NCBI GenBank assembly: GCA_021808665.1
Contig: JAKBBA010000018.1
Coordinates: forward strand, 1 to 64,000
DNA from: Actinomycetes bacterium
Lineage (GTDB): Bacteria; Actinomycetota; Acidimicrobiia; Acidimicrobiales; Palsa-688
Reading direction: 5' to 3'
DNA: 64,000 bases
A program made the position numbers and the translations under genes. Positions 1 through 64,000 of this stretch are shown one piece after another. Under the pieces are notes generated by a model that saw only the letters and a list, made by a program, of their open reading frames with translations, was not told the origin of the DNA and did not search any database. Positions within the stretch are counted from its first letter, which is position 1, and each line of letters starts with the position of its first letter.

Positions 1-6
1 ACGGGA

Positions 7-51
<45 letters not shown>

Positions 52-52
52 T

Positions 53-89
<37 letters not shown>

Positions 90-123
90 TACGCGAGCTG
101 GGTTTAGAACGTCGTGAGACAGT

Positions 124-850
124 GGAACATACTGCGCTGTCTATAAATTCGGCTATATGCTGGAAACTCCGAGTATCCAACGGTACTTCTTGTCGTCACA
201 CCCGGTAGTTAGGGTTTTGACGATGAGCAGTGACAATCTGTTTGGTGCGGACAATCAGCAGGAAAGACTTGACGCCTACTTGGCTGGTTTCGTCGACGGT
301 GAAGGTAGTTTTCATGTAGCTGTGCAACGCAATCCATCGACCAGACTTGGTTTGCAACTCCTACCAGAGTTTCACGTGAGTCAGAACGTTGAGCGCCGTG
401 AGGTGCTTGATATGTTGATGTTGAGATTGGGTTGTGGTCGGATACAAGATAACCATCGCGGTTCAAAGGACAAAACATTGGTTTTCGTTGTCCGGCGTCG
501 CAGTGACCTACTTTCGAGGGTCATCCCGTTTTTCGAGGCACAGCCGCTTCTGAGCTCGAAGCAGCAGGACTTTGTGGTGTTCGGCCGGATAGTCCGGGCG
601 ATGGCCCAGGGAGAACACCTGACTGTTGAGGGTTTTGAGTCGCTCTTAGTGCTTGCCGTTTCTATGAATGGAGGCGGTAGGTATCGGCGAGCGAATTGTT
701 CGGGAGAGGCGTTGAGAATCCTCAGAGACCATATGCCGAACGTCGCAGTCAGCGACGAAGATATGGTCCGATCTGTATGGCGACATGCAGAGCCAGGCAG
801 AAATGACCTGGCCCCTGGATCTAGTGTCTGGTCCGGTGGTAACAATAATG
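124..850 (+). other. group I intron in 23S rRNA (after E. coli-equivalent U2604)
   Basis: The exon break is unambiguous: 123 is the expected U2604 and 851 the expected U2605, while 124 and 850 do not fit the rRNA. Group I features are visible. The 5' exon ends in U and the intron ends in G (850). P1 forms between exon 117-123 and intron 136-142 with a U·G pair at the splice site (123·136). P3 is 148-153 with 735-740, plus 155-158 with 731-734. P8 is a 6-bp hairpin, 741-746 with 752-757. P7 is 727-732 with 763-768, with R-like (CTCAGAGACC, 721) and S-like (GAAGATATGGTCC, 757) segments. Subgroup was not determined; IB is my guess. It must be spliced for a functional ribosome, because it sits two bases from A2602. 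Confidence 0.93.
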
Positions 851-870
851 TCGGTCCCTATCCGGTGTAG
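223..870 (+). CDS. LAGLIDADG homing endonuclease, single-motif, I-CreI-like
   Basis: The 215-residue product has one LAGLIDADG motif (LAGFVDGEG, residues 20-28; likely catalytic Asp25) followed by the pattern of the I-CreI family, including a distal VIPFFEAQPLL...KQQDF segment that resembles LQPFLKLKQKQ of I-CreI. Single-motif enzymes of this size act as homodimers that cut intronless rRNA genes and drive intron spread. ATG 223 is preferred because it places the motif near residue 20 as in I-CreI and has AGGG upstream; an in-frame ATG at 157 lies inside ribozyme helix P3. The frame runs through P3', P8, P7 and the intron end; its TAG (868-870) lies 18 bases into the 23S exon. The sequence looks more AT-rich than its surroundings, as expected for a mobile gene. 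Confidence 0.88.
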   Translation: MSSDNLFGADNQQERLDAYLAGFVDGEGSFHVAVQRNPSTRLGLQLLPEFHVSQNVERREVLDMLMLRLGCGRIQDNHRGSKDKTLVFVVRRRSDLLSRVIPFFEAQPLLSSKQQDFVVFGRIVRAMAQGEHLTVEGFESLLVLAVSMNGGGRYRRANCSGEALRILRDHMPNVAVSDEDMVRSVWRHAEPGRNDLAPGSSVWSGGNNNVGPYPV

Positions 871-1181
871 CCGTAGGAAATCTGAGGAAGGCTGTCCCTA
901 GTACGAGAGGACCGGGACGGACGCAGCTCTCGTGTGCCAGTTGTCCTGCCAAGGGCACGGCTGGTTGGCGACCTGCGGAAGGGATAAGCGCTGAAAGCAT
1001 ATAAGTGCGAAGCTCTTTCCAAGATAAGATTTCCCACTGGGTTAACCAGGTAAGTCCCGTGGTAGACGACCACGTTGATAGGCCGGAGGTGTAAGCGCAG
1101 CAATGCGTTCAGCCGACCGGTACTAATCGGACGAGGGCTTGGAGACCTTTTTGCTCGTGCTCGCTATGGAACGCTCAAAGA

Positions 1182-1209
1182 CACACTGGAACCTTCGCGT
1201 TCCGGTGTG
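1182..1209 (+). other. hairpin in 23S-5S spacer
   Basis: An 11-bp stem (1182-1192 with 1199-1209, one G·U) closes a six-base loop between 23S and 5S. A role as an RNase processing signal is inferred from position only. Confidence 0.5.
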
Positions 1210-1222
1210 CGCAGAGCAGGTT

Positions 1223-1340
<118 letters not shown>

Positions 1341-1351
1341 TCTTCTCAGAC

Positions 1352-1390
1352 GAAGAAGCCCCGCACCTCTAGGAGGTGTGGGGCTTCTTC
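1352..1390 (+). terminator. rRNA operon terminator hairpin
   Basis: An 18-bp stem (1352-1369 with 1373-1390, one G·U) with a three-base loop lies 11 bases after 5S. There is no T-run after it (GCGTCTGG follows), as is common in actinobacteria. It separates the rRNA operon from the promoter at 1409. Confidence 0.85.
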
Positions 1391-1408
1391 GCGTCTGGCC
1401 TTCCGGGG

Positions 1409-1414
1409 TATGAT
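1409..1414 (+). promoter_or_regulatory. -10 element (TATGAT), near-leaderless start
   Basis: TATGAT lies nine bases before the ATG at 1424 and no Shine-Dalgarno sequence is visible, so transcription probably starts at or within a few bases of the start codon. No clear -35 box was found. Confidence 0.5.
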
Positions 1415-1423
1415 GGTCCTCTT

Positions 1424-3217
1424 ATGCCTGAAAACCGACCGTCCCGCTCGCGCAGTTACCGTGCCGGTGGTGATTCGCAGCGTGGCAGCACTTCCGGCGG
1501 CGGCCGTTCGGCTTCCGCCCGCCGCAGCCAGGTGCCGCGGTTCGGTCGGACGTCGACGTGGCGGTCTGATACGGGTGGGCCTAACGAGGTGCAGTCTGGC
1601 AGACGGAGTAGCGAAGATCCCCGGCGTTCTCCACGGCGAGCCGACGAGTCGACAGCGAGCAGGGATCGTTCGATTGGGCATAGCTCCGAGGGTGTGTCGC
1701 CCAAGCCGAGCGATCCATGGGGCCGCCGGGACAGGGTCGACCGGTCGACGGAAAAGTCTCGGGCTCGGCCGGGTGACGAGCGACGCGATAGCAGGCGTGG
1801 TTCTTTTGAGCCGGGTCGTCGAAGTTCGCCGCCGAGTCGTGGCACTACCGGCGGTAACAGAGGTCGTAGTGACAATCGTAGCGACGGTTCGCGTGCAACT
1901 TCTGGGCGAGGTGATGGGCCACGTCCTGACTCGTGGGGAGCAGGTGGGAGTGCCCGCAAGCCGACCCTGGGACGAGCCGGTCAGGGGCGCGGTTCGAATG
2001 GTGGTGGCGGCTACCAGCAGGGGCCCTCTAGATACGGGCGCACGGCTGACGGACTATCGAGCCAGGCGACGCCGTCGGGTGCAGTTGATCCGCGTCGCAA
2101 CGGCCTGAGACGCCCGGGGATGCCCAATGATCCTGTGGGGGGTTCGCAGCCGTCCAGGGGTTCGCAGCCGTCCAGGGGTTCGCAGCCGTCCAGGGGTTCT
2201 CAGCCGTCCAGGGGTTCTCAGGCGCCGAGGGGCTTGAAGCCGTCCCGTGGCGTACAGCAAGCAGGTTGGCGTGGCCAGAATCAGCCGCAGGTTCCACCTG
2301 CAGCGGGCCATAAGTGGGGTGGGGTGGCGCGAAGAGGCATAGGGGAGCTGAACCGGGACGCGAGCGGCGTCGACGGTCCGTCGTCGTCGCAGCTTTGGAG
2401 GCAAGCCGTAGAAGACGACGAACGTAAGGCGCTCCGGGCGACAGCGTGGGAGCCCGACGAGACGTGGGTTCTCGATCCCGAACCGTCACCGTCGATCGTC
2501 GAGGCGAAGCCGGCCAAGTCCTCCCCTCCTGTGGATAGGGATATTGCGGTTGGGCGGGAAGGAGCGCCTGCGCCAGGCGGCAGGAGGCGGACCGTTCCCC
2601 GTCGGGTCGTCGATGAGGTAGTGGCGTCGGCCGGGAAGGCGAAGGGCGAGAAGTTGGCGTCTCGCATCGCGGACGCCACCTACTCCTACGAGAAGGAAAG
2701 GTACGCGGACGCACTTCGGGTTCTTCGTCAACTGGTGGCCGAGGTTCCCGGTTCCGGCGCAGTTTGGGAGCTCTACGGGCTTACCCTGTACAGGTGCGGC
2801 CACTGGACGCAGGCGGCCTCCGCTCTCGAGACATTCAAAGGGCTGTCCGGCTCCTACGACCAGCACCCGGTGCTCGCTGACTGCTACCGGGCGTTACGGC
2901 GGTACGACGACGCCGAGCAGATGTGGGCAGAGCTTCGGGAGGCCTCGCCGAGCGGTGATGTCGTCGCTGAGGGGCGGATCGTGGCGGCCGGGGTCAAGGC
3001 CGATCGCGGGGACCTCGCAGGAGCGATCCTCATGTTAGAAAAGGCGTCGCGCAAGGTTGCCAAGCCCGCGGAGCGGCACCTGCGCCAGTGGTATGCGCTG
3101 GCCGACCTCTATGAACGCGTAGGGGACCTGCCGCGGGCGCGGGATCTGTTCAACCGGGTGGCGTCGATCGACGCGGACGCCTTCGACGTTCGTGCGAGGC
3201 TGAAGTCGCTCCACTGA
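1424..3217 (+). CDS. Arg/Ser/Gly-rich disordered protein with C-terminal TPR domain
   Basis: The 597-residue protein has two unlike halves. Residues 1 to about 400 are low-complexity, rich in Arg, Ser, Gly and Pro, and contain five tandem GSQPSR-type units (residues 240-269). Residues from about 410 to the end form helix-turn-helix repeats of the tetratricopeptide type (for example SYEKERYADALRVLRQL and GAVWELYGLTLYRCGHW). TPR domains bind proteins; Arg/Gly/Ser-rich tails often bind RNA or crowd into condensates, so a role near ribosomes or RNA is possible, but that is inference. The ATG at 1424 is chosen because upstream in-frame codons fall in the rRNA terminator and a -10 box precedes it. 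No gene symbol is known to me. Confidence 0.8.
   Translation: MPENRPSRSRSYRAGGDSQRGSTSGGGRSASARRSQVPRFGRTSTWRSDTGGPNEVQSGRRSSEDPRRSPRRADESTASRDRSIGHSSEGVSPKPSDPWGRRDRVDRSTEKSRARPGDERRDSRRGSFEPGRRSSPPSRGTTGGNRGRSDNRSDGSRATSGRGDGPRPDSWGAGGSARKPTLGRAGQGRGSNGGGGYQQGPSRYGRTADGLSSQATPSGAVDPRRNGLRRPGMPNDPVGGSQPSRGSQPSRGSQPSRGSQPSRGSQAPRGLKPSRGVQQAGWRGQNQPQVPPAAGHKWGGVARRGIGELNRDASGVDGPSSSQLWRQAVEDDERKALRATAWEPDETWVLDPEPSPSIVEAKPAKSSPPVDRDIAVGREGAPAPGGRRRTVPRRVVDEVVASAGKAKGEKLASRIADATYSYEKERYADALRVLRQLVAEVPGSGAVWELYGLTLYRCGHWTQAASALETFKGLSGSYDQHPVLADCYRALRRYDDAEQMWAELREASPSGDVVAEGRIVAAGVKADRGDLAGAILMLEKASRKVAKPAERHLRQWYALADLYERVGDLPRARDLFNRVASIDADAFDVRARLKSLH
2141..2230 (+). repeat. tandem 18-bp coding repeat, five units
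   Basis: Units begin at 2141, 2159, 2177, 2195 and 2213. The first three are identical, the fourth differs by one base and the fifth is degenerate. Each encodes GSQPSR (GSQAPR in the last). The perfect copies suggest recent expansion by slippage. Confidence 0.95.
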
Positions 3218-3224
3218 ACCTGCT

Positions 3225-3266
3225 CGGCCCGTCAACTTCGAAGACCCGGCCCGTCATCTTCGAGAC
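3225..3266. repeat. imperfect tandem repeat of about 20 bp
   Basis: CGGCCCGTCAACTTCGAAGAC (3225-3245, described here by its ends) is followed by a near copy at 3247-3266. It lies between the TPR gene and the SSB-like gene; no function is evident. Confidence 0.7.
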
Positions 3267-3337
3267 GATGTCACACCCTCCGCCTAGGGTTTTATATGCG
3301 CTTTGTTGTGGCTGTTGGAGTCGCACTACCGCCTCTA

Positions 3338-3356
3338 GCCGACGCTGAGCGTCGGC
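3338..3356 (+). terminator. hairpin, possible terminator or leader structure
   Basis: An 8-bp perfect stem (3338-3345 with 3349-3356) closes a three-base loop 60 bases before the SSB-like gene. There is no strong T-run (CGCTTTCGG follows), so it could end the TPR transcript or sit in the next gene's leader. Confidence 0.4.
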
Positions 3357-3415
3357 CGCTTTCGGAGGTCGTCTAGCGAGCCGGACGGGTGCCTGCTCGG
3401 AAAGGTGGTGGGGAA

Positions 3416-3766
3416 GTGCTGAACGTCGTGGTCGTCCGGGGTGTCGTGTCGCGTCCGGCGCAGCTGGTAGAGCTGCCTTCGGGAGGTCGTCTCGTGCACG
3501 TGGAGGTAACGGTGCGACAGTCCGAGGGTCCAGCCGAGACCGTTCCGGTCTCGTGGTTCGATCCTCCTCCTTGGGCGGGCGACCTTCAGGTGGGAGCAGA
3601 CGTCGTCGTGGCTGGGAGGGTCCGCAGGCGTTTCTTCCGGGCGGGTGGAGTCACCCAGAGCAGGACCGAGGTCGTCGCAGCGACGGGCTCTCCCTCCTCG
3701 TCGCAGCGTAAAGTCGCAGCGATCCTCCATGAGGCCATCAGCGTGATCGAAGGCGCCGCCGACTAG
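3416..3766 (+). CDS. single-stranded DNA-binding (OB-fold) family protein
   Basis: The 116-residue product begins VLNVVVVRGVVSRPAQL and continues with the beta-strand pattern of an SSB OB-fold (VHVEVTVRQ, ETVPVSWFDPP, GADVVVAGRVRRRFF). It is shorter than housekeeping SSB and lacks the acidic C-terminal tip, ending VIEGAAD, so it is more likely an accessory single-stranded DNA-binding protein than the essential Ssb. GTG 3416 is preferred over GTG 3389 because the fold starts there and a GGTGGTGGGGA ribosome-binding stretch lies just upstream. It stands alone, flanked by hairpins at 3338 and 3772. Confidence 0.75.
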   Translation: MLNVVVVRGVVSRPAQLVELPSGGRLVHVEVTVRQSEGPAETVPVSWFDPPPWAGDLQVGADVVVAGRVRRRFFRAGGVTQSRTEVVAATGSPSSSQRKVAAILHEAISVIEGAAD

Positions 3767-3771
3767 CACTT

Positions 3772-3790
3772 CGCCTGCGACAGGCGCTCT
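3772..3790 (+). terminator. hairpin after SSB-like gene
   Basis: A 6-bp stem (3772-3777 with 3781-3786) with a CGA loop is followed by CTCTT, five bases after the stop codon. The T-run is weak. Confidence 0.45.
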
Positions 3791-3934
3791 TGGTGGTCGC
3801 TGTTCTAGGGGGCTCTATGTCGCTGCGGCTACCCGTGGGTAGTGGCCGCCGGTGGTGACGCTCGCTAGCGTGTTGGGGCAAGATCACCAGCCCGGCCCCT
3901 TTCGGAGTCGGCATTATCACGGGAGTTCGAAGCG

Positions 3935-4984
3935 ATGGATCTACACGGCCTTCTCGGGGCGCAAGCCGACGAGCTTTTGTCCCACGAATGCAAAGGTATC
4001 GACCGGGACAGCCTGGTGCTTCCCGGTCCGAACGCGATCGACTCGGTCATGAGTTGGTCCGACCGGTCCATACAGGTCTTGCGGAGCCTCCAGGGCATGT
4101 ATTCGCACGGAAGGCTCGGTGGTACTGGGTTCTTGTCCATACTTCCCGTCGACCAGGGCATCGAACACTCCGGAGCAGCTTCGTTCGCTCGCAATCCGGC
4201 CTACTTCGACCCGAAGAACATCGTCGAGCTGGCCATCGAAGGGGGCTGCAACGCCGTAGCGACGACTTTCGGCGTGCTCGGGGCTGTGGGAAGACGTTAC
4301 GCCCACAAGATCCCTTTCATCGTGAAGCTGAACCACAACGAGCTTCTCACCTATCCGGCCCAGTACGACCAGATCATGTTCGGCTCGCCCCGACAGGCCT
4401 ACGACCTAGGAGCGGCCGGGGTCGGTGCGACCATCTACTTCGGATCCGAGCACGCCACCCGCCAAATCCAAGAGGTGTCCGACGCCTTCGCCGAAGCCCA
4501 CGAGCTAGGGATGTTCACAGTGCTGTGGTGCTACCTGCGCAACAATGCCTTCAAGAAGGACGGTGTTGACTACTCACTGGCGGCTGACCTGACTGGCCAG
4601 GCTAACCATCTCGGCGTCACCATCGAGGCAGATATCATCAAGCAGAAGCAGGCGGAGAACAACAACGGTTACGGTGCGATCGGCTTCGGTCGCACGGATC
4701 CGCTCGTCTACGACAAGCTGACCACGGACCATCCTATTGACCTGACCCGCTGGCAGGTAGTGAACTGTTACATGGGCAGGATCCCGCTGATAAACAGCGG
4801 GGGGGAGTCCACGGGGGACTCCGATCTCGCTCAGGCAGTTCGCACCGCAGTGATCAACAAACGCGCTGGGGGGGCGGGTCTGATCTCGGGCCGCAAAGCC
4901 TTCCAGAAGCCTACTGCGCAGGGTGTAGAGCTTCTCAACGCCATTCAGGATGTCTATCTCGACCCGGCGATCACGGCGGCCTGA
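3935..4984 (+). CDS. fbaB: fructose-bisphosphate aldolase, class I (DhnA/FbaB type)
   Basis: The 349-residue protein matches the prokaryotic class I aldolase family, which interconverts fructose 1,6-bisphosphate with dihydroxyacetone phosphate and glyceraldehyde 3-phosphate through a Schiff-base lysine. Recognisable segments are [27 protein letters not shown] (containing a family lysine), [18 protein letters not shown] [15 protein letters not shown], and the C-terminal phosphate-binding GESTGDSDL and [12 protein letters not shown]. Length is normal for the family. The enzyme serves glycolysis and gluconeogenesis and would also supply the Calvin cycle whose genes lie at 29-36 kb. It is a single gene here, 110 bases ahead of korA. 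No metal-dependent class II enzyme is in the window. Confidence 0.93.
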
Positions 4985-5094
4985 TCGACTTCTCCCGTAC
5001 CCGGTCCTGCACCGTGGCCGGTACCCGCTGTAGGCTAAGCCGGCAATCAAGCTTCTAAACGCCCGGCTGAGTCGATCAGCGGGAAGGACGACCA

Positions 5095-6984
5095 ATGAGT
5101 GACATCAAGCGCAGCGCGGTACGAGTCATCGACGTTGACCGTGCCGTCATCCGGTTCGCCGGGGACTCCGGCGACGGAATGCAGCTGACAGGCGACCGCT
5201 TCACTAACTCCTCGGCGCTGTTTGGCAACGACCTTTCTACGTTGCCGGACTTCCCAGCGGAGATCCGTGCTCCGGCCGGGACTCTCGCCGGCGTGTCAGC
5301 TTTCCAGGTTCACATATCCGACCATGACATCCTCACGCCCGGTGATCACCCGAACGTCCTGGTAGCCATGAACCCGGCTGCGTTGAAGGCCAACCTTGCC
5401 GACCTGCATCCCTCTGGGACGGTGATAGTCAACGCCGACTCATTCGACGAACGCTCCCTTCACAAGGCCGGGTACGCGGCTAACCCGTTGGCTGACGGAA
5501 GCCTCGACGGCTACACCGTGTTCGAAGTGCCGATGACAAGCCTCACCTTAGAGGCGGTCAAGCCCTCGGGTACCAGGCCACGCGACGCGGAGCGCTCCAA
5601 GAACTTCTTTGCGCTCGGCCTGATCAGCTGGCTCTACGCCCGGCCACAGGAGCCGACGCTTGAGTGGATATCGCAGCGCTTCTCCAAAACCCCGATGGTA
5701 GCCGAGGCGAACACATTGGCCTTCAAGGCGGGGTGGAACTTCGGGGAGACAGCCGAGCTTTTCCCCAATACCTACGAAGTCAAGCCGGCGCCGCTTTCCG
5801 CGGGCACCTATACGAACATCTCCGGGAACACGGCGCTAGCGTGGGGTCTCATCGCGGCGGCTCAACTCGCGGGTCTCAAGCTGTTCCTGGGTAGCTACCC
5901 CATAACCCCGGCGTCGGACATCCTCCACGAGTTGTCGAAGCACAAGAACTTCGACGTGACCACCGTCCAGGCTGAAGACGAGATAGCCGGCATCGGTGCT
6001 GCGATCGGCGCCGCCTATGGCGGGGCGCTCGGCGTGACGACCACCAGCGGTCCGGGCGTCGACCTCAAGACGGAGTCGATCGGCCTCGCCGTCAACTTGG
6101 AGATTCCGCTCATCATCGTGGACATCCAAAGGGGTGGCCCTTCCACCGGTCTGCCTACCAAGACCGAGCAGGCTGACCTGCTCCAGGTCATCCACGGCCG
6201 TCACGGCGAGGCTCCAGTCCCGGTGGTCGCCGCTCGCACACCGGGCGACTGCTTCTACGCAGCTATAGAAGCCGTACGGATAGCGGTCAAATATCGGACG
6301 CCGGTTTTCCTGCTTTCCGACGGCTACCTGGCAAACGGTGCCGAACCGTGGCCCGTTCCCGACGTTGCCAGCCTCCCGAAGATCGACCCGAACTTCGCGA
6401 CTGCTCCGAACCACGTCGACTCAGACGGAAATGAGTCTTTCTGGCCATACCTCAGGGACAGCGAGACCCTCGCACGTCCTTGGGCGGTGCCGGGCACCCC
6501 GGGCCTAACCCACAGGATCGGGGGGTTGGAGAAGGCGGACGGATCCGGGTCGGTTTCCTACGACCCGGCCAACCACGATCTCATGAGCCGTGTCAGGGTG
6601 GCGAAGATCGCCGGGATATCCAACGACATACCCCAAGCCGAGGTCGACGACCCGAGTGGTGACGCAACCCTGGTGGTCCTTGGCTGGGGTTCGACCTACG
6701 GAGCTATAGCTGCCGGGGCTCGGCGAGTTCGCCAGAGGGGCCTGAAAGTTGCTCACATCCACCTGAGTCATCTGCACCCATTCCCAAGCAACCTCGGTGA
6801 CCTGCTTCGCTCTTATGAGAGAGTTCTCGTGCCCGAGCTCAACCTGGGCCAACTGGTGAAGCTAGTCCGCGCTGATTACCTGGTAGACGCTAAGCCGCTT
6901 ACCAAGATGTACGGCAAGCCTTTCCAAGCGGAGGAGATCGAGACGGCGATCCTCGAAGCCTTGGACCAGCCTGTAAAGCCCTGA
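5095..6984 (+). CDS. korA: 2-oxoacid:ferredoxin oxidoreductase, alpha subunit (gamma-alpha fusion)
   Basis: The 629-residue protein is the two-domain large subunit of KorAB. Residues about 15-200 are the gamma domain (RFAGDSGDGMQLTGDRF, FPAEIRAPAGT); residues about 240-640 are the alpha pyrimidine-binding domain (GLKLFLGSYPITPASDIL, TTSGPGVDLKTESIGLA, RGGPSTGLPTKTEQADL). With KorB it makes acyl-CoA, CO2 and reduced ferredoxin from a 2-oxoacid, most likely 2-oxoglutarate by resemblance to actinobacterial Kor. The ATG at 5095 follows GGGAAGGACGACC. korB starts 67 bases downstream. Substrate is inferred from family, not proven. Confidence 0.93.
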   Translation: MSDIKRSAVRVIDVDRAVIRFAGDSGDGMQLTGDRFTNSSALFGNDLSTLPDFPAEIRAPAGTLAGVSAFQVHISDHDILTPGDHPNVLVAMNPAALKANLADLHPSGTVIVNADSFDERSLHKAGYAANPLADGSLDGYTVFEVPMTSLTLEAVKPSGTRPRDAERSKNFFALGLISWLYARPQEPTLEWISQRFSKTPMVAEANTLAFKAGWNFGETAELFPNTYEVKPAPLSAGTYTNISGNTALAWGLIAAAQLAGLKLFLGSYPITPASDILHELSKHKNFDVTTVQAEDEIAGIGAAIGAAYGGALGVTTTSGPGVDLKTESIGLAVNLEIPLIIVDIQRGGPSTGLPTKTEQADLLQVIHGRHGEAPVPVVAARTPGDCFYAAIEAVRIAVKYRTPVFLLSDGYLANGAEPWPVPDVASLPKIDPNFATAPNHVDSDGNESFWPYLRDSETLARPWAVPGTPGLTHRIGGLEKADGSGSVSYDPANHDLMSRVRVAKIAGISNDIPQAEVDDPSGDATLVVLGWGSTYGAIAAGARRVRQRGLKVAHIHLSHLHPFPSNLGDLLRSYERVLVPELNLGQLVKLVRADYLVDAKPLTKMYGKPFQAEEIETAILEALDQPVKP

Positions 6985-7051
6985 CAAAGCGGCAAAGGAC
7001 ATACAGCAGTGCAGTACACGTACCGATCTAACACACGAAAGCGACGCTTTT

Positions 7052-8116
7052 ATGACTGACCTGGCAGAGCCACTTACCCCCTCGGCGCGCAACACATCGC
7101 AAGGCGACGGCGCTCCAGCGACGTCCAAGAAGGACTGGGCAACTGACCAGGAGGTCCGCTGGTGCCCGGGCTGTGGTGACTATTCGATCCTGACCGCAGT
7201 GCAGATGCTGATGCCCGACTTGGCCGCCAAACGAGAGGACACGGTCTTCGTTTCCGGCATAGGCTGCAGCTCTCGGTTCCCCTACTACATGAACACCTAC
7301 GGGATGCACTCGATTCACGGTCGGGCTCCCGCCATCGCCACCGGTCTCGCGGTCAGCCGCCCCGACCTGCACGTGTGGGTGATCACAGGGGACGGCGACG
7401 CGCTGTCGATAGGCGGAAACCACCTGCTGCATGCCCTGCGCCGCAATGTGAACCTGACGATAATATTGTTCAACAACCAGATCTACGGGTTGACGAAAGG
7501 CCAGTACTCACCTACGTCCGAGACGGGCAAGGTGACCAAGTCGACACCGTTCGGCAGCCTCGATCAGCCATACAACCCTGTTTCGCTCGCGTTGGGGGCT
7601 GAGGCGTCGTTCGTGGCCCGCACCCACGACATGGACCGCAAGCACATGATGGAGACGTTCAAGGCTGCCTACGAGCACCGCGGAGCGGCTCTCGTGGAGG
7701 TGTACCAGAACTGCAACGTCTTCAACGACGGAGCCTTCGAGGCGATCCTCTCCAAAGACGCCCGTCCCAACATGCTGATCCCGCTCCGTCACGGGGAGCC
7801 GATCCGTTTCGGCCCTCAAGGCGAGCACGGAGTGGTGCTCGCGGACGGCCAGGCAAAAGTAGTCGATGTAGACGAGGTGGGCGAGGGCTCACTGCTCGTC
7901 CACGACGCCCACCGATTGGATCCGACGCTCGCCTTCGCCTTGTCGAGGCTGTCCACGGGCGTAACCTCTCCAACGCCCATCGGTGTGTTCCGTGCCGTCG
8001 AGCGCCCGGACTACGGGTCGCTGGTGAACGCCCAGGTAGCCGACGCCCGCCGGGCGAAAGGGCCGGGCGACCTGGCGAAGCTACTTACTTCAGGCCCCAC
8101 ATGGACGGTGGGCTGA
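7052..8116 (+). CDS. korB: 2-oxoacid:ferredoxin oxidoreductase, beta subunit
   Basis: This 354-residue subunit holds the thiamine diphosphate site (GDGDALSIGGNHLLHALRR from about residue 113, with the downstream LFNNQIYGLTKGQ) and cysteines of the Fe-S cluster (WCPGCGDY, Cys38 and Cys41; a further Cys in GIGCSSRFP). It pairs with KorA directly upstream. No separate ferredoxin-like delta subunit is present, which fits the two-subunit type known in mycobacteria that uses an external ferredoxin. In a Calvin-cycle organism the enzyme may run oxidatively in the TCA cycle or supply reduced ferredoxin; the sequence cannot tell. The stop codon lies inside a terminator hairpin. Confidence 0.93.
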   Translation: MTDLAEPLTPSARNTSQGDGAPATSKKDWATDQEVRWCPGCGDYSILTAVQMLMPDLAAKREDTVFVSGIGCSSRFPYYMNTYGMHSIHGRAPAIATGLAVSRPDLHVWVITGDGDALSIGGNHLLHALRRNVNLTIILFNNQIYGLTKGQYSPTSETGKVTKSTPFGSLDQPYNPVSLALGAEASFVARTHDMDRKHMMETFKAAYEHRGAALVEVYQNCNVFNDGAFEAILSKDARPNMLIPLRHGEPIRFGPQGEHGVVLADGQAKVVDVDEVGEGSLLVHDAHRLDPTLAFALSRLSTGVTSPTPIGVFRAVERPDYGSLVNAQVADARRAKGPGDLAKLLTSGPTWTVG

Positions 8117-8130
8117 ACAGCCCGTCTTTT
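8110..8130 (+). terminator. terminator overlapping korB stop codon
   Basis: GGGCT and AGCCC pair around GAAC (8110-8123) and are followed by GTCTTTTC. The hairpin contains the korB TGA and sits between two converging genes. Confidence 0.6.
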
Positions 8131-8131
8131 C

Positions 8132-9325
8132 TCAGCAGCTGAGCTCTCTGACCACCATCCCCGTTCTTGGCTTGGGCCAGAAGAAGGTGGTCTTCGGAGG
8201 CATCCTCGACGCGCCGCGGCTAACCGCCGAGATCTGGCCGACCGTTGCGGGTCGCAAGAGCACCGCCGCAGAGGCGGCCCCGGTAGCGACGGAAGCTGCT
8301 GCGTCGTCCCAGCCGTGCTGGTAGACGACGGTGTGCTCCGGCAGCGAGCTTAAAGCGACGTCGAGGCGGCTGGAGTCCAAGTCGTAGGCGGCGGCCGCAA
8401 GGGTTCGTTCGGTCGGCCGAGCGAGCCACGCCGAGTCTGCGGTCAACACGCCCATAGTGGCGGACTCCTCCATCCGTGAAAGGATCGACCGGTCGACGGG
8501 GCCGGCGGGTACCAAGTCGAACCACTCCGACAGGCCGGAAACGATGTCGAAGCCGGGTGGCAGGCCTTGGATCAGCCGGTGAATGGCCTGCACGTTCAGC
8601 TGACGGTCTGCCAGTTCGACCGCTAGGGCCATCACATAGTCCTGCCCCCCCGCCGGCGAAGACCCTGCCATTAGCTCGTCGCGGAAGGTGAGGGCTGTTT
8701 CGTAGCGGTGATGTCCGTCGGCGACGAGGACGGGATTCGCTCCGACGGCCTCGGATATCGACCGGACGGTTCCGTCATCGGTTATGGGCCACAGTTCATG
8801 TAGGACCCCCTCGGCGTCGTGGGCGTGCTCGACTGGGTGCTCGGGTGCTTCCAGGAGAGCGCTCAAGCCTGACGTGGGCGACAGGACCCAGATCGGCGAA
8901 AGGTTGGCTCGGGTGGCCCTGATCAGCTCGAGGCGATCGCTCTTGGCTTTCGGTGTCGTCTCCTCGTGGGGGAGTATGCCCCTGCCTGGCTCCTCAAGCC
9001 CTAGAGCGCCGATGACTCCGATAGTTCGGCGTGGAGATCCCAGCGGGTCTCGGTATGACATGCGGTAACCGTAGAAGGCCGGCTTGGCGTCCCGCTGTAG
9101 GATCCCGCCGTCGCGCCATGCGTCGAGAAGGCTGCGGGCGCCGGTGTAGCGGTCTGTTCCGCCGTGGGGAAGCTCGAGTCTCACCACGTTGTAGGGGCTG
9201 CGCCCCTCTAAAGCGATCCTCTCAGGCTCGGATATCACGTCGTAGGGGGGACAGATGACTTCCTCTAAGGACCGAACGTGTGAAAGGGAGTACCTGAGAC
9301 CTGTGAAAGCTTCGAAGCGGGGCAC
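8132..9325 (-). CDS. DUF1015 family protein
   Basis: The 397-residue protein belongs to the uncharacterised DUF1015 family, seen from its N-terminal VPRFEAFTGLRYS, ICPPYDVISEPER, LPHEETTPKAKSDR, and the core VADGHHRYETALTFRDE. The last motif resembles a nucleotide- or phosphosugar-handling active site, and some relatives lie near serine or glycan metabolism genes, but function is unknown. An upstream in-frame extension would overlap the divergent HAD gene, so GTG at 9325, which gives the usual family N-terminus, is chosen. It converges on korB with 15 bases between the stops. Confidence 0.82.
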   Translation of the reverse strand: MPRFEAFTGLRYSLSHVRSLEEVICPPYDVISEPERIALEGRSPYNVVRLELPHGGTDRYTGARSLLDAWRDGGILQRDAKPAFYGYRMSYRDPLGSPRRTIGVIGALGLEEPGRGILPHEETTPKAKSDRLELIRATRANLSPIWVLSPTSGLSALLEAPEHPVEHAHDAEGVLHELWPITDDGTVRSISEAVGANPVLVADGHHRYETALTFRDELMAGSSPAGGQDYVMALAVELADRQLNVQAIHRLIQGLPPGFDIVSGLSEWFDLVPAGPVDRSILSRMEESATMGVLTADSAWLARPTERTLAAAAYDLDSSRLDVALSSLPEHTVVYQHGWDDAAASVATGAASAAVLLRPATVGQISAVSRGASRMPPKTTFFWPKPRTGMVVRELSC

Positions 9326-9375
9326 GGCGTGACAGTCTTCCAGACGCGAAAGCCGAGCGTGGGACGCCGGGCGCG

Positions 9376-9381
9376 TAACGT
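9376..9381 (+). promoter_or_regulatory. -10 element (TAACGT), leaderless start
   Basis: TAACGT lies eight bases before ATG 9390 with no ribosome-binding site between them. The 64-base gap to the divergent DUF1015 gene must hold both promoters. Confidence 0.45.
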
Positions 9382-9389
9382 GTCGCGTC

Positions 9390-10148
9390 ATGCTTTGCGT
9401 TTTGGACCTCGACGGGGTCATCTGGTTGGCTGGGAATCCGATAGAGGGTTCCCCCGAGGCGGTCACCCGGCTACGCCAGGCCGGGGTCTCGGTGGTCTTC
9501 GTGACGAACAACTCGTCCACGACCGTGATCGACTATGTCGGCCGGCTCGAGCGTGCCGGCGTCGAGGTGGACCCGAGTGAGCTGGCGACGTCCGCTCAAG
9601 CTGCCGCCACGCTCCTGCGCCCCGGGGAGAGGGTCAGCGTCATCGGCGGACCCGGCTTGTCCGAGGCTGTCGCGGCGACCGGTGCGGAACTAGTCGAGCC
9701 CGAAGCGAACCCTGACGCGGTCGTCGTCGGCAGGACCGTGGAGCTGGACTTCGGACGGCTGAGCCGCGCTTGCGCGGCGCTTCGTGGTGGAGCCCGCTTC
9801 GTAGCGGCCAACAACGACGCTACGTTTCCGACTCCCAACGGTTTGGAACCAGGCGCTGGAGCTCTTATCGCCTTCTTGGAAGTTGCCTCCGGGTGTCGTG
9901 CCGAAGTGGCCGGCAAGCCGAACCAGGCGATGGCGGACCTCGTCAGGCGACGCCACGGTGTGCCAGACCTCGTTATCGGCGATAGCCCGAGAACCGACGG
10001 AGGTTTCGCCGAGGCCCTCGGCGCTCCCTTCGCGCTCGTCTTGAGCGGCGTTACGGCCAAAGACGGCGTACCGGTCGATCCGCCGCCCAGCATCGTCGCA
10101 GCCGACGCTGCTGAGGCTGTCGACGTGTTCTTAGCGGCCGGAGCCTGA
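9390..10148 (+). CDS. HAD-superfamily hydrolase, IIA subfamily (NagD-like phosphatase)
   Basis: The 252-residue protein has all HAD-IIA marks: motif I LDLDGVIW near residue 5 (nucleophile and acid Asp), motif II FVTNNSS, the cap segment typical of NagD/PGP enzymes, motif III lysine in AGKPN, and motif IV IGDSPRTDG. It therefore hydrolyses a small phosphate ester such as p-nitrophenyl phosphate, a sugar phosphate or 2-phosphoglycolate. In a RubisCO-bearing cell 2-phosphoglycolate is an attractive substrate, since no other phosphoglycolate phosphatase is in the window, but that is inference. It starts with no ribosome-binding site (leaderless type). Confidence 0.88.
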   Translation: MLCVLDLDGVIWLAGNPIEGSPEAVTRLRQAGVSVVFVTNNSSTTVIDYVGRLERAGVEVDPSELATSAQAAATLLRPGERVSVIGGPGLSEAVAATGAELVEPEANPDAVVVGRTVELDFGRLSRACAALRGGARFVAANNDATFPTPNGLEPGAGALIAFLEVASGCRAEVAGKPNQAMADLVRRRHGVPDLVIGDSPRTDGGFAEALGAPFALVLSGVTAKDGVPVDPPPSIVAADAAEAVDVFLAAGA

Positions 10149-10160
10149 TCCGGCGACCGA

Positions 10161-10207
10161 CTTGCGGCAGCCTTAGTGCTAACTGCCGCAAGCACTAAGC
10201 GCTTTTG
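10161..10207 (+). terminator. interleaved inverted repeats: terminator and competing hairpin
   Basis: Two inverted repeats are interlaced. Arm a (10161-10170) pairs with 10183-10192; arm b (10172-10180) pairs with 10191-10199. The b hairpin (9-bp stem, 10-base loop) is followed by CGCTTTT and looks like an intrinsic terminator for the HAD gene. The a hairpin (10-bp stem) shares two bases with b and excludes it. Confidence 0.7.
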
Positions 10208-10211
10208 CTGG

Positions 10212-10217
10212 TAGCAT
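10212..10217 (+). promoter_or_regulatory. -10 element (TAGCAT), leaderless start
   Basis: TAGCAT lies six bases before ATG 10224 and there is no ribosome-binding site, the usual arrangement of actinobacterial leaderless genes. Confidence 0.5.
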
Positions 10218-10223
10218 TAGGGT

Positions 10224-10712
10224 ATGCCCCGAGATGAAAAAGTAAGAAAGGCCCAGTCGGCAGGAGTCGACTTCTTGGAGTTGGCCCGGTCCAAGGCGGA
10301 AGAGTTCTTAAAGGAGCTCTCCCGGTCAGGTGAAAGTGCCCAGGAGGCCCTCGACGACCTCGCCAAAGGATCGAAGCGCTCCACTGACCGATTGGTTGAC
10401 GCCATACGCAACGAGGTGAGCCGTCAGCTGACCGCTCTAGGCCTCGTGACCAAGTCGGACCTCTCGGCATTGGAGGGCCGTTTCGAGGAGCGCTTCGCTT
10501 CCCTCGAAGCTCGCTGCGCCCCAGCGCCTCAAGCACCCACGAAGTCCGGCAGCGCAAAGCCACCGAGGCCGCCATCGAAGGCCTCGGTAGCGAAGGCCGC
10601 GGGAGCGAAGGCCGCGGGAGGTCCGTCCCGGCGCAGGGCTACAGTTCCTGGTGGGACCTCCACTTCGGGGCCGTCCGATAGTGGTAAGCCTTCCGAGGGC
10701 TCCGGGGACTGA
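10224..10712 (+). CDS. coiled-coil protein with Ala/Lys/Pro-rich tail
   Basis: The 162-residue product is not assigned to a named family. Residues about 10-100 are strongly helical and charged (FLELARSKAEEFLKELSRS, then RLVDAIRNEVSRQLTALG and LEGRFEERFASLEAR), resembling phasin or PHA-granule-associated proteins. Residues about 100-162 are Ala, Lys, Pro, Ser and Gly rich with KAAGAKAAGG, like histone-H1-like bacterial tails. It may coat granules or bind nucleic acid; both are guesses from composition. It starts a run with tlyA, nadK and recN, and its 3' end overlaps the likely tlyA start. Confidence 0.65.
   Translation: MPRDEKVRKAQSAGVDFLELARSKAEEFLKELSRSGESAQEALDDLAKGSKRSTDRLVDAIRNEVSRQLTALGLVTKSDLSALEGRFEERFASLEARCAPAPQAPTKSGSAKPPRPPSKASVAKAAGAKAAGGPSRRRATVPGGTSTSGPSDSGKPSEGSGD
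10591..10620 (+). repeat. 15-bp tandem duplication in coding sequence
   Basis: Two identical 15-bp units (10591-10605 and 10606-10620) encode the AKAAG repeat of the basic tail. The exact identity suggests a recent in-frame duplication. Confidence 0.95.
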
Positions 10713-11622
10713 GCTGCGCCAACCCAGACGCCGACTTGACGTGGCCCTAGTAGAGTTGGGTCTTGCCGAGTCTCGATCTGCCGCCGCAGCTTTGATAGAG
10801 GTCGGCAAGGTCCTGGTGGGTGGCTCGTTGGCCATGAAGGCCTCACGACTTGTCGGAGCGGGTGAGCCGGTCAGGGTGACAGGTGAACCGCCGAGATTCG
10901 TCAGCCGCGGAGGGGAGAAACTCCATGCCGCGCTTGAGCATTTCGGAGTGCAGTCTGCTGGAAGGCAGGCTCTGGACGCGGGCGCATCGACCGGCGGCTT
11001 CACTGACTGCCTCTTGCAGAGTGGCGCCGAGCGGGTTGTCGCGGTGGATGTCGGCAGAGGCCAACTACATCCCCGCATCCGGTCCGATCATAGGGTCACT
11101 CCACTGGAGAGGACCGATGTCCGATCGGAGGCGCTGGACGTCTACCGGGGCAGGATGGACGTAGTCGTCGCTGACCTCTCCTTCATCGGGCTCAGAAGCG
11201 TCGCCCCGGCGCTGGTCAGTTTCGCCGCTCCGGGCGCTGATATCATCGTACTTGTCAAGCCACAGTTCGAGGCCGGGCGGGCTGAGGCGTCGCGCGCCAA
11301 GGGAGTGATCCGCAGCCCTGACGTTTGGAGGTCAACTCTTGAGTCGGCCACCGCTAGCGTGCGAGGGGCTGGAGTGGTAATGATGAATCTGATGGTCTCA
11401 CCCCTGCGAGGAGCTGGCGGCAACGTGGAGTTCCTGTCACATTTCCGGGCATCCGAACGCCGGTATCCCCAGCTGCGAAGTGATATCGGGGGAGCCGAGG
11501 AGCCGGCTGGGCCGATCGAGGTCCTAGTCGACCGTGCGGTGGAGGCAGCGCTGCAGGCTTGCCAGGGTGCGCAAGGCGCGGACAGCCTCGGAAGTGGCCG
11601 GGCTTTTAGAGGCGGAAGGTAA
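10681..11622 (+). CDS. tlyA: TlyA-family rRNA (cytidine-2'-O)-methyltransferase
   Basis: The protein has an N-terminal S4 RNA-binding domain (RRRLDVALVELGLAESRSAA) followed by a Rossmann methyltransferase domain (ALDAGASTGGFTDCLLQSGA for AdoMet, VVADLSFIGL, and VKPQFEAGR). TlyA enzymes methylate C1409 of 16S and C1920 of 23S rRNA, and loss gives capreomycin resistance in mycobacteria; older annotation as hemolysin is misleading. The start is uncertain: GTG 10681 is given, GTG 10651 and non-ATG codons near 10714 are possible because the S4 domain begins only at about 10720. tlyA-nadK-recN is a known actinobacterial operon order. Confidence 0.9.
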   Translation: MVSLPRAPGTELRQPRRRLDVALVELGLAESRSAAAALIEVGKVLVGGSLAMKASRLVGAGEPVRVTGEPPRFVSRGGEKLHAALEHFGVQSAGRQALDAGASTGGFTDCLLQSGAERVVAVDVGRGQLHPRIRSDHRVTPLERTDVRSEALDVYRGRMDVVVADLSFIGLRSVAPALVSFAAPGADIIVLVKPQFEAGRAEASRAKGVIRSPDVWRSTLESATASVRGAGVVMMNLMVSPLRGAGGNVEFLSHFRASERRYPQLRSDIGGAEEPAGPIEVLVDRAVEAALQACQGAQGADSLGSGRAFRGGR

Positions 11623-11627
11623 AGGCC

Positions 11628-12479
11628 GTGGCTTGCATCGGCTTTGTCTTCAACTCGGCCCGTCCGAAGGCGGTGCAACTCGCCGAACAGACGGCCTCCT
11701 GGCTCGTGGAGAACGGACATCGAACGCACATCTTGAGCGCCGCTCCGTCGGCGTCCGAGGGCAGCACTGTACCGCCAGACCTGGATCTGGCTGTCAGCCT
11801 CGGCGGTGACGGCACGATGTTGAGAACCGTGGACCTGGTGAGCAGCCGTGAGGTGCCTGTGCTGGGTGTCAACCTCGGGCATCTCGGCTATCTGACCGTT
11901 GCGGAGCCGTCAGGTCTAAAAGCGGCGCTGGAGCGCTTCTTGGAGGGCGACTTCACCGTCGAAGCGCGAATGACCTTCGACGTGACCCTCGGCAAGCCGC
12001 CGCCCGGAGGCAACGGCAGGGCGGGAAGGGTGTCGCGCAACGCCCTCAACGACGTCGTGCTGCAACGGTCCCTTGTCGGCCACACCATACACACGACCGT
12101 CGCAGTCAACGGCAGCCCTTTCCTGGCTTTCATCTCCGACTCGCTGATCCTCGCCACGCCGACCGGTTCTACCGCGTACAACCTCTCAGCCCGTGGCCCG
12201 ATCGTCTCGCCGAAAGCCAGAGTGTCTGTTCTCACGCCGGTAGCCCCACACATGCTCTTCGACCGATCTGTGGTCCTTGTCGCCGAGGACGAGGTCGCCA
12301 TAACAGCGTCGGGCGAATACCCGGTGGAAGTAGTAGTCGACGGCTGGCGGACCGCCACCCTCCAGCCCGGTCAGAGCGTCCAGTGCCGCCAAGGGGAGAA
12401 GGACGCTCTGTTGGTTACGTTCGAAAGTCGCGATTTCCACCGGATACTGAAAGCGAAGTTCAACCTGAAGGACCGCTGA
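11628..12479 (+). CDS. nadK: NAD kinase
   Basis: The 283-residue protein carries the GGDGTMLR motif that binds ATP/polyphosphate and Mg2+, the NAD-binding NDVVLQR segment, and the DSLILATPTGSTAYNLSARGPIV hallmark (given in parts: LATPTGSTAY). It phosphorylates NAD to NADP, needed for biosynthesis and the Calvin cycle's reductive step. It starts with GTG 11628, preceded by GGAAGGTAAAGG, five bases after the tlyA stop, and ends two bases before recN. Length is normal. Confidence 0.96.
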   Translation: MACIGFVFNSARPKAVQLAEQTASWLVENGHRTHILSAAPSASEGSTVPPDLDLAVSLGGDGTMLRTVDLVSSREVPVLGVNLGHLGYLTVAEPSGLKAALERFLEGDFTVEARMTFDVTLGKPPPGGNGRAGRVSRNALNDVVLQRSLVGHTIHTTVAVNGSPFLAFISDSLILATPTGSTAYNLSARGPIVSPKARVSVLTPVAPHMLFDRSVVLVAEDEVAITASGEYPVEVVVDGWRTATLQPGQSVQCRQGEKDALLVTFESRDFHRILKAKFNLKDR

Positions 12480-12481
12480 GC

Positions 12482-14155
12482 ATGCTCGTCGAACTGCGAG
12501 TTTGCAACCTGGGGGTCTTCGAGGACGTTTCGATCGCCTTCTCTGCGGGGATGAGCGCTCTGACGGGGGAGACAGGCGCCGGCAAAACGCTCATAGTGGA
12601 TGCTATCGCTCTCCTTGCGGGCCGACCGACCGACCCGCTCGTGGTACGCCCCGGAGCTTCGGAGGCGCTCGTGGAGGGAAGGTTCACGCTCTCCGGGCGT
12701 CCCGGGATGGATCCCGAAGCTAACGAGGTGGTCGTCTCGCGGGTGGTACCAACAACGGGGCGCAGCCGAAGCTACGTAGACGGCAGGATGGTGAGCGCTT
12801 CGGCGTTGTCCGACGTGGTCAGGAACCTCGTGGAGATAAACGGCCAGCATGCGTTCGCCTATCTTTTGTCTCCTCAGGTGCAGCGGGAACTCTTCGACCA
12901 GGCGAGCGCGATCGACACGGTACGCCAGCGAGACCTCCGCCGGGAGGTAGCCAAGCTGCGATCCGCGCTCGAAAGTCTCGGAGCCGACCCGGTAGCCAGG
13001 GAGCGCGAGACGGACCTTCTGCGCTACCAACTTCAAGAGATCGACTCGGCGTGCGTAGAGGACCCTGACGAGGAGACGTCGCTTAGAGCTGAGCAGGAGT
13101 CCCTCGCCGACGCCGCCGGCACCGTCGACGCAGCCCGCGCATTGCGGGAGGCCCTTGTTGGAGACGGGGGCAGCGCTGAGCGTGTCGGCGACGCGATAGC
13201 ACTTGCCGGCTCACGCCCTGCTCTATCGTCGATCGCCGCCAGACTGGCGGCGGCCTCCGAGGAGATAGTCGACTGCGCTGGGGAGGCGAGGCTCCTGGCT
13301 GAGAATCTCGAAGCGAACCCGGAAAGGCTGGACGCGGTTGGGCAACGCCTGGGGCTGCTCGCAGCGCTCCGGCGCAAGTACGGACCGACCCTCGCCGAGG
13401 TCGTTGCCTACCGGGAGCGGATCCGCTCGCAGCTCCACGAACTGCACTCGCGCGACGAGCTCATTTCTACTTACCGGGAGCATCTCGAAACCGCCGAGAG
13501 AGACCTGCGAGCCGAGGATCGCAGGGTCTTACAGGCCCGCCGCGACGCTGCTCCGTGGTTTGCGTCTCTGGTCGAGGATCAGCTCGCCGGCCTTGCATTG
13601 CAACGTGCGCGATTCGGCGTCGAGGTTGTTTCCGACACGGGCAAGCAGGTCGTCACCTGGCTCTTCGCTGCTAACCCTGGCCAGCCGCTGTTACCCCTTT
13701 CCAAGGTCGCTTCCGGGGGCGAGCTGTCGAGGGTTTTGCTTGCCACCAGGCTTGCGGTAGCCCGGGCCTCAGGAGGTTCCGTTGCCCAGCTGACCGGGCC
13801 GGAGACGCTGATATTCGACGAGGTCGACGCCGGGGTGGGCGGCCAGGCCGCAGCGTCGGTCGGCGAGGCCCTCGCCGAGCTTGCGTCGAATCGCCAGGTT
13901 CTGGTCGTCACCCACCTCGCCCAGGTCGCCGCTTTCGCTGACCACCAAGTCGTCGTCACGAAGGACATCGTGGCGAGCGGTGACGGCGACTTGACGAAGG
14001 CGTCGGCATCGCTGCTAGACGACGATGGTCGCGTAGTCGAGCTGGCGCGAATGCTATCGGGTCAGCCTGACAGTGCAACGGCACGGAGCCACGCCCGCGA
14101 GCTGCTCGACACCAGCAGGGACGGACCTGCCCGCCGTGGTGGCCACGGCCCCTGA
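12482..14155 (+). CDS. recN: DNA repair protein RecN (SMC-like ATPase)
   Basis: The 557-residue protein has the SMC layout: N-terminal Walker A GETGAGKT near residue 30, long charged helices in the middle (residues about 150-390, coiled coil), and C-terminal ABC signature ASGGELSRVLLA and Walker B LIFDEVDAGVGG. RecN helps hold and pair DNA ends during double-strand break repair. ATG 12482 is chosen since MLVELRVCNLGVF is the standard family start; it lies two bases after the nadK stop. No LexA box is seen directly upstream. Confidence 0.95.
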   Translation: MLVELRVCNLGVFEDVSIAFSAGMSALTGETGAGKTLIVDAIALLAGRPTDPLVVRPGASEALVEGRFTLSGRPGMDPEANEVVVSRVVPTTGRSRSYVDGRMVSASALSDVVRNLVEINGQHAFAYLLSPQVQRELFDQASAIDTVRQRDLRREVAKLRSALESLGADPVARERETDLLRYQLQEIDSACVEDPDEETSLRAEQESLADAAGTVDAARALREALVGDGGSAERVGDAIALAGSRPALSSIAARLAAASEEIVDCAGEARLLAENLEANPERLDAVGQRLGLLAALRRKYGPTLAEVVAYRERIRSQLHELHSRDELISTYREHLETAERDLRAEDRRVLQARRDAAPWFASLVEDQLAGLALQRARFGVEVVSDTGKQVVTWLFAANPGQPLLPLSKVASGGELSRVLLATRLAVARASGGSVAQLTGPETLIFDEVDAGVGGQAAASVGEALAELASNRQVLVVTHLAQVAAFADHQVVVTKDIVASGDGDLTKASASLLDDDGRVVELARMLSGQPDSATARSHARELLDTSRDGPARRGGHGP

Positions 14156-14235
14156 AGCAGTCCTCGCCGTTGCCACGCCGTGCGCCCCCAGCTTCCACGG
14201 TACGTCCCGTTCGGCGGTGCCGGCGGGCGAGGTAG

Positions 14236-16477
<2,242 letters not shown>

Positions 16478-16483
16478 GTTTCC

Positions 16484-16819
16484 ATGCCGACCGACGCTTC
16501 GACCTTCGAGCCCAAACAAGCCTTGGAGCACGAACGCGACAGCCTGCACACCCAGCTCGGCGAGCTCGGCTACGGCAACCGTCTCGACTACGACCCGAAT
16601 TTTGCCGACTCGAGCCAGGTGACCGCCGAGCGTGGTGAGAACGACGCCTTAATAGGGGAGCTGGTCGAGTTACTTCACGAGGTGGAGCATGCTCTCGCCA
16701 AGTTCGACACCGGCGATTACGGGCGTTGCGAGCGTTGCTCCAAGCCTATCGACCCAGCCCGCCTTGAGGCTCGGCCCGAAGCCCGCCTGTGCATCGAATG
16801 CGCCGCCTCGAAGCGCTAG
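16484..16819 (+). CDS. DksA/TraR-family zinc finger protein
   Basis: The 111-residue protein has an N-terminal helical part rich in Glu and Leu, an ERGENDALIGELVELLHEVEHAL helix (start and end residues only), the phrase FDTGDYGRCERCSKPI, and CIEC near the end. The four cysteines form the DksA-type zinc finger. Small actinobacterial members (RbpA-unrelated) bind RNA polymerase and affect the stringent response or act as general transcription factors; the exact role here is not known. It converges on trpS. Confidence 0.85.
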   Translation: MPTDASTFEPKQALEHERDSLHTQLGELGYGNRLDYDPNFADSSQVTAERGENDALIGELVELLHEVEHALAKFDTGDYGRCERCSKPIDPARLEARPEARLCIECAASKR

Positions 16820-16828
16820 AGGGACTTT

Positions 16829-16858
16829 ACTTTCACAGTCCGAACTTTCACAGTCCGA
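16829..16858. repeat. perfect 15-bp tandem duplication at the trpS stop codon
   Basis: The unit ACTTTCACAGTCCGA occurs at 16829-16843 and again at 16844-16858. On the minus strand it repeats GGA CTG TGA in frame, so the trpS stop codon is followed five codons later by a second in-frame copy of itself. Confidence 0.95.
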
Positions 16859-17870
16859 CAGCACTGTAGGCCCGCTGCAGCGTAGCGGAAGCCACCTCGT
16901 TGGCCCGTCTGGCGCCGGTGGCCAGTACGTCGGAAACGTAGTCTCGCTCTGCGGTGAGCTCCTTGAAGCGCCGCTGGATCGGCTCGACGGCGTCGAGGAC
17001 CGCCCGGGCCACGTCCGCTTTCAAGTCCCCGTAGCGGGAGTACCCTTCGGCGACGCGGTCGGGGTCCTCACCTCGTAGAGTTCCGAGCAGCTCAAGCAGG
17101 TTGGACACTCCGGGCTTGGTCTCGCGGTCGTAGCGCACCGAGCCGGGTCCGCTGTCGGTGTCGGTGACCGCACGCTTGACCTTGCGTTCTATGACGGCAG
17201 GTTCGTCGAAGAGGCCCACCACGCCCGCCGGCAGGTCGGTGGTCTTGGACATCTTGCGAGTCGGGTCGGCGAGGTTCATTATCCGGGCGCCCCTGCCAGG
17301 GCGGGGTATCGCCGCTTGCGGAACGACGAAAGTCGGACCGTAGGCAGCGTTGAAACGCTGCGCCAAGTCGCGGGTCAGTTCGAGGTGCTGGCGCTGGTCC
17401 TCGCCGACAGGGACTCTGTCGGCGTCGTAGGCGAGGATGTCGGCCGCCATGAGGCACGGGTAGGTGAAAAGTCCGACCCTGGCCAACTGCTCACCGCCCT
17501 TGGCCGTCTTGTCCTTGAACTGGGTCATTCGGGAGAGCTCTCCGAAGCTGGCGGTGCATTCCATTACCCACGCGAGCTGGGAGTGTGCTGGAACGTGGCT
17601 TTGCAAGAACAGCGTGCACGACTCGGGGTCCAACCCCGCAGCGAGAAGCAGGGTAGCCATCGTCAGTGATCCCTGGCGGCGCTCGGCGGGATCGCCGGGC
17701 ACGGTTAGGCCGTGCAGGTCCACCACGCAGTAGTAGCAGTCTCCCAGAGCCTGGTCTTCCACCCAATAGCGGATAGCGCCGAGCAGGTTTCCCAGGTGCG
17801 GTTCACCTGTCGGCTGTATGCCTGAGAGGACCCTCGGCGGCTTCGGATTAGCTGAGCTGAGCACCCGCAT
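16848..17870 (-). CDS. trpS: tryptophanyl-tRNA synthetase
   Basis: The 340-residue class I synthetase shows the HIGH-like signature in GIQPTGEPHLGNLLGA, the KMSKT loop (DPTRKMSKTTD), and the tryptophan-pocket phrases typical of TrpS (DLHGLTVP, TYPCLMAADILAYDAD). It charges tRNA-Trp. ATG at 17870 is used; the divergent scpA gene starts 46 bases away, so the two promoters are close. The 3' end carries the duplicated stop segment. Confidence 0.96.
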   Translation of the reverse strand: MRVLSSANPKPPRVLSGIQPTGEPHLGNLLGAIRYWVEDQALGDCYYCVVDLHGLTVPGDPAERRQGSLTMATLLLAAGLDPESCTLFLQSHVPAHSQLAWVMECTASFGELSRMTQFKDKTAKGGEQLARVGLFTYPCLMAADILAYDADRVPVGEDQRQHLELTRDLAQRFNAAYGPTFVVPQAAIPRPGRGARIMNLADPTRKMSKTTDLPAGVVGLFDEPAVIERKVKRAVTDTDSGPGSVRYDRETKPGVSNLLELLGTLRGEDPDRVAEGYSRYGDLKADVARAVLDAVEPIQRRFKELTAERDYVSDVLATGARRANEVASATLQRAYSAVGL

Positions 17871-17904
17871 AGGCTAGTTCCACGTTCCACCGGAACAGTT
17901 CCAA

Positions 17905-17910
17905 TAGGAT
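17905..17910 (+). promoter_or_regulatory. -10 element (TAGGAT), leaderless start of scpA operon
   Basis: TAGGAT lies six bases before the ATG at 17917; there is no ribosome-binding site. It would drive the scpA-to-plsC run. Confidence 0.5.
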
Positions 17911-17916
17911 TGGCGC

Positions 17917-18702
17917 ATGCCCTATACGGTTAGCACGCCCGTATTCGAAGGGCCCTTCGATCTTCTGCTGCACTTGATCAGCTCCGACAAGGTTGAGCTT
18001 TGGGAGGTGTCCCTCGCCGATATCGTCGACGGGTACGTGGCGACGCTTGCAGAGTTCAGCGATGGCCTCGACTTGGAGACCGCCACCGAGTTCCTCCTGA
18101 TAGCAGCGGTACTCCTTGAGCTCAAGACACGCCGTCTCCTGCCGGGCAGGGAGAGCGTCGAGGCCGAAGAGGAGTTCGCCCTGTGGGAGGAGAGAGACCT
18201 CCTCGTGGCGCGGCTGCTCGAATGCAAAACCTTCAAGGACGCTTCGCGCGAACTTGAGCGTCGCATCGACAACGCGTCGCGCTCGTGGCCGCGCCGTGTC
18301 GGCCCCGGTGAGCTCTACCACGCGGCGCGCCCCGACGTGATGGCTGGTGTCACCCCGGAGCGGCTGCGCAACGTGATGCAGCGAGCTTTAGAGCCCAAGC
18401 CTGCAGTCAAGGTGGAGTTGACCCACGTCGCACCGGTACGTGTCAGCGTCGCAGACGCGGTCGCAGGACTCGTCGTCACCCTTCCCGCGCGCCGGAGGGT
18501 GTGCTTCGCCGATCTAGTAGTGGGTGTTCGGGAGCGCCTCGAAGTGATCGTGTGCTTCTTAGCTGTGCTAGAGCTGTACAAACAGGGCTGCGTAGACCTC
18601 GAGCAGGCGACGAGCTTCGGGACTTTGGAGGTGATCTGGCTCGGCGGGAACCGCGACGGCGCTGCCCGCGACCCGGTGGTCGTCGAGGACTACGAAGGTT
18701 AG
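17917..18702 (+). CDS. scpA: segregation and condensation protein A
   Basis: The 261-residue kleisin links the SMC heads with ScpB to form bacterial condensin. The N-terminal FEGPFDLLLHLISSDKVELW-type stretch (FEGPFDLLLHLI, residues about 9-20) and the LLIAAVLLELKTRRLLP segment are family hallmarks; a C-terminal winged-helix part follows (VCFLAVLELYKQGCVDLEQ). It is the first gene of a tightly packed run with scpB, rluB, tyrA, aroA, cmk and plsC. Confidence 0.95.
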   Translation: MPYTVSTPVFEGPFDLLLHLISSDKVELWEVSLADIVDGYVATLAEFSDGLDLETATEFLLIAAVLLELKTRRLLPGRESVEAEEEFALWEERDLLVARLLECKTFKDASRELERRIDNASRSWPRRVGPGELYHAARPDVMAGVTPERLRNVMQRALEPKPAVKVELTHVAPVRVSVADAVAGLVVTLPARRRVCFADLVVGVRERLEVIVCFLAVLELYKQGCVDLEQATSFGTLEVIWLGGNRDGAARDPVVVEDYEG

Positions 18703-18711
18703 GATGCGACG

Positions 18712-19335
18712 GTGACAGAGGACTCCAAAGCGATAGAGGCGATAGTCATGGTCGCCGAGGAGCCCGTCGGTGCGGGGCTGCTCGCTCAGCTGTTGGAGAT
18801 TACCCCGTCGCACGTGGAGGTGCTCTGCCACGAGCTCGCGGAGTCGTACCGCCGGGAGAATCGGGGCTTCGAGCTGGTCAAAGTAGCTGGCGGGTACCAG
18901 TTCCAGTCCCGGCCGGAGATGGCTGCTTACGTCGAGCGCTTCGTGGTGGACGGCCAGAACGCACGTCTGTCAGCGGCGGCGTTGGAAGCGCTCGCCATAG
19001 TCGCGTACAAACAGCCTGTGTCGAGAGCCCAGGTGGCGGCGATACGAGGGGTAAACGCGGACGCGGTCATGCGAACCTTGGCGGCGCGCGGCTTGATCAG
19101 CGAAGTTGCGCGCGACGACGGCCCGGGCCAGGCGGCTCTGTTCGGCACGACAACCCTGTTTCTGGAGAGACTTGGGCTGTTCAGCATCGAGGAGTTACCT
19201 CCGCTCGCCGACTTCGTTCCGGGACCCGAGATCATGGACTCTTTAGAACGGAGCCTTCTTGCGGATTCGGCACCCAAGGTGGATCTCAGAGGTGGAGGCG
19301 AACCCGACAGTGACGTCACCGAGCCCAGCCTCTAA
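18712..19335 (+). CDS. scpB: segregation and condensation protein B
   Basis: The 207-residue protein has two winged-helix domains typical of ScpB (AIEAIVMVAEEPVGAGLLAQLL; AALEALAIVAYKQPVSRAQVAAIRG, named by ALAIVAYKQPVSR). It dimerises and binds ScpA in the SMC condensin complex. GTG 18712 starts nine bases after scpA, and its 3' end overlaps rluB by 26 bases. Confidence 0.95.
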   Translation: MTEDSKAIEAIVMVAEEPVGAGLLAQLLEITPSHVEVLCHELAESYRRENRGFELVKVAGGYQFQSRPEMAAYVERFVVDGQNARLSAAALEALAIVAYKQPVSRAQVAAIRGVNADAVMRTLAARGLISEVARDDGPGQAALFGTTTLFLERLGLFSIEELPPLADFVPGPEIMDSLERSLLADSAPKVDLRGGGEPDSDVTEPSL

Positions 19336-20137
19336 CAGCGAATCCGGTGGCGGCCCTCAGGGGGAGCGGCTCCAAAAGGTTCTTGCCGCCGCTGGAATAG
19401 CCAGCCGGCGGCGTTGCGAAGAGCTGATAGCCGAAGGCAGAGTCCAGGTCAACGGTGTGACGGCGCAACTGGGAAGGCGGGTCGATCCGCGAGCAGACAC
19501 GGTCAGCGTCGACGGGGTCCGAATAGCCACCGAACCCGGGCTGGTCTACTACGCCCTGAACAAGCCGGCCGGGGTGCTGAGCACCGCCGCCGACCCCGCC
19601 GGGCGTCCGACCGTCGTGGGACTCGTACCGTCCGATCCGAGGGTCTTCCCAGTGGGGCGCCTCGACGCCGACAGTGAGGGCCTTATGTTCTTGTGCAACG
19701 ACGGGGGCTTGGCCTACTCGTTGACGCACCCCTCGAAGGGCGTCGACAAGGAGTACCTGGTGCGAGTTCAGGGCCATCCCAAGGCGGGAGCGATCCGCCG
19801 GATGAGAGAAGGCATCGACCTGGACGGCAGGAGGACAGCCCCGGCAAAAGTGGCCCTGGTCGAGGCGGACCTGCTCAAGGTCACCATCCACGAGGGCCGT
19901 AACCGCCAGATCCGCCGGATGGCCGAAGCGGTTGGACACCCTGTCAGGCAGCTCGTCCGAACCCGGATAGGGCCAGTCAGGCTTGCGGGTCTCGCTCCGG
20001 GTGCTCACCGACTGCTGTCCCAGGAGGAGGTCAGAAAGCTCGAACGGGCAGCGGGAGCCGGTGGAGCCGGTCCTCTCGGATCGCAGCCTGGCGAGCCGCT
20101 GGGAGCACACCACGCCGGCTCGGGGACGGACTGGTAG
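19310..20137 (+). CDS. rluB: 23S rRNA pseudouridine synthase, RsuA/RluB family
   Basis: The protein has an N-terminal S4 domain (ERLQKVLAAAGIASRRRCEELI, given by RLQKVLAAAGIASRR) and the RsuA/RluB catalytic domain with the aspartate motif GRLDADSEGLMFL; the NRQIRRM segment is also typical. It isomerises a uridine of 23S rRNA (U2605 in E. coli RluB). GTG 19310 is chosen because it skips a proline/serine linker with no upstream alternative that fits better; it overlaps scpB. The target by analogy, U2605, is the first base after the intron at 124-850. Confidence 0.92.
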   Translation: MTSPSPASNSESGGGPQGERLQKVLAAAGIASRRRCEELIAEGRVQVNGVTAQLGRRVDPRADTVSVDGVRIATEPGLVYYALNKPAGVLSTAADPAGRPTVVGLVPSDPRVFPVGRLDADSEGLMFLCNDGGLAYSLTHPSKGVDKEYLVRVQGHPKAGAIRRMREGIDLDGRRTAPAKVALVEADLLKVTIHEGRNRQIRRMAEAVGHPVRQLVRTRIGPVRLAGLAPGAHRLLSQEEVRKLERAAGAGGAGPLGSQPGEPLGAHHAGSGTDW

Positions 20138-21237
20138 TGGTATCCTTCGGCGCCGTGGCCGACGGCGAGCACACCCCGAAGTTTGCGCAGGTGATAGGAG
20201 CAGGCCTGATCGGCGGTTCGATCGGCGCGGGTCTGCGCGCCAGCGGGTGGCACGTGACCATGTCCGACGTAGACGAAGCTCGGACGGCCAGGGCCGTGGA
20301 GATCGGATCAGCCGATAGTGCCGGGAGCGACGCGAACGCAGAGATCGTCTTCGTGGCTGTGCCCCCGTCGTCGGTACCTGACGTCGCGCTCGACGCGCTC
20401 GACGCCTACCCAACGGCCGTGGTCACCGACGTAGCGAGTGTGAAGCGGGTGATAGCCGAGAAGGTCGCCTGCCCCCGCTTCGTCGGAGGCCACCCCATGG
20501 CGGGCTCCGAGCAGGAGGGCGTTGACGGGTCCGACGCGGGCATGTTCGTCGGAGCCACTTGGGTGCTGACGCCCGGGTCCGGCACGGACCCGGTGGCGTT
20601 TGCTGCCGTGCGTGCCGTCATTGCTTCCCTAGGGGCTAGCGTCGTGGAGTTAGACCCCTGGCGTCACGACCAACTGGTTGCGATGGTCTCCCACGTGCCT
20701 CACCTGACAGCGGCGACGCTTATGAACCTTGCCGCTGTCTCAGCCGACGAGCACTCCACGCTTCTGCGCCTCGCTGCTGGAGGCTTCCGGGATATGACCC
20801 GAATAGCGGCCGGCGGTTCGGCGATCTGGCCCGATATCTGCGCCGAGAACCAAGATGCAATCCTTGAGGTGATCGACCGCCTGCGAGATTCCCTCGGGCG
20901 CGTAAGGGATCTCGTCGCAGGCGGGAATCGCTCGGGACTGGTCGAGATGCTCGAATCAGCACGCGAGGCCAGGGTGAATCTTCCCGGTCGTGTGGTGCAG
21001 TCCGAGAGGCTCGTAGAGGTGCGGGTCGTCGTTTCGGACCGTCCCGGGGTGCTCGCCGAGGTCACGACGCTGCTCGGCGAGATGGGAGTCAACATCTGGG
21101 ATTTGGAGATAGCCCACAGCGCGGAAGGCGACCGAGGGGTCCTTGTCATGGTGATAGACAGCCTCCCCCTCGACTCGGTTCGTGTGGCGCTGGCGTCGAG
21201 AGGGTTCCAGTGTTCCTACAGGCAGGTCGGAGCTTGA
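20137..21237 (+). CDS. tyrA: prephenate dehydrogenase with C-terminal ACT domain
   Basis: The 366-residue enzyme oxidises prephenate to 4-hydroxyphenylpyruvate for tyrosine synthesis. The Rossmann motif GAGLIGGSIGAGLRASG is near residue 20, catalytic-type HPMAGSEQEG follows, and a C-terminal ACT domain (VVVSDRPGVLAEVTTLLGE, from about residue 290) suggests feedback control by tyrosine. GTG 20137 overlaps the rluB TAG by one base; GTG 20155 is an alternative. aroA follows with overlap. Confidence 0.93.
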   Translation: MVSFGAVADGEHTPKFAQVIGAGLIGGSIGAGLRASGWHVTMSDVDEARTARAVEIGSADSAGSDANAEIVFVAVPPSSVPDVALDALDAYPTAVVTDVASVKRVIAEKVACPRFVGGHPMAGSEQEGVDGSDAGMFVGATWVLTPGSGTDPVAFAAVRAVIASLGASVVELDPWRHDQLVAMVSHVPHLTAATLMNLAAVSADEHSTLLRLAAGGFRDMTRIAAGGSAIWPDICAENQDAILEVIDRLRDSLGRVRDLVAGGNRSGLVEMLESAREARVNLPGRVVQSERLVEVRVVVSDRPGVLAEVTTLLGEMGVNIWDLEIAHSAEGDRGVLVMVIDSLPLDSVRVALASRGFQCSYRQVGA

Positions 21238-22520
21238 GCTCACTGACCGTCGACTCTCACGGAAAGCCACTGTCGGGAGTGATGCAGGTGCCCGGCGACA
21301 AGTCGATCTCGCACCGGGCCGTCCTCATGGCCGGCTTGGCGCACGGCACGTCGCGTATAACCGGGCTTTCGTCTGGCTTGGACGTAGCCGCCACCCGCCG
21401 AGCGCTTGAGGCGTTCGGGGTGCCGGTGCAACCAGCGGGCGCTCCCGGCGCGTGGAACGTCACCGGCGGAGGGCGACGTGAAGCGGAAACGGTCATAGAC
21501 GTCGGTAACTCGGGGACGTCTATTCGCCTGCTGTCGGGTTGGTCCGCTTCGATGGACGCGCTGACCGTCCTCGTCGGCGACGAGTCCATAGCGAAACGTC
21601 CGATGGGCCGGGTGGTGGAACCGCTGCGCGAGATGGGAGCCATGCTCGACGCAAGGTGTCAGGCCACGCTACCTCCCCTGGTCGTGAGGGGAGGCGACCT
21701 TCACGGTATCGACTACACCGTCCCAGTCCCGAGCGCTCAAGTGAAAGGGGCTGTCCTCCTGGCGGGACTCTCAGCGGAGGGAGAGACGACAGTGCGCGAA
21801 GGCCAGCCGACGAGGGCTCACACCGAGGAGATGCTGCCGCTGTGGGGCGCGGAGGTGGTGGTCGGGCGCGGCCACGTCACGGTCCGACCTTCTAGGTTGC
21901 ACCCCTGGGACTTTCACGTGCCCGGCGACCCGTCACAAGCGGCGTTCTGGGTTGTCGCGGCGTGCGTCACGCCGGGCAGCGAGGTCACCGTCGAGAAGGT
22001 CTACCTAGGCCCGGGACGTGCCGGGTTCGTCGACGTGCTGAGGCGCATGGGCGCTCACGTCGAGGTCGTCGACTACGACTCCGAAAGCGCTGTCGGGGAT
22101 CTTCACGCCAGTTACGGGCCGCTGCGAGCGACGACGGTTGGAGGCGACGAGGTGCCCGGTCTGATCGATGAGATCCCGGTGCTCGCGGTGGCGGCGGCGG
22201 TCGCTTCGGGTACCACCACGTTCGCCGATGCTGCCGAGTTGCGTCACAAGGAGAGCGACCGGGTGTCCTCGACGGTTGGGGCGCTGCGCTCGGTGGGCTT
22301 CGAAGCTGAAGGCATGCCCGACGGTCTGGTGGTGCAAGGTTCGTCTGGCCGGCCCGCCCGGGGTGGGACGGTCGACTCTGTCGGCGACCATCGGGTTGCC
22401 ATGTCGATGGCCGTGGTGGGCCTGGCGGCGTCGGAGCCGGTCACAATCCAAGGCTGGGAGTGCGTCCGGACGAGCTACCCGAGTTTCGAGGAGGACATGG
22501 CCAGATGCCGGGCGCGCTGA
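21210..22520 (+). CDS. aroA: 3-phosphoshikimate 1-carboxyvinyltransferase (EPSP synthase)
   Basis: The 436-residue protein shows the EPSP synthase signatures GDKSISHRAVLMAGLA (PEP and shikimate-phosphate lysine), GNSGTSIRLLSG and LRHKESDRV. It makes EPSP from shikimate 3-phosphate and PEP. GTG 21210 follows AGAGGG; TTG 21234, which overlaps the tyrA stop as TTGA, is an alternative start. It is followed by cmk with overlap, the aroA-cmk order known in many bacteria. Confidence 0.95.
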   Translation: MFLQAGRSLSSLTVDSHGKPLSGVMQVPGDKSISHRAVLMAGLAHGTSRITGLSSGLDVAATRRALEAFGVPVQPAGAPGAWNVTGGGRREAETVIDVGNSGTSIRLLSGWSASMDALTVLVGDESIAKRPMGRVVEPLREMGAMLDARCQATLPPLVVRGGDLHGIDYTVPVPSAQVKGAVLLAGLSAEGETTVREGQPTRAHTEEMLPLWGAEVVVGRGHVTVRPSRLHPWDFHVPGDPSQAAFWVVAACVTPGSEVTVEKVYLGPGRAGFVDVLRRMGAHVEVVDYDSESAVGDLHASYGPLRATTVGGDEVPGLIDEIPVLAVAAAVASGTTTFADAAELRHKESDRVSSTVGALRSVGFEAEGMPDGLVVQGSSGRPARGGTVDSVGDHRVAMSMAVVGLAASEPVTIQGWECVRTSYPSFEEDMARCRAR

Positions 22521-23173
22521 GAGTAGTCGCGTTGGATGGCCCGGCGGGCTCGGGAAAGTCTACGGTTGCGCGGGCTGTCGCAGCCCGGCTGGGTTTCGAC
22601 TACCTCGACACCGGAGCAATGTACAGGGCGGTCGCCTTCGAGGCGATCCGGCGGGGAGTGGACCCACACGACGCCGTCAGGATCGGCGAGATCGCCAGAC
22701 AGATGCAGCTTGAGGTCACCGACCGGGTGCTGGTCAACGGGGCCGACGCGACCATAGAAATAAGAGGTCCGGAGGTGACGCGTGCAGTGTCGGCTGTCGC
22801 AGCGCACCCAGAGGTGCGCTCGGAGATGGTCCTCCGCCAGCGCGAGTGGGCGGCCGGCAGAACCGGCGTGGTGATGGAGGGACGTGACATAGCTACGGTT
22901 GTGTTCCCCGCCGCCGAGGTGAAAGTGTTCCTCACTGCAAGCGAGACGGCACGCGCGGAGCGGCGCAGCAGGGAGATGCTGGACAGGGAGTACAACGAGG
23001 TCGCAGCCGACATGGTCCGGCGCGACCGAGCGGACTCGACCCGGGCGGCTTCGCCGTTAGCCGCAGCCCGGGACGCCGTCGTCATAGACACCACGGCCCT
23101 CACCAGCGAGAACGTCGTGGAGAAGGTCCTCGAGATCGCCGCAGCGATATGGGGAGAGCCAGATGAAGCATAA
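22505..23173 (+). CDS. cmk: cytidylate kinase
   Basis: The 222-residue kinase phosphorylates CMP and dCMP. It has the P-loop DGPAGSGKSTVARAVA near residue 10, FDYLDTGAMYRAVA, the EGRDIATVVFP segment and RERS-type lid arginines (RAERRSREM). ATG 22505 is inside the last codons of aroA (16-base overlap). It overlaps plsC by 11 bases. Confidence 0.95.
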   Translation: MPGALRVVALDGPAGSGKSTVARAVAARLGFDYLDTGAMYRAVAFEAIRRGVDPHDAVRIGEIARQMQLEVTDRVLVNGADATIEIRGPEVTRAVSAVAAHPEVRSEMVLRQREWAAGRTGVVMEGRDIATVVFPAAEVKVFLTASETARAERRSREMLDREYNEVAADMVRRDRADSTRAASPLAAARDAVVIDTTALTSENVVEKVLEIAAAIWGEPDEA

Positions 23174-23819
23174 GGTCGAACTGGCCTGGTACGCATTCGC
23201 TCGCGGCGTCGTCGAGGTCGTCTGCCGGCTTGTCTGGCGCGTTCAGGTGGTCGGCAAAGAGAAGCTGCCGGCCAGTGGCGCTTACGTCATAGCCCCGGTT
23301 CATCGTTCCAACGTCGACACTCTCCTCGCGGGATGCCTCACGCACCGTCGTATCCGCTTCATGGGCAAGGACAGCCTGTGGAAGTACCGCTGGACGGGAG
23401 CGCTCTTCAGCTCCCTCGGAGCGTTCCCAGTCCACCGCGGCGCACCGGACCGTGAAGCTCTGCGCTCAAGCGAAGATGCTTTGCGCTCCGGGGAGCCGGT
23501 GGTGCTGTTCCCCGAAGGCACGCGCCGCAGCGGGCTTCGCTTGCACCCGCTTTTCGAGGGCGCGGCGTTCGTGGCGGCACGGGCCGGGGTTCCGATCGTA
23601 CCTGTTGGTATCGGCGGGAGTGAATGGGCGATGCCCAAAGGAAGCCGCACCGTGCACCCGGTGAAAGTCGTGATGGTGGTAGGAGATCCCATCTTCCCGC
23701 CGCCGGCCGGAGCATCCGGACGCGTATCGCGGCGCGCCGTATCAGAACTGACAGCGCAGCTCGCCGAACGCCTTCAAGAGTGCTTCGACGAGGCGCTCAT
23801 CCGCTCCGGCCGAGGGTGA
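23163..23819 (+). CDS. plsC: 1-acyl-sn-glycerol-3-phosphate acyltransferase family protein
   Basis: The 218-residue protein has the acyltransferase motif HRSNVDTLL (catalytic HX4D) and the substrate-binding FPEGTRRSG, with an N-terminal hydrophobic segment for membrane contact. It most likely makes phosphatidic acid from lysophosphatidic acid. It is the last gene of the scpA run and converges on ispH. Confidence 0.9.
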   Translation: MKHKVELAWYAFARGVVEVVCRLVWRVQVVGKEKLPASGAYVIAPVHRSNVDTLLAGCLTHRRIRFMGKDSLWKYRWTGALFSSLGAFPVHRGAPDREALRSSEDALRSGEPVVLFPEGTRRSGLRLHPLFEGAAFVAARAGVPIVPVGIGGSEWAMPKGSRTVHPVKVVMVVGDPIFPPPAGASGRVSRRAVSELTAQLAERLQECFDEALIRSGRG

Positions 23820-23874
23820 GATCTAGCCGACTCCTACGGCGGTCCTCGACCCGGATAGACGTGATCGGCTGGGC

Positions 23875-24918
23875 CTAGCCGGCGGACAGTCTGGCGAGGG
23901 CCGTCGCTGCGGACATGGCCCTGTCGTCGACGCCGGCCAGCGAGGTGGCGTCAGGGGCGAGGCCGGCGAGAGCGCTGAGCGCTCCCAGTCGACGTAAGCC
24001 TTCGCGAAGTTCGCGTGGCAGGGGGAAGTACTCGTCTTCGTCGGTGTCGCGCACCTCCTCGGTGCCTTCGCGAGGGTCGAGACGTGCGACTATCGCCTCC
24101 ACCACCTCCTCGGGCGCGGAAGCCCCGGCGATCACGCCGACGGTTCCCTGCAAGCTGTCAGGTAACTCGGAGGGGTCGTCGACACGCAACACTGTCGGGC
24201 ATCCGGCGCTCTCAGCTGTGCGTACCAGAGCCAGCGTGTTCGAAGACGTGCGTGATCCGACGACCACGATGGCGTCGCAGCGACCGGCGATCGCCTTCAG
24301 GGCAGCCTGGCGGTTAGTTGTGGCGAAACACAGATCCGAAGTACCTGGCATCCAAAGATCCGGCCATCGCCGCTTCGCAGCGTCGGCGATGGCCTTCCAC
24401 TCGTCTAAAGCCAGCGTGGTCTGAGCGAGGAACGCCACCTGCCCGTCCGGGTCGGGCAGAGCCGCAAGCTCCTCCACGCTCTCTATGCGTCTCACGGCCT
24501 GGGGAGCTACCGCCTCGGTGCCAACAGCCTCCTGATGGCCTTCGTGCCCCACGTAGACGATGCTGTAGCCCTTAGATGCGCGCACTTTGACCTCGTGGTG
24601 CACTTTCTTTACCAGGGGACACACGGCGTTAACTACGACGCCCCCGCGTTGGCGGGCGGCTTCGACCAAGTCGGGGGGCGACCCGTGGGCTGAAAGCATC
24701 AGCGGGGCGCCGGGCGGCACGTCGTCGAGGCTCTCCACGAAGCGGACGCCGGCGGCCTTGAAACGCTCGACGACGAGGTCGTTGTGGACGATCTCGTGAA
24801 AGCAGTAGACGGGCGGCTCGAAGAGCGTCGTCATCCACGCAAGCGACTTGATTGCCATTTCGACGCCTGCGCAGAACCCTCTCGGCCAGGCCAGAAGCAC
24901 CCGCTCAACTCTCTCCAC
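23875..24918 (-). CDS. ispH: 4-hydroxy-3-methylbut-2-enyl diphosphate reductase
   Basis: The 347-residue iron-sulfur enzyme ends the MEP pathway, reducing HMBPP to IPP and DMAPP. Its three cluster cysteines are in PRGFCAGV, NAVCPLV and SDLCFATTNRQ; family phrases EIVHND, FSAHG-like MLSAHGSPP and GSRTSSNT are present. The C-terminal 40 residues (EDEYFPLPRELREGL onward) extend beyond the core. It is divergent from the DUF512 gene, with 25 bases between start codons. Confidence 0.95.
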   Translation of the reverse strand: MERVERVLLAWPRGFCAGVEMAIKSLAWMTTLFEPPVYCFHEIVHNDLVVERFKAAGVRFVESLDDVPPGAPLMLSAHGSPPDLVEAARQRGGVVVNAVCPLVKKVHHEVKVRASKGYSIVYVGHEGHQEAVGTEAVAPQAVRRIESVEELAALPDPDGQVAFLAQTTLALDEWKAIADAAKRRWPDLWMPGTSDLCFATTNRQAALKAIAGRCDAIVVVGSRTSSNTLALVRTAESAGCPTVLRVDDPSELPDSLQGTVGVIAGASAPEEVVEAIVARLDPREGTEEVRDTDEDEYFPLPRELREGLRRLGALSALAGLAPDATSLAGVDDRAMSAATALARLSAG

Positions 24919-24943
24919 CAGCGCAGAGTACCGTGTTTGGGCT

Positions 24944-26350
24944 ATGTCTCTGCCTGCCGTGGTCGCGGTAAACCCTGGGTCGCCCGCTGCGAGAGCCGGC
25001 CTCGTTCCCGGCGATCAGATCGTGTCGATGGACGGGCAGGTGCCGCGCGACGTCATCGAGTACCAGCTTCTGGCCGACCAGGAGGCCTTCGAGATAGAAC
25101 TGCGAAGGGGAGGCGTAGAGATGTCCGTCAACATCGAACGCGACGCAGGCGAGCCGCTTGGCATGCAGGTCGACTCGGCGCTGTTCGACCGGGTGCGGAC
25201 CTGCGACAACCACTGCGCGTTCTGCTTCATCCACCAGCTTCCCAAGGGAATGCGCAAGAGTCTCTACGTTCGAGACGACGATTACCGCCTGTCGTTTCTG
25301 TATGGAAACTTCACCACACTCACCCGGTTCAACGAGCTCGACTTGGAGCGCGTGGTCGAGCAGGGTCTCTCCCCGCTTTGGGTGAGCATCCATGCCACCG
25401 ACCCCGACGTGAGGGCATCGATGCTACGTAACCGTCGGGGAGCGACGAGCCTTCGCTGGCTTCGGGCGCTGCTGGACAACGGCGTTTCGGTCCACGGTCA
25501 GGTGGTTGTCTGCCCGGGTGTCAACGACGGCGCGGTCCTCGAATCCACATTCGCTGACATAATGGACCTATACCCGGAGATGGCCAGCGTGGCGTGCGTT
25601 CCTCTCGGCGTAAGTCGATGGAATGTCGAGCAGTCGATGCGGGCTCACAGCCCCGCCGAGGCCGGTGCTGTCGTCGACACGGTCGAGGATTGGCAGGGTT
25701 ACTTCGAGAGCGCGGTAGGTCATTCGATGGTTTACGCCTCGGACGAGTTCTACCTCCAAGCGGGACGTAACCTGCCGCCCCTGGAGGCATACGGTGACGT
25801 CGCCCAGCACGAGAACGGGGTCGGTCTCGTCCGGCTCTTCGAGGCTCGCTTTTTCGGGATGGCCGGGGTCGACGGTCCGCGTCCGGGCGGCTTCTTCGCC
25901 TCGGTGGACGGAGCCCCGGCGAGCGGCTACAGGGCTCCTAGGACCCAGTCGGCTGCTTCGGGTGTGGCTGTGGCGATCCGGCCTGCGCGAGCGTTGTCCG
26001 CATCGGGCGGCGACGCGCCGCAAGCGCCGGTGAGCGTCATCACCGGCGAGTACGCCGCCGGGCTGCTCGAAGCGTTGGTCGCCTCCGTACGTCCAGACGC
26101 GCAGGTTATCGCCGTCCCAAATAGCTACTTCGGCGGCAACATCGCCGTTGCGGGCCTGCTGACAGGAGTTGACGTCGCCAGGGCCCTTAGCGGCTCTCCG
26201 CCGGGACGGCGCTACCTGCTTCCCGACGTGTGCCTATCGGCCGGGGTGTTCTTGGACGGGATCAGCGTTGCAGAGTTACCGAGGCCAGTAGAGGTCGTCG
26301 CGACCGACGGGGAGGCGCTGCGCCTAGCACTGCAGGGAGTTGCGAAGTGA
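24944..26350 (+). CDS. DUF512 radical SAM-type protein with N-terminal PDZ domain
   Basis: The 468-residue protein begins with a PDZ-like segment (AVNPGSPAARAGLVPGDQIVSMDG, given by GSPAARAGLVPGDQ), then a radical SAM cysteine motif in TCDNHCAFCFIHQLPKG, and a C-terminal DUF512 region (ITGEYAAGLL and PNSYFGGNIAVAGLLTG). The family is widely conserved next to der and is of unknown function. ATG 24944 gives the normal N-terminus. It overlaps der by four bases (GTGA), supporting co-expression. Confidence 0.88.
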   Translation: MSLPAVVAVNPGSPAARAGLVPGDQIVSMDGQVPRDVIEYQLLADQEAFEIELRRGGVEMSVNIERDAGEPLGMQVDSALFDRVRTCDNHCAFCFIHQLPKGMRKSLYVRDDDYRLSFLYGNFTTLTRFNELDLERVVEQGLSPLWVSIHATDPDVRASMLRNRRGATSLRWLRALLDNGVSVHGQVVVCPGVNDGAVLESTFADIMDLYPEMASVACVPLGVSRWNVEQSMRAHSPAEAGAVVDTVEDWQGYFESAVGHSMVYASDEFYLQAGRNLPPLEAYGDVAQHENGVGLVRLFEARFFGMAGVDGPRPGGFFASVDGAPASGYRAPRTQSAASGVAVAIRPARALSASGGDAPQAPVSVITGEYAAGLLEALVASVRPDAQVIAVPNSYFGGNIAVAGLLTGVDVARALSGSPPGRRYLLPDVCLSAGVFLDGISVAELPRPVEVVATDGEALRLALQGVAK

Positions 26351-27666
26351 AACCTCTGGTAGCCGTGGTCGGGCGTCCCAACGTCGGCAAAAGCACCCTC
26401 GTCAACCGCGTCGTCGGCAAGCGAGAGGCGATCGTCGAGGAGCACCCCGGAGTGACCCGGGATCGCAAGTTCCTTCCGGCAGAGTGGGCCGGGCGTTCGT
26501 TTACCATCGTGGACACCGGAGGTTGGTTGACTGCAGGGTCGAGCTTGGACAGGCAGGTGTCGCGCCAGTCCGAGAAGGCGATCAGAGACGCCGACGTGGT
26601 GCTGTTCGTGGTCGATTCTGCCGTGGGTATAACCGACGACGATGCGAAAGTCGCAGGACTGCTGCGCCGCAGCGCCGAGCGGGTGCTGGTCGTGGTCAAC
26701 AAGGTTGACTCCTCCCGACGGGAGAGTGACGTCTGGGACTTCACCAAGATCGGCCTCGGCGACCCCTACCCGGTGAGCGCCTTGCACGGGCGGGGCACTG
26801 GGGATCTCCTCGACGCTGTCGTCTCCAAGTTCCCACCCGAGGACGACGCTCAGCCAGGCCTAAGCGCTGAGAATGCCGCCGGTTCCGATGCCGGCGACGG
26901 AGCTCCGGCGGTTGCTATCGTCGGCCGCCCGAACGTCGGTAAGTCGACGCTGTTCAACCGCCTGATCGGCGACGAGCGTTCAGTCGTCCATGACATGGCT
27001 GGAACGACCAGAGACAGCATCGACACCCTCATATCAACTCCTGACGGGGACATCGTCTTGGTGGACACGGCCGGTATGCGCCGGAGGGCCAAGGAAGCAG
27101 CTGGCGCCGAGTACTACTCTATGGTCAGGGCTCTTCAGTCTCTTGACCGTGCCCGCTGCGCAGTCCTCGTCCTCGACGCGTCGGAGGGCATAACCCGCCA
27201 GGATCAGCGTCTAGCCGAGCGCGTCGACGCCGCAGGGGGACCTGTAGTTCTCGTGCTCAACAAGTGGGACGCTCTCGACGCAACCGCAAGGGCCGCCCTT
27301 CGACTCGAAGTGGCGGACCGTCTGGGCTTTCTCGCCTACGCCCCAGTTCTCACCGTGAGCGCGCTCACCGGCCTTGGCGTGCACAAGCTCCTGCCCGCCT
27401 TGCGCAACGCGATTGAGGCGTCCGCTAAACGGGTCCCGACCGCCGACCTCAACCGGGTGATCGCCGCAGCCCAGGCGGCTCACGCTTCGCCGGGTGGACG
27501 GGTCCTCTACGCGACCCAAGGGACGGTGGACCCCCCGACGTTCACCCTCTTCGCTACCAAGACGGTGCCGGGTCCCTACCTTCGGTATCTGGAAAGACGC
27601 CTTCGAGAGCATTTCGACTTCGGCCCAACCCCGCTGGTCTTCCGGGTCAGGAGGCGCAGCTCGTAG
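26347..27666 (+). CDS. der: ribosome assembly GTPase Der (EngA)
   Basis: The 439-residue protein has two tandem GTPase domains, each with a GRPNVGKST P-loop (near residues 9 and 195), DTGGW and DTAGM switch regions and NKxD motifs (NKVDS, NKWDA), then a C-terminal KH-like domain. Der is required for 50S subunit maturation. GTG 26347 overlaps the upstream TGA. The linker between the GTPase domains is acidic and Gly/Ala-rich. Confidence 0.96.
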   Translation: MKPLVAVVGRPNVGKSTLVNRVVGKREAIVEEHPGVTRDRKFLPAEWAGRSFTIVDTGGWLTAGSSLDRQVSRQSEKAIRDADVVLFVVDSAVGITDDDAKVAGLLRRSAERVLVVVNKVDSSRRESDVWDFTKIGLGDPYPVSALHGRGTGDLLDAVVSKFPPEDDAQPGLSAENAAGSDAGDGAPAVAIVGRPNVGKSTLFNRLIGDERSVVHDMAGTTRDSIDTLISTPDGDIVLVDTAGMRRRAKEAAGAEYYSMVRALQSLDRARCAVLVLDASEGITRQDQRLAERVDAAGGPVVLVLNKWDALDATARAALRLEVADRLGFLAYAPVLTVSALTGLGVHKLLPALRNAIEASAKRVPTADLNRVIAAAQAAHASPGGRVLYATQGTVDPPTFTLFATKTVPGPYLRYLERRLREHFDFGPTPLVFRVRRRSS

Positions 27667-27741
27667 TCTGCCCGTAGCCCTGGACGTCCCTCCGAACGGG
27701 CCCGGCAGGTCTGAAAGCACCTTGGAGGCCCCGAATGCCAC

Positions 27742-27747
27742 TAGCCT
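27742..27747 (+). promoter_or_regulatory. -10 element (TAGCCT), leaderless start
   Basis: TAGCCT lies six bases before ATG 27754 with no ribosome-binding site in the gap. Confidence 0.45.
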
Positions 27748-27753
27748 AGTCCT

Positions 27754-28845
27754 ATGCCTCCCAAGCCTTGGATGGCCCTCGCGGCGCTTCTGTGTGTGCT
27801 GGCAGCGGCCTTGTGGGGTAGAGCGGCAGCGCGACTGGCGAGGGCCGCTAGACGGATAAAGGCCGAGACGGCGGCCTCGTCAAGCGGTCGCGAAGCTCAC
27901 GAGCTCGCCCGAGCAGCCTTCGACAAGGACCTCCACGCCACACTTTTGTACTCGGTCCTGGCAGTAGCTCTCGGTATCGGGGCCGAGTCGAAGTCGGTGT
28001 GGTACTCGGTGCCGTTCGTCGCGGTGGCCCTGCCCGTGGCGATGACTGTCCGCTTCGCCCCGAGGTTCCTCGCCGAGGCCCGGACAGCAGAGGTGAGAGC
28101 CATGCTCGAACGCCGCGCAGAGGAGGTCCTCGCTCAAGACCAGCTCGCTCCCCGGCGCTGGGCTGACCGCCTCGCCCCGGAGTCGCTACCCCAGTTCGAA
28201 GGTTTCGAGCTAGGCCGGGTCTACGAGCCGGGCAGCGGAATGATGGCGGGAGACTTCTACGACGTTTTCTCCACCACCGGAGGGCGAATCGCCGTGGTTA
28301 TCGGGGACGTCGCAGGCCACGGCATAGACCCGTCGATCACAGCTTTCCAGGTCAAGTACCTGCTCCGAACGTTCATCAGGCAGTTCCGGGATCCGGCGCA
28401 GGCGCTGGAAGAGTTGAACCGGGCACTTTCGATAGGTTCGAGGCCAGAAGATCTCGTGTCGGTGTGCGTAGTTGTGCTCGACCCTTCCGCAGGAACCCTG
28501 CGTCACGCCTCGGCAGGTCACCCGGCGACCTGGTTGTGGCAGGACTCGGAGATCCACGCGCTGAGAGCGACCGGCCCGCTGCTCACGTTGGACCCTGCCG
28601 GAAGCTTCTACTCCAGGGAGCGCCCCTTGCTCGTCGGCGACGTCATCTTGATGTACACAGACGGCCTTGCCGAGGCCCGTTCGGGAGGTCAGATCTTCGG
28701 GGAGGACAGGATCGCAGCCGCCTTGCGACGCGATCCAGGCCAGGATGCAGCGATTTTGTGCAAGGATCTGCTCGAAGCCGCCAGGGACTTCGCCACTGGG
28801 CCCCTCGTCGACGACGTCGCCATCCTGGCTGTTCGGAGGGTTTGA
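27754..28845 (+). CDS. membrane-anchored PP2C-type (SpoIIE/RsbU) phosphatase
   Basis: The 363-residue protein has an N-terminal membrane segment (residues about 6-24), two more hydrophobic segments (residues about 68-105), and a C-terminal SpoIIE-type PP2C domain (from about residue 150) with metal-binding MMAGDFYD and VIGDVAGHG and the late DDVAIL. No PAS, GAF or HAMP domain is visible. Such phosphatases dephosphorylate anti-anti-sigma factors in partner-switching control; no anti-sigma partner is nearby. It is followed within five bases by the small zinc-ribbon gene. Confidence 0.87.
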   Translation: MPPKPWMALAALLCVLAAALWGRAAARLARAARRIKAETAASSSGREAHELARAAFDKDLHATLLYSVLAVALGIGAESKSVWYSVPFVAVALPVAMTVRFAPRFLAEARTAEVRAMLERRAEEVLAQDQLAPRRWADRLAPESLPQFEGFELGRVYEPGSGMMAGDFYDVFSTTGGRIAVVIGDVAGHGIDPSITAFQVKYLLRTFIRQFRDPAQALEELNRALSIGSRPEDLVSVCVVVLDPSAGTLRHASAGHPATWLWQDSEIHALRATGPLLTLDPAGSFYSRERPLLVGDVILMYTDGLAEARSGGQIFGEDRIAAALRRDPGQDAAILCKDLLEAARDFATGPLVDDVAILAVRRV

Positions 28846-28850
28846 GACCA

Positions 28851-29051
28851 TTGCCGTGGTGTGAGGACTGCAGTCACTTCTGGAACGCCAAGAGCCTCGC
28901 CGAGGGAGGCAACTGCCCGACGTGCGGGGCTCACCTGGAGGCTGCCGGGCGCGGAGTCCCGTGGCATTTCAAGCTGCTGCTCGTAGGCTTAAGTGGCTAC
29001 TTGGTCTACAGGGTGTACTGGTTCATCGAGTGGCTACCCAAGCATGTTTGA
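28851..29051 (+). CDS. small zinc-ribbon membrane protein
   Basis: A 66-residue product from TTG 28851 has two CxxC pairs (WCEDCSHFW and NCPTCGAHL) that would bind one zinc, followed by a single hydrophobic helix (FKLLLVGLSGYLVYRVYWFIEW, roughly residues 44-62). It starts five bases after the SpoIIE phosphatase gene and is probably co-translated. The small size and TTG start make it easy to miss. Function is unknown; a membrane-tethered redox or zinc sensor acting on the phosphatase is a guess. Confidence 0.65.
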   Translation: MPWCEDCSHFWNAKSLAEGGNCPTCGAHLEAAGRGVPWHFKLLLVGLSGYLVYRVYWFIEWLPKHV

Positions 29052-29089
29052 CGGGCGGTCGGCTGGGTCGAGTAGCATCTAGGCCATCA

Positions 29090-29163
29090 CGGGCGGTGGC
29101 GCAGTTTGGTAGCGCACCAGACTGGGGGTCTGGGGGTCGCGGGTTCAAGTCCCGCCCGCCCGA
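29090..29163 (+). tRNA. tRNA-Pro (anticodon GGG)
   Basis: A full cloverleaf is visible. The acceptor stem CGGGCGG pairs with CCGCCCG, the D arm is GCGCAGTTTGGTAGCGC, the anticodon arm is CCAGA-CTGGGGG-TCTGG with GGG in the centre, and the T arm is GCGGG-TTCAAGT-CCCGC. The discriminator is A at 29163 and no CCA is encoded. Confidence 0.95.
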
Positions 29164-29165
29164 CG

Positions 29166-29193
29166 GGGCGGCTCCGGGATACCGGGGCCGCCC
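29166..29193 (+). terminator. hairpin after tRNA-Pro
   Basis: A 12-bp stem (29166-29177 with 29182-29193, one G·U) closes a GATA loop three bases after the tRNA. No T-run follows. Confidence 0.65.
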
Positions 29194-29249
29194 ACGAGAC
29201 CCGCAACCGGCCCGAGCAGATGATCGCACCGCCGTTCAGGGCGTGCGGT

Positions 29250-29570
29250 TCACCAGCGGGGGGTGTAGCCGCCCCGTCCCATCGAGGCGCTCGTTTCCCA
29301 GTCGATGTCCTCGTCGACGCTGCCGATGACTTCGGTCACCCATTCGAGGCGTTCCTTGAGGATCCGCTCAATACCGGCCTGCAAGGTCGTTGAACTGATC
29401 GCGCACGACGAGCACGACCCTTGCAGCTGGACTTCGATCACCCCCGTGTCGGGATCGGCGCTTACGAGCACCAGGTCACCGCCGTCAGCTTGCACTGCGG
29501 GCCGTACCAGTTCGATCAGCTCGTTGAGCTCCGCCAGGCGGCTTTCGGCTTGTTCGTCGTTTTCGAGCAT
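29250..29570 (-). CDS. nfuA: NifU C-terminal domain protein (Fe-S scaffold)
   Basis: The 106-residue protein is a single Nfu domain with the CxxC cluster site (GSCSSCAIS). Nfu proteins carry and deliver 4Fe-4S clusters. It is the last gene of a minus-strand set with prk, fbp and cbbR, and starts at ATG 29570 after GGAGGTTCA. It could serve the many Fe-S enzymes here (KorAB, IspH); the exact client is unknown. Confidence 0.88.
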   Translation of the reverse strand: MLENDEQAESRLAELNELIELVRPAVQADGGDLVLVSADPDTGVIEVQLQGSCSSCAISSTTLQAGIERILKERLEWVTEVIGSVDEDIDWETSASMGRGGYTPRW

Positions 29571-29655
29571 TGAACCTCCACCGACAGAGTACCGACACCG
29601 CCGGTTACTTGGCGCGCGCAGCCCAAGAGCGCCTCGGCGTCACAGGCCCGCAGTG

Positions 29656-30528
29656 TCAAGTCCGGCCTCGCTGTTCCATCAGGCGCAGGACCATCGGGGT
29701 GAAGATCAGCTGCATGGCCAGTTCCATCTTCCCGCCGGGTACGACGATGATGTTCGGACGGGACATGAAAGAGTCGTGGAGCATGGCGAGAAGGTAGGGG
29801 AAGTCGATTCCCGCCGGGTTCGCGAAACGGATCACAACGAAGCTCTCGTCGGCGGTCGGGATGAACCGGGCGATGAACGGGTCGGAAGTGTCCACGGTCG
29901 GTACGCGCTGAAAGTTCACGTGGGTCCGGGAGAACTGGGGGCATATGTAGTTGACGTAGTCGGCCATTCGACGCAGGATCGTGTCCATGATCGCCTCGGT
30001 GGAGTGGTGGCGTTCCACCCGGTCGCGGTGAGCTTTTTGGATCCACTCCAAGTTGATGATCGGTACCACCCCGATACGCAGGTCGGCGTGGCGGGCGACA
30101 TCGACCGTGTCAGTGACGACAGCGCCGTGTAAACCTTCGTAGAGCATCAGGTCGCTGCCGGGGTCTATGTCCTCCCAGGGGGTGAAAGTTCCCGGGGTGG
30201 CCCCGTAGGCTCGGGCTTCGTCGTCGTCGTGCACGTAGTGGCGGGTCCTGCCGGTGCCGGAGTCCCCGTAGGAGCGGAACAGCTCTTCGAGCTCCGCGAG
30301 GAGGTTCGCTTCCGGGCTGAAATGGCAGAAGTGGTGGTTGCCCGCCTTGTCGGCTTCGACGGTGGCTGCCTTCATCGCATCCCGGTCGTAGCGGTGGAAT
30401 GAGTCACCCTCCACCTGAACAGCCGTGATCTTCTCCCGACGGAAGATGTGAGCGAACGTGCGGGTCACCGACGTCGTGCCAGCTCCTGACGAGCCGGTAA
30501 CTGAGATGATCGGGTGTTGAGCTGACAA
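29656..30528 (-). CDS. prk: phosphoribulokinase (bacterial, class I)
   Basis: The 290-residue enzyme phosphorylates ribulose 5-phosphate to RuBP, the step unique to the Calvin cycle. It has the P-loop GSSGAGTTSV, EGDSFHRYDR, and the YEGLHG segment typical of proteobacterial-type Prk. TTG 30528 is chosen because GGAGG lies upstream and it gives the usual length; the longer reading to 30570 is unlikely. It lies 85 bases after fbp on the same strand. Confidence 0.94.
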   Translation of the reverse strand: MSAQHPIISVTGSSGAGTTSVTRTFAHIFRREKITAVQVEGDSFHRYDRDAMKAATVEADKAGNHHFCHFSPEANLLAELEELFRSYGDSGTGRTRHYVHDDDEARAYGATPGTFTPWEDIDPGSDLMLYEGLHGAVVTDTVDVARHADLRIGVVPIINLEWIQKAHRDRVERHHSTEAIMDTILRRMADYVNYICPQFSRTHVNFQRVPTVDTSDPFIARFIPTADESFVVIRFANPAGIDFPYLLAMLHDSFMSRPNIIVVPGGKMELAMQLIFTPMVLRLMEQRGRT

Positions 30529-30613
30529 GGTGTTGTTCCTCCGACAAGCGTTCGGACATTTTCGTCGCAACGCGAACTTCGCAGCCTTCCTTCCGGCGGC
30601 CTGCAGGGACGGT

Positions 30614-31735
30614 TCAGTCCCGGAAAAGCGAACGAGTGTTGAACAAAGCGAGCCCGGAGCGTTCCTGCTTAGCCGGCGGAGTGTTGAGGTGGTACTCGTC
30701 CACGCGTCTGACTTCTTGTGAGGAGCCGAAGATGAGCGGCACGCGCTGGTGGATGCTCGACGGCACGACGTCTAAGACCCGTGCCAGTCCTGTGGTGGCG
30801 AGACCCCCTGCCTGCTCGACGATGAAGGCGATCGGATTCGCCTCGTAGAGCAATCGGAGCCTTCCCTGCGGGCACGACGAGGTCGTGTCCGCAGGGTAAA
30901 GGAAAACCCCGCCGCGGGTGAGGATGCGGAACGTGTCAGCCACAGCGGAGGCTATCCAGCGCATGTTGAAGTCTTTTCGCCTTGGGCCGCTCGTACCAGC
31001 TAGGCACTCCTGGACGTAACGGCGCACGGGGGGTTCCCAGAAGCGCTCCTTGGACGAGTTGATAGCGAACTCGGCGGTCGAGTCGGGGATAGTCATGTTC
31101 GGGTGGGTGAGGATGAAATCGCCGACGTCACGGTCGAGCGTGAAACCGTTGACGCCGTCGCCGGTGGTGAGCACGAGCATCGTCGCCGGACCGTAGAGGG
31201 CGAAACCGGCGCATACCTGTTCCCGTCCCGGCACCAAGAAGTCCCCGACCTCAGCCGGCTGGCCGGGGCGGGGATGGCGCAGAACTGAAAATATCGAGCC
31301 GACAGTGATGTTGACGTCTATGTTCGACGAACCGTCGAGGGGGTCGAAGACAAGCAGGTATTTCCCCACCCGGTAGTAGTTGGGTATTGGAATGACCCCG
31401 GCCACCTCCTCGGAGACCATTCCCGCTAGGTGACCGGTCCACTCGGTTTGGGCGATCATCGTGTCGTTGGCCAGGACATCCAACGTTTTTTGGACTTCCC
31501 CCTGCACGTTCGTGCCCCCGCCGCTGGCGGAGGTTTCGAGCAGGGCCCCCCGGTTGACATGGTTGGCGATGACTTTCACTGCGGTCGCTACGGCGTTGAG
31601 CAGACCCGAGAAGTCACCGGTGGGGGAGCGCTCCGCCAAGGCGTGCTCGGTTTCGATAGTAAAGCGCGTCAACGTCTTCTTTGGCGCAGAGCCGCCGATC
31701 CTGGTGGACGTCGAACGCTCGGTTGCGTTGCGCAT
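30614..31735 (-). CDS. fbp: fructose-1,6-bisphosphatase, class I
   Basis: The 373-residue protein shows the class I FBPase metal and substrate motif FDPLDGSSNIDVNITVGSIF (FDPLDGSSNID), and the usual SSxxERFWE and GGVFLYPAD regions. It hydrolyses fructose 1,6-bisphosphate in gluconeogenesis and the Calvin cycle; whether it also acts on sedoheptulose bisphosphate is unknown. ATG 31735 follows GGGAGGTGAGAGCC. It lies downstream of cbbR and upstream of prk, a cbb operon layout. Confidence 0.95.
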   Translation of the reverse strand: MRNATERSTSTRIGGSAPKKTLTRFTIETEHALAERSPTGDFSGLLNAVATAVKVIANHVNRGALLETSASGGGTNVQGEVQKTLDVLANDTMIAQTEWTGHLAGMVSEEVAGVIPIPNYYRVGKYLLVFDPLDGSSNIDVNITVGSIFSVLRHPRPGQPAEVGDFLVPGREQVCAGFALYGPATMLVLTTGDGVNGFTLDRDVGDFILTHPNMTIPDSTAEFAINSSKERFWEPPVRRYVQECLAGTSGPRRKDFNMRWIASAVADTFRILTRGGVFLYPADTTSSCPQGRLRLLYEANPIAFIVEQAGGLATTGLARVLDVVPSSIHQRVPLIFGSSQEVRRVDEYHLNTPPAKQERSGLALFNTRSLFRD

Positions 31736-31821
31736 GCGGCTCTCACCTCCCGATCGGCCGAGCGGGCCGCTACCTGCGGACCGCCGTTCGTGTGAACATA
31801 GGCCTAGGCCGCAGGAAAGAC

Positions 31822-31863
31822 ATCCCCGCAACGGGGGATTCCCGGGGGGATTATCGATCCCCC
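31822..31863 (-). terminator. tandem hairpins between cbbR and fbp
   Basis: Two GC-rich hairpins share the same AT-CCCC/GGGG-AT theme: 31822-31827 with 31834-31839, and 31845-31851 with 31857-31863. They lie between the end of cbbR and the fbp start and could weaken read-through or stabilise the fbp message. Neither has a T-run. Confidence 0.4.
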
Positions 31864-31902
31864 GCCGGCGGTGCTTGCGTATCGTGGCTGGCAGCTAGGG
31901 CT

Positions 31903-32784
31903 TCAGCGGGACCACTCCGCCAGGCCGATGACGTGATCGACGAACATCTGCGCGGTCGCCGGCAGGGTCCGCCCGGAGCAGACCACGAGGTGCCAGGCGC
32001 GCTGGAGCGGTAGAGGCTCCACCTCCCATTCGATGAGGCTTCCCTCCGCGAGCTCGCGCTCTACCGACGCCCTGGGCAAGAGGGTGACCCCAAGGCCCAC
32101 CAAGGCGCACTCGCGTATCGCGCCGTTGGAGCCCAACGTCAGGCGGAGCGGGTTGATCCCCAGCTCCGCCAGCAGCTCGTCGGCGCTCAGGCGGGTTCCC
32201 GAGCCGGGCTCCCGGACGAGCCATGTTTGCTCGGCGAGAGCGCGCACGTCGAGAGCGGCCGGCTTCGAAGCAGCGGCGCTGACAAGGACGAGCTGGTGGG
32301 CTGAAGTGGCTCGAACCTCGAAGCCACCGGGCTCAGGCGGGCGTCCGGCGACCGCCAAGTCGACCTGGGACCTGTCCAGAGCCTCCCATACGCGGCGCCG
32401 GTTGGCGACCTCCAGGTCGACTCGTACGTGGGGGTGCTCCCGGCGGAATGAGGAAAGGAGGCTCGGCACGACGTGCTCGCCGGCTGTGGTGACCGCGGCG
32501 AGGCGAAGAGTGCCCTTCTCGGGGTCGGCGCTGGCGTTGACGGCGACAGCGGTTTCTTGCCACAGGCCTTCTATGCGCGCTGCGTAGTCGGCGAGGGTCC
32601 GCCCTGCGTCGCTGAGCCTCACCCCGCGTCCGTCGCGCTCCAGCAGAGCCACGCCGAGCTCCCGTTCTAGCGCTGCCACCGCCGCAGACACCGCCGGTTG
32701 GGTGACAAACAGGGCGTTAGCCGCTTCCCTGACCGACCCCATTTCTGCGACGGCGAGGAAGCTTCGAAGCTGATGCGGAGTCAC
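31903..32784 (-). CDS. cbbR: LysR-family regulator, CbbR type
   Basis: The 293-residue protein has an N-terminal winged helix (TPHQLRSFLAVAEMGSVREAA, QPAVSAAVAALERELGVALLERDGRG in part) and a C-terminal effector-binding domain. Placement divergent from cbbL and upstream of fbp and prk identifies it as CbbR, which activates cbb operons in response to metabolites such as RuBP or NADPH. Its ATG is only two bases from a TAA-N7-TTA match to the CbbR half-site, so it probably regulates itself as well as cbbLSX. Confidence 0.9.
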   Translation of the reverse strand: MTPHQLRSFLAVAEMGSVREAANALFVTQPAVSAAVAALERELGVALLERDGRGVRLSDAGRTLADYAARIEGLWQETAVAVNASADPEKGTLRLAAVTTAGEHVVPSLLSSFRREHPHVRVDLEVANRRRVWEALDRSQVDLAVAGRPPEPGGFEVRATSAHQLVLVSAAASKPAALDVRALAEQTWLVREPGSGTRLSADELLAELGINPLRLTLGSNGAIRECALVGLGVTLLPRASVERELAEGSLIEWEVEPLPLQRAWHLVVCSGRTLPATAQMFVDHVIGLAEWSR

Positions 32785-32785
32785 A

Positions 32786-32798
32786 TAAAGAATCCTTA
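32786..32798 (+). promoter_or_regulatory. candidate CbbR box (TNA-N7-TNA)
   Basis: TAA at 32786, seven bases, then TTA at 32796 fit the CbbR half-site pattern TNA-N7-TNA. It lies between the divergent cbbR and cbbL. A short pattern like this can arise by chance. Confidence 0.45.
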
Positions 32799-32892
32799 AT
32801 GAATACGCGGAGATATTTCAATAGACACCTAGCTGATTGGTCGCGAGTATGGCTTGGCGAGCGGCGTCCCGAGCGTCGGAATAGGCCACTCG

Positions 32893-34391
<1,499 letters not shown>

Positions 34392-34427
34392 GCTGACCAT
34401 CTCTACATCCACCGAAAGGTTTGTAAC

Positions 34428-34853
34428 ATGCATTTGACGCAAGGAACTTTCTCCTACCTGCCTGAGCTGACCGACGGGGAGATCACCTCGCAGATCGAGT
34501 ACTCCCTGGCGCGCGGCTGGGCTTTGGCAGTGGAGTTCACCGACGATCCCCACCCTAGAAACACCTACTGGGAGATGTGGGGTCTTCCGATGTTCGACCT
34601 TGCCGACCCAGCAGGGGTGCTCGGGGAGGTAAAGCGCTGCCGGGACGCTTACCCGTCCCTTTATATACGCCTGTCGGCTTACGACGCTTCGCTCGGACGT
34701 CAGACGACCGCCTTGGCTTTCATAGTGAACCGTCCCGCCTACGAACCTGGATTCCGGGTCGAAAGACAAGAGACCTCCGACCGCAGGATCCGCTACACGC
34801 TCCACCCGTACGCGGCTGATCGGCCTCACTGGGAACGCTACGGGGAGCGCTGA
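34428..34853 (+). CDS. cbbS: RubisCO small subunit, red-type
   Basis: The 141-residue small subunit begins [19 protein letters not shown], the red-type start, and contains [15 protein letters not shown] and the C-terminal extension that forms the beta-hairpin unique to red-type enzymes ([16 protein letters not shown]). It completes the L8S8 hexadecamer. cbbX follows after three bases. Confidence 0.96.
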
Positions 34854-34856
34854 GTT

Positions 34857-35882
34857 GTGTCTCAGGAAACCAGGCGCACCGCGTTCTCGTCCGGCGGAGC
34901 GCGACCAGCGGGCGCGGGCGGCGCCGGCACAGCTCGCGTCGGGGCTGTCGCCGAGGCCGCTCGGGTCGACGAGTTGCCCGGCGTTTTGGCGGTCTTGGAC
35001 GACGACGACCGGCTCGACCTTCAGGTCGAAAGGTCCGGGTCGCAAGTCGACGAGGTGATCACGCGGCTAGAAGCGGAGCTGGTAGGACTCGCCCCGGTCA
35101 AGGCCAGGGTTCGGGAGGTCGCTGCGCTCCTGCTAGTCGACCGGGCCCGCAGACGTTTCGGCCTGGCCTCAGGCCGTCCGAACTTGCACATGTGCTTCAC
35201 GGGAAGTCCCGGAACCGGCAAGACGACTGTAGCCCTGCGGATGGCGGAGCTGCTGCACCGGCTCGGCTACATACGCCGGAACAGTCTCGTCTCGGTGACA
35301 CGAGACGATCTTGTCGGACAGTACATAGGCCACACCGCCCCCAAAACACGGGAAGTGCTCAAACGGGCGATGGGAGGCGTGCTGTTTATCGATGAGGCGT
35401 ACTACCTCTACAGGGCGGACAACGAACGCGACTACGGCCAAGAGACCATCGAAATCCTCCTGCAGGCCATGGAGAACGACAGGGACGATCTTGTGGTGAT
35501 CCTCGCCGGTTACAAGGATCGTATGGACACGTTCTTTTCTTCCAACCCGGGTATGGCTTCCAGGGTGGCACACCACCTGGACTTTCCTGACTACGACACG
35601 GCGGAGCTTCTCGCGATCAGCCGTCTGATGCTCCAAGACCAAGGTTACGTCTTCGGTCCCGGAGCGGAGGAGGTCTTCGAGGCCTACCTTACCCGTCGCA
35701 TGTCCCAGCCGCGCTTCTCCAACGCTCGCAGCGTCCGCAACGCCTTGGAACGGGCGAGACTGCGCCAAGCCTACAGGCTGGTATCGACCGCCGGGACGGT
35801 GAGCAAGGGCGACCTTATGACCATCGAGGGCGAGGACATAACCAAAAGCCGGGTGTTCGCCGATCCCGACGCCGGCTCGTAG
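34857..35882 (+). CDS. cbbX: RubisCO activase CbbX (AAA+)
   Basis: The 341-residue protein has a C-terminal AAA+ module of CbbX type: Walker [13 protein letters not shown], Walker [14 protein letters not shown], and the arginine-finger region [15 protein letters not shown]. CbbX removes inhibitory sugar phosphates from red-type RubisCO by pulling on the large-subunit C-terminus. About 60 N-terminal residues are Ala/Gly/Arg-rich and not part of the core; the true start may be internal, though GTG 34857 follows cbbS closely. A histidine kinase gene converges on it. Confidence 0.93.
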
Positions 35883-35919
35883 CCAGACCCGCCACGTTCG
35901 AGGCGGGAGGGTCGGCGTA

Positions 35920-37107
35920 TCAGCACGACCTTAAGGGGACTTCCACGATCACCGTCGTGCCGCACCCGGCCGCCGAGCGCACCTCGAACCTGGCGCCGAG
36001 CAGCGCCGCCCGCTCGGCGAGGTTCGCAAGGCCGTAACATTCGCTTCGCAGTTGGGCGTCCAAGTCGAAGCCAACGCCGTCGTCGCTCACCTCGAAAAGC
36101 ACGGACTCTTCAAGGCGGCGGAGGCGCACCTGAGCGCGCGACGCCCTCGCGTGTTTAGCGACGTTCTGCAGCGCTTCTTGGGCGATGCGGTACAAGGCGA
36201 TCTCGACGTGACCTGCCAGCCGGCAGTCGTCGAGTTGCGCCTCGACGGTCAGGTCCGCCCCAAGATCGGCCGCCACGCTTGATATCGCGGCGGGCAGGCC
36301 GAGGTCGTCGAGGATCGTCGGGCGTAGACCTGCGATGGCTTTGCGCGTCTCGTCTAGGGCGTCTCTTATCAGCCTCGCAGCCGCAGATATCTGCTCCGAG
36401 TTTCCCGCGCCTGCTCTGTCGCTGGCGGCTGTCAAGTAGTACCCGGCGCTCACGAGCCGTTGGCTGACACCGTCGTGGATGTCGGCCGCTATGCGCCGCC
36501 GGTCCAGTTCTTGAAGTTCGATGGTGCGAGCGGCGAAGCGCTCAAGTTCGTGCTCTCTGACGGTCAACTTCTCGTAAAGGACGGCGTTGTCTACCATCCC
36601 GGCGACGAGATCCGCGACCCGGGCGAGTCGTTCGACGTCGCCGGCCCCAAAGTAGCGGGCCCTTCGGGAGTGCACGTTCAACACGCCGACCACAAGGCCC
36701 TGGGGCCGGCGCATCGGGACCGACACGAGGGATGCGAAATCCTCGCCGCGAAGAGCCGGGATGTAGCGGTAACGCGGATCCGCCCATTTGTCGTCGACCA
36801 GGGCGGCCTCGCCGGTGCGCGCCACCCAGCCCGCGATTCCGTCTCCGAGCTTCAAGCGGATAGTACCGGCGAGACCGGCGAAACGCTCTGGGGTCGCCCC
36901 TACTAGGGTCAGCTCGCCCCGTTCGTGGTCGACGACGTGCACGAAGCAAGCGTCCGCCTGGGTGGCTCGCACTACCAGGCTAGCGACACTCCCGGCGAGG
37001 AGCCGTATGTCGCGCTCCGTGGAGCTCAGCTCGACGATCTGACCGAGAAGCCCTTCCCCGTCGGGCGCGGGCGCGCCAGGTGGTGTTAAGCGGATCGGCC
37101 CTGTCAC
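35920..37107 (-). CDS. GAF-domain sensor histidine kinase, NarL/DevS-like
   Basis: The 395-residue kinase has a GAF domain (residues about 35-180, with DACFVHVVDHERGEL and ASLVSVPM) and a HisKA_3 histidine in IAADIHDGVSQRL followed by an HATPase domain (YRIAQEALQNVAKHA, SDDGVGFDL). No membrane segment is seen, so it senses a cytoplasmic signal such as a gas, redox state or small molecule. Its GTG start overlaps the response-regulator stop (GTGA). It lies beside cbbX and may link carbon fixation to an energy signal, which is inference. Confidence 0.9.
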   Translation of the reverse strand: MTGPIRLTPPGAPAPDGEGLLGQIVELSSTERDIRLLAGSVASLVVRATQADACFVHVVDHERGELTLVGATPERFAGLAGTIRLKLGDGIAGWVARTGEAALVDDKWADPRYRYIPALRGEDFASLVSVPMRRPQGLVVGVLNVHSRRARYFGAGDVERLARVADLVAGMVDNAVLYEKLTVREHELERFAARTIELQELDRRRIAADIHDGVSQRLVSAGYYLTAASDRAGAGNSEQISAAARLIRDALDETRKAIAGLRPTILDDLGLPAAISSVAADLGADLTVEAQLDDCRLAGHVEIALYRIAQEALQNVAKHARASRAQVRLRRLEESVLFEVSDDGVGFDLDAQLRSECYGLANLAERAALLGARFEVRSAAGCGTTVIVEVPLRSC

Positions 37108-37820
37108 GTGAAGAGGCCTTCTCGCAGCGCTGTCGCCACGGCCTGGGTGCGGTCAGCCGCTCCTAACTTGCGTAGCAGGGAGCGTACGTGCGTTTTCACC
37201 GTCTCTTCTCCTATGAACAGGGCTTTAGCTATCGCCCGGTTCGAGAGGCCTTCGACGAGAAGTCCGAGCACTTCGCTCTCCCTTTGGCTCAGACCGAGAT
37301 GGGACCCAGCCCACAAGCCCCCTCGGTCGACCTGCGCTGCGCTTAGAGCGAGACGTCCGGCAAGCGCGGGATCCACAACGGTGTCACCGGACATGACCCG
37401 CTTGAGGTGTCCTAGGAGCTCTTGCGCCGACAGAGCCTTGGTGAGAAAACCGCGGGCTCCGGCTCGCATCGCCCTATAGAGGTATTGCTCGTCGTCGTAG
37501 ACGGTGAGGAGCACGACCTTGAGCTGAGGGTAGTCGCCGAGCAGCTGCTCGCAAAGCTCCAAGCCGCTCATCTCGCGCATCCTCACGTCGAGCAGGGCTA
37601 TGTCTGGACGGGCAGTCTCTACGAGCTTCGAAGCTTGGCGAGCGTCGGTGGTAGCGGCGACGATAACTGCGCGATCGGCGTGCGAGCTCAGCATCGCCCT
37701 CAGCCCGTCTATGACCATAAGATGATCGTCGACGACCAGAAGTCTCACAGGCCTGGTCGGTTCGCCGCCACGGGCGGGTTCGCCACCATCGGGGAGTCCC
37801 GGCGGCGGAGAACTGGTCAT
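37104..37820 (-). CDS. NarL/LuxR-family response regulator
   Basis: The 238-residue protein has a receiver domain (RLLVVDDHLMVIDGLRAML; phospho-acceptor Asp in PDIALLDVRMRE) and a C-terminal LuxR helix-turn-helix (LSQRESEVLGLLVEGLSNRAIA, given by LSQRESEVLGLL). ATG 37820 is chosen since upstream in-frame codons are not receiver-like and would cross the divergent gene. It is the partner of the kinase that follows, and is divergent from the DUF4333 gene by 58 bases. Confidence 0.92.
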   Translation of the reverse strand: MTSSPPPGLPDGGEPARGGEPTRPVRLLVVDDHLMVIDGLRAMLSSHADRAVIVAATTDARQASKLVETARPDIALLDVRMREMSGLELCEQLLGDYPQLKVVLLTVYDDEQYLYRAMRAGARGFLTKALSAQELLGHLKRVMSGDTVVDPALAGRLALSAAQVDRGGLWAGSHLGLSQRESEVLGLLVEGLSNRAIAKALFIGEETVKTHVRSLLRKLGAADRTQAVATALREGLFT

Positions 37821-37878
37821 AGCCAACAATACGACGCTGCGAGCCGGTCGCACGCGACGGAGCTGGACTAGCCTGGCG

Positions 37879-38286
37879 ATGATGCAGGCCTCTGAAGGCG
37901 TGGGAGCCACGACCGGGGCGCAGCCCTCGAAAACCGGCGGTGAGCAGGCGAAGGCCAGACGATCCCGGCGGGGGTACTTCCTGCCCGGAGTGATAGCCCT
38001 TGCGGTGCTTCTCGGTATCGGAACGGCCTTTGGGGCAGGAGACTTGGACCACCAAGCGCCCCGGGTTCTGTCCGGAGTTGAGGTGGCCTCCCAGGTCGAG
38101 CTGGGTCTGCAAGCCGAGGTAGGGGGCGCCAACCTGCCGTACGTGACATGCCCCGTTAGCGAACCGGTGATAGCCGGGCTCACCTTCGCATGCCTGGAAC
38201 ATCCCCACAACGGTCCTGTCAGGCCGATATCGGTGACCGAGATAGACGCCCACGGTCAGCTCCGGTTTGGTCTTCCCGGGTCTTGA
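37879..38286 (+). CDS. DUF4333-like single-pass membrane protein
   Basis: The 135-residue protein has a basic, flexible N-terminus, one membrane helix (FLPGVIALAVLLGIGTAFG), and an outside domain with a CP...C pair (YVTCPVSEPVIAGLTFACLE) and the VTEIDAHGQLRF strand typical of DUF4333, a family found in actinobacteria with unknown function. The paired cysteines could form a disulfide. It lies alone between the response regulator and pgsA. Confidence 0.7.
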   Translation: MMQASEGVGATTGAQPSKTGGEQAKARRSRRGYFLPGVIALAVLLGIGTAFGAGDLDHQAPRVLSGVEVASQVELGLQAEVGGANLPYVTCPVSEPVIAGLTFACLEHPHNGPVRPISVTEIDAHGQLRFGLPGS

Positions 38287-38321
38287 CGACCACTTTGGGG
38301 TCATACGTCTGGTCGAGTCCG

Positions 38322-38327
38322 TAGACT
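38322..38327 (+). promoter_or_regulatory. -10 element (TAGACT), leaderless start
   Basis: TAGACT lies seven bases before ATG 38335 with no ribosome-binding site. Confidence 0.45.
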
Positions 38328-38334
38328 CGCCGCT

Positions 38335-38973
38335 ATGGCGCAGAGCTTGGGATCTGGAGGGGACCGCATCCTAACGGTGCCGAACCTGATCACCACCGTC
38401 AGGCTGGCGCTGGTTCCTGTATTCGTGTGGCTCTTGCTACGACCCGACCGCCGCGGGTGGTACCCGGCGGCTCTGCTGTTGGGCGGACTCGGTATCACCG
38501 ACGGTGTCGACGGTTTCGTCGCCCGCAGGTTCGACCAGGTCTCCACCGTCGGGAAGCTCCTGGACCCTATCGCCGACCGGCTGTTGTTAGGCGCTGCGGC
38601 GGTAGGCACGGTTGTCCTTGGCGCCATCCCGGTGTGGGTCGCCTGGCTTGCTATAGGGCGCGAGGCGATCGTCGCCGCCGGCTTTGTGCTGGTCAGCGCT
38701 CTCGGCGGAAAGCGCATGGACGTGAGCACGGCCGGCAAGGCGGGGACTTTCGGGCTGATGTGCGCCATCCCGCTCTTCCTCGCCGGTCACGCCGCTGACG
38801 ACTGGCGCCGGGTGGCCGAGGATCTCGCATGGGTTTGCATAGTCCCCGGCCTCGTGTCGGGATGGTACGCGGTGGTCGGTTACTTCCACCCGGCCATCGA
38901 ATCCGTCCGGGCGGGGCGTGAGGCCACCGCGGGGGCGACGTTGGCCAAGCAAACAGGCGAGCCGCCCAGATGA
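38335..38973 (+). CDS. pgsA: CDP-alcohol phosphatidyltransferase (PgsA-like)
   Basis: The 212-residue membrane enzyme has the CDP-alcohol motif DGVDGFVARRFDQVSTVGKLLD (residues D, D, G, AR, G, D, D in order) near residue 62, ending LLDPIADR. It joins a phosphatidyl group from CDP-diacylglycerol to glycerol 3-phosphate or another alcohol; the family start VPNLITTVRLALVP suggests PgsA. Several membrane helices follow. It overlaps the next gene by four bases (ATGA). Confidence 0.9.
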   Translation: MAQSLGSGGDRILTVPNLITTVRLALVPVFVWLLLRPDRRGWYPAALLLGGLGITDGVDGFVARRFDQVSTVGKLLDPIADRLLLGAAAVGTVVLGAIPVWVAWLAIGREAIVAAGFVLVSALGGKRMDVSTAGKAGTFGLMCAIPLFLAGHAADDWRRVAEDLAWVCIVPGLVSGWYAVVGYFHPAIESVRAGREATAGATLAKQTGEPPR

Positions 38974-41474
38974 AAGCGGTGATCATGGCGGGAGGCGAGG
39001 GAACGAGGCTGCGCCCTTTGACCTCCAACCAACCCAAGCCGATGATGCCCGTCGCCAACAGGCCGATGATGGAGCACATCGTCGAGTTGCTCAAGGGACA
39101 CGGCTTCGACGAGATAGTTGTGACCGTGGCGTTCCAGGCGAACGCTATCCGCACCTATTTCGGTAACGGAGCCGAGTTCGGCGTGAGGATGGCCTACGCG
39201 ACCGAGGAGTCACCCCTAGGGACGGCTGGTTCGGTTAGAAACGCCATGGACGAGCTCGACGAGCCCTTCCTGGTCATATCCGGCGACGTCGTCACCGACA
39301 TCGACCTTGGGGCGCTCGTCGAGTTCCACCTCGCTAAGCGGTCGATCGCGACGATCGGGCTGAAAGAGACCCCCAACCCACTTGAGTTCGGGATTGTCAT
39401 AACCCGCCCGGACGGTGCGGTCGAGAGGTTCCTGGAGAAGCCTACCTGGGGACAGGTCTTCTCCGACACGATCAACACCGGCATCTACGTGCTCGACCCT
39501 TCGATCTTCGACTACATCGAACCGCAGAAGGCAGTGGACTTCTCCTCCGACGTGTTCCCCAGGCTGCTAGACGACGCTAAACCGTTGTTCGGCTGCGTGG
39601 TCGACGGCTACTGGGAGGACGTCGGAACACTCGAGGCGTACGTCAAGGTGCACCAAGACGTGCTCGACGGGCAGGTGCGCGTCGCTATCAGCGGTTTCAA
39701 GGTACGAGACGGAGTCTGGTTCGGGGAGGGCTCGGAGATAGACCCGAACGCGAAAGTTGCCGGACCGGCAGTGATCGGCGACAACTGCCGGGTCGAGCCC
39801 GGCGCCCGCCTCGGCGAGTACACGGTGCTCGGATCCAACGTGAGGGTTGGCACCGACTGCGTCGTCGAACGTTCCGTCGTGCATGACAACGTCTACCTCG
39901 GACCGGGTGTTCGCCTGAGGGGGGCAGTCGTCGGCCGTTCGAGCGACTTGCGGCGCGGGGCGCGCCTGGAAGAAGGCGTGGTGATCGGCGACGAGTGCTT
40001 TGTCGGAGATCATGCTGTGATCAACCCCGGGGTGAAGGTCTACCCGTTCAAGACGGTGGAGCAGGGCGCCGTCGTCAACTCGTCGATAGTGTGGGAGTCC
40101 CGAGGGGCCCGACACCTCTTCGGGCGGCGCGGTGTTGAGGGCCTCGCCAACGTGGATGTATCTCCGGAGCTGGCGGTGCGCCTGGCGATGGCTTTCGGTA
40201 CGACCATGAAGAAGGGGTCTACCGTCGTGGCTTCTCGTGACACGAGCCGTGCCGCCCGGGTGCTCAAGCGGGCGGTTATGGTGGGTCTGAACGCCGCCGG
40301 CGTAGACGTAGCTGACCTCGAGGTCGCCACCGTCCCGATCACGCGTTTCGCTGTCCGTAGCGAGCACGCCACAGCCGGCGTGTCGGTGCGACTGGTGCGC
40401 GACGACCCGCAGTCGGTGCTGATCCGGTTCTTCGATTCGAGCGGCATCGACATATCCGAAGCGACGCAACGCAAAGTGGAGAGGCTGTTCTACAGAGAGG
40501 ACTACCGCCGGTCGCTGGCCGGAGAGATAGGTGAGTTGCGTTTCCCCAACCGAACAGCAGAGTTCTACACCGCCCGCCTGATGGACAGCGTCAACGCCGA
40601 AGCTCTGCGCTCGGCCCGCTTCAAGGTGGTCCTCGACTATGCGTACGGAGCGGCCAGTTTCATCATGCCCAACGTGCTCTCCAAACTCGGAGCGGACATC
40701 CTTTCGGTCAACCCTTACGCTTCGACGCGCCAGTCACTCGGCTTCGATCGTTGGGAGCACGCTGCCCAGGTATCGTCGTTGGTCAAAGCGTCGGGAGCTC
40801 AGCTCGGCGCCGTTATCGACCCCGACGGGGAGATGATCACTCTCGTGGACGACACGGGGGTGGTTCTAAGCGACGACCAGGCGTTGATGGCGGTCCTCAG
40901 CCTGGTCGTGCGCAACGGCGGCCAGCCTGGCGCCGGACCGACGAAAGTCGCTCTTCCGGTCTCCGTCAGCCGCCACGCCGAGCGGATCTGCGCCGCCGCA
41001 GGCGCCGAGTTGATCTGGACGAAGCTCTCGACGCCTTCGCTGATGGAGGCCGCTTCGAAGCCCGGGGTCCGGTTCGCCGCGAACCAGGAGGGCGGCTACA
41101 TCTTCCCGGGTTTCCTGCCCGCATACGACTCGCTGGCAGCGTTAGTCGAGACCCTAGCCCTGCTTGCCGGCGAAAAGGTGAAGCTGTCGAGAGTAGTGTC
41201 CGCCTTGCCGGTACCCCGAATGGCGCATGAGTCTGTCGTAACCCCATGGGAGCGTAAAGGTCTTGTGATGCGGACGGTGATGGAGTGGGCAAGCGATCGA
41301 GAAGTTCTCCTGGTCGACGGCGTGAAAGCCATATACGACGACGGTTGGGCTCTAGTGCTACCCGATCCCGACGAACCCTTGTCCCATGTCTGGGCGGAGG
41401 CTTCCAGCGAAGCTGAAGCCACGGCTAGAGCCCAGGAGTTTGCCCGCAAGATACGTTCCGTAGCGAGGTCGTAG
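38970..41474 (+). CDS. NDP-sugar pyrophosphorylase / phosphomannomutase-like fusion
   Basis: The 834-residue protein has an N-terminal nucleotidyltransferase (MAGGEGTRLRPLTSNQPKPM; residues 1 to about 240) typical of mannose-1-phosphate guanylyltransferases and glucose-1-phosphate uridylyltransferases, a left-handed beta-helix of hexapeptide repeats (about 250-370), and a C-terminal alpha-phosphohexomutase-like part (about 380-834) with VIDPDGEMITLVDD. The phosphoserine loop TxSHNP expected of phosphohexomutases is not seen; the region near HATAGVSVRLVRDDP takes its place. Mutase activity is therefore doubtful. It may feed sugar nucleotides to the surface glycan genes at 55-63 kb. Confidence 0.88.
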   Translation: MKAVIMAGGEGTRLRPLTSNQPKPMMPVANRPMMEHIVELLKGHGFDEIVVTVAFQANAIRTYFGNGAEFGVRMAYATEESPLGTAGSVRNAMDELDEPFLVISGDVVTDIDLGALVEFHLAKRSIATIGLKETPNPLEFGIVITRPDGAVERFLEKPTWGQVFSDTINTGIYVLDPSIFDYIEPQKAVDFSSDVFPRLLDDAKPLFGCVVDGYWEDVGTLEAYVKVHQDVLDGQVRVAISGFKVRDGVWFGEGSEIDPNAKVAGPAVIGDNCRVEPGARLGEYTVLGSNVRVGTDCVVERSVVHDNVYLGPGVRLRGAVVGRSSDLRRGARLEEGVVIGDECFVGDHAVINPGVKVYPFKTVEQGAVVNSSIVWESRGARHLFGRRGVEGLANVDVSPELAVRLAMAFGTTMKKGSTVVASRDTSRAARVLKRAVMVGLNAAGVDVADLEVATVPITRFAVRSEHATAGVSVRLVRDDPQSVLIRFFDSSGIDISEATQRKVERLFYREDYRRSLAGEIGELRFPNRTAEFYTARLMDSVNAEALRSARFKVVLDYAYGAASFIMPNVLSKLGADILSVNPYASTRQSLGFDRWEHAAQVSSLVKASGAQLGAVIDPDGEMITLVDDTGVVLSDDQALMAVLSLVVRNGGQPGAGPTKVALPVSVSRHAERICAAAGAELIWTKLSTPSLMEAASKPGVRFAANQEGGYIFPGFLPAYDSLAALVETLALLAGEKVKLSRVVSALPVPRMAHESVVTPWERKGLVMRTVMEWASDREVLLVDGVKAIYDDGWALVLPDPDEPLSHVWAEASSEAEATARAQEFARKIRSVARS

Positions 41475-41574
41475 ACCCCCGGCGTGCGAGGTCTTCAGCG
41501 CTACCGGGTGCGCCAGGGCGAAGGGGGCGGCCGAGGCGACGCACGCCTGCGCCTTTACAGTATGTTGAGGGTTC

Positions 41575-41955
41575 ATGAACGTGCCGGAGCATCTTCGTTA
41601 CACCTCTGACCACGAATGGGCCCGTGACGACTCCGACGGCGTGAGGATCGGGATCACCGACTACGCCCAAGATTCGCTCGGCGATGTCGTCTTCGTCCAG
41701 CTTCCGACGCCCGGGAGGCGTGTAACCGCTGGCGAGTCGATAGCCGAAGTCGAGTCCACTAAGTCGGTGTCTGATATCTACGCGCCGATCGACGGTACCG
41801 TCAGCGAGGTTAACCAGGATCTGACGGACGCACCTCAGCGCCTGAACGAGGACCCCTACGGCGAGGGTTGGCTCTGCGTGATCACCCCTGACGGTGACAC
41901 GCCCTTGGCGCCGCTCATGAACGCGGACGCCTACCGCGGTCTCATCGAGGGTTAG
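41575..41955 (+). CDS. gcvH: glycine cleavage system H protein
   Basis: The 126-residue lipoyl carrier has Lys63 in the lipoyl motif EVESTKSVSDIYAP and the usual FVQLPTPGRRV and NEDPYGEGWL segments. It shuttles the aminomethyl group between the P, T and L proteins. A TACAGT -10-like box lies 14 bases before ATG 41575. It starts the conserved gcvH-garA-ftsR-bfn-merR-gcvT-gcvP order. Confidence 0.96.
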   Translation: MNVPEHLRYTSDHEWARDDSDGVRIGITDYAQDSLGDVVFVQLPTPGRRVTAGESIAEVESTKSVSDIYAPIDGTVSEVNQDLTDAPQRLNEDPYGEGWLCVITPDGDTPLAPLMNADAYRGLIEG

Positions 41956-41968
41956 CCGGTCCGGGGTC

Positions 41969-42463
41969 GTGACGTTGATCTTCTGTAATCACTGCGGGCA
42001 CCGCAACCCTGACGGGTCGAACTTCTGCTCGTCTTGCGGTCACGTCCTGGAGCGCCCCGGTCACTCCGAGGAGTCCACGACGATGACGTTCGCGCCCGTG
42101 GAGGCTGCCGGAGAGGTCGCAGACGAAGAGGTCAGTGTCGACATCGGCGACGAGCCGCCCGGCGCTGGGATATTGGTCGTGCGACGTGGGCCGAACGCTG
42201 GGTCGCGCTATTGGCTGGAGGACGGGGTGACGTCTATCGGCAGGAACCCGCAGAGCGGGATTTTCCTCGACGACGTGACCGTCTCGAGGTCTCACGCTCA
42301 GATAACCAAGCGTGACGGAGTCTTCGTAGTCGCCGACGTGGGATCTCTAAACGGGACTTATCTGAACCGTGAACGGATCGACAAGGCGACTCTTCACTCG
42401 GGCGACGAGCTTCAAATCGGGAAGTTTCGCCTTGTGTTCCTCCACGAGTCGGTAGAGGATTGA
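41969..42463 (+). CDS. garA: FHA-domain regulator, GarA/OdhI-like, with N-terminal zinc ribbon
   Basis: The 164-residue protein has a zinc ribbon (Cys6, Cys9, Cys20, Cys23), a threonine cluster ESTTMTF near residue 38 that looks like the phosphorylation site of GarA/OdhI, and a C-terminal FHA domain (TSIGRNPQSGIFLDDVTVSRSHA, SLNGTYLN). GarA regulates 2-oxoglutarate dehydrogenase and glutamate metabolism under control of serine/threonine kinases. The zinc ribbon is not part of mycobacterial GarA. Synteny with ftsR and gcvH supports the call. Confidence 0.88.
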   Translation: MTLIFCNHCGHRNPDGSNFCSSCGHVLERPGHSEESTTMTFAPVEAAGEVADEEVSVDIGDEPPGAGILVVRRGPNAGSRYWLEDGVTSIGRNPQSGIFLDDVTVSRSHAQITKRDGVFVVADVGSLNGTYLNRERIDKATLHSGDELQIGKFRLVFLHESVED

Positions 42464-43467
42464 CGCGATTGGCGAGCCGATCACATCTGTCCATAGGCGA
42501 GGTGCTCTCGTTGCTTCGCGGGGAGTTCCCCGACGTCACCATCTCCAAGATCCGCTTTCTCGAAAGCCAGGGGTTGGTGGACCCGGAGCGCACGCCGTCG
42601 GGCTACCGCAAGTTCTACGAGGCCGACGTTGAGCGCTTGAGGTGGATCTTGCTTCAGCAGAAGGAGCATTTCCTTCCGCTCAAGGTGATCAAGGATCGCC
42701 TCGAGTCCTCAGAGCTCATCGACGACGCGCCGTTGGCCGGGTCTTCTGAGGGTCTGGGAAGTCTCTCGGATCCCCTTGAAGTGCCCGAGGTGATTGTCGA
42801 CTCTGCTACCAAGTCGCCGGCTGACAGTGCTCACAACTCGCTGGCAGAGTCCCCACCTGAAGGCTCGGGTCCTGTAGGTGTCGCGGGTACGCATAGACCA
42901 CCAGGCGCCGCAGCCCCCGACACGTCCGTCTCTTCGTCACCTCGCCCGGCGATCTTCGCTGGTCTGCACCGAGAGTCTGCTGGCGGGACCCGGGCGTCCG
43001 CTGATCCGAGCAGGGCTCTTGGCGGCGAACCAGGTGGTGGCAAAACTGGTGGTGGCGGAGGCGGGGAACTCCGGCCAGGAGAAACCGTCCAGGACTCCTA
43101 CACCGAGGCTGAGCTTGCGGCGGCGGCGGGGTGCAGCACCAGGCTGGTGGCAGACCTAACCCAGTTCGGGTTGGTAGGGCCGCTAGGCCAGGCCGGGGGA
43201 GCCCCCTACTACGACCGCTGCGCCGTCGAGATCTGCAAAGCGGCGTCGAGGTTCGCCGCTTTCGGCGTGGAACCCCGACACTTGCGAGTTTGGCGCAACG
43301 CGGCTGTCAAGGAGGTCGAACTGTTCGCACAGCTCGTTACCCCTCTTTTGCGTCAGCACAACCCGAGGGGTCGGACCGACGCAGAGGACACCTTGAGCGA
43401 GCTAGCCGCCGCAGGGGCCCAACTTCGGGCTGCTCTGGTAGAAAGGGAGATCAGCTCGATACGCTGA
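42460..43467 (+). CDS. ftsR: MerR-family regulator, FtsR-like
   Basis: The 335-residue protein has an N-terminal MerR helix-turn-helix (SHLSIGEVLSLLRGEFPDVTISKIRFLESQGLV, in part) and a long Gly/Ser/Pro-rich linker (residues about 105-205), then a second helix-turn-helix-like region near residues 215-260 (YTEAELAAAAGCSTRLVADLTQFGLV, in part). Its homologue FtsR/Rv1828 in mycobacteria and corynebacteria activates ftsZ. TTG 42460 overlaps the garA stop. Confidence 0.88.
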   Translation: MTRLASRSHLSIGEVLSLLRGEFPDVTISKIRFLESQGLVDPERTPSGYRKFYEADVERLRWILLQQKEHFLPLKVIKDRLESSELIDDAPLAGSSEGLGSLSDPLEVPEVIVDSATKSPADSAHNSLAESPPEGSGPVGVAGTHRPPGAAAPDTSVSSSPRPAIFAGLHRESAGGTRASADPSRALGGEPGGGKTGGGGGGELRPGETVQDSYTEAELAAAAGCSTRLVADLTQFGLVGPLGQAGGAPYYDRCAVEICKAASRFAAFGVEPRHLRVWRNAAVKEVELFAQLVTPLLRQHNPRGRTDAEDTLSELAAAGAQLRAALVEREISSIR

Positions 43468-43495
43468 GCGCCGGGGGAGAACTAACCTCGCGGCC

Positions 43496-43987
43496 ATGGT
43501 GGAAATGAAGCTCGAAGCGCTCAGAGTGGAGATCCCTAGCAACAACCCGCTGCTGCTGCTCCAAGAGAAGTCGGGAGCTAAGCGGTCGTTGGTTATCTAC
43601 ATCGGCCCCGCCGAGGCGCAGGCCATCGCTTTCGCCCAGCAACGCGTGGTCACCCCGAGGCCGATGACACATGACTTGATACGCGACCTCGTCGAGGCTC
43701 TGGGAGCCACCGTGGACTTCGTGGTGGTCACGTCGCTACGTGACAGGACCTTCTTCGCGGAACTGCACCTGGCCGGGCCTTCGGGCCGCCGCCAGGTTTC
43801 GGCCCGTCCTTCCGACGCGGTGGCCATAGCCGTCCGGGTCAACTGCCCTATCTTTGCCGAGGAGGACCTCCTCGACGCGGAGGGGGTAGTGCTCGACGCT
43901 GAGGACGACGATTCCGAAGGCGAAGCGGAGCTAGTCTCGGAATTTAGGAGTTTCATCGAAGGGATCCGGCCAGAGGACTTCGGGTGA
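43496..43987 (+). CDS. bifunctional nuclease family protein (DUF151)
   Basis: The 163-residue protein is a DUF151/BFN domain (VEIPSNNPLLLLQEKSGAKRSLVIYIGPAEAQAIAF, in part; HDLIRDLVEALGATVDFVVV, in part; RPSDAVAIAVRVNCPIF). The family includes enzymes with RNase/DNase activity in plants and Rv1829 in mycobacteria. It lies 28 bases after ftsR in the conserved order. Confidence 0.9.
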   Translation: MVEMKLEALRVEIPSNNPLLLLQEKSGAKRSLVIYIGPAEAQAIAFAQQRVVTPRPMTHDLIRDLVEALGATVDFVVVTSLRDRTFFAELHLAGPSGRRQVSARPSDAVAIAVRVNCPIFAEEDLLDAEGVVLDAEDDDSEGEAELVSEFRSFIEGIRPEDFG

Positions 43988-44066
43988 GCCATTTGCGACC
44001 CCGGGTGCTGTCGGCCACACTGTATAAAAGCGCTGTGAGACAACACTTTGCACGGAGGTGCACCGG

Positions 44067-44558
44067 ATGAGGCCGACACAGTTCGACCCCGAGAACTGCG
44101 GGCCACGGTTTGGATATAGAGGTCCCCAGGTCTGCTCGATAGTCGGGATCACCTACCGCCAGCTCGACTACTGGGCCCGCACCGGCCTGCTCGAGCCTTC
44201 GGTCAGCAGGGCCCGCGGCAGCGGCTCCCAAAGGCTCTACTCGTACTCTGACCTTCTGCAGCTCAAGGTCGTCAAGCGGCTGCTCGACTCGGGAGTGTCC
44301 CTTCAGTCGACGCGCAAAGCGATCGAATGTCTGCGCGGCGGAGGCGACGACCTAGGCAGCGCAAACCTGGTGATCGACGGAGCGACCTCGGTCCTTGCCC
44401 GCAGCGGGGAGGAGATCATCGACCTGCTCAAGGGGGGCCAGACGGTTCTGAACATCGTCCCGCTAAGAGGCGTGGTCAGCGAGCTCGAAGCCGCCATCAC
44501 TGACCTTGCGCCCGAGGGGCCGCCCAAGCCAGCTGGCGCCCGCGCAGAGGCCTCCTGA
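44067..44558 (+). CDS. MerR-family transcriptional regulator
   Basis: The 163-residue protein starts at ATG 44067 after CGGAGGTGCACC and has a MerR helix-turn-helix (VCSIVGITYRQLDYWARTGLLEP, in part; RLYSYSDLLQLKVVKRLLDSGV, in part). It is the equivalent of Rv1830. A TATAAA box at about 44022 suggests its own promoter. It lies three bases before gcvT and may regulate the glycine cleavage genes. Confidence 0.88.
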   Translation: MRPTQFDPENCGPRFGYRGPQVCSIVGITYRQLDYWARTGLLEPSVSRARGSGSQRLYSYSDLLQLKVVKRLLDSGVSLQSTRKAIECLRGGGDDLGSANLVIDGATSVLARSGEEIIDLLKGGQTVLNIVPLRGVVSELEAAITDLAPEGPPKPAGARAEAS

Positions 44559-44561
44559 ACG

Positions 44562-45635
44562 GTGTCCCCCGGCGCCGAGGCCCTTCGCTTGTCGCCTCTC
44601 GACGCTGCCCACCGGGCGCTCGGAGCGAAGATGGTTCCTTTCGGGGGATGGGAGATGCCGCTCAGCTATCCCGAAGGGACGATCGCCGAGCACATGTCGT
44701 GTCGCAGTGATGCTGCCGCCTTCGACGTAAGCCACCTTGGCACTGTCAGGGTTCAAGGCTCGGGGGCCTTGTCGACCCTCCAGTCGGCGTTCACTAACGA
44801 CCTTGGTAAGATCGCTCCTGGTCGGGCCCAGTACACGCACCTACTTGACGACACCGACGGGAGCGTCCTCGACGACATCATCGTGTGGTGGGTGAGCGAA
44901 GATCGCTTCGACGTCATGCCGAACGCTTCCAACACTACGAGGGTACGCGCCGCGGTTGGTGGCGTCGACGTGACCGCCGAGCGGGCCGTGATAGCGCTCG
45001 CCGGTCCCTCCGCCCGGGTGAAGCTCACCGGCGTCGCCCCGGCGGCCGCCGCTGTGGGACGCTTCCGGGTCGAGACCTTCGAATGGCGTGGCGCCGCTTG
45101 CCTGGCAGCAGGCACGGGCTACACCGGCGAGGACGGCGTCGAATGTGCTGTGCCATCCGGTCGTGCCCGAGAGTTCTGGGAGGCTGTCGTCGAGGCTGGC
45201 TTCACCCCGGCCGGGCTAGGAGCGCGCGACACCCTCCGCTTAGAAGCGGCCCTGCCCTTGCACGGTCACGAGCTCGGCCCTGGTATCACCCCGTTGCAGG
45301 CAGGACTCGGATGGGTGGTGGCTTGGGATAAGCCGGACGGTTTCCCAGGTCGGGCTGCTTTGGAGCGGGAACGCCGGAGCGGATTGCGGAGGCACCTGGC
45401 TGGGATCGTGACCGCCGGCCGCCAGCCGCCGCGCGCAGGAGCGGAGGTGCTCGCCGGGGGTAGCCGCGTCGGGGAGGTCACCAGCGGCAACTTCTCCCCG
45501 GTCCTGGGGCGCGGCATCGGACTCGCGCTGGTGGAGGGAGCCAACCAACCCGGGGCAGCCGTCGAGGTCGACTCTAGAGGTCGGCGAATCCCAGCCACCG
45601 TGTGCGCCTTGCCGTTCGTGGACAAGAAGCTCTGA
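44562..45635 (+). CDS. gcvT: aminomethyltransferase (glycine cleavage T protein)
   Basis: The 357-residue T protein transfers the methylene group to tetrahydrofolate. It shows the family start MVPFGGWEMPLSY, DVSHLGTVRVQG, the catalytic-site AGTGYTGEDGVE and the C-terminal GNFSPVLGRGIGLALV. GTG 44562 follows the merR stop by three bases. gcvPA follows. Confidence 0.95.
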   Translation: MSPGAEALRLSPLDAAHRALGAKMVPFGGWEMPLSYPEGTIAEHMSCRSDAAAFDVSHLGTVRVQGSGALSTLQSAFTNDLGKIAPGRAQYTHLLDDTDGSVLDDIIVWWVSEDRFDVMPNASNTTRVRAAVGGVDVTAERAVIALAGPSARVKLTGVAPAAAAVGRFRVETFEWRGAACLAAGTGYTGEDGVECAVPSGRAREFWEAVVEAGFTPAGLGARDTLRLEAALPLHGHELGPGITPLQAGLGWVVAWDKPDGFPGRAALERERRSGLRRHLAGIVTAGRQPPRAGAEVLAGGSRVGEVTSGNFSPVLGRGIGLALVEGANQPGAAVEVDSRGRRIPATVCALPFVDKKL

Positions 45636-45666
45636 CAGGCAACTCCAAAAGGAAGGTGTAACCCAG

Positions 45667-47013
45667 TTGGGTCATTTTGTTCCCCACAGCGACGCTGACG
45701 TAGCGCGGATGCTCGCCGACATTGGACTCGCCTCTGTCGAGGAGCTCTTCGACGTTATACCCCAGGCGCTGCGCCTGGCGGGTGGCCTCGGACTCCAAGC
45801 CGGGCTTTCGGAGTCGGACGTAGCCGCCGAGTTGGACCGTCTCGGGGGGAGGAACCGCTCCGGCGCGGACCTGGTCTGCTTCGCGGGGGCGGGCGCCTAC
45901 GATCACGACATCCCTGCCGTGACGAGGCGCCTCGGTAGCCGCTCGGAGTTCGTCACCGCGTACACCCCATACCAGCCGGAGGTATCTCAAGGGGTGCTTC
46001 AAGCCCTATTCGAATACCAGACTTTCGTCGCTCGCCTGTCAGGCCTAGACGTAGCGAACGCGTCGCTCTACGACGGCGCCTCGGCGACGGTCGAAGCGCT
46101 CAACATGGCCGGCGGGACGAAGGGCCGCCAGACGATGTGGGTGAGCGGCGCCCTGCACCCCTACTGGCGCTCGGTTATATCCACTTTCGCAGCCGGCTCA
46201 GGCCACGACATAGTAGAAGTTCCCGTGGCGGGCGGGATGACCGACTGGGGCAGCGCCCCCGACGGTCAGCCCGCGGCGATCGTCGTGGCAAACCCCAATT
46301 TCTTCGGGGCGTTCGAGGACGTTCCAGCCGCTAAGGCTCTCGCCGAGGCTCATGATGCTTCTCTCGTCGTGGCCTTCGACCCTGTGTCAGCCGGGCTGCT
46401 TCGGACTCCCGGTGAGATGGGCGCCGACATAGCAGTGGCCGAAGGGCAGCCGTTCGGGACGCCCCTCTCCTTCGGCGGTCCCTACCTCGGCCTCTTCGCC
46501 TGTCGGAGCGACCTGGTCCGCCGCCTGCCGGGGCGGCTCGTCGGGCGTACCCGGGACGGGGAAGGCCGCTCCGCGTACGTGACGACCCTGCGGGCCAGAG
46601 AGCAGGACATAAGGAGGGAAAAGGCGACTTCGAACGTCTGCACCAACCAGACCCTCATAGCGGTCGCTGCGATGATCCAACTGTCGTGGCTTGGAACCGG
46701 CGGGCTCGGCGAGTTGGCGTTGCGCTGCGCCCGGGGAGCGCGATACGCACGCGAGTCGCTGTTGGCGGTGCCGGGCATCACCCCGTTCGCAGATGCGCCG
46801 ACCCTTCGGGAGTTCGCAGTGCGAACGCCTCTCGACGCATCGACGGTGATAGATCGCATGGCCGAGGAGGGGTTCCTCGCCGGAGTGGCGGTCGGCGTCG
46901 ACGGGGGAGTAGCGACCATGGGAGGGGAAGCGCTCTTGGTGGCTGTCACCGAAAGGCGCACCAGGCCAGAGATCGACCGCTACGTGGAATGCATGGCAAA
47001 GGTGACAAGATGA
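45667..47013 (+). CDS. gcvPA: glycine dehydrogenase (decarboxylating) subunit 1
   Basis: The 448-residue N-terminal half of P protein has the FAGAGAYDHDIPAVTRRLGSRSEF start, TAYTPYQPEVSQGVLQALFEYQ and the LGLFACRSDLVRRLPGRLVG segment. With GcvPB it decarboxylates glycine through PLP. The TTG start at 45667 follows AAAGGAAGGTG. It overlaps gcvPB by four bases. Confidence 0.95.
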   Translation: MGHFVPHSDADVARMLADIGLASVEELFDVIPQALRLAGGLGLQAGLSESDVAAELDRLGGRNRSGADLVCFAGAGAYDHDIPAVTRRLGSRSEFVTAYTPYQPEVSQGVLQALFEYQTFVARLSGLDVANASLYDGASATVEALNMAGGTKGRQTMWVSGALHPYWRSVISTFAAGSGHDIVEVPVAGGMTDWGSAPDGQPAAIVVANPNFFGAFEDVPAAKALAEAHDASLVVAFDPVSAGLLRTPGEMGADIAVAEGQPFGTPLSFGGPYLGLFACRSDLVRRLPGRLVGRTRDGEGRSAYVTTLRAREQDIRREKATSNVCTNQTLIAVAAMIQLSWLGTGGLGELALRCARGARYARESLLAVPGITPFADAPTLREFAVRTPLDASTVIDRMAEEGFLAGVAVGVDGGVATMGGEALLVAVTERRTRPEIDRYVECMAKVTR

Positions 47014-48575
47014 GCACTCCCCACGACCTAGACGAGACGGCACCCTCCAAGTCGGTGCGGACCCCGGCGCCCGCAGGCAAAGCCACCAGCGCGCCTGTAA
47101 TGGGCAGAAAGTCGGAGCCGACGATCTTCGAGTTCTCCAGCCCCGGCAGGAAGGCCTGGTCGTTCCGTACCACCGGGATCCCCGAGTGGGAGCCGTCAGA
47201 GCTGGTCCCGGCGGGGATGTTGCGCGACCGCCCGGTGGACCTGGTGGAGGTACCCGAACGCGACCTGGTTGCGCACGTCACCAGGCTCACCCACCGCCAA
47301 TACTCCGTCGACCTCGGGGCGTATCCCCTCGGGTCGTGCACCATGAAGTACAACCCGAAGATCTGCGACGAGACGGCGTCGCTGCCCGGCTTGACAGGCG
47401 TGCACCCCGCCTCCCCGGCCGGCCTGTGCCAGGGATGGTTGGAACTTCTTTGCGGCCTCACGGAGGCTCTCTGTGAGGTGACCGGTATGGCGGCGGCCAC
47501 GCTGCAGCCGCCGGCGGGCGCGGCTGGAGAGCTCACAGGGCTGCTGCTGATGCGAGCATGGCACGCGTCCAACGGCGAGAGACGCACCAAGGTGATCATC
47601 CCCGACTCGGCTCACGGGACCAACCCGGCTTCGGTCACTCTCGGCGGCTACGAGACCGTCACCGTGCCCAGTGACGAGCGCGGTCTCGTCGACATGGCGG
47701 CGCTCAGATCACGCCTCGATACCGACGTGGCCGGCATCATGTTGACGAAAACGAAACCACTCGGTTTGTTCGAGGAAGACATCGCCGAGATAGCAGCGGC
47801 AGTGCACGACGTGGGAGGCTTGCTCTACTACGACGGGGCGAACCTGAACGCGATACTCGGGGTCACCCGCCCCGGTGACATGGGATTCGACATCGTGCAC
47901 ATGAACCTTCACAAGACTTTCGCTGTGCCCCACGGCGGTGGCGGTCCCGGCGCCGGCCCGGTTGCGGTGTCGGAGCGCCTGGCGGCGTTCCTGCCCGGTC
48001 CGCTGCCACGCCGATCTGATAACGGCAGCTTCGAGTGGTACACCCCGGCGAGGTCGGTTGGCAGGGTGCACGCCTGGCACGGCAACGCTCTCGCCTTGGC
48101 GCGGGCGTGGACGTACATCCTCCTAAACGGAGGGGACGGCCTGCTAACGGTCGCCCAGGCGGCGGTGCTCAACTCGAACTGGCTCCGCCAGCGCCTGAGA
48201 GGTTTCTACGACATCCCCTTTGACCGGCCGGCGATGCACGAGTTCGTAGCCTCCACGTCGAGCCTGAAAAAGTCGAAGGGTATTCGGGCTCTCGACGTGG
48301 CGAAGCGAATGTTAGAGGAGGGCTTCCATGCCCCTACGGTGTACTTTCCGCTGGTGGTCGACGAGGCGTTGATGATAGAACCCACCGAGACCGAAAGTCT
48401 CGAAACGCTCTCGGCGTTGGCGGACTCTCTCGTGACTATCGCCACCGAGCCGCCAGGGGAGGCCGCCCTTGCCCCGCGCTCTACGCCGGTCGGGCGGGTA
48501 GACGAGGCGCTCGCCGCCAGGCGCCTGCAGGCGACGTGGGACGCGGTGCTCGCCGGCGATGGGCAAACGGGGTAG
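47010..48575 (+). CDS. gcvPB: glycine dehydrogenase (decarboxylating) subunit 2
   Basis: The 521-residue C-terminal half carries the PLP lysine in NLHKTFAVPHGGGGPG and the family LGSCTMKYNPKICDETASLPGLTG and QPPAGAAGELTGLL stretches. The N-terminal 60 residues are extra, Pro/Ala/Lys-rich. ATG 47010 overlaps the gcvPA stop (ATGA). It converges on the pilin operon with six bases between stops. No lpd gene (L protein) is in the window. Confidence 0.95.
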   Translation: MSTPHDLDETAPSKSVRTPAPAGKATSAPVMGRKSEPTIFEFSSPGRKAWSFRTTGIPEWEPSELVPAGMLRDRPVDLVEVPERDLVAHVTRLTHRQYSVDLGAYPLGSCTMKYNPKICDETASLPGLTGVHPASPAGLCQGWLELLCGLTEALCEVTGMAAATLQPPAGAAGELTGLLLMRAWHASNGERRTKVIIPDSAHGTNPASVTLGGYETVTVPSDERGLVDMAALRSRLDTDVAGIMLTKTKPLGLFEEDIAEIAAAVHDVGGLLYYDGANLNAILGVTRPGDMGFDIVHMNLHKTFAVPHGGGGPGAGPVAVSERLAAFLPGPLPRRSDNGSFEWYTPARSVGRVHAWHGNALALARAWTYILLNGGDGLLTVAQAAVLNSNWLRQRLRGFYDIPFDRPAMHEFVASTSSLKKSKGIRALDVAKRMLEEGFHAPTVYFPLVVDEALMIEPTETESLETLSALADSLVTIATEPPGEAALAPRSTPVGRVDEALAARRLQATWDAVLAGDGQTG

Positions 48576-48581
48576 GCGGCC

Positions 48582-50360
48582 TCAGCTTTCGTAGGTGTTA
48601 GCGACGTTGGAGGCCCCGTAGTTGGGCGGGGCGTTCCACTTCTGGGTGAGGTTTCCGTTGCAAGCGGCGACCTGCAGCATCGTGAAGCTGGCACCTGAAA
48701 GACCACTTGGGTACACGAGCCCGTAGGCGTCGTTAGCTTGAAGGCAGTAGCCGCGGTAATCCTGGTAGGTGTAGATGACCGACGAACTACCCGTCGAGCC
48801 GTTGGAGATCCAGATCTGCGACGAGTTGCCGGTCAGAGCTGATTGCCCCTGGCTCGCAAGGTTGGAGATCAACGTCGAGCAGTTCTGGACAGTTACTGCA
48901 GTCGCACCAGCCGACGGGTACACGATCGGGTACCCGCCCGAAGGCTTGTCCGCAGGGTCGGTAGCAGGGTCGGTGGCGGTCGTGAGGCAGTAGGGCGTTA
49001 CACCGCTCGGCGGGGCTAGGGGATTGGAGGGACAACCGGCGCTGGCGTACTGAGGGGTGTATAGAAGTACGGCGTTGGCGGGCTCCCCGTAGGTGCTGAG
49101 CGGTACGGTGCACCACCTCTGGTTCCAGATCGGATAGGCGGAGGTGTCAGGAAACTGCTTGCAGGTGTAGTCGATTAGAGCCCCGAAGTTGACGTCTTGG
49201 TTGGTGACGTCGATGCAGCGGCCGAACTCGGCGTAGTTGATCAGCTGGTCTGTGGGGCCGATCGTCCCTGGGACTGGGTTGGAGCCGCCGGCACCGACGG
49301 TCGCCTGCATGGTCCACGTCTGGTCGGTAGCGAAGCCGCCTTGCCCGCAGAGAGACCCCACGTAGGTTATCGACCCGTTGGGGTTGTAATTGGCGGGGCT
49401 GTTGGACGATATCGAGTTGTCAAGGCACCAGCCGTTGGGCCCTCCCGAGGAGTTGACGCCTTCGATGGAGTCGGAGTCGTTGACACCCCACTGCTGGGAC
49501 AGCGGGGCCGGCGACACGCACGGGGCGACGTAGACGGTGGTGCTCGAAGGACTCGTCACGGTTGTGGATCCGTTCTGGCCCGGGTCGACTATGCAGTAGG
49601 CGACGCCACCGACGAAGGTCTGCAGGGTGTAGTCCTGCTGGTAGGAGAACACTAGGGAAGGGCTCGGGTTCGAAGAGTTGCAAGTCGACGACATGACCAC
49701 TTCGTAGCCGTTGGAGAACGCCGGGCCTACCTGGGCGCAGAAAGTCTGGCCGGTGGCGTCAGGATAGGTGTAGATCAGCCCGCCGGGGATGTTCGCGTCC
49801 GTCGGGGACGAGAAGTCGTAGGTGGAGTTCTCCGTCCTTGATATTCCTGTGGAGCTCGACAGACTGTCGCCTCCCACGGAAGTTATCAGCGCATCTTTAA
49901 CGCTGAACGCAACGGTCGACGACGACGGCAGGGGGCCGGATCCTGTCACGCACGAAGCGGCCGGGATCGTGCCGGCCGATGTCTGAAGCTGGTAGGAGAT
50001 GGTCGCCTTGTAAGAGATCGTCTTGCCGCCCGAGCCGCTAGACGACACGGTCCCGTCGATGGGCCCGCAAGGCAGGGCTGCGACGTCGCCGACCACGTGA
50101 GAGCCGGTGCCGGTGGTCGCCGAGCGGATAGCGGCCACTGCCGCTTGGACTCCGGCGAGGGCGCCTTGCAGGGCGTCGTCGCGCTGGTTGGATTGGGTCG
50201 CCTGTCCGAGACTGAAGAAGGCCTGGTTGGCGACGGAAGCGAGCACGATCGAGGCGATCATGAGCAGCGTGAGCGCCATGACCAGCGAACCACGTTCGTC
50301 GTCTCGGCGAGCTGTTCGGTGGCGGTCGTGTGGGTGGAGGCACAAATCTGTTCGTGTCAT
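48582..50360 (-). CDS. PilX-like pilin with C-terminal ricin-B-type lectin repeats
   Basis: The 592-residue protein starts with a charged leader and one membrane helix (RGSLVMALTLLMIASIVLASVANQAF) like PilX-type minor pilins, then a large Ser/Thr/Gly-rich extracellular part. The C-terminal half repeats a CLD...QxW theme: WCLDNS then TWTM; RCIDVT then NQRW; YCLQA then TQKW. This is the pattern of a ricin-B beta-trefoil that binds sugars. ATG 50360 overlaps the stop of the upstream pilin (ATGA). It is the last of three pilin genes. Confidence 0.75.
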   Translation of the reverse strand: MTRTDLCLHPHDRHRTARRDDERGSLVMALTLLMIASIVLASVANQAFFSLGQATQSNQRDDALQGALAGVQAAVAAIRSATTGTGSHVVGDVAALPCGPIDGTVSSSGSGGKTISYKATISYQLQTSAGTIPAASCVTGSGPLPSSSTVAFSVKDALITSVGGDSLSSSTGISRTENSTYDFSSPTDANIPGGLIYTYPDATGQTFCAQVGPAFSNGYEVVMSSTCNSSNPSPSLVFSYQQDYTLQTFVGGVAYCIVDPGQNGSTTVTSPSSTTVYVAPCVSPAPLSQQWGVNDSDSIEGVNSSGGPNGWCLDNSISSNSPANYNPNGSITYVGSLCGQGGFATDQTWTMQATVGAGGSNPVPGTIGPTDQLINYAEFGRCIDVTNQDVNFGALIDYTCKQFPDTSAYPIWNQRWCTVPLSTYGEPANAVLLYTPQYASAGCPSNPLAPPSGVTPYCLTTATDPATDPADKPSGGYPIVYPSAGATAVTVQNCSTLISNLASQGQSALTGNSSQIWISNGSTGSSSVIYTYQDYRGYCLQANDAYGLVYPSGLSGASFTMLQVAACNGNLTQKWNAPPNYGASNVANTYES

Positions 50361-51025
50361 GACAAGGGGCACGCTGAGGAGGTGGGAGGGGCCGCCGCGG
50401 TCGAGTTGACGGCGGTGAAGGTGACCTGCGCGGTTGAAGAGACGGCCGGCACCGTTCCCGCCGAGGAGGCAGCGAGCGACACAGTCACTTGTTGGCGGAC
50501 GATGGAGCCGCTGGTAGCGTTCGGTATTGCGAAGATCGCAGCGGAAGGCGAGGTCGAGAGGCCCGAGCCGATGATCGACCATCCGCCAGCACCGGAGACC
50601 GATCCCGTCGCGTTCCAAGTCCGCTGTTCGAGAAGTCCTCTGGCGGTGTCGTAGAGAAGCTCGGTGCACTGCGGGTGGCCGAGCGTAGCGGTGGTGTAGG
50701 TGGAGTAGAAGGTGAGGGCGTAATCGCCGCTCGGAACGGACGAGGAGTCGCTCGGAGCTGACGAGCAGGGCCCAGCACTGCTGCTCGTCCAGCCGTAGGG
50801 ACAGTCGATCGTCGCTGCGTAGCGGATCTCTTTGTCCAATGCTATGAAAGCGAGACCCACTTGCGACGAAGTGCGATCCAAGGAGGCCGCCTGGTTCTGC
50901 TGGGTCATGACGTTCACCAACGACACGAGGACCATCACCGCTACCAGGGCCATGATCGCGGTAGTTACGAGGAGCTCTATGAGCGTGAAGCCCTCCTCGG
51001 TTCGGGTTTCGCTCACAGCGACCAT
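50357..51025 (-). CDS. type IV pilin-like protein (PilW type)
   Basis: The 222-residue protein has a prepilin leader with the cleavage motif EEG/FTLIELLVTTAIMALVAVMVLV (cut after Gly12 from ATG 51025), a hydrophobic helix, and an extracellular Ser/Thr/Ala-rich domain with a Cys pair. It resembles PilW minor pilins. ATG 51025 and GTG 51016 are both possible starts; both overlap the upstream pilin gene. Confidence 0.85.
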   Translation of the reverse strand: MVAVSETRTEEGFTLIELLVTTAIMALVAVMVLVSLVNVMTQQNQAASLDRTSSQVGLAFIALDKEIRYAATIDCPYGWTSSSAGPCSSAPSDSSSVPSGDYALTFYSTYTTATLGHPQCTELLYDTARGLLEQRTWNATGSVSGAGGWSIIGSGLSTSPSAAIFAIPNATSGSIVRQQVTVSLAASSAGTVPAVSSTAQVTFTAVNSTAAAPPTSSACPLS

Positions 51026-52305
51026 GCCTTGGTAGCGCCGTAGGCAGTCACGTTGGAGCTCCACGTGCTTTGCGAACCGGAGGCGTAAAGGGTGGCCACC
51101 TGTGAGCTCGACAACGCCGACGGGAAGAACGCCGCGTCTGAAAGCGAACCTTGCAGGAACGCCTGGCCGGGGTGGTCCGGCCATCCGGATGAGTTGTCCC
51201 AGCCGATGTTCCAGTAACCCGTATAAGGTTGGGAAGATGTAACAGACGAGTTGGAGGCCACTAGCGAACCGTCGACGTATAGGGCCATGCCCGAAGTGGT
51301 GCTGATGGACGCGACCGCTAGGTGCCAATCTCCGCCGTCGAGGCTGTCGGAGCTCTTGATCTCCACGGTACTGCCCGGGTAGGCGCCGAAGACGACGTTG
51401 CCCGAGCCGTCTACCCAGAGCATCTTGTCCCAGCTAGAACCGCCCGATCCTGTGGCCGTGTTCGCGAAACCCATCAGAACCCCGGGATTGGACGTCTTGA
51501 ACCATATTGCGATCGTGAAACTGGTGCTAGAAGGTCCAGGCGAGCTGCTCAGTTCCGATCCGTAAGATCCCGAGCTTCCCGTGAAGTCAACCGAGCCCGA
51601 GGGGGGGTTGGAGTCGGCGAAAGGCCCGGAGTTCGCTTGCGCTGATGCTCCGTACACGCACATAGGGTCGCTCGCCGTGGCGCTGTCGGCTAATGCCGTA
51701 GCCCCGGACGGGCACGACGGTGTGGGAGAAGTCCCCGTAGGAAGGACCTCGTTGAACTTAGGGTCGGCGCCGGTGCTGATGAGGCTGGAAGTGACGTAGT
51801 CGCACACGTTGCCGGGACAGACACCTTTGGCGGGCCACGACACGGCTACGACCGCCCGAACCATCGGAGCGGCCGAGCTGGTCGTAGTGCACGAAGCGCC
51901 GGCTGCGGCCAGCTGAAGGTAGCAGACTCCCATGAAAGTCTGCGTGGTGAAAGTGTAATTGTCGATGACCGTGGTAGTCGACAGCGGCACCGCCGGAGTG
52001 CCTGCGCTGTCGTCGTATTGGTCTGTGTTGGTCAGGTTAACTCCAGCCGGCAGCGTGGCGGGCCCACCGGAGCTTCTGCCGTCTAGGAGTTGGCTCGGGT
52101 CTATTGCACGTGTGAAGTCGAGAGCCGTGTCAGCGAGGACTGTGGCGACTTGGCGGATCCGCCCCTGGTTGCCTGCTTGGGTCCCGCTCGTAGCAGCGGA
52201 GAGGAACATCGGGAACAACAAGGCGAGTATCGCTACTGCGATCACGGTCTCCACCAAGGTGAAGCCGTTGCTGGTCTGGGCCGCACCTTCCAGGCTTCGG
52301 CGCAT
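51013..52305 (-). CDS. type IV pilin-like protein with C-terminal LamG/concanavalin-like domain
   Basis: The 430-residue protein has the prepilin motif NG/FTLVETVIAVAILALLF at the N-terminus and a C-terminal LamG-like fold, seen from FTIAIWFKTSNPGVLMGFAN, GGDWHLAVASISTTSGMALYVDGSLVAS (in part) and GYWNIGWDN. Such domains bind glycans or matrix. ATG 52305 is chosen because a longer frame lacks features. It is the first of three overlapping pilin genes, 135 bases after the response regulator. Confidence 0.82.
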   Translation of the reverse strand: MRRSLEGAAQTSNGFTLVETVIAVAILALLFPMFLSAATSGTQAGNQGRIRQVATVLADTALDFTRAIDPSQLLDGRSSGGPATLPAGVNLTNTDQYDDSAGTPAVPLSTTTVIDNYTFTTQTFMGVCYLQLAAAGASCTTTSSAAPMVRAVVAVSWPAKGVCPGNVCDYVTSSLISTGADPKFNEVLPTGTSPTPSCPSGATALADSATASDPMCVYGASAQANSGPFADSNPPSGSVDFTGSSGSYGSELSSSPGPSSTSFTIAIWFKTSNPGVLMGFANTATGSGGSSWDKMLWVDGSGNVVFGAYPGSTVEIKSSDSLDGGDWHLAVASISTTSGMALYVDGSLVASNSSVTSSQPYTGYWNIGWDNSSGWPDHPGQAFLQGSLSDAAFFPSALSSSQVATLYASGSQSTWSSNVTAYGATKAWSL

Positions 52306-52370
52306 AGCGCGTTTCGGACTGTGGACCCGGCTCACCGTGTAGCTGTCGGCAGGATCGCCCCGGCCCTTAA

Positions 52371-52392
52371 CCCGACAGGTTCGCAAGTCGGG
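52371..52392 (-). terminator. hairpin between response regulator and pilin genes
   Basis: A 6-bp stem (52371-52376 with 52387-52392) with a 10-base loop, read on the minus strand, is followed by TTAAGG. It may end the regulator transcript or belong to the pilin leader. Confidence 0.35.
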
Positions 52393-52440
52393 AATACTGC
52401 GAAGCAGGCCGCGTGCTCCGCCGCCGTGGCCGTTGGCCTT

Positions 52441-53154
52441 CTAGGTCAGAGGGTCCTGAGGTGGGGGAGTTACGAGGCGGTATCCGACGCCGCGGACGGT
52501 CTGGATTAGAGGTGTCATCCCCGGCAGGTCGATCTTGCGCCGGAGGTAACCTACGTACACGTCGACTACGTTGGAGCCTGGCTCGAAGCTGTAACTCCAC
52601 ACGTTGTTTAGGATTTGGGATCGTGAGAGAACCTGGCCGGGATGTCTCATGAAGAGCTCCAGGAGTACCCATTCTCTCGGGGCGAGCTCGATTCGGCGAC
52701 CGTTACGGCTAGCAACTTTTGTAAGCAAGTCGAGGTTCAGGTCTCCCACGCTCAAGTCGGTTGCGGAGGACTCTCCCGGCCTGCGGCAAACAGCCCGGAT
52801 ACGTGCCAAGAGCTCGTCGAAGGCAAACGGCTTGGTCATGTAGTCGTTCGCACCAGAGTCGAGGCCTCTTATCTTGTCCTCTAGCTCGTCCCGGGCGCTC
52901 AATACGATGACGGGAGCGAGGAGCCCGTGATTGCGGGCGTCGCGCAGCAGGTCCACGCCATCGCCGTCGGGGAGTCGGAGGTCGAGAAGGACTAGGTCGA
53001 AGCCCATGAAGGACGCTGCAAGCCAGTGTTCCGCCGCAGCCTTGGTCGGCGCAACCGTGACGGCGTGACCCTCGGAGCGGAGACCTTTTTCTAGGAAGGA
53101 CGCTATTCGGTCGTCGTCCTCGACGACAAGGACCTGCAACTCAAGCTCCTCCAA
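52441..53154 (-). CDS. OmpR-family response regulator
   Basis: The 237-residue protein has a receiver domain (phospho-acceptor Asp in DLVLLDLRLPDGDG, Lys in YMTKPFAFDELLAR) and a C-terminal winged helix (ELAPREWVLLELFMRHPGQVLSR). It ends in QTVRGVGYRL, typical of the family. It overlaps the kinase gene by 14 bases and lies just upstream of the pilins, which are plausible targets. Confidence 0.93.
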   Translation of the reverse strand: MEELELQVLVVEDDDRIASFLEKGLRSEGHAVTVAPTKAAAEHWLAASFMGFDLVLLDLRLPDGDGVDLLRDARNHGLLAPVIVLSARDELEDKIRGLDSGANDYMTKPFAFDELLARIRAVCRRPGESSATDLSVGDLNLDLLTKVASRNGRRIELAPREWVLLELFMRHPGQVLSRSQILNNVWSYSFEPGSNVVDVYVGYLRRKIDLPGMTPLIQTVRGVGYRLVTPPPQDPLT

Positions 53155-54586
53155 CCTGGTTGTAACTCGGTGACCACGACGGATCGGGCACTGGAACCGC
53201 TATGACTGCGCGACAACCACCTAAGGGCGAGTCACCGATGTCGACGTATCCTCGATGTGCGCGCGCAACAGCTGCGACGATGGCCAACCCAATACCGGAA
53301 CCTCCTGGGTGGCTCTGAGCTGTCCGGCCGAAGCGGTCAAGGATCGTGTGGCGGATCTCTGTTGGAACACCGGGACCCGAGTCGTCTACGACCAACTCGA
53401 TGTAGCGTTCCTGGTTGCGCGACGCCATGACAGCCGACAGCCGTATCGTGTCGACCTGTGAGGTGGCCTTAGCGGCGTTGTCGACGAGGTTGAGGAGAGC
53501 GCTCCTTAGTTTGTCGAGATCGGCGACGATCACGACGTCTGGGATGTCTCCTACGTCCCATCTTCTCGGCGCGAGTGCTCTCGCCACTTGGTCGACGTCG
53601 AGGATCAAGGAGCGCACGTCTACTGGGCAAGCGTCTTTTAGGTCGCCTTCGATGGAGCGTCCGAGCAGGAGGAGCCTCTCGACCATCCTGCGCATATGGT
53701 CGAGTTCGTCTATAACGGCGGCGACGATCTCCTTGCGTGATCCTGGGTCGGCTAGATCGTCGTTGCTCATGACCTCCAAGTGCCCTCTAGCAGCGGTGAG
53801 AGGCGTCCGCAGCTGGTGCGACACGGTTGCCATCATCTGCTTCTGGGAGGTCATCGTGGATTCGATCTTGTCGATCATCGCGTTGAACGTCGCTGTCATC
53901 TCGCCTACCTCGTCCCTGGAATCCTGGTCGTCAAGGCGCATGCCCAAGTCGCCATCGAGGGCGATCTCGGCGGCCGTTCGGGTAAGCCTGCGGACCGTGC
54001 CAAGGAGGCGGCGTAACAGCAGGTAGACGCTGACGAAGGCAGCGATTACAGTAATTGTGCCTTCGGCGACAGTTAGCTCCACCGTCCGTCGCTGCACAGC
54101 CTGGAAGTTGACAAGGCTGCCGGTTGTGAAGAAGGTGCCGACTGGTCGGCCGGCTACGACAATCGGCACCGCAAGGACAAGCGTGGGGGCGCCAGCAACT
54201 GTGACTGTTCGGATCGTCGACTTCGAGGGAGCCGCCGCGCTGAGCGAGCGGACCACGGGCACAGACATGAGAGCCGCCACCCCCGGGGAGCCCAAGGTCG
54301 CGTGAAAGGGGGGCAAGGCGATTGCGAGTTGATCGCCGCCTGTCTCTCCGTGGGAGGCAAGGAAGGCCCGAGCGAATGAGGGGAGGCTCTGCGTCGGGGG
54401 CCTCGTTGCGGCCGCTCGGTCGAAGACCGCTACGTTTTCGTAGAGGTCCCTCGTTATGGTCGCCCGGTAGCGATTCGAGAACTCCAACGTTAGTTGCAGT
54501 GCCACGATTGCGAGTACGGACGCGACCACAAGCGCGTGAAAGCCAGCGAGCCTTCCTACGGTGCCGATGCGAGGCAGCCGACGCAA
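53141..54586 (-). CDS. membrane sensor histidine kinase (HAMP, HisKA, HATPase)
   Basis: The 481-residue kinase has two membrane segments (about residues 14-32 and 177-199) around an outside sensor part, a HAMP segment, the H-box VSHQLRTPLTAARGHLE, and the N-box LLNLVDNAAKAT followed by DDSGPGVP and GSGIGLAIV. It is the partner of the OmpR-type regulator and sits eight bases after a Ser/Thr/Pro-rich membrane protein gene. Confidence 0.93.
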   Translation of the reverse strand: MRRLPRIGTVGRLAGFHALVVASVLAIVALQLTLEFSNRYRATITRDLYENVAVFDRAAATRPPTQSLPSFARAFLASHGETGGDQLAIALPPFHATLGSPGVAALMSVPVVRSLSAAAPSKSTIRTVTVAGAPTLVLAVPIVVAGRPVGTFFTTGSLVNFQAVQRRTVELTVAEGTITVIAAFVSVYLLLRRLLGTVRRLTRTAAEIALDGDLGMRLDDQDSRDEVGEMTATFNAMIDKIESTMTSQKQMMATVSHQLRTPLTAARGHLEVMSNDDLADPGSRKEIVAAVIDELDHMRRMVERLLLLGRSIEGDLKDACPVDVRSLILDVDQVARALAPRRWDVGDIPDVVIVADLDKLRSALLNLVDNAAKATSQVDTIRLSAVMASRNQERYIELVVDDSGPGVPTEIRHTILDRFGRTAQSHPGGSGIGLAIVAAVARAHRGYVDIGDSPLGGCRAVIAVPVPDPSWSPSYNQVGGA

Positions 54587-54594
54587 CGACGAGC

Positions 54595-55197
54595 TCAGTT
54601 GTCGCCCGATGACGTCGAAGGAGCCGTCGTCGAAGTCGACGACGGCTCTTGGGATGGCGATGTGGCATCGCCAGAGGAAGAGCTCGCCGGCATACCATAC
54701 GTAGTCGTCGTCGCATGCTCCGCTGGGGGGGCGCTGGTAGCCGGCGGAGCGTTTTGGGTGGCCACCTCCACGACATCGTGGGTTGGCTGTACCACCATTG
54801 GCGAGGACCCAGCTGTGCTCGTATGAGGTGTAGTGGTCGTGGGCGGTGAGTAAGGGATCCCTGCGGGTGACGGACTTGACGTCGTGGTGCTGGCGGGCGG
54901 CGCGGTGGCTGCGGTGCCAGGCGACGAGACCTTCGGTGAGGAACCCTGAGTCACCCCGGCCGTCTGGGCAAGTCTCGAAGCTGACGCTTGGTTTGACTGC
55001 CTGACGACGGGGGAGGACGCGTTGATCGGTCCGGGTAGAGACTTCGACGTGAGCTTGAAGCTTGTCGCTGCGATGGCGGCGGCTGCAACGGCGAAGACCA
55101 GGAATCCGACGTAGAGTGCCGGAAGACCTCGTAGCGCCTTCGAGCTACTCGTGAACGCTTTCAGGCGGAGCCACGGTGACAAGGACTTACTTCCCAT
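54595..55197 (-). CDS. Ser/Thr/Pro-rich single-pass membrane protein
   Basis: The 200-residue protein has a basic N-terminus, one membrane helix (LYVGFLVFAVAAAAIAATSF), and about 150 residues dominated by Ser, Thr, Pro and Ala with many TTTT and SSS runs, as in wall-spanning, O-glycosylated stalks. It lies between the UDP-glucose dehydrogenase and the kinase, so it may help the kinase sense the wall or be coated by the glycan. Function is unknown. Confidence 0.65.
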   Translation of the reverse strand: MGSKSLSPWLRLKAFTSSSKALRGLPALYVGFLVFAVAAAAIAATSFKLTSKSLPGPINASSPVVRQSNQASASRLAQTAGVTQGSSPKVSSPGTAATAPPASTTTSSPSPAGIPYSPPTTTTPHTSTAGSSPMVVQPTHDVVEVATQNAPPATSAPPAEHATTTTYGMPASSSSGDATSPSQEPSSTSTTAPSTSSGDN

Positions 55198-55198
55198 T

Positions 55199-56602
55199 TT
55201 AGTAGACGGATTCGTCCAGCATCCCGACTGTCCAACATAGCGGCGGCCACACTACCGGGTAGAAGGTGCTGGGAGTCCCGCGCCCCACGCCGTAGACGGT
55301 CAAACCTGCCCTACCCCAGGAGACGAGGTTGCACGCCCCACTCGCGTCGAAGACGACGTCACCCGACATCACCTCGGCTACCTTGACTGGGTCGAGGCTG
55401 CGGTACTCCTCGGAATCGACTCCGATGACAACCGCGTCGGCTCCATCGATAACTTCGAACGACGACATGAGACGTCTTACTCCCGAAGGTGTCGAGGTTC
55501 GAGGAGCTAGTGGATCGTATGCGGACACTGTGGCACCGCTAGCTACGAGGTCCTCGGCTATCTGCACGCTCGGGGAATCGCGAACGTCGTCAGTGCCTTC
55601 CTTGAAGGCCAGTCCCAGAAGGCCTATTCGCTTTCCGGTCAAGGTCCCGAGAGCTTCCCCAAGGCGAGCGGCGATCCTCATGCGGGAGTGCAAGTTTTGT
55701 TCTTGAGCCGCCAAGGCGAGCGAGGTTCGAGTTCCCGCTGACCTTCCCAAAGCTATGAATCCCGACACATCCTTGGGCAGGCACGAACCTCCGTAGCCTG
55801 GGCCGGGATTTAGGAACTGCCTGCCTATCCTGTTGTCTGCACCGACTCCGTCGAGCACGTCAAGGGCGTTCGTGCCGAGCGCGTCGCATAGTTGCGCTAC
55901 CTCGTTAGCGAAAGAAATCTTGATAGCGAGGAACGTGTTTGCCGCGTACTTGACGAGCTCGGCCCCCCTGCGGTCGCATCTGACGACTGGGCTGGCTGGA
56001 GGGTAGAGACTCGCTACTAGTTCAACGACCTCAGGGTCGCTCGCACCGACTACGACGCGGTCGGGACTTAGGAAGTCCTCCACGGCACGCGACTCGCGAA
56101 GGAACTCGGGGCTCGACGCGACCCTGATAGTTACACCCAACTCGGCTTCTTCCGCACAGATAAGCTCGATCGCCTCGCACGAACCCGGCGGAACCGTGCT
56201 CTTCACTACCACGACCAGGCTCTGTGTGGCGGCCCGGCCGACTTGGCGGGCGGCTTCTGCAAGCTGGGTCAAGTCGGGCTGGCCGCTTGACGCCGGCGGA
56301 GTGCCTACACACAGCAGCACGATTTGAGCGTCTCCCAGCCCGGAGGCGACATCGGCTGCCCAACGCAGCCTGCCGTTGGCAACTTGTTCCGATACGAGCT
56401 CACCAAGTCCGGGCTCGTGGATCGGGATGCCTCCGCCTCTTAGGACGTCAAGGCGACCCGGGTTTGCCTCTACGCACGTGACGCTGTGGCCCAGGTGTGC
56501 GAGGCATGCCGCTGCGGTAAGGCCGACATAACCTGCACCCACGACGCATACCCTCCGCTCCGTAGGGCGGGCGACACTGCCGGCTGCCGACGAGTCAGGC
56601 AC
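55199..56602 (-). CDS. UDP-glucose 6-dehydrogenase
   Basis: The 467-residue enzyme oxidises UDP-glucose to UDP-glucuronate. It has the N-terminal NAD motif VVGAGYVGLTAAACLAHLG, VKSTVPPGSC, SPEFLRESRAVEDF, and the catalytic Cys in GYGGSCLPKDVSGF; the C-terminal GLAFKEGTDDVRDSP is standard. GTG 56602 is preferred, overlapping the ABC stop by eight bases; ATG 56680 has a stronger ribosome-binding site but adds an odd tail. UDP-glucuronate would feed the glycan made by the neighbours. Confidence 0.93.
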   Translation of the reverse strand: MPDSSAAGSVARPTERRVCVVGAGYVGLTAAACLAHLGHSVTCVEANPGRLDVLRGGGIPIHEPGLGELVSEQVANGRLRWAADVASGLGDAQIVLLCVGTPPASSGQPDLTQLAEAARQVGRAATQSLVVVVKSTVPPGSCEAIELICAEEAELGVTIRVASSPEFLRESRAVEDFLSPDRVVVGASDPEVVELVASLYPPASPVVRCDRRGAELVKYAANTFLAIKISFANEVAQLCDALGTNALDVLDGVGADNRIGRQFLNPGPGYGGSCLPKDVSGFIALGRSAGTRTSLALAAQEQNLHSRMRIAARLGEALGTLTGKRIGLLGLAFKEGTDDVRDSPSVQIAEDLVASGATVSAYDPLAPRTSTPSGVRRLMSSFEVIDGADAVVIGVDSEEYRSLDPVKVAEVMSGDVVFDASGACNLVSWGRAGLTVYGVGRGTPSTFYPVVWPPLCWTVGMLDESVY

Positions 56603-58373
56603 CGGGCGCGGCACCTGTTGAGGCGACAAGCAGAGCGTGGTAGGCGGAGCTTGATTCGACGAGGTCGCCGTGAGTTCCATGTTCGACAATCCTTCCTCTG
56701 TCCATTACGGTGATGGAGTCGACGTCTCGTACCGAGGCGAGGTGATGTGTGACCATCAAAGTGGTCCGCCCCTCACTCAGACGGGCTAGGGCCTCTGCGA
56801 CTACCGCATGTGTCGCTGCGTCCATCCCCGTCGTCGGCTCGTCCAGGAGGATCAGCCGGCCACCCCTCGCCATGGCCCTGGCGACAGCGATACACTGCCG
56901 TTGCCCACCCGACAGGGCGGAGCCCGCCTCTCCAACGGCAGTGTCGTACCCGTCTCGCAGACCCGCTATGACTTCGTGAACGCCGGCGGCACGAGCCGTC
57001 GAGATCGCCTCACTCCGACTGGTCAGGTCCGACCCGTAGATTATGTTCTCCCAAACGGTGGGTCGTAGAAGTGCTGCCTCTTGAGGTACGAAGGAGATCT
57101 GACGTCGAAGCCAGCGGACATCGAGCGCTCGAAGGTCCTCGCCGTCTAAGAGCACCCGGCCGGCGTCGGGATCAGCGAAGCGCAGTGCTAGTCGTAGAAG
57201 CGTGCTCTTCCCCGACCCGGTCGATCCTACGATTGCGTGGCGTGATCCAGCATCGACGGTGAGCTTGATCCCGTCAAGGAAGACAGTCCGGCCGGGGTAG
57301 GAGAAAGAGATCGACTCGAATTCGAGCCGGCCATGTAGCTGCGAGGGCCGCACCGGGACCTTGGCTTCCGGCGTTTCGTCGTGGGTATGTAGGATCTCCA
57401 AGACCCGCTCGGCGGAGGCCTGGCCCCTCCCCATCGTTCCAGCAAGCTTCGCCAGCTGACGGACGGGCGTGTACACACTCCTGAAGTAGGAACTGAAAAG
57501 CAGAAGATCTCCCGGGGTGAGTCGCCCTGAGACAACTTCGCGTCCTCCTATGAGGACGACGGCGGCTGTAGACGTGGTCATTACGAATGTTACGAGCGGG
57601 GTGAAACGTGACTGTAAGACAACAGCGAACTTGCTTGCCTGTAGCGCCTCCAGCGCACTCGCCCTATAGCGTTCGACCTCGTCGTCCTCAGCTCCCGCTG
57701 CCTGCACTACCGCCAGGCCGACCACCACTTGTTGAGCGATAGCGCTTGATGCTCCCTCTGCTCTCCGTGCGATCCGCTGAGCGTTCCTGATCGTGGAGAG
57801 ATAATGACGAACGAGGACTCCCAGCACCGGAATGACGCAAATCGCGAGAAGGCTGAACTGCCAGTCGACAATCGTCATGATGACGAGCATGCCGGCGACG
57901 GTCAGTGTGTTCTCCGCCACGACGGGCAATACGTTGACCACGGCGCTTTGCATCGCTTGAGCGTCACCGCCGAGGCGAGCTAGCAGGTCGCCGACCGGCC
58001 TGCCCGTGTAGAAGTGACGCGACTGGCGAGTGAGGTGGGCGAAAAGTCGGCAACGCAAGTCGACCACTACACGTTGTCCGGCTCCGGCGAGGAGCACAGC
58101 GGCAGCGTATGAGCACGCACCGAGGAGCGCCGCAATGACGACCATCAGCCCGCACAGGCTGTAAAGGAGCGGTAGCCGACCCCCTGGAAGCCACCGCAGC
58201 TCAGGAGGCAGCGGATGAGCTCCAAGCACATTGTCGAAGACAACCTTGAGTGGCACTGGTACCAGCCACTGCAGGACTGCCCTGGCAAGCGAAAACCCTA
58301 GCCCTGCTAAGAGGGGTATCTTGACGCTGGTCAAGTCCAGTTCCCACGACGTCAGCGCCAGGCGGCGGCTCAC
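56595..58373 (-). CDS. ABC exporter (fused membrane and ATPase domains)
   Basis: The 592-residue half-transporter has a six-helix membrane domain (residues about 15-310) and an ATPase domain with Walker A GSTGSGKSTLLRLALR, signature ALSGGQRQCIAVARAMA and Walker B LILLDEPTTGMDAAT. Length and layout fit MsbA-like exporters of lipids or lipid-linked glycans, although some export drugs or peptides. The position among glycosyltransferases favours a glycan or glycolipid cargo. GTG 58373 overlaps the upstream gene's stop (GTGA). Confidence 0.92.
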   Translation of the reverse strand: MSRRLALTSWELDLTSVKIPLLAGLGFSLARAVLQWLVPVPLKVVFDNVLGAHPLPPELRWLPGGRLPLLYSLCGLMVVIAALLGACSYAAAVLLAGAGQRVVVDLRCRLFAHLTRQSRHFYTGRPVGDLLARLGGDAQAMQSAVVNVLPVVAENTLTVAGMLVIMTIVDWQFSLLAICVIPVLGVLVRHYLSTIRNAQRIARRAEGASSAIAQQVVVGLAVVQAAGAEDDEVERYRASALEALQASKFAVVLQSRFTPLVTFVMTTSTAAVVLIGGREVVSGRLTPGDLLLFSSYFRSVYTPVRQLAKLAGTMGRGQASAERVLEILHTHDETPEAKVPVRPSQLHGRLEFESISFSYPGRTVFLDGIKLTVDAGSRHAIVGSTGSGKSTLLRLALRFADPDAGRVLLDGEDLRALDVRWLRRQISFVPQEAALLRPTVWENIIYGSDLTSRSEAISTARAAGVHEVIAGLRDGYDTAVGEAGSALSGGQRQCIAVARAMARGGRLILLDEPTTGMDAATHAVVAEALARLSEGRTTLMVTHHLASVRDVDSITVMDRGRIVEHGTHGDLVESSSAYHALLVASTGAAPGA

Positions 58374-59635
58374 TTGCCAGCTCCCTTCGACCGTCCCATC
58401 TGCATTGCATCCGGAGCCGACGCGTCGCTTGAAGCGCCCGAAGCTGCGAGTATCTCGGCGATGAGCGCGTCGGCTACAGCCGACCAGCTGCAGCGCTCCA
58501 CCGCGCGCGCCCTGGCAGATGCTCCAAGAAGCCGACGCGTGCCGGTATCGCTGATGAGGCGATGCAAGGCTTGTGCGAGCAAGTCGCTGGAGCCAGGTGC
58601 CACCAAGACGCCGGTCTCGCCGACGAGTTGGCGTATTGGTGGGAAGTCCGAAGCAACGACCGTGCGTCCAGCAGCCATCGCCTCTACAACCTTGAGAGGA
58701 GAGAAGTAGAACAAGTCGGTCGCCACATACGGAGCTGCGGCAATATCCATCGCTGCGAGATGCTCCGGGACCCGAGAGAACGCAACGGCGCCGGTAGTGA
58801 CGACAGTCGCGCCGGGTGGGAGCCCTCGCAGTGAGTCGGTCACCCTGTCCCGTTCGGGGCCGTCGCCGACTATCAGCAGGCCAAGCTGGACCGATCCGGC
58901 GATGAGTGACACTGCGTCGATTAGTACATCAAGGCCATGCCAGGGTTTGAAGCTTCCTGCGAAGCCGATAACAGGCTGGGACATAGAGAAGCCGAGCCGC
59001 CTCCTTGTTGTAGGAGCGAGAACCGAAAGACGGCTCGGGTCGAGCCGGTCGACGTCCGCTCCGTTGGCGATTACTGAGGCGCTACAGGCGCCCATGTGGA
59101 TGGCCCAGCTTGCCAGCGGTGCTGACACGGCGACGACCTGAGCGTCGCTCAACGCACGGTGCTCTGCTTCGCGTGCCTCCTCTTCGAAGCGCAGCCCGAA
59201 ATGGCGTTTGCGTTCCTCGGCTACCGGGGCATTGACCTCGACGATGCGTGCGACCCCAAGAGACTTGGCAAGCGTAGCTCCACGGCCGGCAAACAGGCTC
59301 AGCCGCTCGACGATACAGCTCGGTTTTCGCACTGACATGTGCCGTTCTACGTTGTCGAAGAACTTCTCGACGGCTTCGATGCGAGACGTGTCCGCGTTAT
59401 CCCCCGACGATACGGGCCCGACGTCTATCGGTATAACTCGCACGGTGTCAGACCCGCGCGACGTCATCGGCCCTGACACTCGAGCTGCGTAGAGCGTGAC
59501 GTCGACCCCTCGACGAGATAGGGCAGCACAAAGTGACTCGACATGCACCGAGGCACCCTTGGTGCCACCGACTGGAATACCTGGATCGGGAAGTACGTAA
59601 GCCACCTCGAGCCCGGTGGAGTTCCGACTGGTCAC
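58370..59635 (-). CDS. glycosyltransferase, family 4 (GT-B)
   Basis: The 421-residue protein has the GT-B layout: N-terminal GGTKGASVHVESLCAALSRRG, a central VIGFAGSFKPWHGLDVLIDA, and the nucleotide-sugar site with the EX7E-like SPLKVVEAMAAGRTVVASD. It transfers a sugar from an NDP-sugar during glycan assembly. GTG 59635 overlaps the stop of the gene before it (GTGA). Donor and acceptor are unknown. Confidence 0.9.
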   Translation of the reverse strand: MTSRNSTGLEVAYVLPDPGIPVGGTKGASVHVESLCAALSRRGVDVTLYAARVSGPMTSRGSDTVRVIPIDVGPVSSGDNADTSRIEAVEKFFDNVERHMSVRKPSCIVERLSLFAGRGATLAKSLGVARIVEVNAPVAEERKRHFGLRFEEEAREAEHRALSDAQVVAVSAPLASWAIHMGACSASVIANGADVDRLDPSRLSVLAPTTRRRLGFSMSQPVIGFAGSFKPWHGLDVLIDAVSLIAGSVQLGLLIVGDGPERDRVTDSLRGLPPGATVVTTGAVAFSRVPEHLAAMDIAAAPYVATDLFYFSPLKVVEAMAAGRTVVASDFPPIRQLVGETGVLVAPGSSDLLAQALHRLISDTGTRRLLGASARARAVERCSWSAVADALIAEILAASGASSDASAPDAMQMGRSKGAGK

Positions 59636-61008
59636 GCTTTTGATCCTGACGGTGCGGGGTGAGCGGAAGCTAGTCGAGATCCTCCGGCGTAAAGGCTGGG
59701 GCGTAGGATTTCGGCGATGGGGGCAATGCAGCTCTGCTTCGCCAAGTGCGCCGCCACGTAGCGTCGAGCTGCCGAGGAGAGCCGGGCTCGGGTTTCGGGA
59801 TCGGCGGCTAGTTCTCTTATCGCCTCGGCGAGTGCAGCGGGGTCTGCTGGAGGCACTAGTAGCCCTGTCGTTCGGTGGTCGATCACCTCGGGTATGCCTG
59901 CTACCGAGGACGCCACCACGGCAAGTCCGCTGGCCATGGCTTCGAGGACGACGTTCGGTATGCCGTCGCGATCACCGTCAGAGGTGATCACGCTTGCTTG
60001 CACGAAAACGTCGGCTTGGTGGTACTCCGCGATGATCTGGTCTTGGGTGAGGGAACCCATGAAGCTCACGTGGGAACTCAGCTCCAAGACAGACGCTTGC
60101 GCTACAAGGCAGTCTCGTAGATCGCCACCACCCACGACCCGACACTCGAAGTCCTCCCCCTGGTCCCGAAGGATTCTTAGAGCCTCCAATAGAGTCGAGT
60201 AGCCCTTCTTGGGCACGAGGCGCCCGACGGCGAGGATTCGAAGGCGCCTCGGCCGGGATGCTTCGTCGCGCAGCGCGTTGCCTGCGGGCTGGAAACGGGT
60301 TGTATCTACGCCGTGCGGCGCGTACACGATGTTAGGGCGTCGACCTTCGAAGTCCGGGGGCTGCTGGGAGTGGACTATCCGTCGCAACTCGTCGGAAGCG
60401 CTGTGCGAGCAGACAAGAACGAACTCGGCAGCAGAGGCCTTTACAGTGAGGATGTCCGGGCTCGAAAGGTATAGGTCCTTGGCGTGCGCAGCGAAGGAGA
60501 ACGTCCGTCCAGTGAGCATGGACACGAAGTGCGCGATGGTCGCTGGTCCGTGAGCGAATGCTGCGTGGATGTGCGTGGCACCGACGCGGTCCATCTCTTT
60601 CGCCATGAGCCCCGCCTCGAGGAGGTGGCGTAGCGTCGAGCGGTGCCTCCGCGATATGACCACGTGTCCGACGACCGCAAGCCATCGCAACGGGTGGCGA
60701 AGTAGGAGGGCGATGTGGGCGAACACGAAGCGGGTATTGTCACTGAGCACGGCTGCCCGTCCCGTTCCGCGGCGGAGGTATTTGACCGGACTCACTACGT
60801 TAGCTACCCTCGTTTGGACGTGGCGCTCCGCCGGGTGGGCTATTGCGAAAAGCCGCAAGGGAACCCCTTCGGACTCCAGTCCTAGGATCTCGTCGAGAAT
60901 GAACGTCTCAGATAGTCGAGGGAAGCGCTTTGTAAGGTAGCAGACCGTCGCGGTTCCTGTGGAGTTTCGAAGTGACATCTGCTCGGCGTCACGGGCACTT
61001 CTCGTCAC
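59632..61008 (-). CDS. glycosyltransferase, family 4
   Basis: The 458-residue protein begins VCYLTKRFPRLSETFILDEI, a WcaL/colanic-acid-type start, and has the GT-B core ILAVGRLVPKKGYSTLLEAL and GIPNVVLEAMASGLAVVAS. It likely adds a sugar to a growing surface glycan. GTG 61008 overlaps the upstream stop. A polysaccharide role is supported by its neighbours. Confidence 0.9.
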   Translation of the reverse strand: MTRSARDAEQMSLRNSTGTATVCYLTKRFPRLSETFILDEILGLESEGVPLRLFAIAHPAERHVQTRVANVVSPVKYLRRGTGRAAVLSDNTRFVFAHIALLLRHPLRWLAVVGHVVISRRHRSTLRHLLEAGLMAKEMDRVGATHIHAAFAHGPATIAHFVSMLTGRTFSFAAHAKDLYLSSPDILTVKASAAEFVLVCSHSASDELRRIVHSQQPPDFEGRRPNIVYAPHGVDTTRFQPAGNALRDEASRPRRLRILAVGRLVPKKGYSTLLEALRILRDQGEDFECRVVGGGDLRDCLVAQASVLELSSHVSFMGSLTQDQIIAEYHQADVFVQASVITSDGDRDGIPNVVLEAMASGLAVVASSVAGIPEVIDHRTTGLLVPPADPAALAEAIRELAADPETRARLSSAARRYVAAHLAKQSCIAPIAEILRPSLYAGGSRLASAHPAPSGSKA

Positions 61009-62201
61009 GCCGGGATCCTTGCCAGCAAGGTGTCGTCTTCGCAGTTGACAAGACGGCTGAGGTGTGCGACGGCTTTTGGCGCGCCTCTCAAGTCTAGACG
61101 GAAACTACTCCGGTTCGGCGTTGCGCTTCTCAGAAGTCTCGGTAGGGCCGAGCGAAGATCGGTGCTGTCGTCTATCACTTCCACAAGGCCCCGTTCGGCG
61201 AAGGCCTCAGCTCTCAGCACCTGCTCTAAGCGCGGCGCTCGTCGCGGGACTACGATTGTGGGCACGCCCAGGCCAATCAGCTCACAGAGGCTGTTGTAGC
61301 CCCCGCGGGTTACCACAGCAGCTGCCCTGGCTGCCACAGCCGCTGGTTCGGCCAGATGTTCTACCGTGTGTACATCACCAAGCGGTGCCGTCGCGCGGTC
61401 CAGGCGCTCACGATCAGCGCGAGACATGAGCGGACCCGTACACAAGACGCATGCGATGCCGGCGAACGAAGCTGCTACCGCCGTATCGATCAGCACCTGA
61501 ACTCCGTCACCTCCCCCTCCGACCATGGCAAGTACGAACCGCTTGACGTCTGTGAGAGACGGCGGTAGTGGAGGCGTCGCAGGCTGGGGAGTCGTAACGT
61601 AGCCGCAGTACTCCATGCGATCGGCTATCGCCATAGGTAACTTGTAGAGCGCTCCGATGTCGAAGACGTCGCGTTGACCGTAAACCATTACCGAGTCGTA
61701 GATACCCGCAAGGGTCGAGTAGACACCTTCGGCTGTCCAAGAGTCGATGACCTTATTGGGTTCATCGAGAATGTCCCGCAGGCCGAGAACCAGTCTCGTG
61801 GCGAGCCCGGTACTTCTTATGTAGTCGAAGACCGGAATGAGCTCCCCCTTCATCCCGTGGGGGGAATGATCTACTAGCAGGACATCTGGCTTCCAGCGCG
61901 CCACTACGTCGACTAGTACGGCTGAACGCGCGCGCCGGACGAGGGAAATGTCGAGCGGGCTCTCGAGGGAGCGGTAGTCGCCTTGGGGTGTCTTCGTTAC
62001 TGGTGGCAGCATCGCTGTGGCCAGTCCGTTTGGAAGTGGGACCCTAGATATGGCCGGCGAACCCGAGGCGAGAACGACCAGTGGGGGTTTGGCCAAGTTC
62101 AGAAGTTCCCGTGCTATCGAAAGATTTCTCCGGAGGTGCCCGAGGCCGTAAGTATCGTGAGAGTACAACAGCACACGCTGTAAGGATCCCGGCGTCTTCA
62201 T
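61005..62201 (-). CDS. glycosyltransferase family protein, MurG/GT28-like
   Basis: The 398-residue protein shows the GT28-like start VLLYSHDTYGLGHLRRNLSIA, a glycine-rich VGGGGDGVQVLIDTA, and RGGYNSLCELIGLGVPTIVVPR near the C-terminus that corresponds to the UDP-sugar site of MurG-type enzymes. ATG 62201 is chosen for its four-base overlap with the epimerase stop; an in-frame ATG 14 codons upstream is less likely. Its acceptor is unknown. Confidence 0.87.
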   Translation of the reverse strand: MKTPGSLQRVLLYSHDTYGLGHLRRNLSIARELLNLAKPPLVVLASGSPAISRVPLPNGLATAMLPPVTKTPQGDYRSLESPLDISLVRRARSAVLVDVVARWKPDVLLVDHSPHGMKGELIPVFDYIRSTGLATRLVLGLRDILDEPNKVIDSWTAEGVYSTLAGIYDSVMVYGQRDVFDIGALYKLPMAIADRMEYCGYVTTPQPATPPLPPSLTDVKRFVLAMVGGGGDGVQVLIDTAVAASFAGIACVLCTGPLMSRADRERLDRATAPLGDVHTVEHLAEPAAVAARAAAVVTRGGYNSLCELIGLGVPTIVVPRRAPRLEQVLRAEAFAERGLVEVIDDSTDLRSALPRLLRSATPNRSSFRLDLRGAPKAVAHLSRLVNCEDDTLLARIPA

Positions 62202-63208
62202 ACCGGCACCCCCACCTTTTGGTCGAGACGTTCCCGTAGCCACGCAACTTCCCTTTCGTAGCCAACTTCGAACGGGACGAGGGGTGTGAATCCGAGCAGC
62301 CGCTGGGCGCGGCCCAGATCGGCCGAGGTCGTCTTGACGTCGCCACGGGCGAAGGGCTGGCGGTCGACCTGTAATCGGCTACCGGTCAAGCGTGCCAGTA
62401 GGTCCAGTACCTCTGCGATGCTAACCGCGCATCCACCCCCCACGTTGATCGCCAACCCTGAGACAGGACTGTCTGCTGCGGCGACCGTCGCGCTGACGAC
62501 GTCGGTGACGTAGGTGAAGTCACGACGCTGGGTTCCGTCCCCGAGCAATGTGATCCGTCCGCCTGTCAGGGCAGCCTCGGCGAACAGTCTCAGGCCCATA
62601 TCTGGTCGCTGGCCAGGGCCGAACACGGTGAAATAACGCAGGGCCGTGGTCTCGAGGTCTCGCCCGCCCGTATCTAGGCACACTCGCTCCGCTTCGAGTT
62701 TGCTCTTGCCGTAGGGCGAGATTGGCGACAGGGGAGCGTCCTCGTGAAAAGGCACCTCGCCGTCGCCGTAAACCGACGACGAAGAAGCGTATATGAGACG
62801 ACGGACCCCGCCCCTGCGAGCGGCCCTCAGTAGCCGCTCGGTGGCGACCACATTGTCTCGCATGTAGAGCGCCTCCGATGAGAAACTAGCCCGCACCCCT
62901 GCTCTCCCGGCAAGGTGGAATACGACCTCGACGCCATCTAGGTGGGTATCCAACTCCATGTCGGCAAGGTTCCCAACAGCTAACTTCATTCCAGCGAGAC
63001 GTGCGAGGGATGCCGCTCGCATCAGCTTTTCCACCGGGTCGTAGCTGTCCGTGAAGCCGTCTATCCCTGTCACCGTCCAACCGCCGCGCAACAAGGTGCG
63101 ACAGACGTGGCTTCCGATGAAGCCCGCAGCCCCGGTCACCAAAGCCCGCCGCCCAACGTTCGACAGTGCTGCGTCGAAGCTGGCGGGGACGTCCGAAGTT
63201 TCTGTCAC
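62198..63208 (-). CDS. NAD-dependent epimerase/dehydratase (GalE/UDP-glucuronate epimerase-like)
   Basis: The protein, 336 residues from GTG 63208, is an extended short-chain dehydrogenase with NAD motif VTGAAGFIGSHVCRTLL, catalytic YGKSK preceded by SSSSVYGDGE, and RPDMGLRLF and RRDFTYVTDVV sugar-nucleotide segments. Relatives include UDP-glucose 4-epimerase and UDP-glucuronate 4-epimerase; with a UDP-glucose dehydrogenase nearby the latter is plausible. Start is uncertain: ATG 63238 and an upstream codon at 63268 are alternatives; GTG 63208 has GAGGT upstream. Confidence 0.9.
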   Translation of the reverse strand: MTETSDVPASFDAALSNVGRRALVTGAAGFIGSHVCRTLLRGGWTVTGIDGFTDSYDPVEKLMRAASLARLAGMKLAVGNLADMELDTHLDGVEVVFHLAGRAGVRASFSSEALYMRDNVVATERLLRAARRGGVRRLIYASSSSVYGDGEVPFHEDAPLSPISPYGKSKLEAERVCLDTGGRDLETTALRYFTVFGPGQRPDMGLRLFAEAALTGGRITLLGDGTQRRDFTYVTDVVSATVAAADSPVSGLAINVGGGCAVSIAEVLDLLARLTGSRLQVDRQPFARGDVKTTSADLGRAQRLLGFTPLVPFEVGYEREVAWLRERLDQKVGVPV

Positions 63209-63425
63209 AGTGACCTCTCTTGCTGTGTCTGCACGCATCCTCGTGCTCGTAATGGGATATACAGACACTGTCGGCGCTGTAGGTGACGCCTCGATGACGC
63301 CCCGGTGAGAAAATGCTCATGTTCCCCGGGTCCCCGGTGTCCAACTCGCTGGCAACGCTCGCAGTCCGGGCCATCGAAGTCAGAGTCTTCTGCCCCAATA
63401 ATTCCTGCCGGTAGAACGAAACCGT

Positions 63426-63435
63426 ACAGTACTGT
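63426..63435. promoter_or_regulatory. palindrome, candidate TetR operator
   Basis: ACAGTACTGT is a perfect 10-bp palindrome six bases before the tetR ATG, in the 233-base gap divergent from the epimerase operon. It may be the operator of the adjacent regulator and could also govern the glycan operon. The rest of this gap shows no gene. Confidence 0.5.
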
Positions 63436-63441
63436 GGCGGC

Positions 63442-64000
63442 ATGCAGCAAGCAACAGCCTCGTCGGCTAGGGGAGCAGAGCGCGAGCGCGAGATACTCGA
63501 CGTCGCCCTTGCCCTGATTGGCGAGGTCGGCTACGAGCGCATGAGCATGGATTCCCTCGCAGCCCGGGCGCATGCAAGCAAGGCAACCCTGTATCGGCGC
63601 TGGCCGGGGAAGGCCGAGCTCGTCGTCGAGGCTCTCAGGAGCCGTTCTTGCACCATCCCCGGAGGCAATGCTAACACCGGAAGCCTCCGGGGAGATCTCC
63701 TGGCGTGGCTTCGCGATCAACGCGACATCCTCACTGGCAAGGACGGGCCCTTGCTAGTCGGTTTGATAATGGCAGCCCGCGGTGACCCAGAGCTGGCATC
63801 GCTTCTTCGGGAGCAGTTCGGCGAGGACAAGGCGGCGGCCGCCGGAGCATTGCTCGGCCGGGCCATCGCAAGACAAGAGATCCCTCCCAACGCCAGCCCG
63901 GGTGTGTTCACCGAGATAGCACCGGCGATGCTACTCATGCGGGTAATCCTGAGCGACCAACCAACCGACGATGCCTTCCTAGCCCACATCGTCGATGACG
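63442..64000 (+). CDS. TetR-family regulator (cut by window edge)
   Basis: An open frame of at least 186 codons runs from ATG 63442 to the right edge without a stop. The N-terminus is a TetR helix-turn-helix (REREILDVALALIGEVGYERMSMDSLAARAHASKATLYRRWPGK in part: GYERMSMDSLAARA, SKATLYRRWPGKAEL). The rest would be the ligand-binding domain. It is divergent from the glycan operon, which it may control. The C-terminus is missing. Confidence 0.88.
   Translation, partial: MQQATASSARGAEREREILDVALALIGEVGYERMSMDSLAARAHASKATLYRRWPGKAELVVEALRSRSCTIPGGNANTGSLRGDLLAWLRDQRDILTGKDGPLLVGLIMAARGDPELASLLREQFGEDKAAAAGALLGRAIARQEIPPNASPGVFTEIAPAMLLMRVILSDQPTDDAFLAHIVDD

Follow-up and report, generated by a model that had tools for sequence, protein, structure and literature searches.

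A putative mobile group I intron at 23S rRNA position 2604 in a probable actinobacterium

The 3' part of a 23S rRNA gene at the beginning of the analyzed DNA, a stretch of 64,000 nucleotides referred to here as the window, is interrupted by an insert that is almost certainly a mobile group I intron at site L2604, predicted from its sequence to excise itself from the rRNA and to spread by LAGLIDADG homing. Both the kind of element and its exact position have already been published for other bacteria, and the window adds a well-supported new example; as far as our searches reach, Actinomycetota is a new host phylum for L2604 introns. One intron family occupies position 2604 in several phyla, and some of its endonuclease genes are broken.

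The 23S match at window positions 1 to 1146 covers positions 2508 to 2925 of the RF02541 model (346.6 bits, E 2.1e-111), the alignment being broken by a single gap for the insert, and comparison with E. coli K-12 rrlB, which provides the junction numbering, shows that U2604 precedes the insert and U2605 comes after it. The placement between these two bases, proposed in the first-pass annotation, is thus borne out by both the model alignment and the rrlB comparison, and the coordinates given there, 124-850, proved exact (Table 1). The 5S gene is located downstream of the 23S gene, at 1224-1340. At the Rfam thresholds, the whole 64 kb yielded the 23S, the 5S and one tRNA, and nothing else; the latter, tRNA-Pro (ggg) at 29090-29164, is the sole tRNA gene in the window.

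Table 1. Features of the interrupted 23S rRNA gene, the intron fold and the encoded endonuclease (window coordinates; E. coli numbering for rRNA bases)
Feature	Coordinates	Strand	Evidence
5' exon, 23S through the U2604 equivalent (gene start beyond the window edge)	1-123	+	RF02541; E. coli numbering
Group I intron, 727 nt, last base G850	124-850	+	Fold and covariation, 32 same-site introns
P1, exon 118-123 / internal guide 136-141, U123-G136 wobble	118-141	+	Guide GCTGTC in 32/32 introns
Possible P10 strand, partner 3' exon 852-855	131-134	+	4/4 pairs in window; weak
P3 5' strand, partner 735-740	148-153	+	Compensation at 148-740, 149-739, 150-738, 151-737, 152-736
P4 5' strand, partner 255-260 within ORF	158-163	+	0/192 unpaired cells; one variable pair
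P5 5' strand, partner 248-250	169-171	+	CCG/CGG or CTG/CAG by intron; 0/96 unpaired cells
LAGLIDADG homing endonuclease ORF	223-870	+	215 aa from ATG 223; ATG 157 also in frame; PF00961
P6 261-263/719-721 and P6a 268-273/711-716, ORF body in the loop between	261-273	+	0/96 (P6) and 12/192 (P6a) unpaired cells
P7 5' strand, partner 763-768, guanosine site	727-732	+	Covariation
P3 3' strand	735-740	+	Same compensatory changes as P3 5' strand
P8 hairpin 741-746/752-757	741-757	+	Covariation at 741-757, 742-756, 743-755, 744-754, 745-753; 0-2/32 broken each
P7 3' strand	763-768	+	Covariation
P9.0 5' strand, partner 848-849, sets 3' splice site before 851	771-772	+	Pairing counts, top covariation
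P9 hairpin 773-779/784-790, loop GCGA	773-790	+	Covariation
P9.1 hairpin 792-797/807-812	792-812	+	793-811, 794-810, 795-809 covary; 3-5/32 broken
P9.2 hairpin 815-821/830-836, drawn by hand	815-836	+	816-835 covaries, 5/32 broken
3' exon, 23S remainder starting at the U2605 equivalent	851-1146	+	RF02541; E. coli numbering

Relatives of the element were gathered through the encoded protein: 43 loci in an initial set, 30 in 396 genomes belonging to the phylum and others in 24 belonging to the class. A strict search for the intron ends recovered 16 sequences including the window, and a relaxed one 32 distinct complete introns. The initial 43 loci supplied 28 complete same-site introns; two others (L011 and L013) retained one end only, with the contig cut or no 3' exon found, and the remaining 13, namely 10 with the site uninterrupted within the allowed mismatches plus L028, L035 and L039, were not counted as 2604 introns. 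The phylum and class genomes added three introns (L044, L052 and L074), eight others being duplicates. Apart from the window, 12 introns (L001-L009, L012, L030 and L032) count as actinobacterial because their titles say so or because they fall in the phylum sample, and the three added introns come from the phylum genome sample as well. The 16 others belong, by title, to CPR groups (Kazan, Berkelbacteria, Kerfeldbacteria, Buchananbacteria and Uhrbacteria are among the titles of same-site relatives), Omnitrophota, Nitrospirae, Deltaproteobacteria, Armatimonadota, Candidatus Nitrosymbiomonas and one unassigned bacterium. The titles were given by the submitters, and the bins may be mixed.

To assess the fold, all column pairs were scanned for covariation across the 32 distinct same-site introns, window included; these are related sequences anchored on their own family's motifs, and the counts that follow are not independent events. 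The top covarying pair was 772-848 in P9.0 (25 gap-free rows, none with a break). P8 and P3 supplied the next pairs, and after them came the P1 extension pair 124-135, which forms in 31 of the 32 introns, P7, P9.1, P9 and P9.2; structurally senseless pairs, such as 129-830 and 170-738, turned up below these helices. In P7, pair 730-765 is C-G in 8 introns and T-A in 24, and pair 731-764 is A-T in 28 and G-C in 4, with no breaks in either. The P9.0 pair 771-849 is formed in all 32 introns and 772-848 in 30, the two misses being a mis-anchored row (L014) and a real mismatch (L022). The helices P5, P6 and P6a vary with compensation, as exemplified by the P5 pair 170-249 (C-G in 14 introns, T-A in 18, broken in none of the 32), whereas P4 is nearly invariant and therefore uninformative by covariation. 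When one strand was shifted by one to three bases as a control, the unpaired cells rose to 64-160 in P4, 36-92 in P5, 28-92 in P6 and 110-157 in P6a. A P5a helix (177-180/242-245) can be drawn in the window and was judged by eye only in the relatives, and the candidate P10 in the window's register has all four pairs in 6 of the 32 introns, window included. The terminal G is present in 32 of 32, the extraction patterns having demanded a G. Two attempts at alternative structures were discarded: a P9.2 register at 814-818/833-837 did not pair in the window, and RNAalifold, run on the joined 5' and 3' core pieces, recovered P1, P3, P8 and P9-type helices yet matched the 5' strand of P4 with the P6/P7 region, the true partner lying inside the ORF. 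Overall, the segment 124-850 combines the elements by which a group I intron is recognized, namely, P1 with its U-G pair and internal guide, the P3/P7 pseudoknot with P8, the P4-P5-P6 domain, and P9.0 with the terminal G.

The Rfam group I model RF00028 gave a more qualified picture. The Infernal search suggested in the first-pass annotation did match the window, at 651-790 with 24.5 bits and an E value of 0.0028, but the score falls under the gathering threshold of 50, and the match puts P1 at 651, the splice-site-compatible P1 being at 118-141. Same-site introns of six relatives scored 57.0 (L074), 44.4 (L032), 41.3 (L010), 38.7 (L005) and 25.9 bits (L009), with no match at the 2604 site in L024, where a 57.7-bit match corresponds to a different intron. 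The sole one of the six to reach 50 bits, L074, is a 427-nt intron from which the endonuclease gene has been mostly deleted. Taken together, the same-site fold, the covariation and, despite the low scores of the window and five of the relatives, the Rfam matches support the original assignment of a group I intron after U2604, and P1 with the U123-G136 wobble, P3, P7, P8 and the terminal G850 are all present in the sequence as that annotation had listed them.

The intron encodes a protein matching LAGLIDADG_1 (PF00961) at residues 20-122 (E 7e-18; 65.8 bits, the cut-off being 23.1). Its single motif, LAGFVDGEG, retains the acidic residue at the motif end, which in LAGLIDADG enzymes is catalytic; the motif of I-CeuI likewise ends in glutamate. 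Relatives are numerous, with 3,354 of 3,997 candidates at E <= 0.001, and 91 solved sequences match, LAGLIDADG endonucleases among them (I-CeuI at E 2e-11). When the window was compared with 11 actinobacterial relatives out of the 31, differences in the ORF body fell on codon positions 1, 2 and 3 in 498, 385 and 1017 of 1570 cases, a codon-position bias as expected of a protein under selection. Of the 32 introns, 27 have an open frame, and in the other five (L026, L030, L032, L052 and L074) it is broken or deleted; such a mixture of open and decayed endonuclease frames is the usual gain-and-decay pattern.

The ORF overlaps the ribozyme core at both ends. At the 5' end, ATG 223, if it is the start, sits in the P5 loop. 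Strands of P5, P4 and P6 then supply the codons of the peptide ADNQQERL, and this explains why the N-terminal stretch is nearly constant. Differences there number 5, 10 and 33 of 99 at codon positions 1, 2 and 3, and RNA and protein constraint may both act on it. At the 3' end, the window frame stays open to 870, its stop codon TAG (868-870) lying inside the 3' exon, as would be expected if selection on the protein extended across the ribozyme's 3' half and on into the 23S exon, which would make the core truly dual-coding. In keeping with such a possibility, a rough regular expression found an exon-encoded terminal motif in 16 of the 120 homologues listed, and ORFs extending into the ribozyme core have been noted before, in the available text of PMC1995217 for the L1917 ORF, which passes through P7, P3 and P8, and in that of the review PMC3984707. 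We nevertheless regard a selected tail as improbable and rejected it as the main reading on the basis of stop scatter, codon counts and frame changes. The LAGLIDADG_1 match finishes at residue 122 of 215. Although 24 of the 27 open-frame introns read past the P6/P7 box, their stops are scattered from -390 to +152 nt relative to it, and the exon is entered in just two of the 32 introns, that of the window and L018. Relatives often read the tail stretch in a different frame, which argues against a shared protein, and the tails of homologues likewise translate the core in differing frames. In addition, the tail lacks a clear codon-position bias (47, 53 and 65 of 106, and 133, 109 and 136 of 218, at positions 1, 2 and 3). 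Because the exon is so rarely reached and the codon counts reveal no clear bias, the read-through into the 3' exon looks incidental.

Among the 396 genomes of the phylum, the exact pattern of the uninterrupted 2604 site was found in 214, a relative of the endonuclease anywhere in the genome in 40, and an intron at the site in at least 11 (10 complete, 1 cut), the site having been examined in at most 32 of the 40 protein-matching genomes. In 31 of 32 intron-holding genomes (31 introns complete, 1 cut), the exact uninterrupted site was not found, a count weakened by the incompleteness of the bins. Just one genome of the 32 combines an interrupted site with an exact uninterrupted one: G403, the Nitrospirae bin of L014, which is either a mixed bin or has two rRNA copies. 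Two actinobacterial loci, L004 (1461, 2188 and 3545) and L032 (1369, 2748 and 3256), display three group I core motifs each within one rRNA stretch and, judging from these motifs, carry several introns per 23S gene. In the endonuclease tree, built from 27 open-frame sequences with the five lacking an open frame excluded, the window belongs to a set of six rows, four of them titled Actinomycetota, with support of 100/97. Since Actinomycetota require two label changes on the tree and a single one in 52% of bootstrap trees, one entry into this phylum is possible but unproven. Omnitrophota show three label changes, but one of the rows has a very long branch.

Two further explanations of the insert deserve consideration. 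Intervening sequences of the RNase III type, which are removed without ligation and leave a 23S rRNA functioning in pieces, are among the insertions known in bacterial 23S genes, according to the available text of PMC11270868. However, the complete group I core, the compensatory changes and the 3' splice-site pairing are not expected of such a sequence, and the same text places short non-intron insertions elsewhere (23IS2 and 23IS4) and LAGLIDADG insertions in conserved regions. Given the group I fold and these insertion sites, we rejected this explanation, the probability of which appears next to negligible. It is also very unlikely that the ribozyme or this rRNA copy is dead, as a pseudogene or an assembly error, with working 23S rRNA supplied by another copy. 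The window does cover a single rRNA copy, and of its 23S gene only the 3' part, but the visible exons are intact and, when joined, share 320 of 389 aligned bases with E. coli 23S, so that the visible portion is unlike a pseudogene, an outcome that the first-pass annotation had named as refuting the intron. Furthermore, an identical junction occurs in 31 other distinct sequences, and the general lack of the exact uninterrupted site in intron-holding genomes, G403 and bin incompleteness aside, does not point to a second, working copy.

If 124-850 is indeed a mobile group I intron, as we consider almost certain, a guanosine held in P7 would attack after U123 in P1, and the freed U123 would then attack after G850, positioned by P9.0, joining the exons into a normal 23S rRNA. 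The LAGLIDADG protein, acting as a homodimer, would cut intronless 23S genes at the conserved site, and repair of the cut gene would copy the intron in. Splicing, cleavage and homing are all inferred here from sequence, and it is fair to suppose that the 23S rRNA is spliced efficiently.

The first-pass annotation hinted that the insertion site might be undescribed, a suggestion not supported by PMC11270868 (2024): its available text names 2604 among the 23S positions predominantly encoding LAGLIDADG_1 in CPR bacteria, and the novelty of the site is therefore gone. According to the same text, group I introns at 23IS13 were previously unreported in known bacteria, and group I insertions cluster around the peptidyl-transferase center; 23IS13 would correspond to 2604 because, by the order of the list given there, 23IS12-14 are 2593, 2604 and 2657. 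As described in that source, the CPR 23IS13 introns resemble that of the window in position, group I type and single-domain LAGLIDADG_1 ORF and differ in the host, which for the window is probably an actinobacterium, as suggested by RecN and the endonuclease tree. Among the matches listed in searches of the open-access literature, there was no report of an L2604 intron in Actinomycetota. The LSU introns of Synechococcus, Thermotoga, Simkania and Coxiella (L1917, L1931, L1951 and L2593; PMC1995217, available text) share the group I type and a single-motif LAGLIDADG ORF, which in some of them overlaps the ribozyme core as in the window, but they occupy other sites, and the bacterial LSU rows of Table 1 in that paper do not include L2604. 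Archaeal IB4 and IA3 introns (PMC6125680) are LSU group I introns too, with a LAGLIDADG ORF in P6 of IA3.1, yet their hosts are archaea and their sites include LSU 1931, 2500 and 2593, with 2604 absent from the main text as available. Among the enzymes, I-ShaI (CPR, 23IS7) and I-CeuI are single-motif LAGLIDADG proteins like that of the window, with other target sites; I-ShaI cuts its site and dimerizes (PMC11270868, available text), whereas for the window protein cutting and dimerization are predicted.

Other genes in the window bear on its host. The RecN protein has relatives at 80-87% identity; among those that carry an organism name, Acidimicrobiales come first at 55, 51 and 52%, and an Acidobacteriota record follows lower down at 49%. 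The host is therefore probably an acidimicrobial actinobacterium. A RuBisCO large chain is encoded at 32934-34391 (PF00016, 4.8e-136; PF02788, 2.7e-44), and the host may accordingly use Calvin-cycle CO2 fixation or a type III-like pathway. Inspection by eye also revealed a short tandem repeat with GSQPSR units at 2150-2230, within a long ORF (1376-3217).

The present example widens the host range observed for an intron site that lies just two bases away from A2602 in the rRNA, provides L2604 introns with a covariation-supported fold and suggests why the peptide at the N terminus of the endonucleases they encode is nearly constant, namely because it is ribozyme sequence; it also illustrates that rRNA-based surveys can miss or split interrupted 23S genes. 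A broader and more tentative reading, which we consider possible but somewhat unlikely, is that the L2604 intron represents a cross-phylum mobile lineage extending well beyond CPR, with the endonuclease gene threaded through the ribozyme: starting in the P5 loop, running as ADNQQERL through the strands of P5, P4 and P6, with its body in the P6a loop and its end over P7 and P3, such that translation would need P4-P6 to be opened. If the gene is indeed threaded in this way, the enzyme would be made only from unspliced or already excised RNA, and the intron would have a built-in trade-off between the supply of ribosomes and its own spread.
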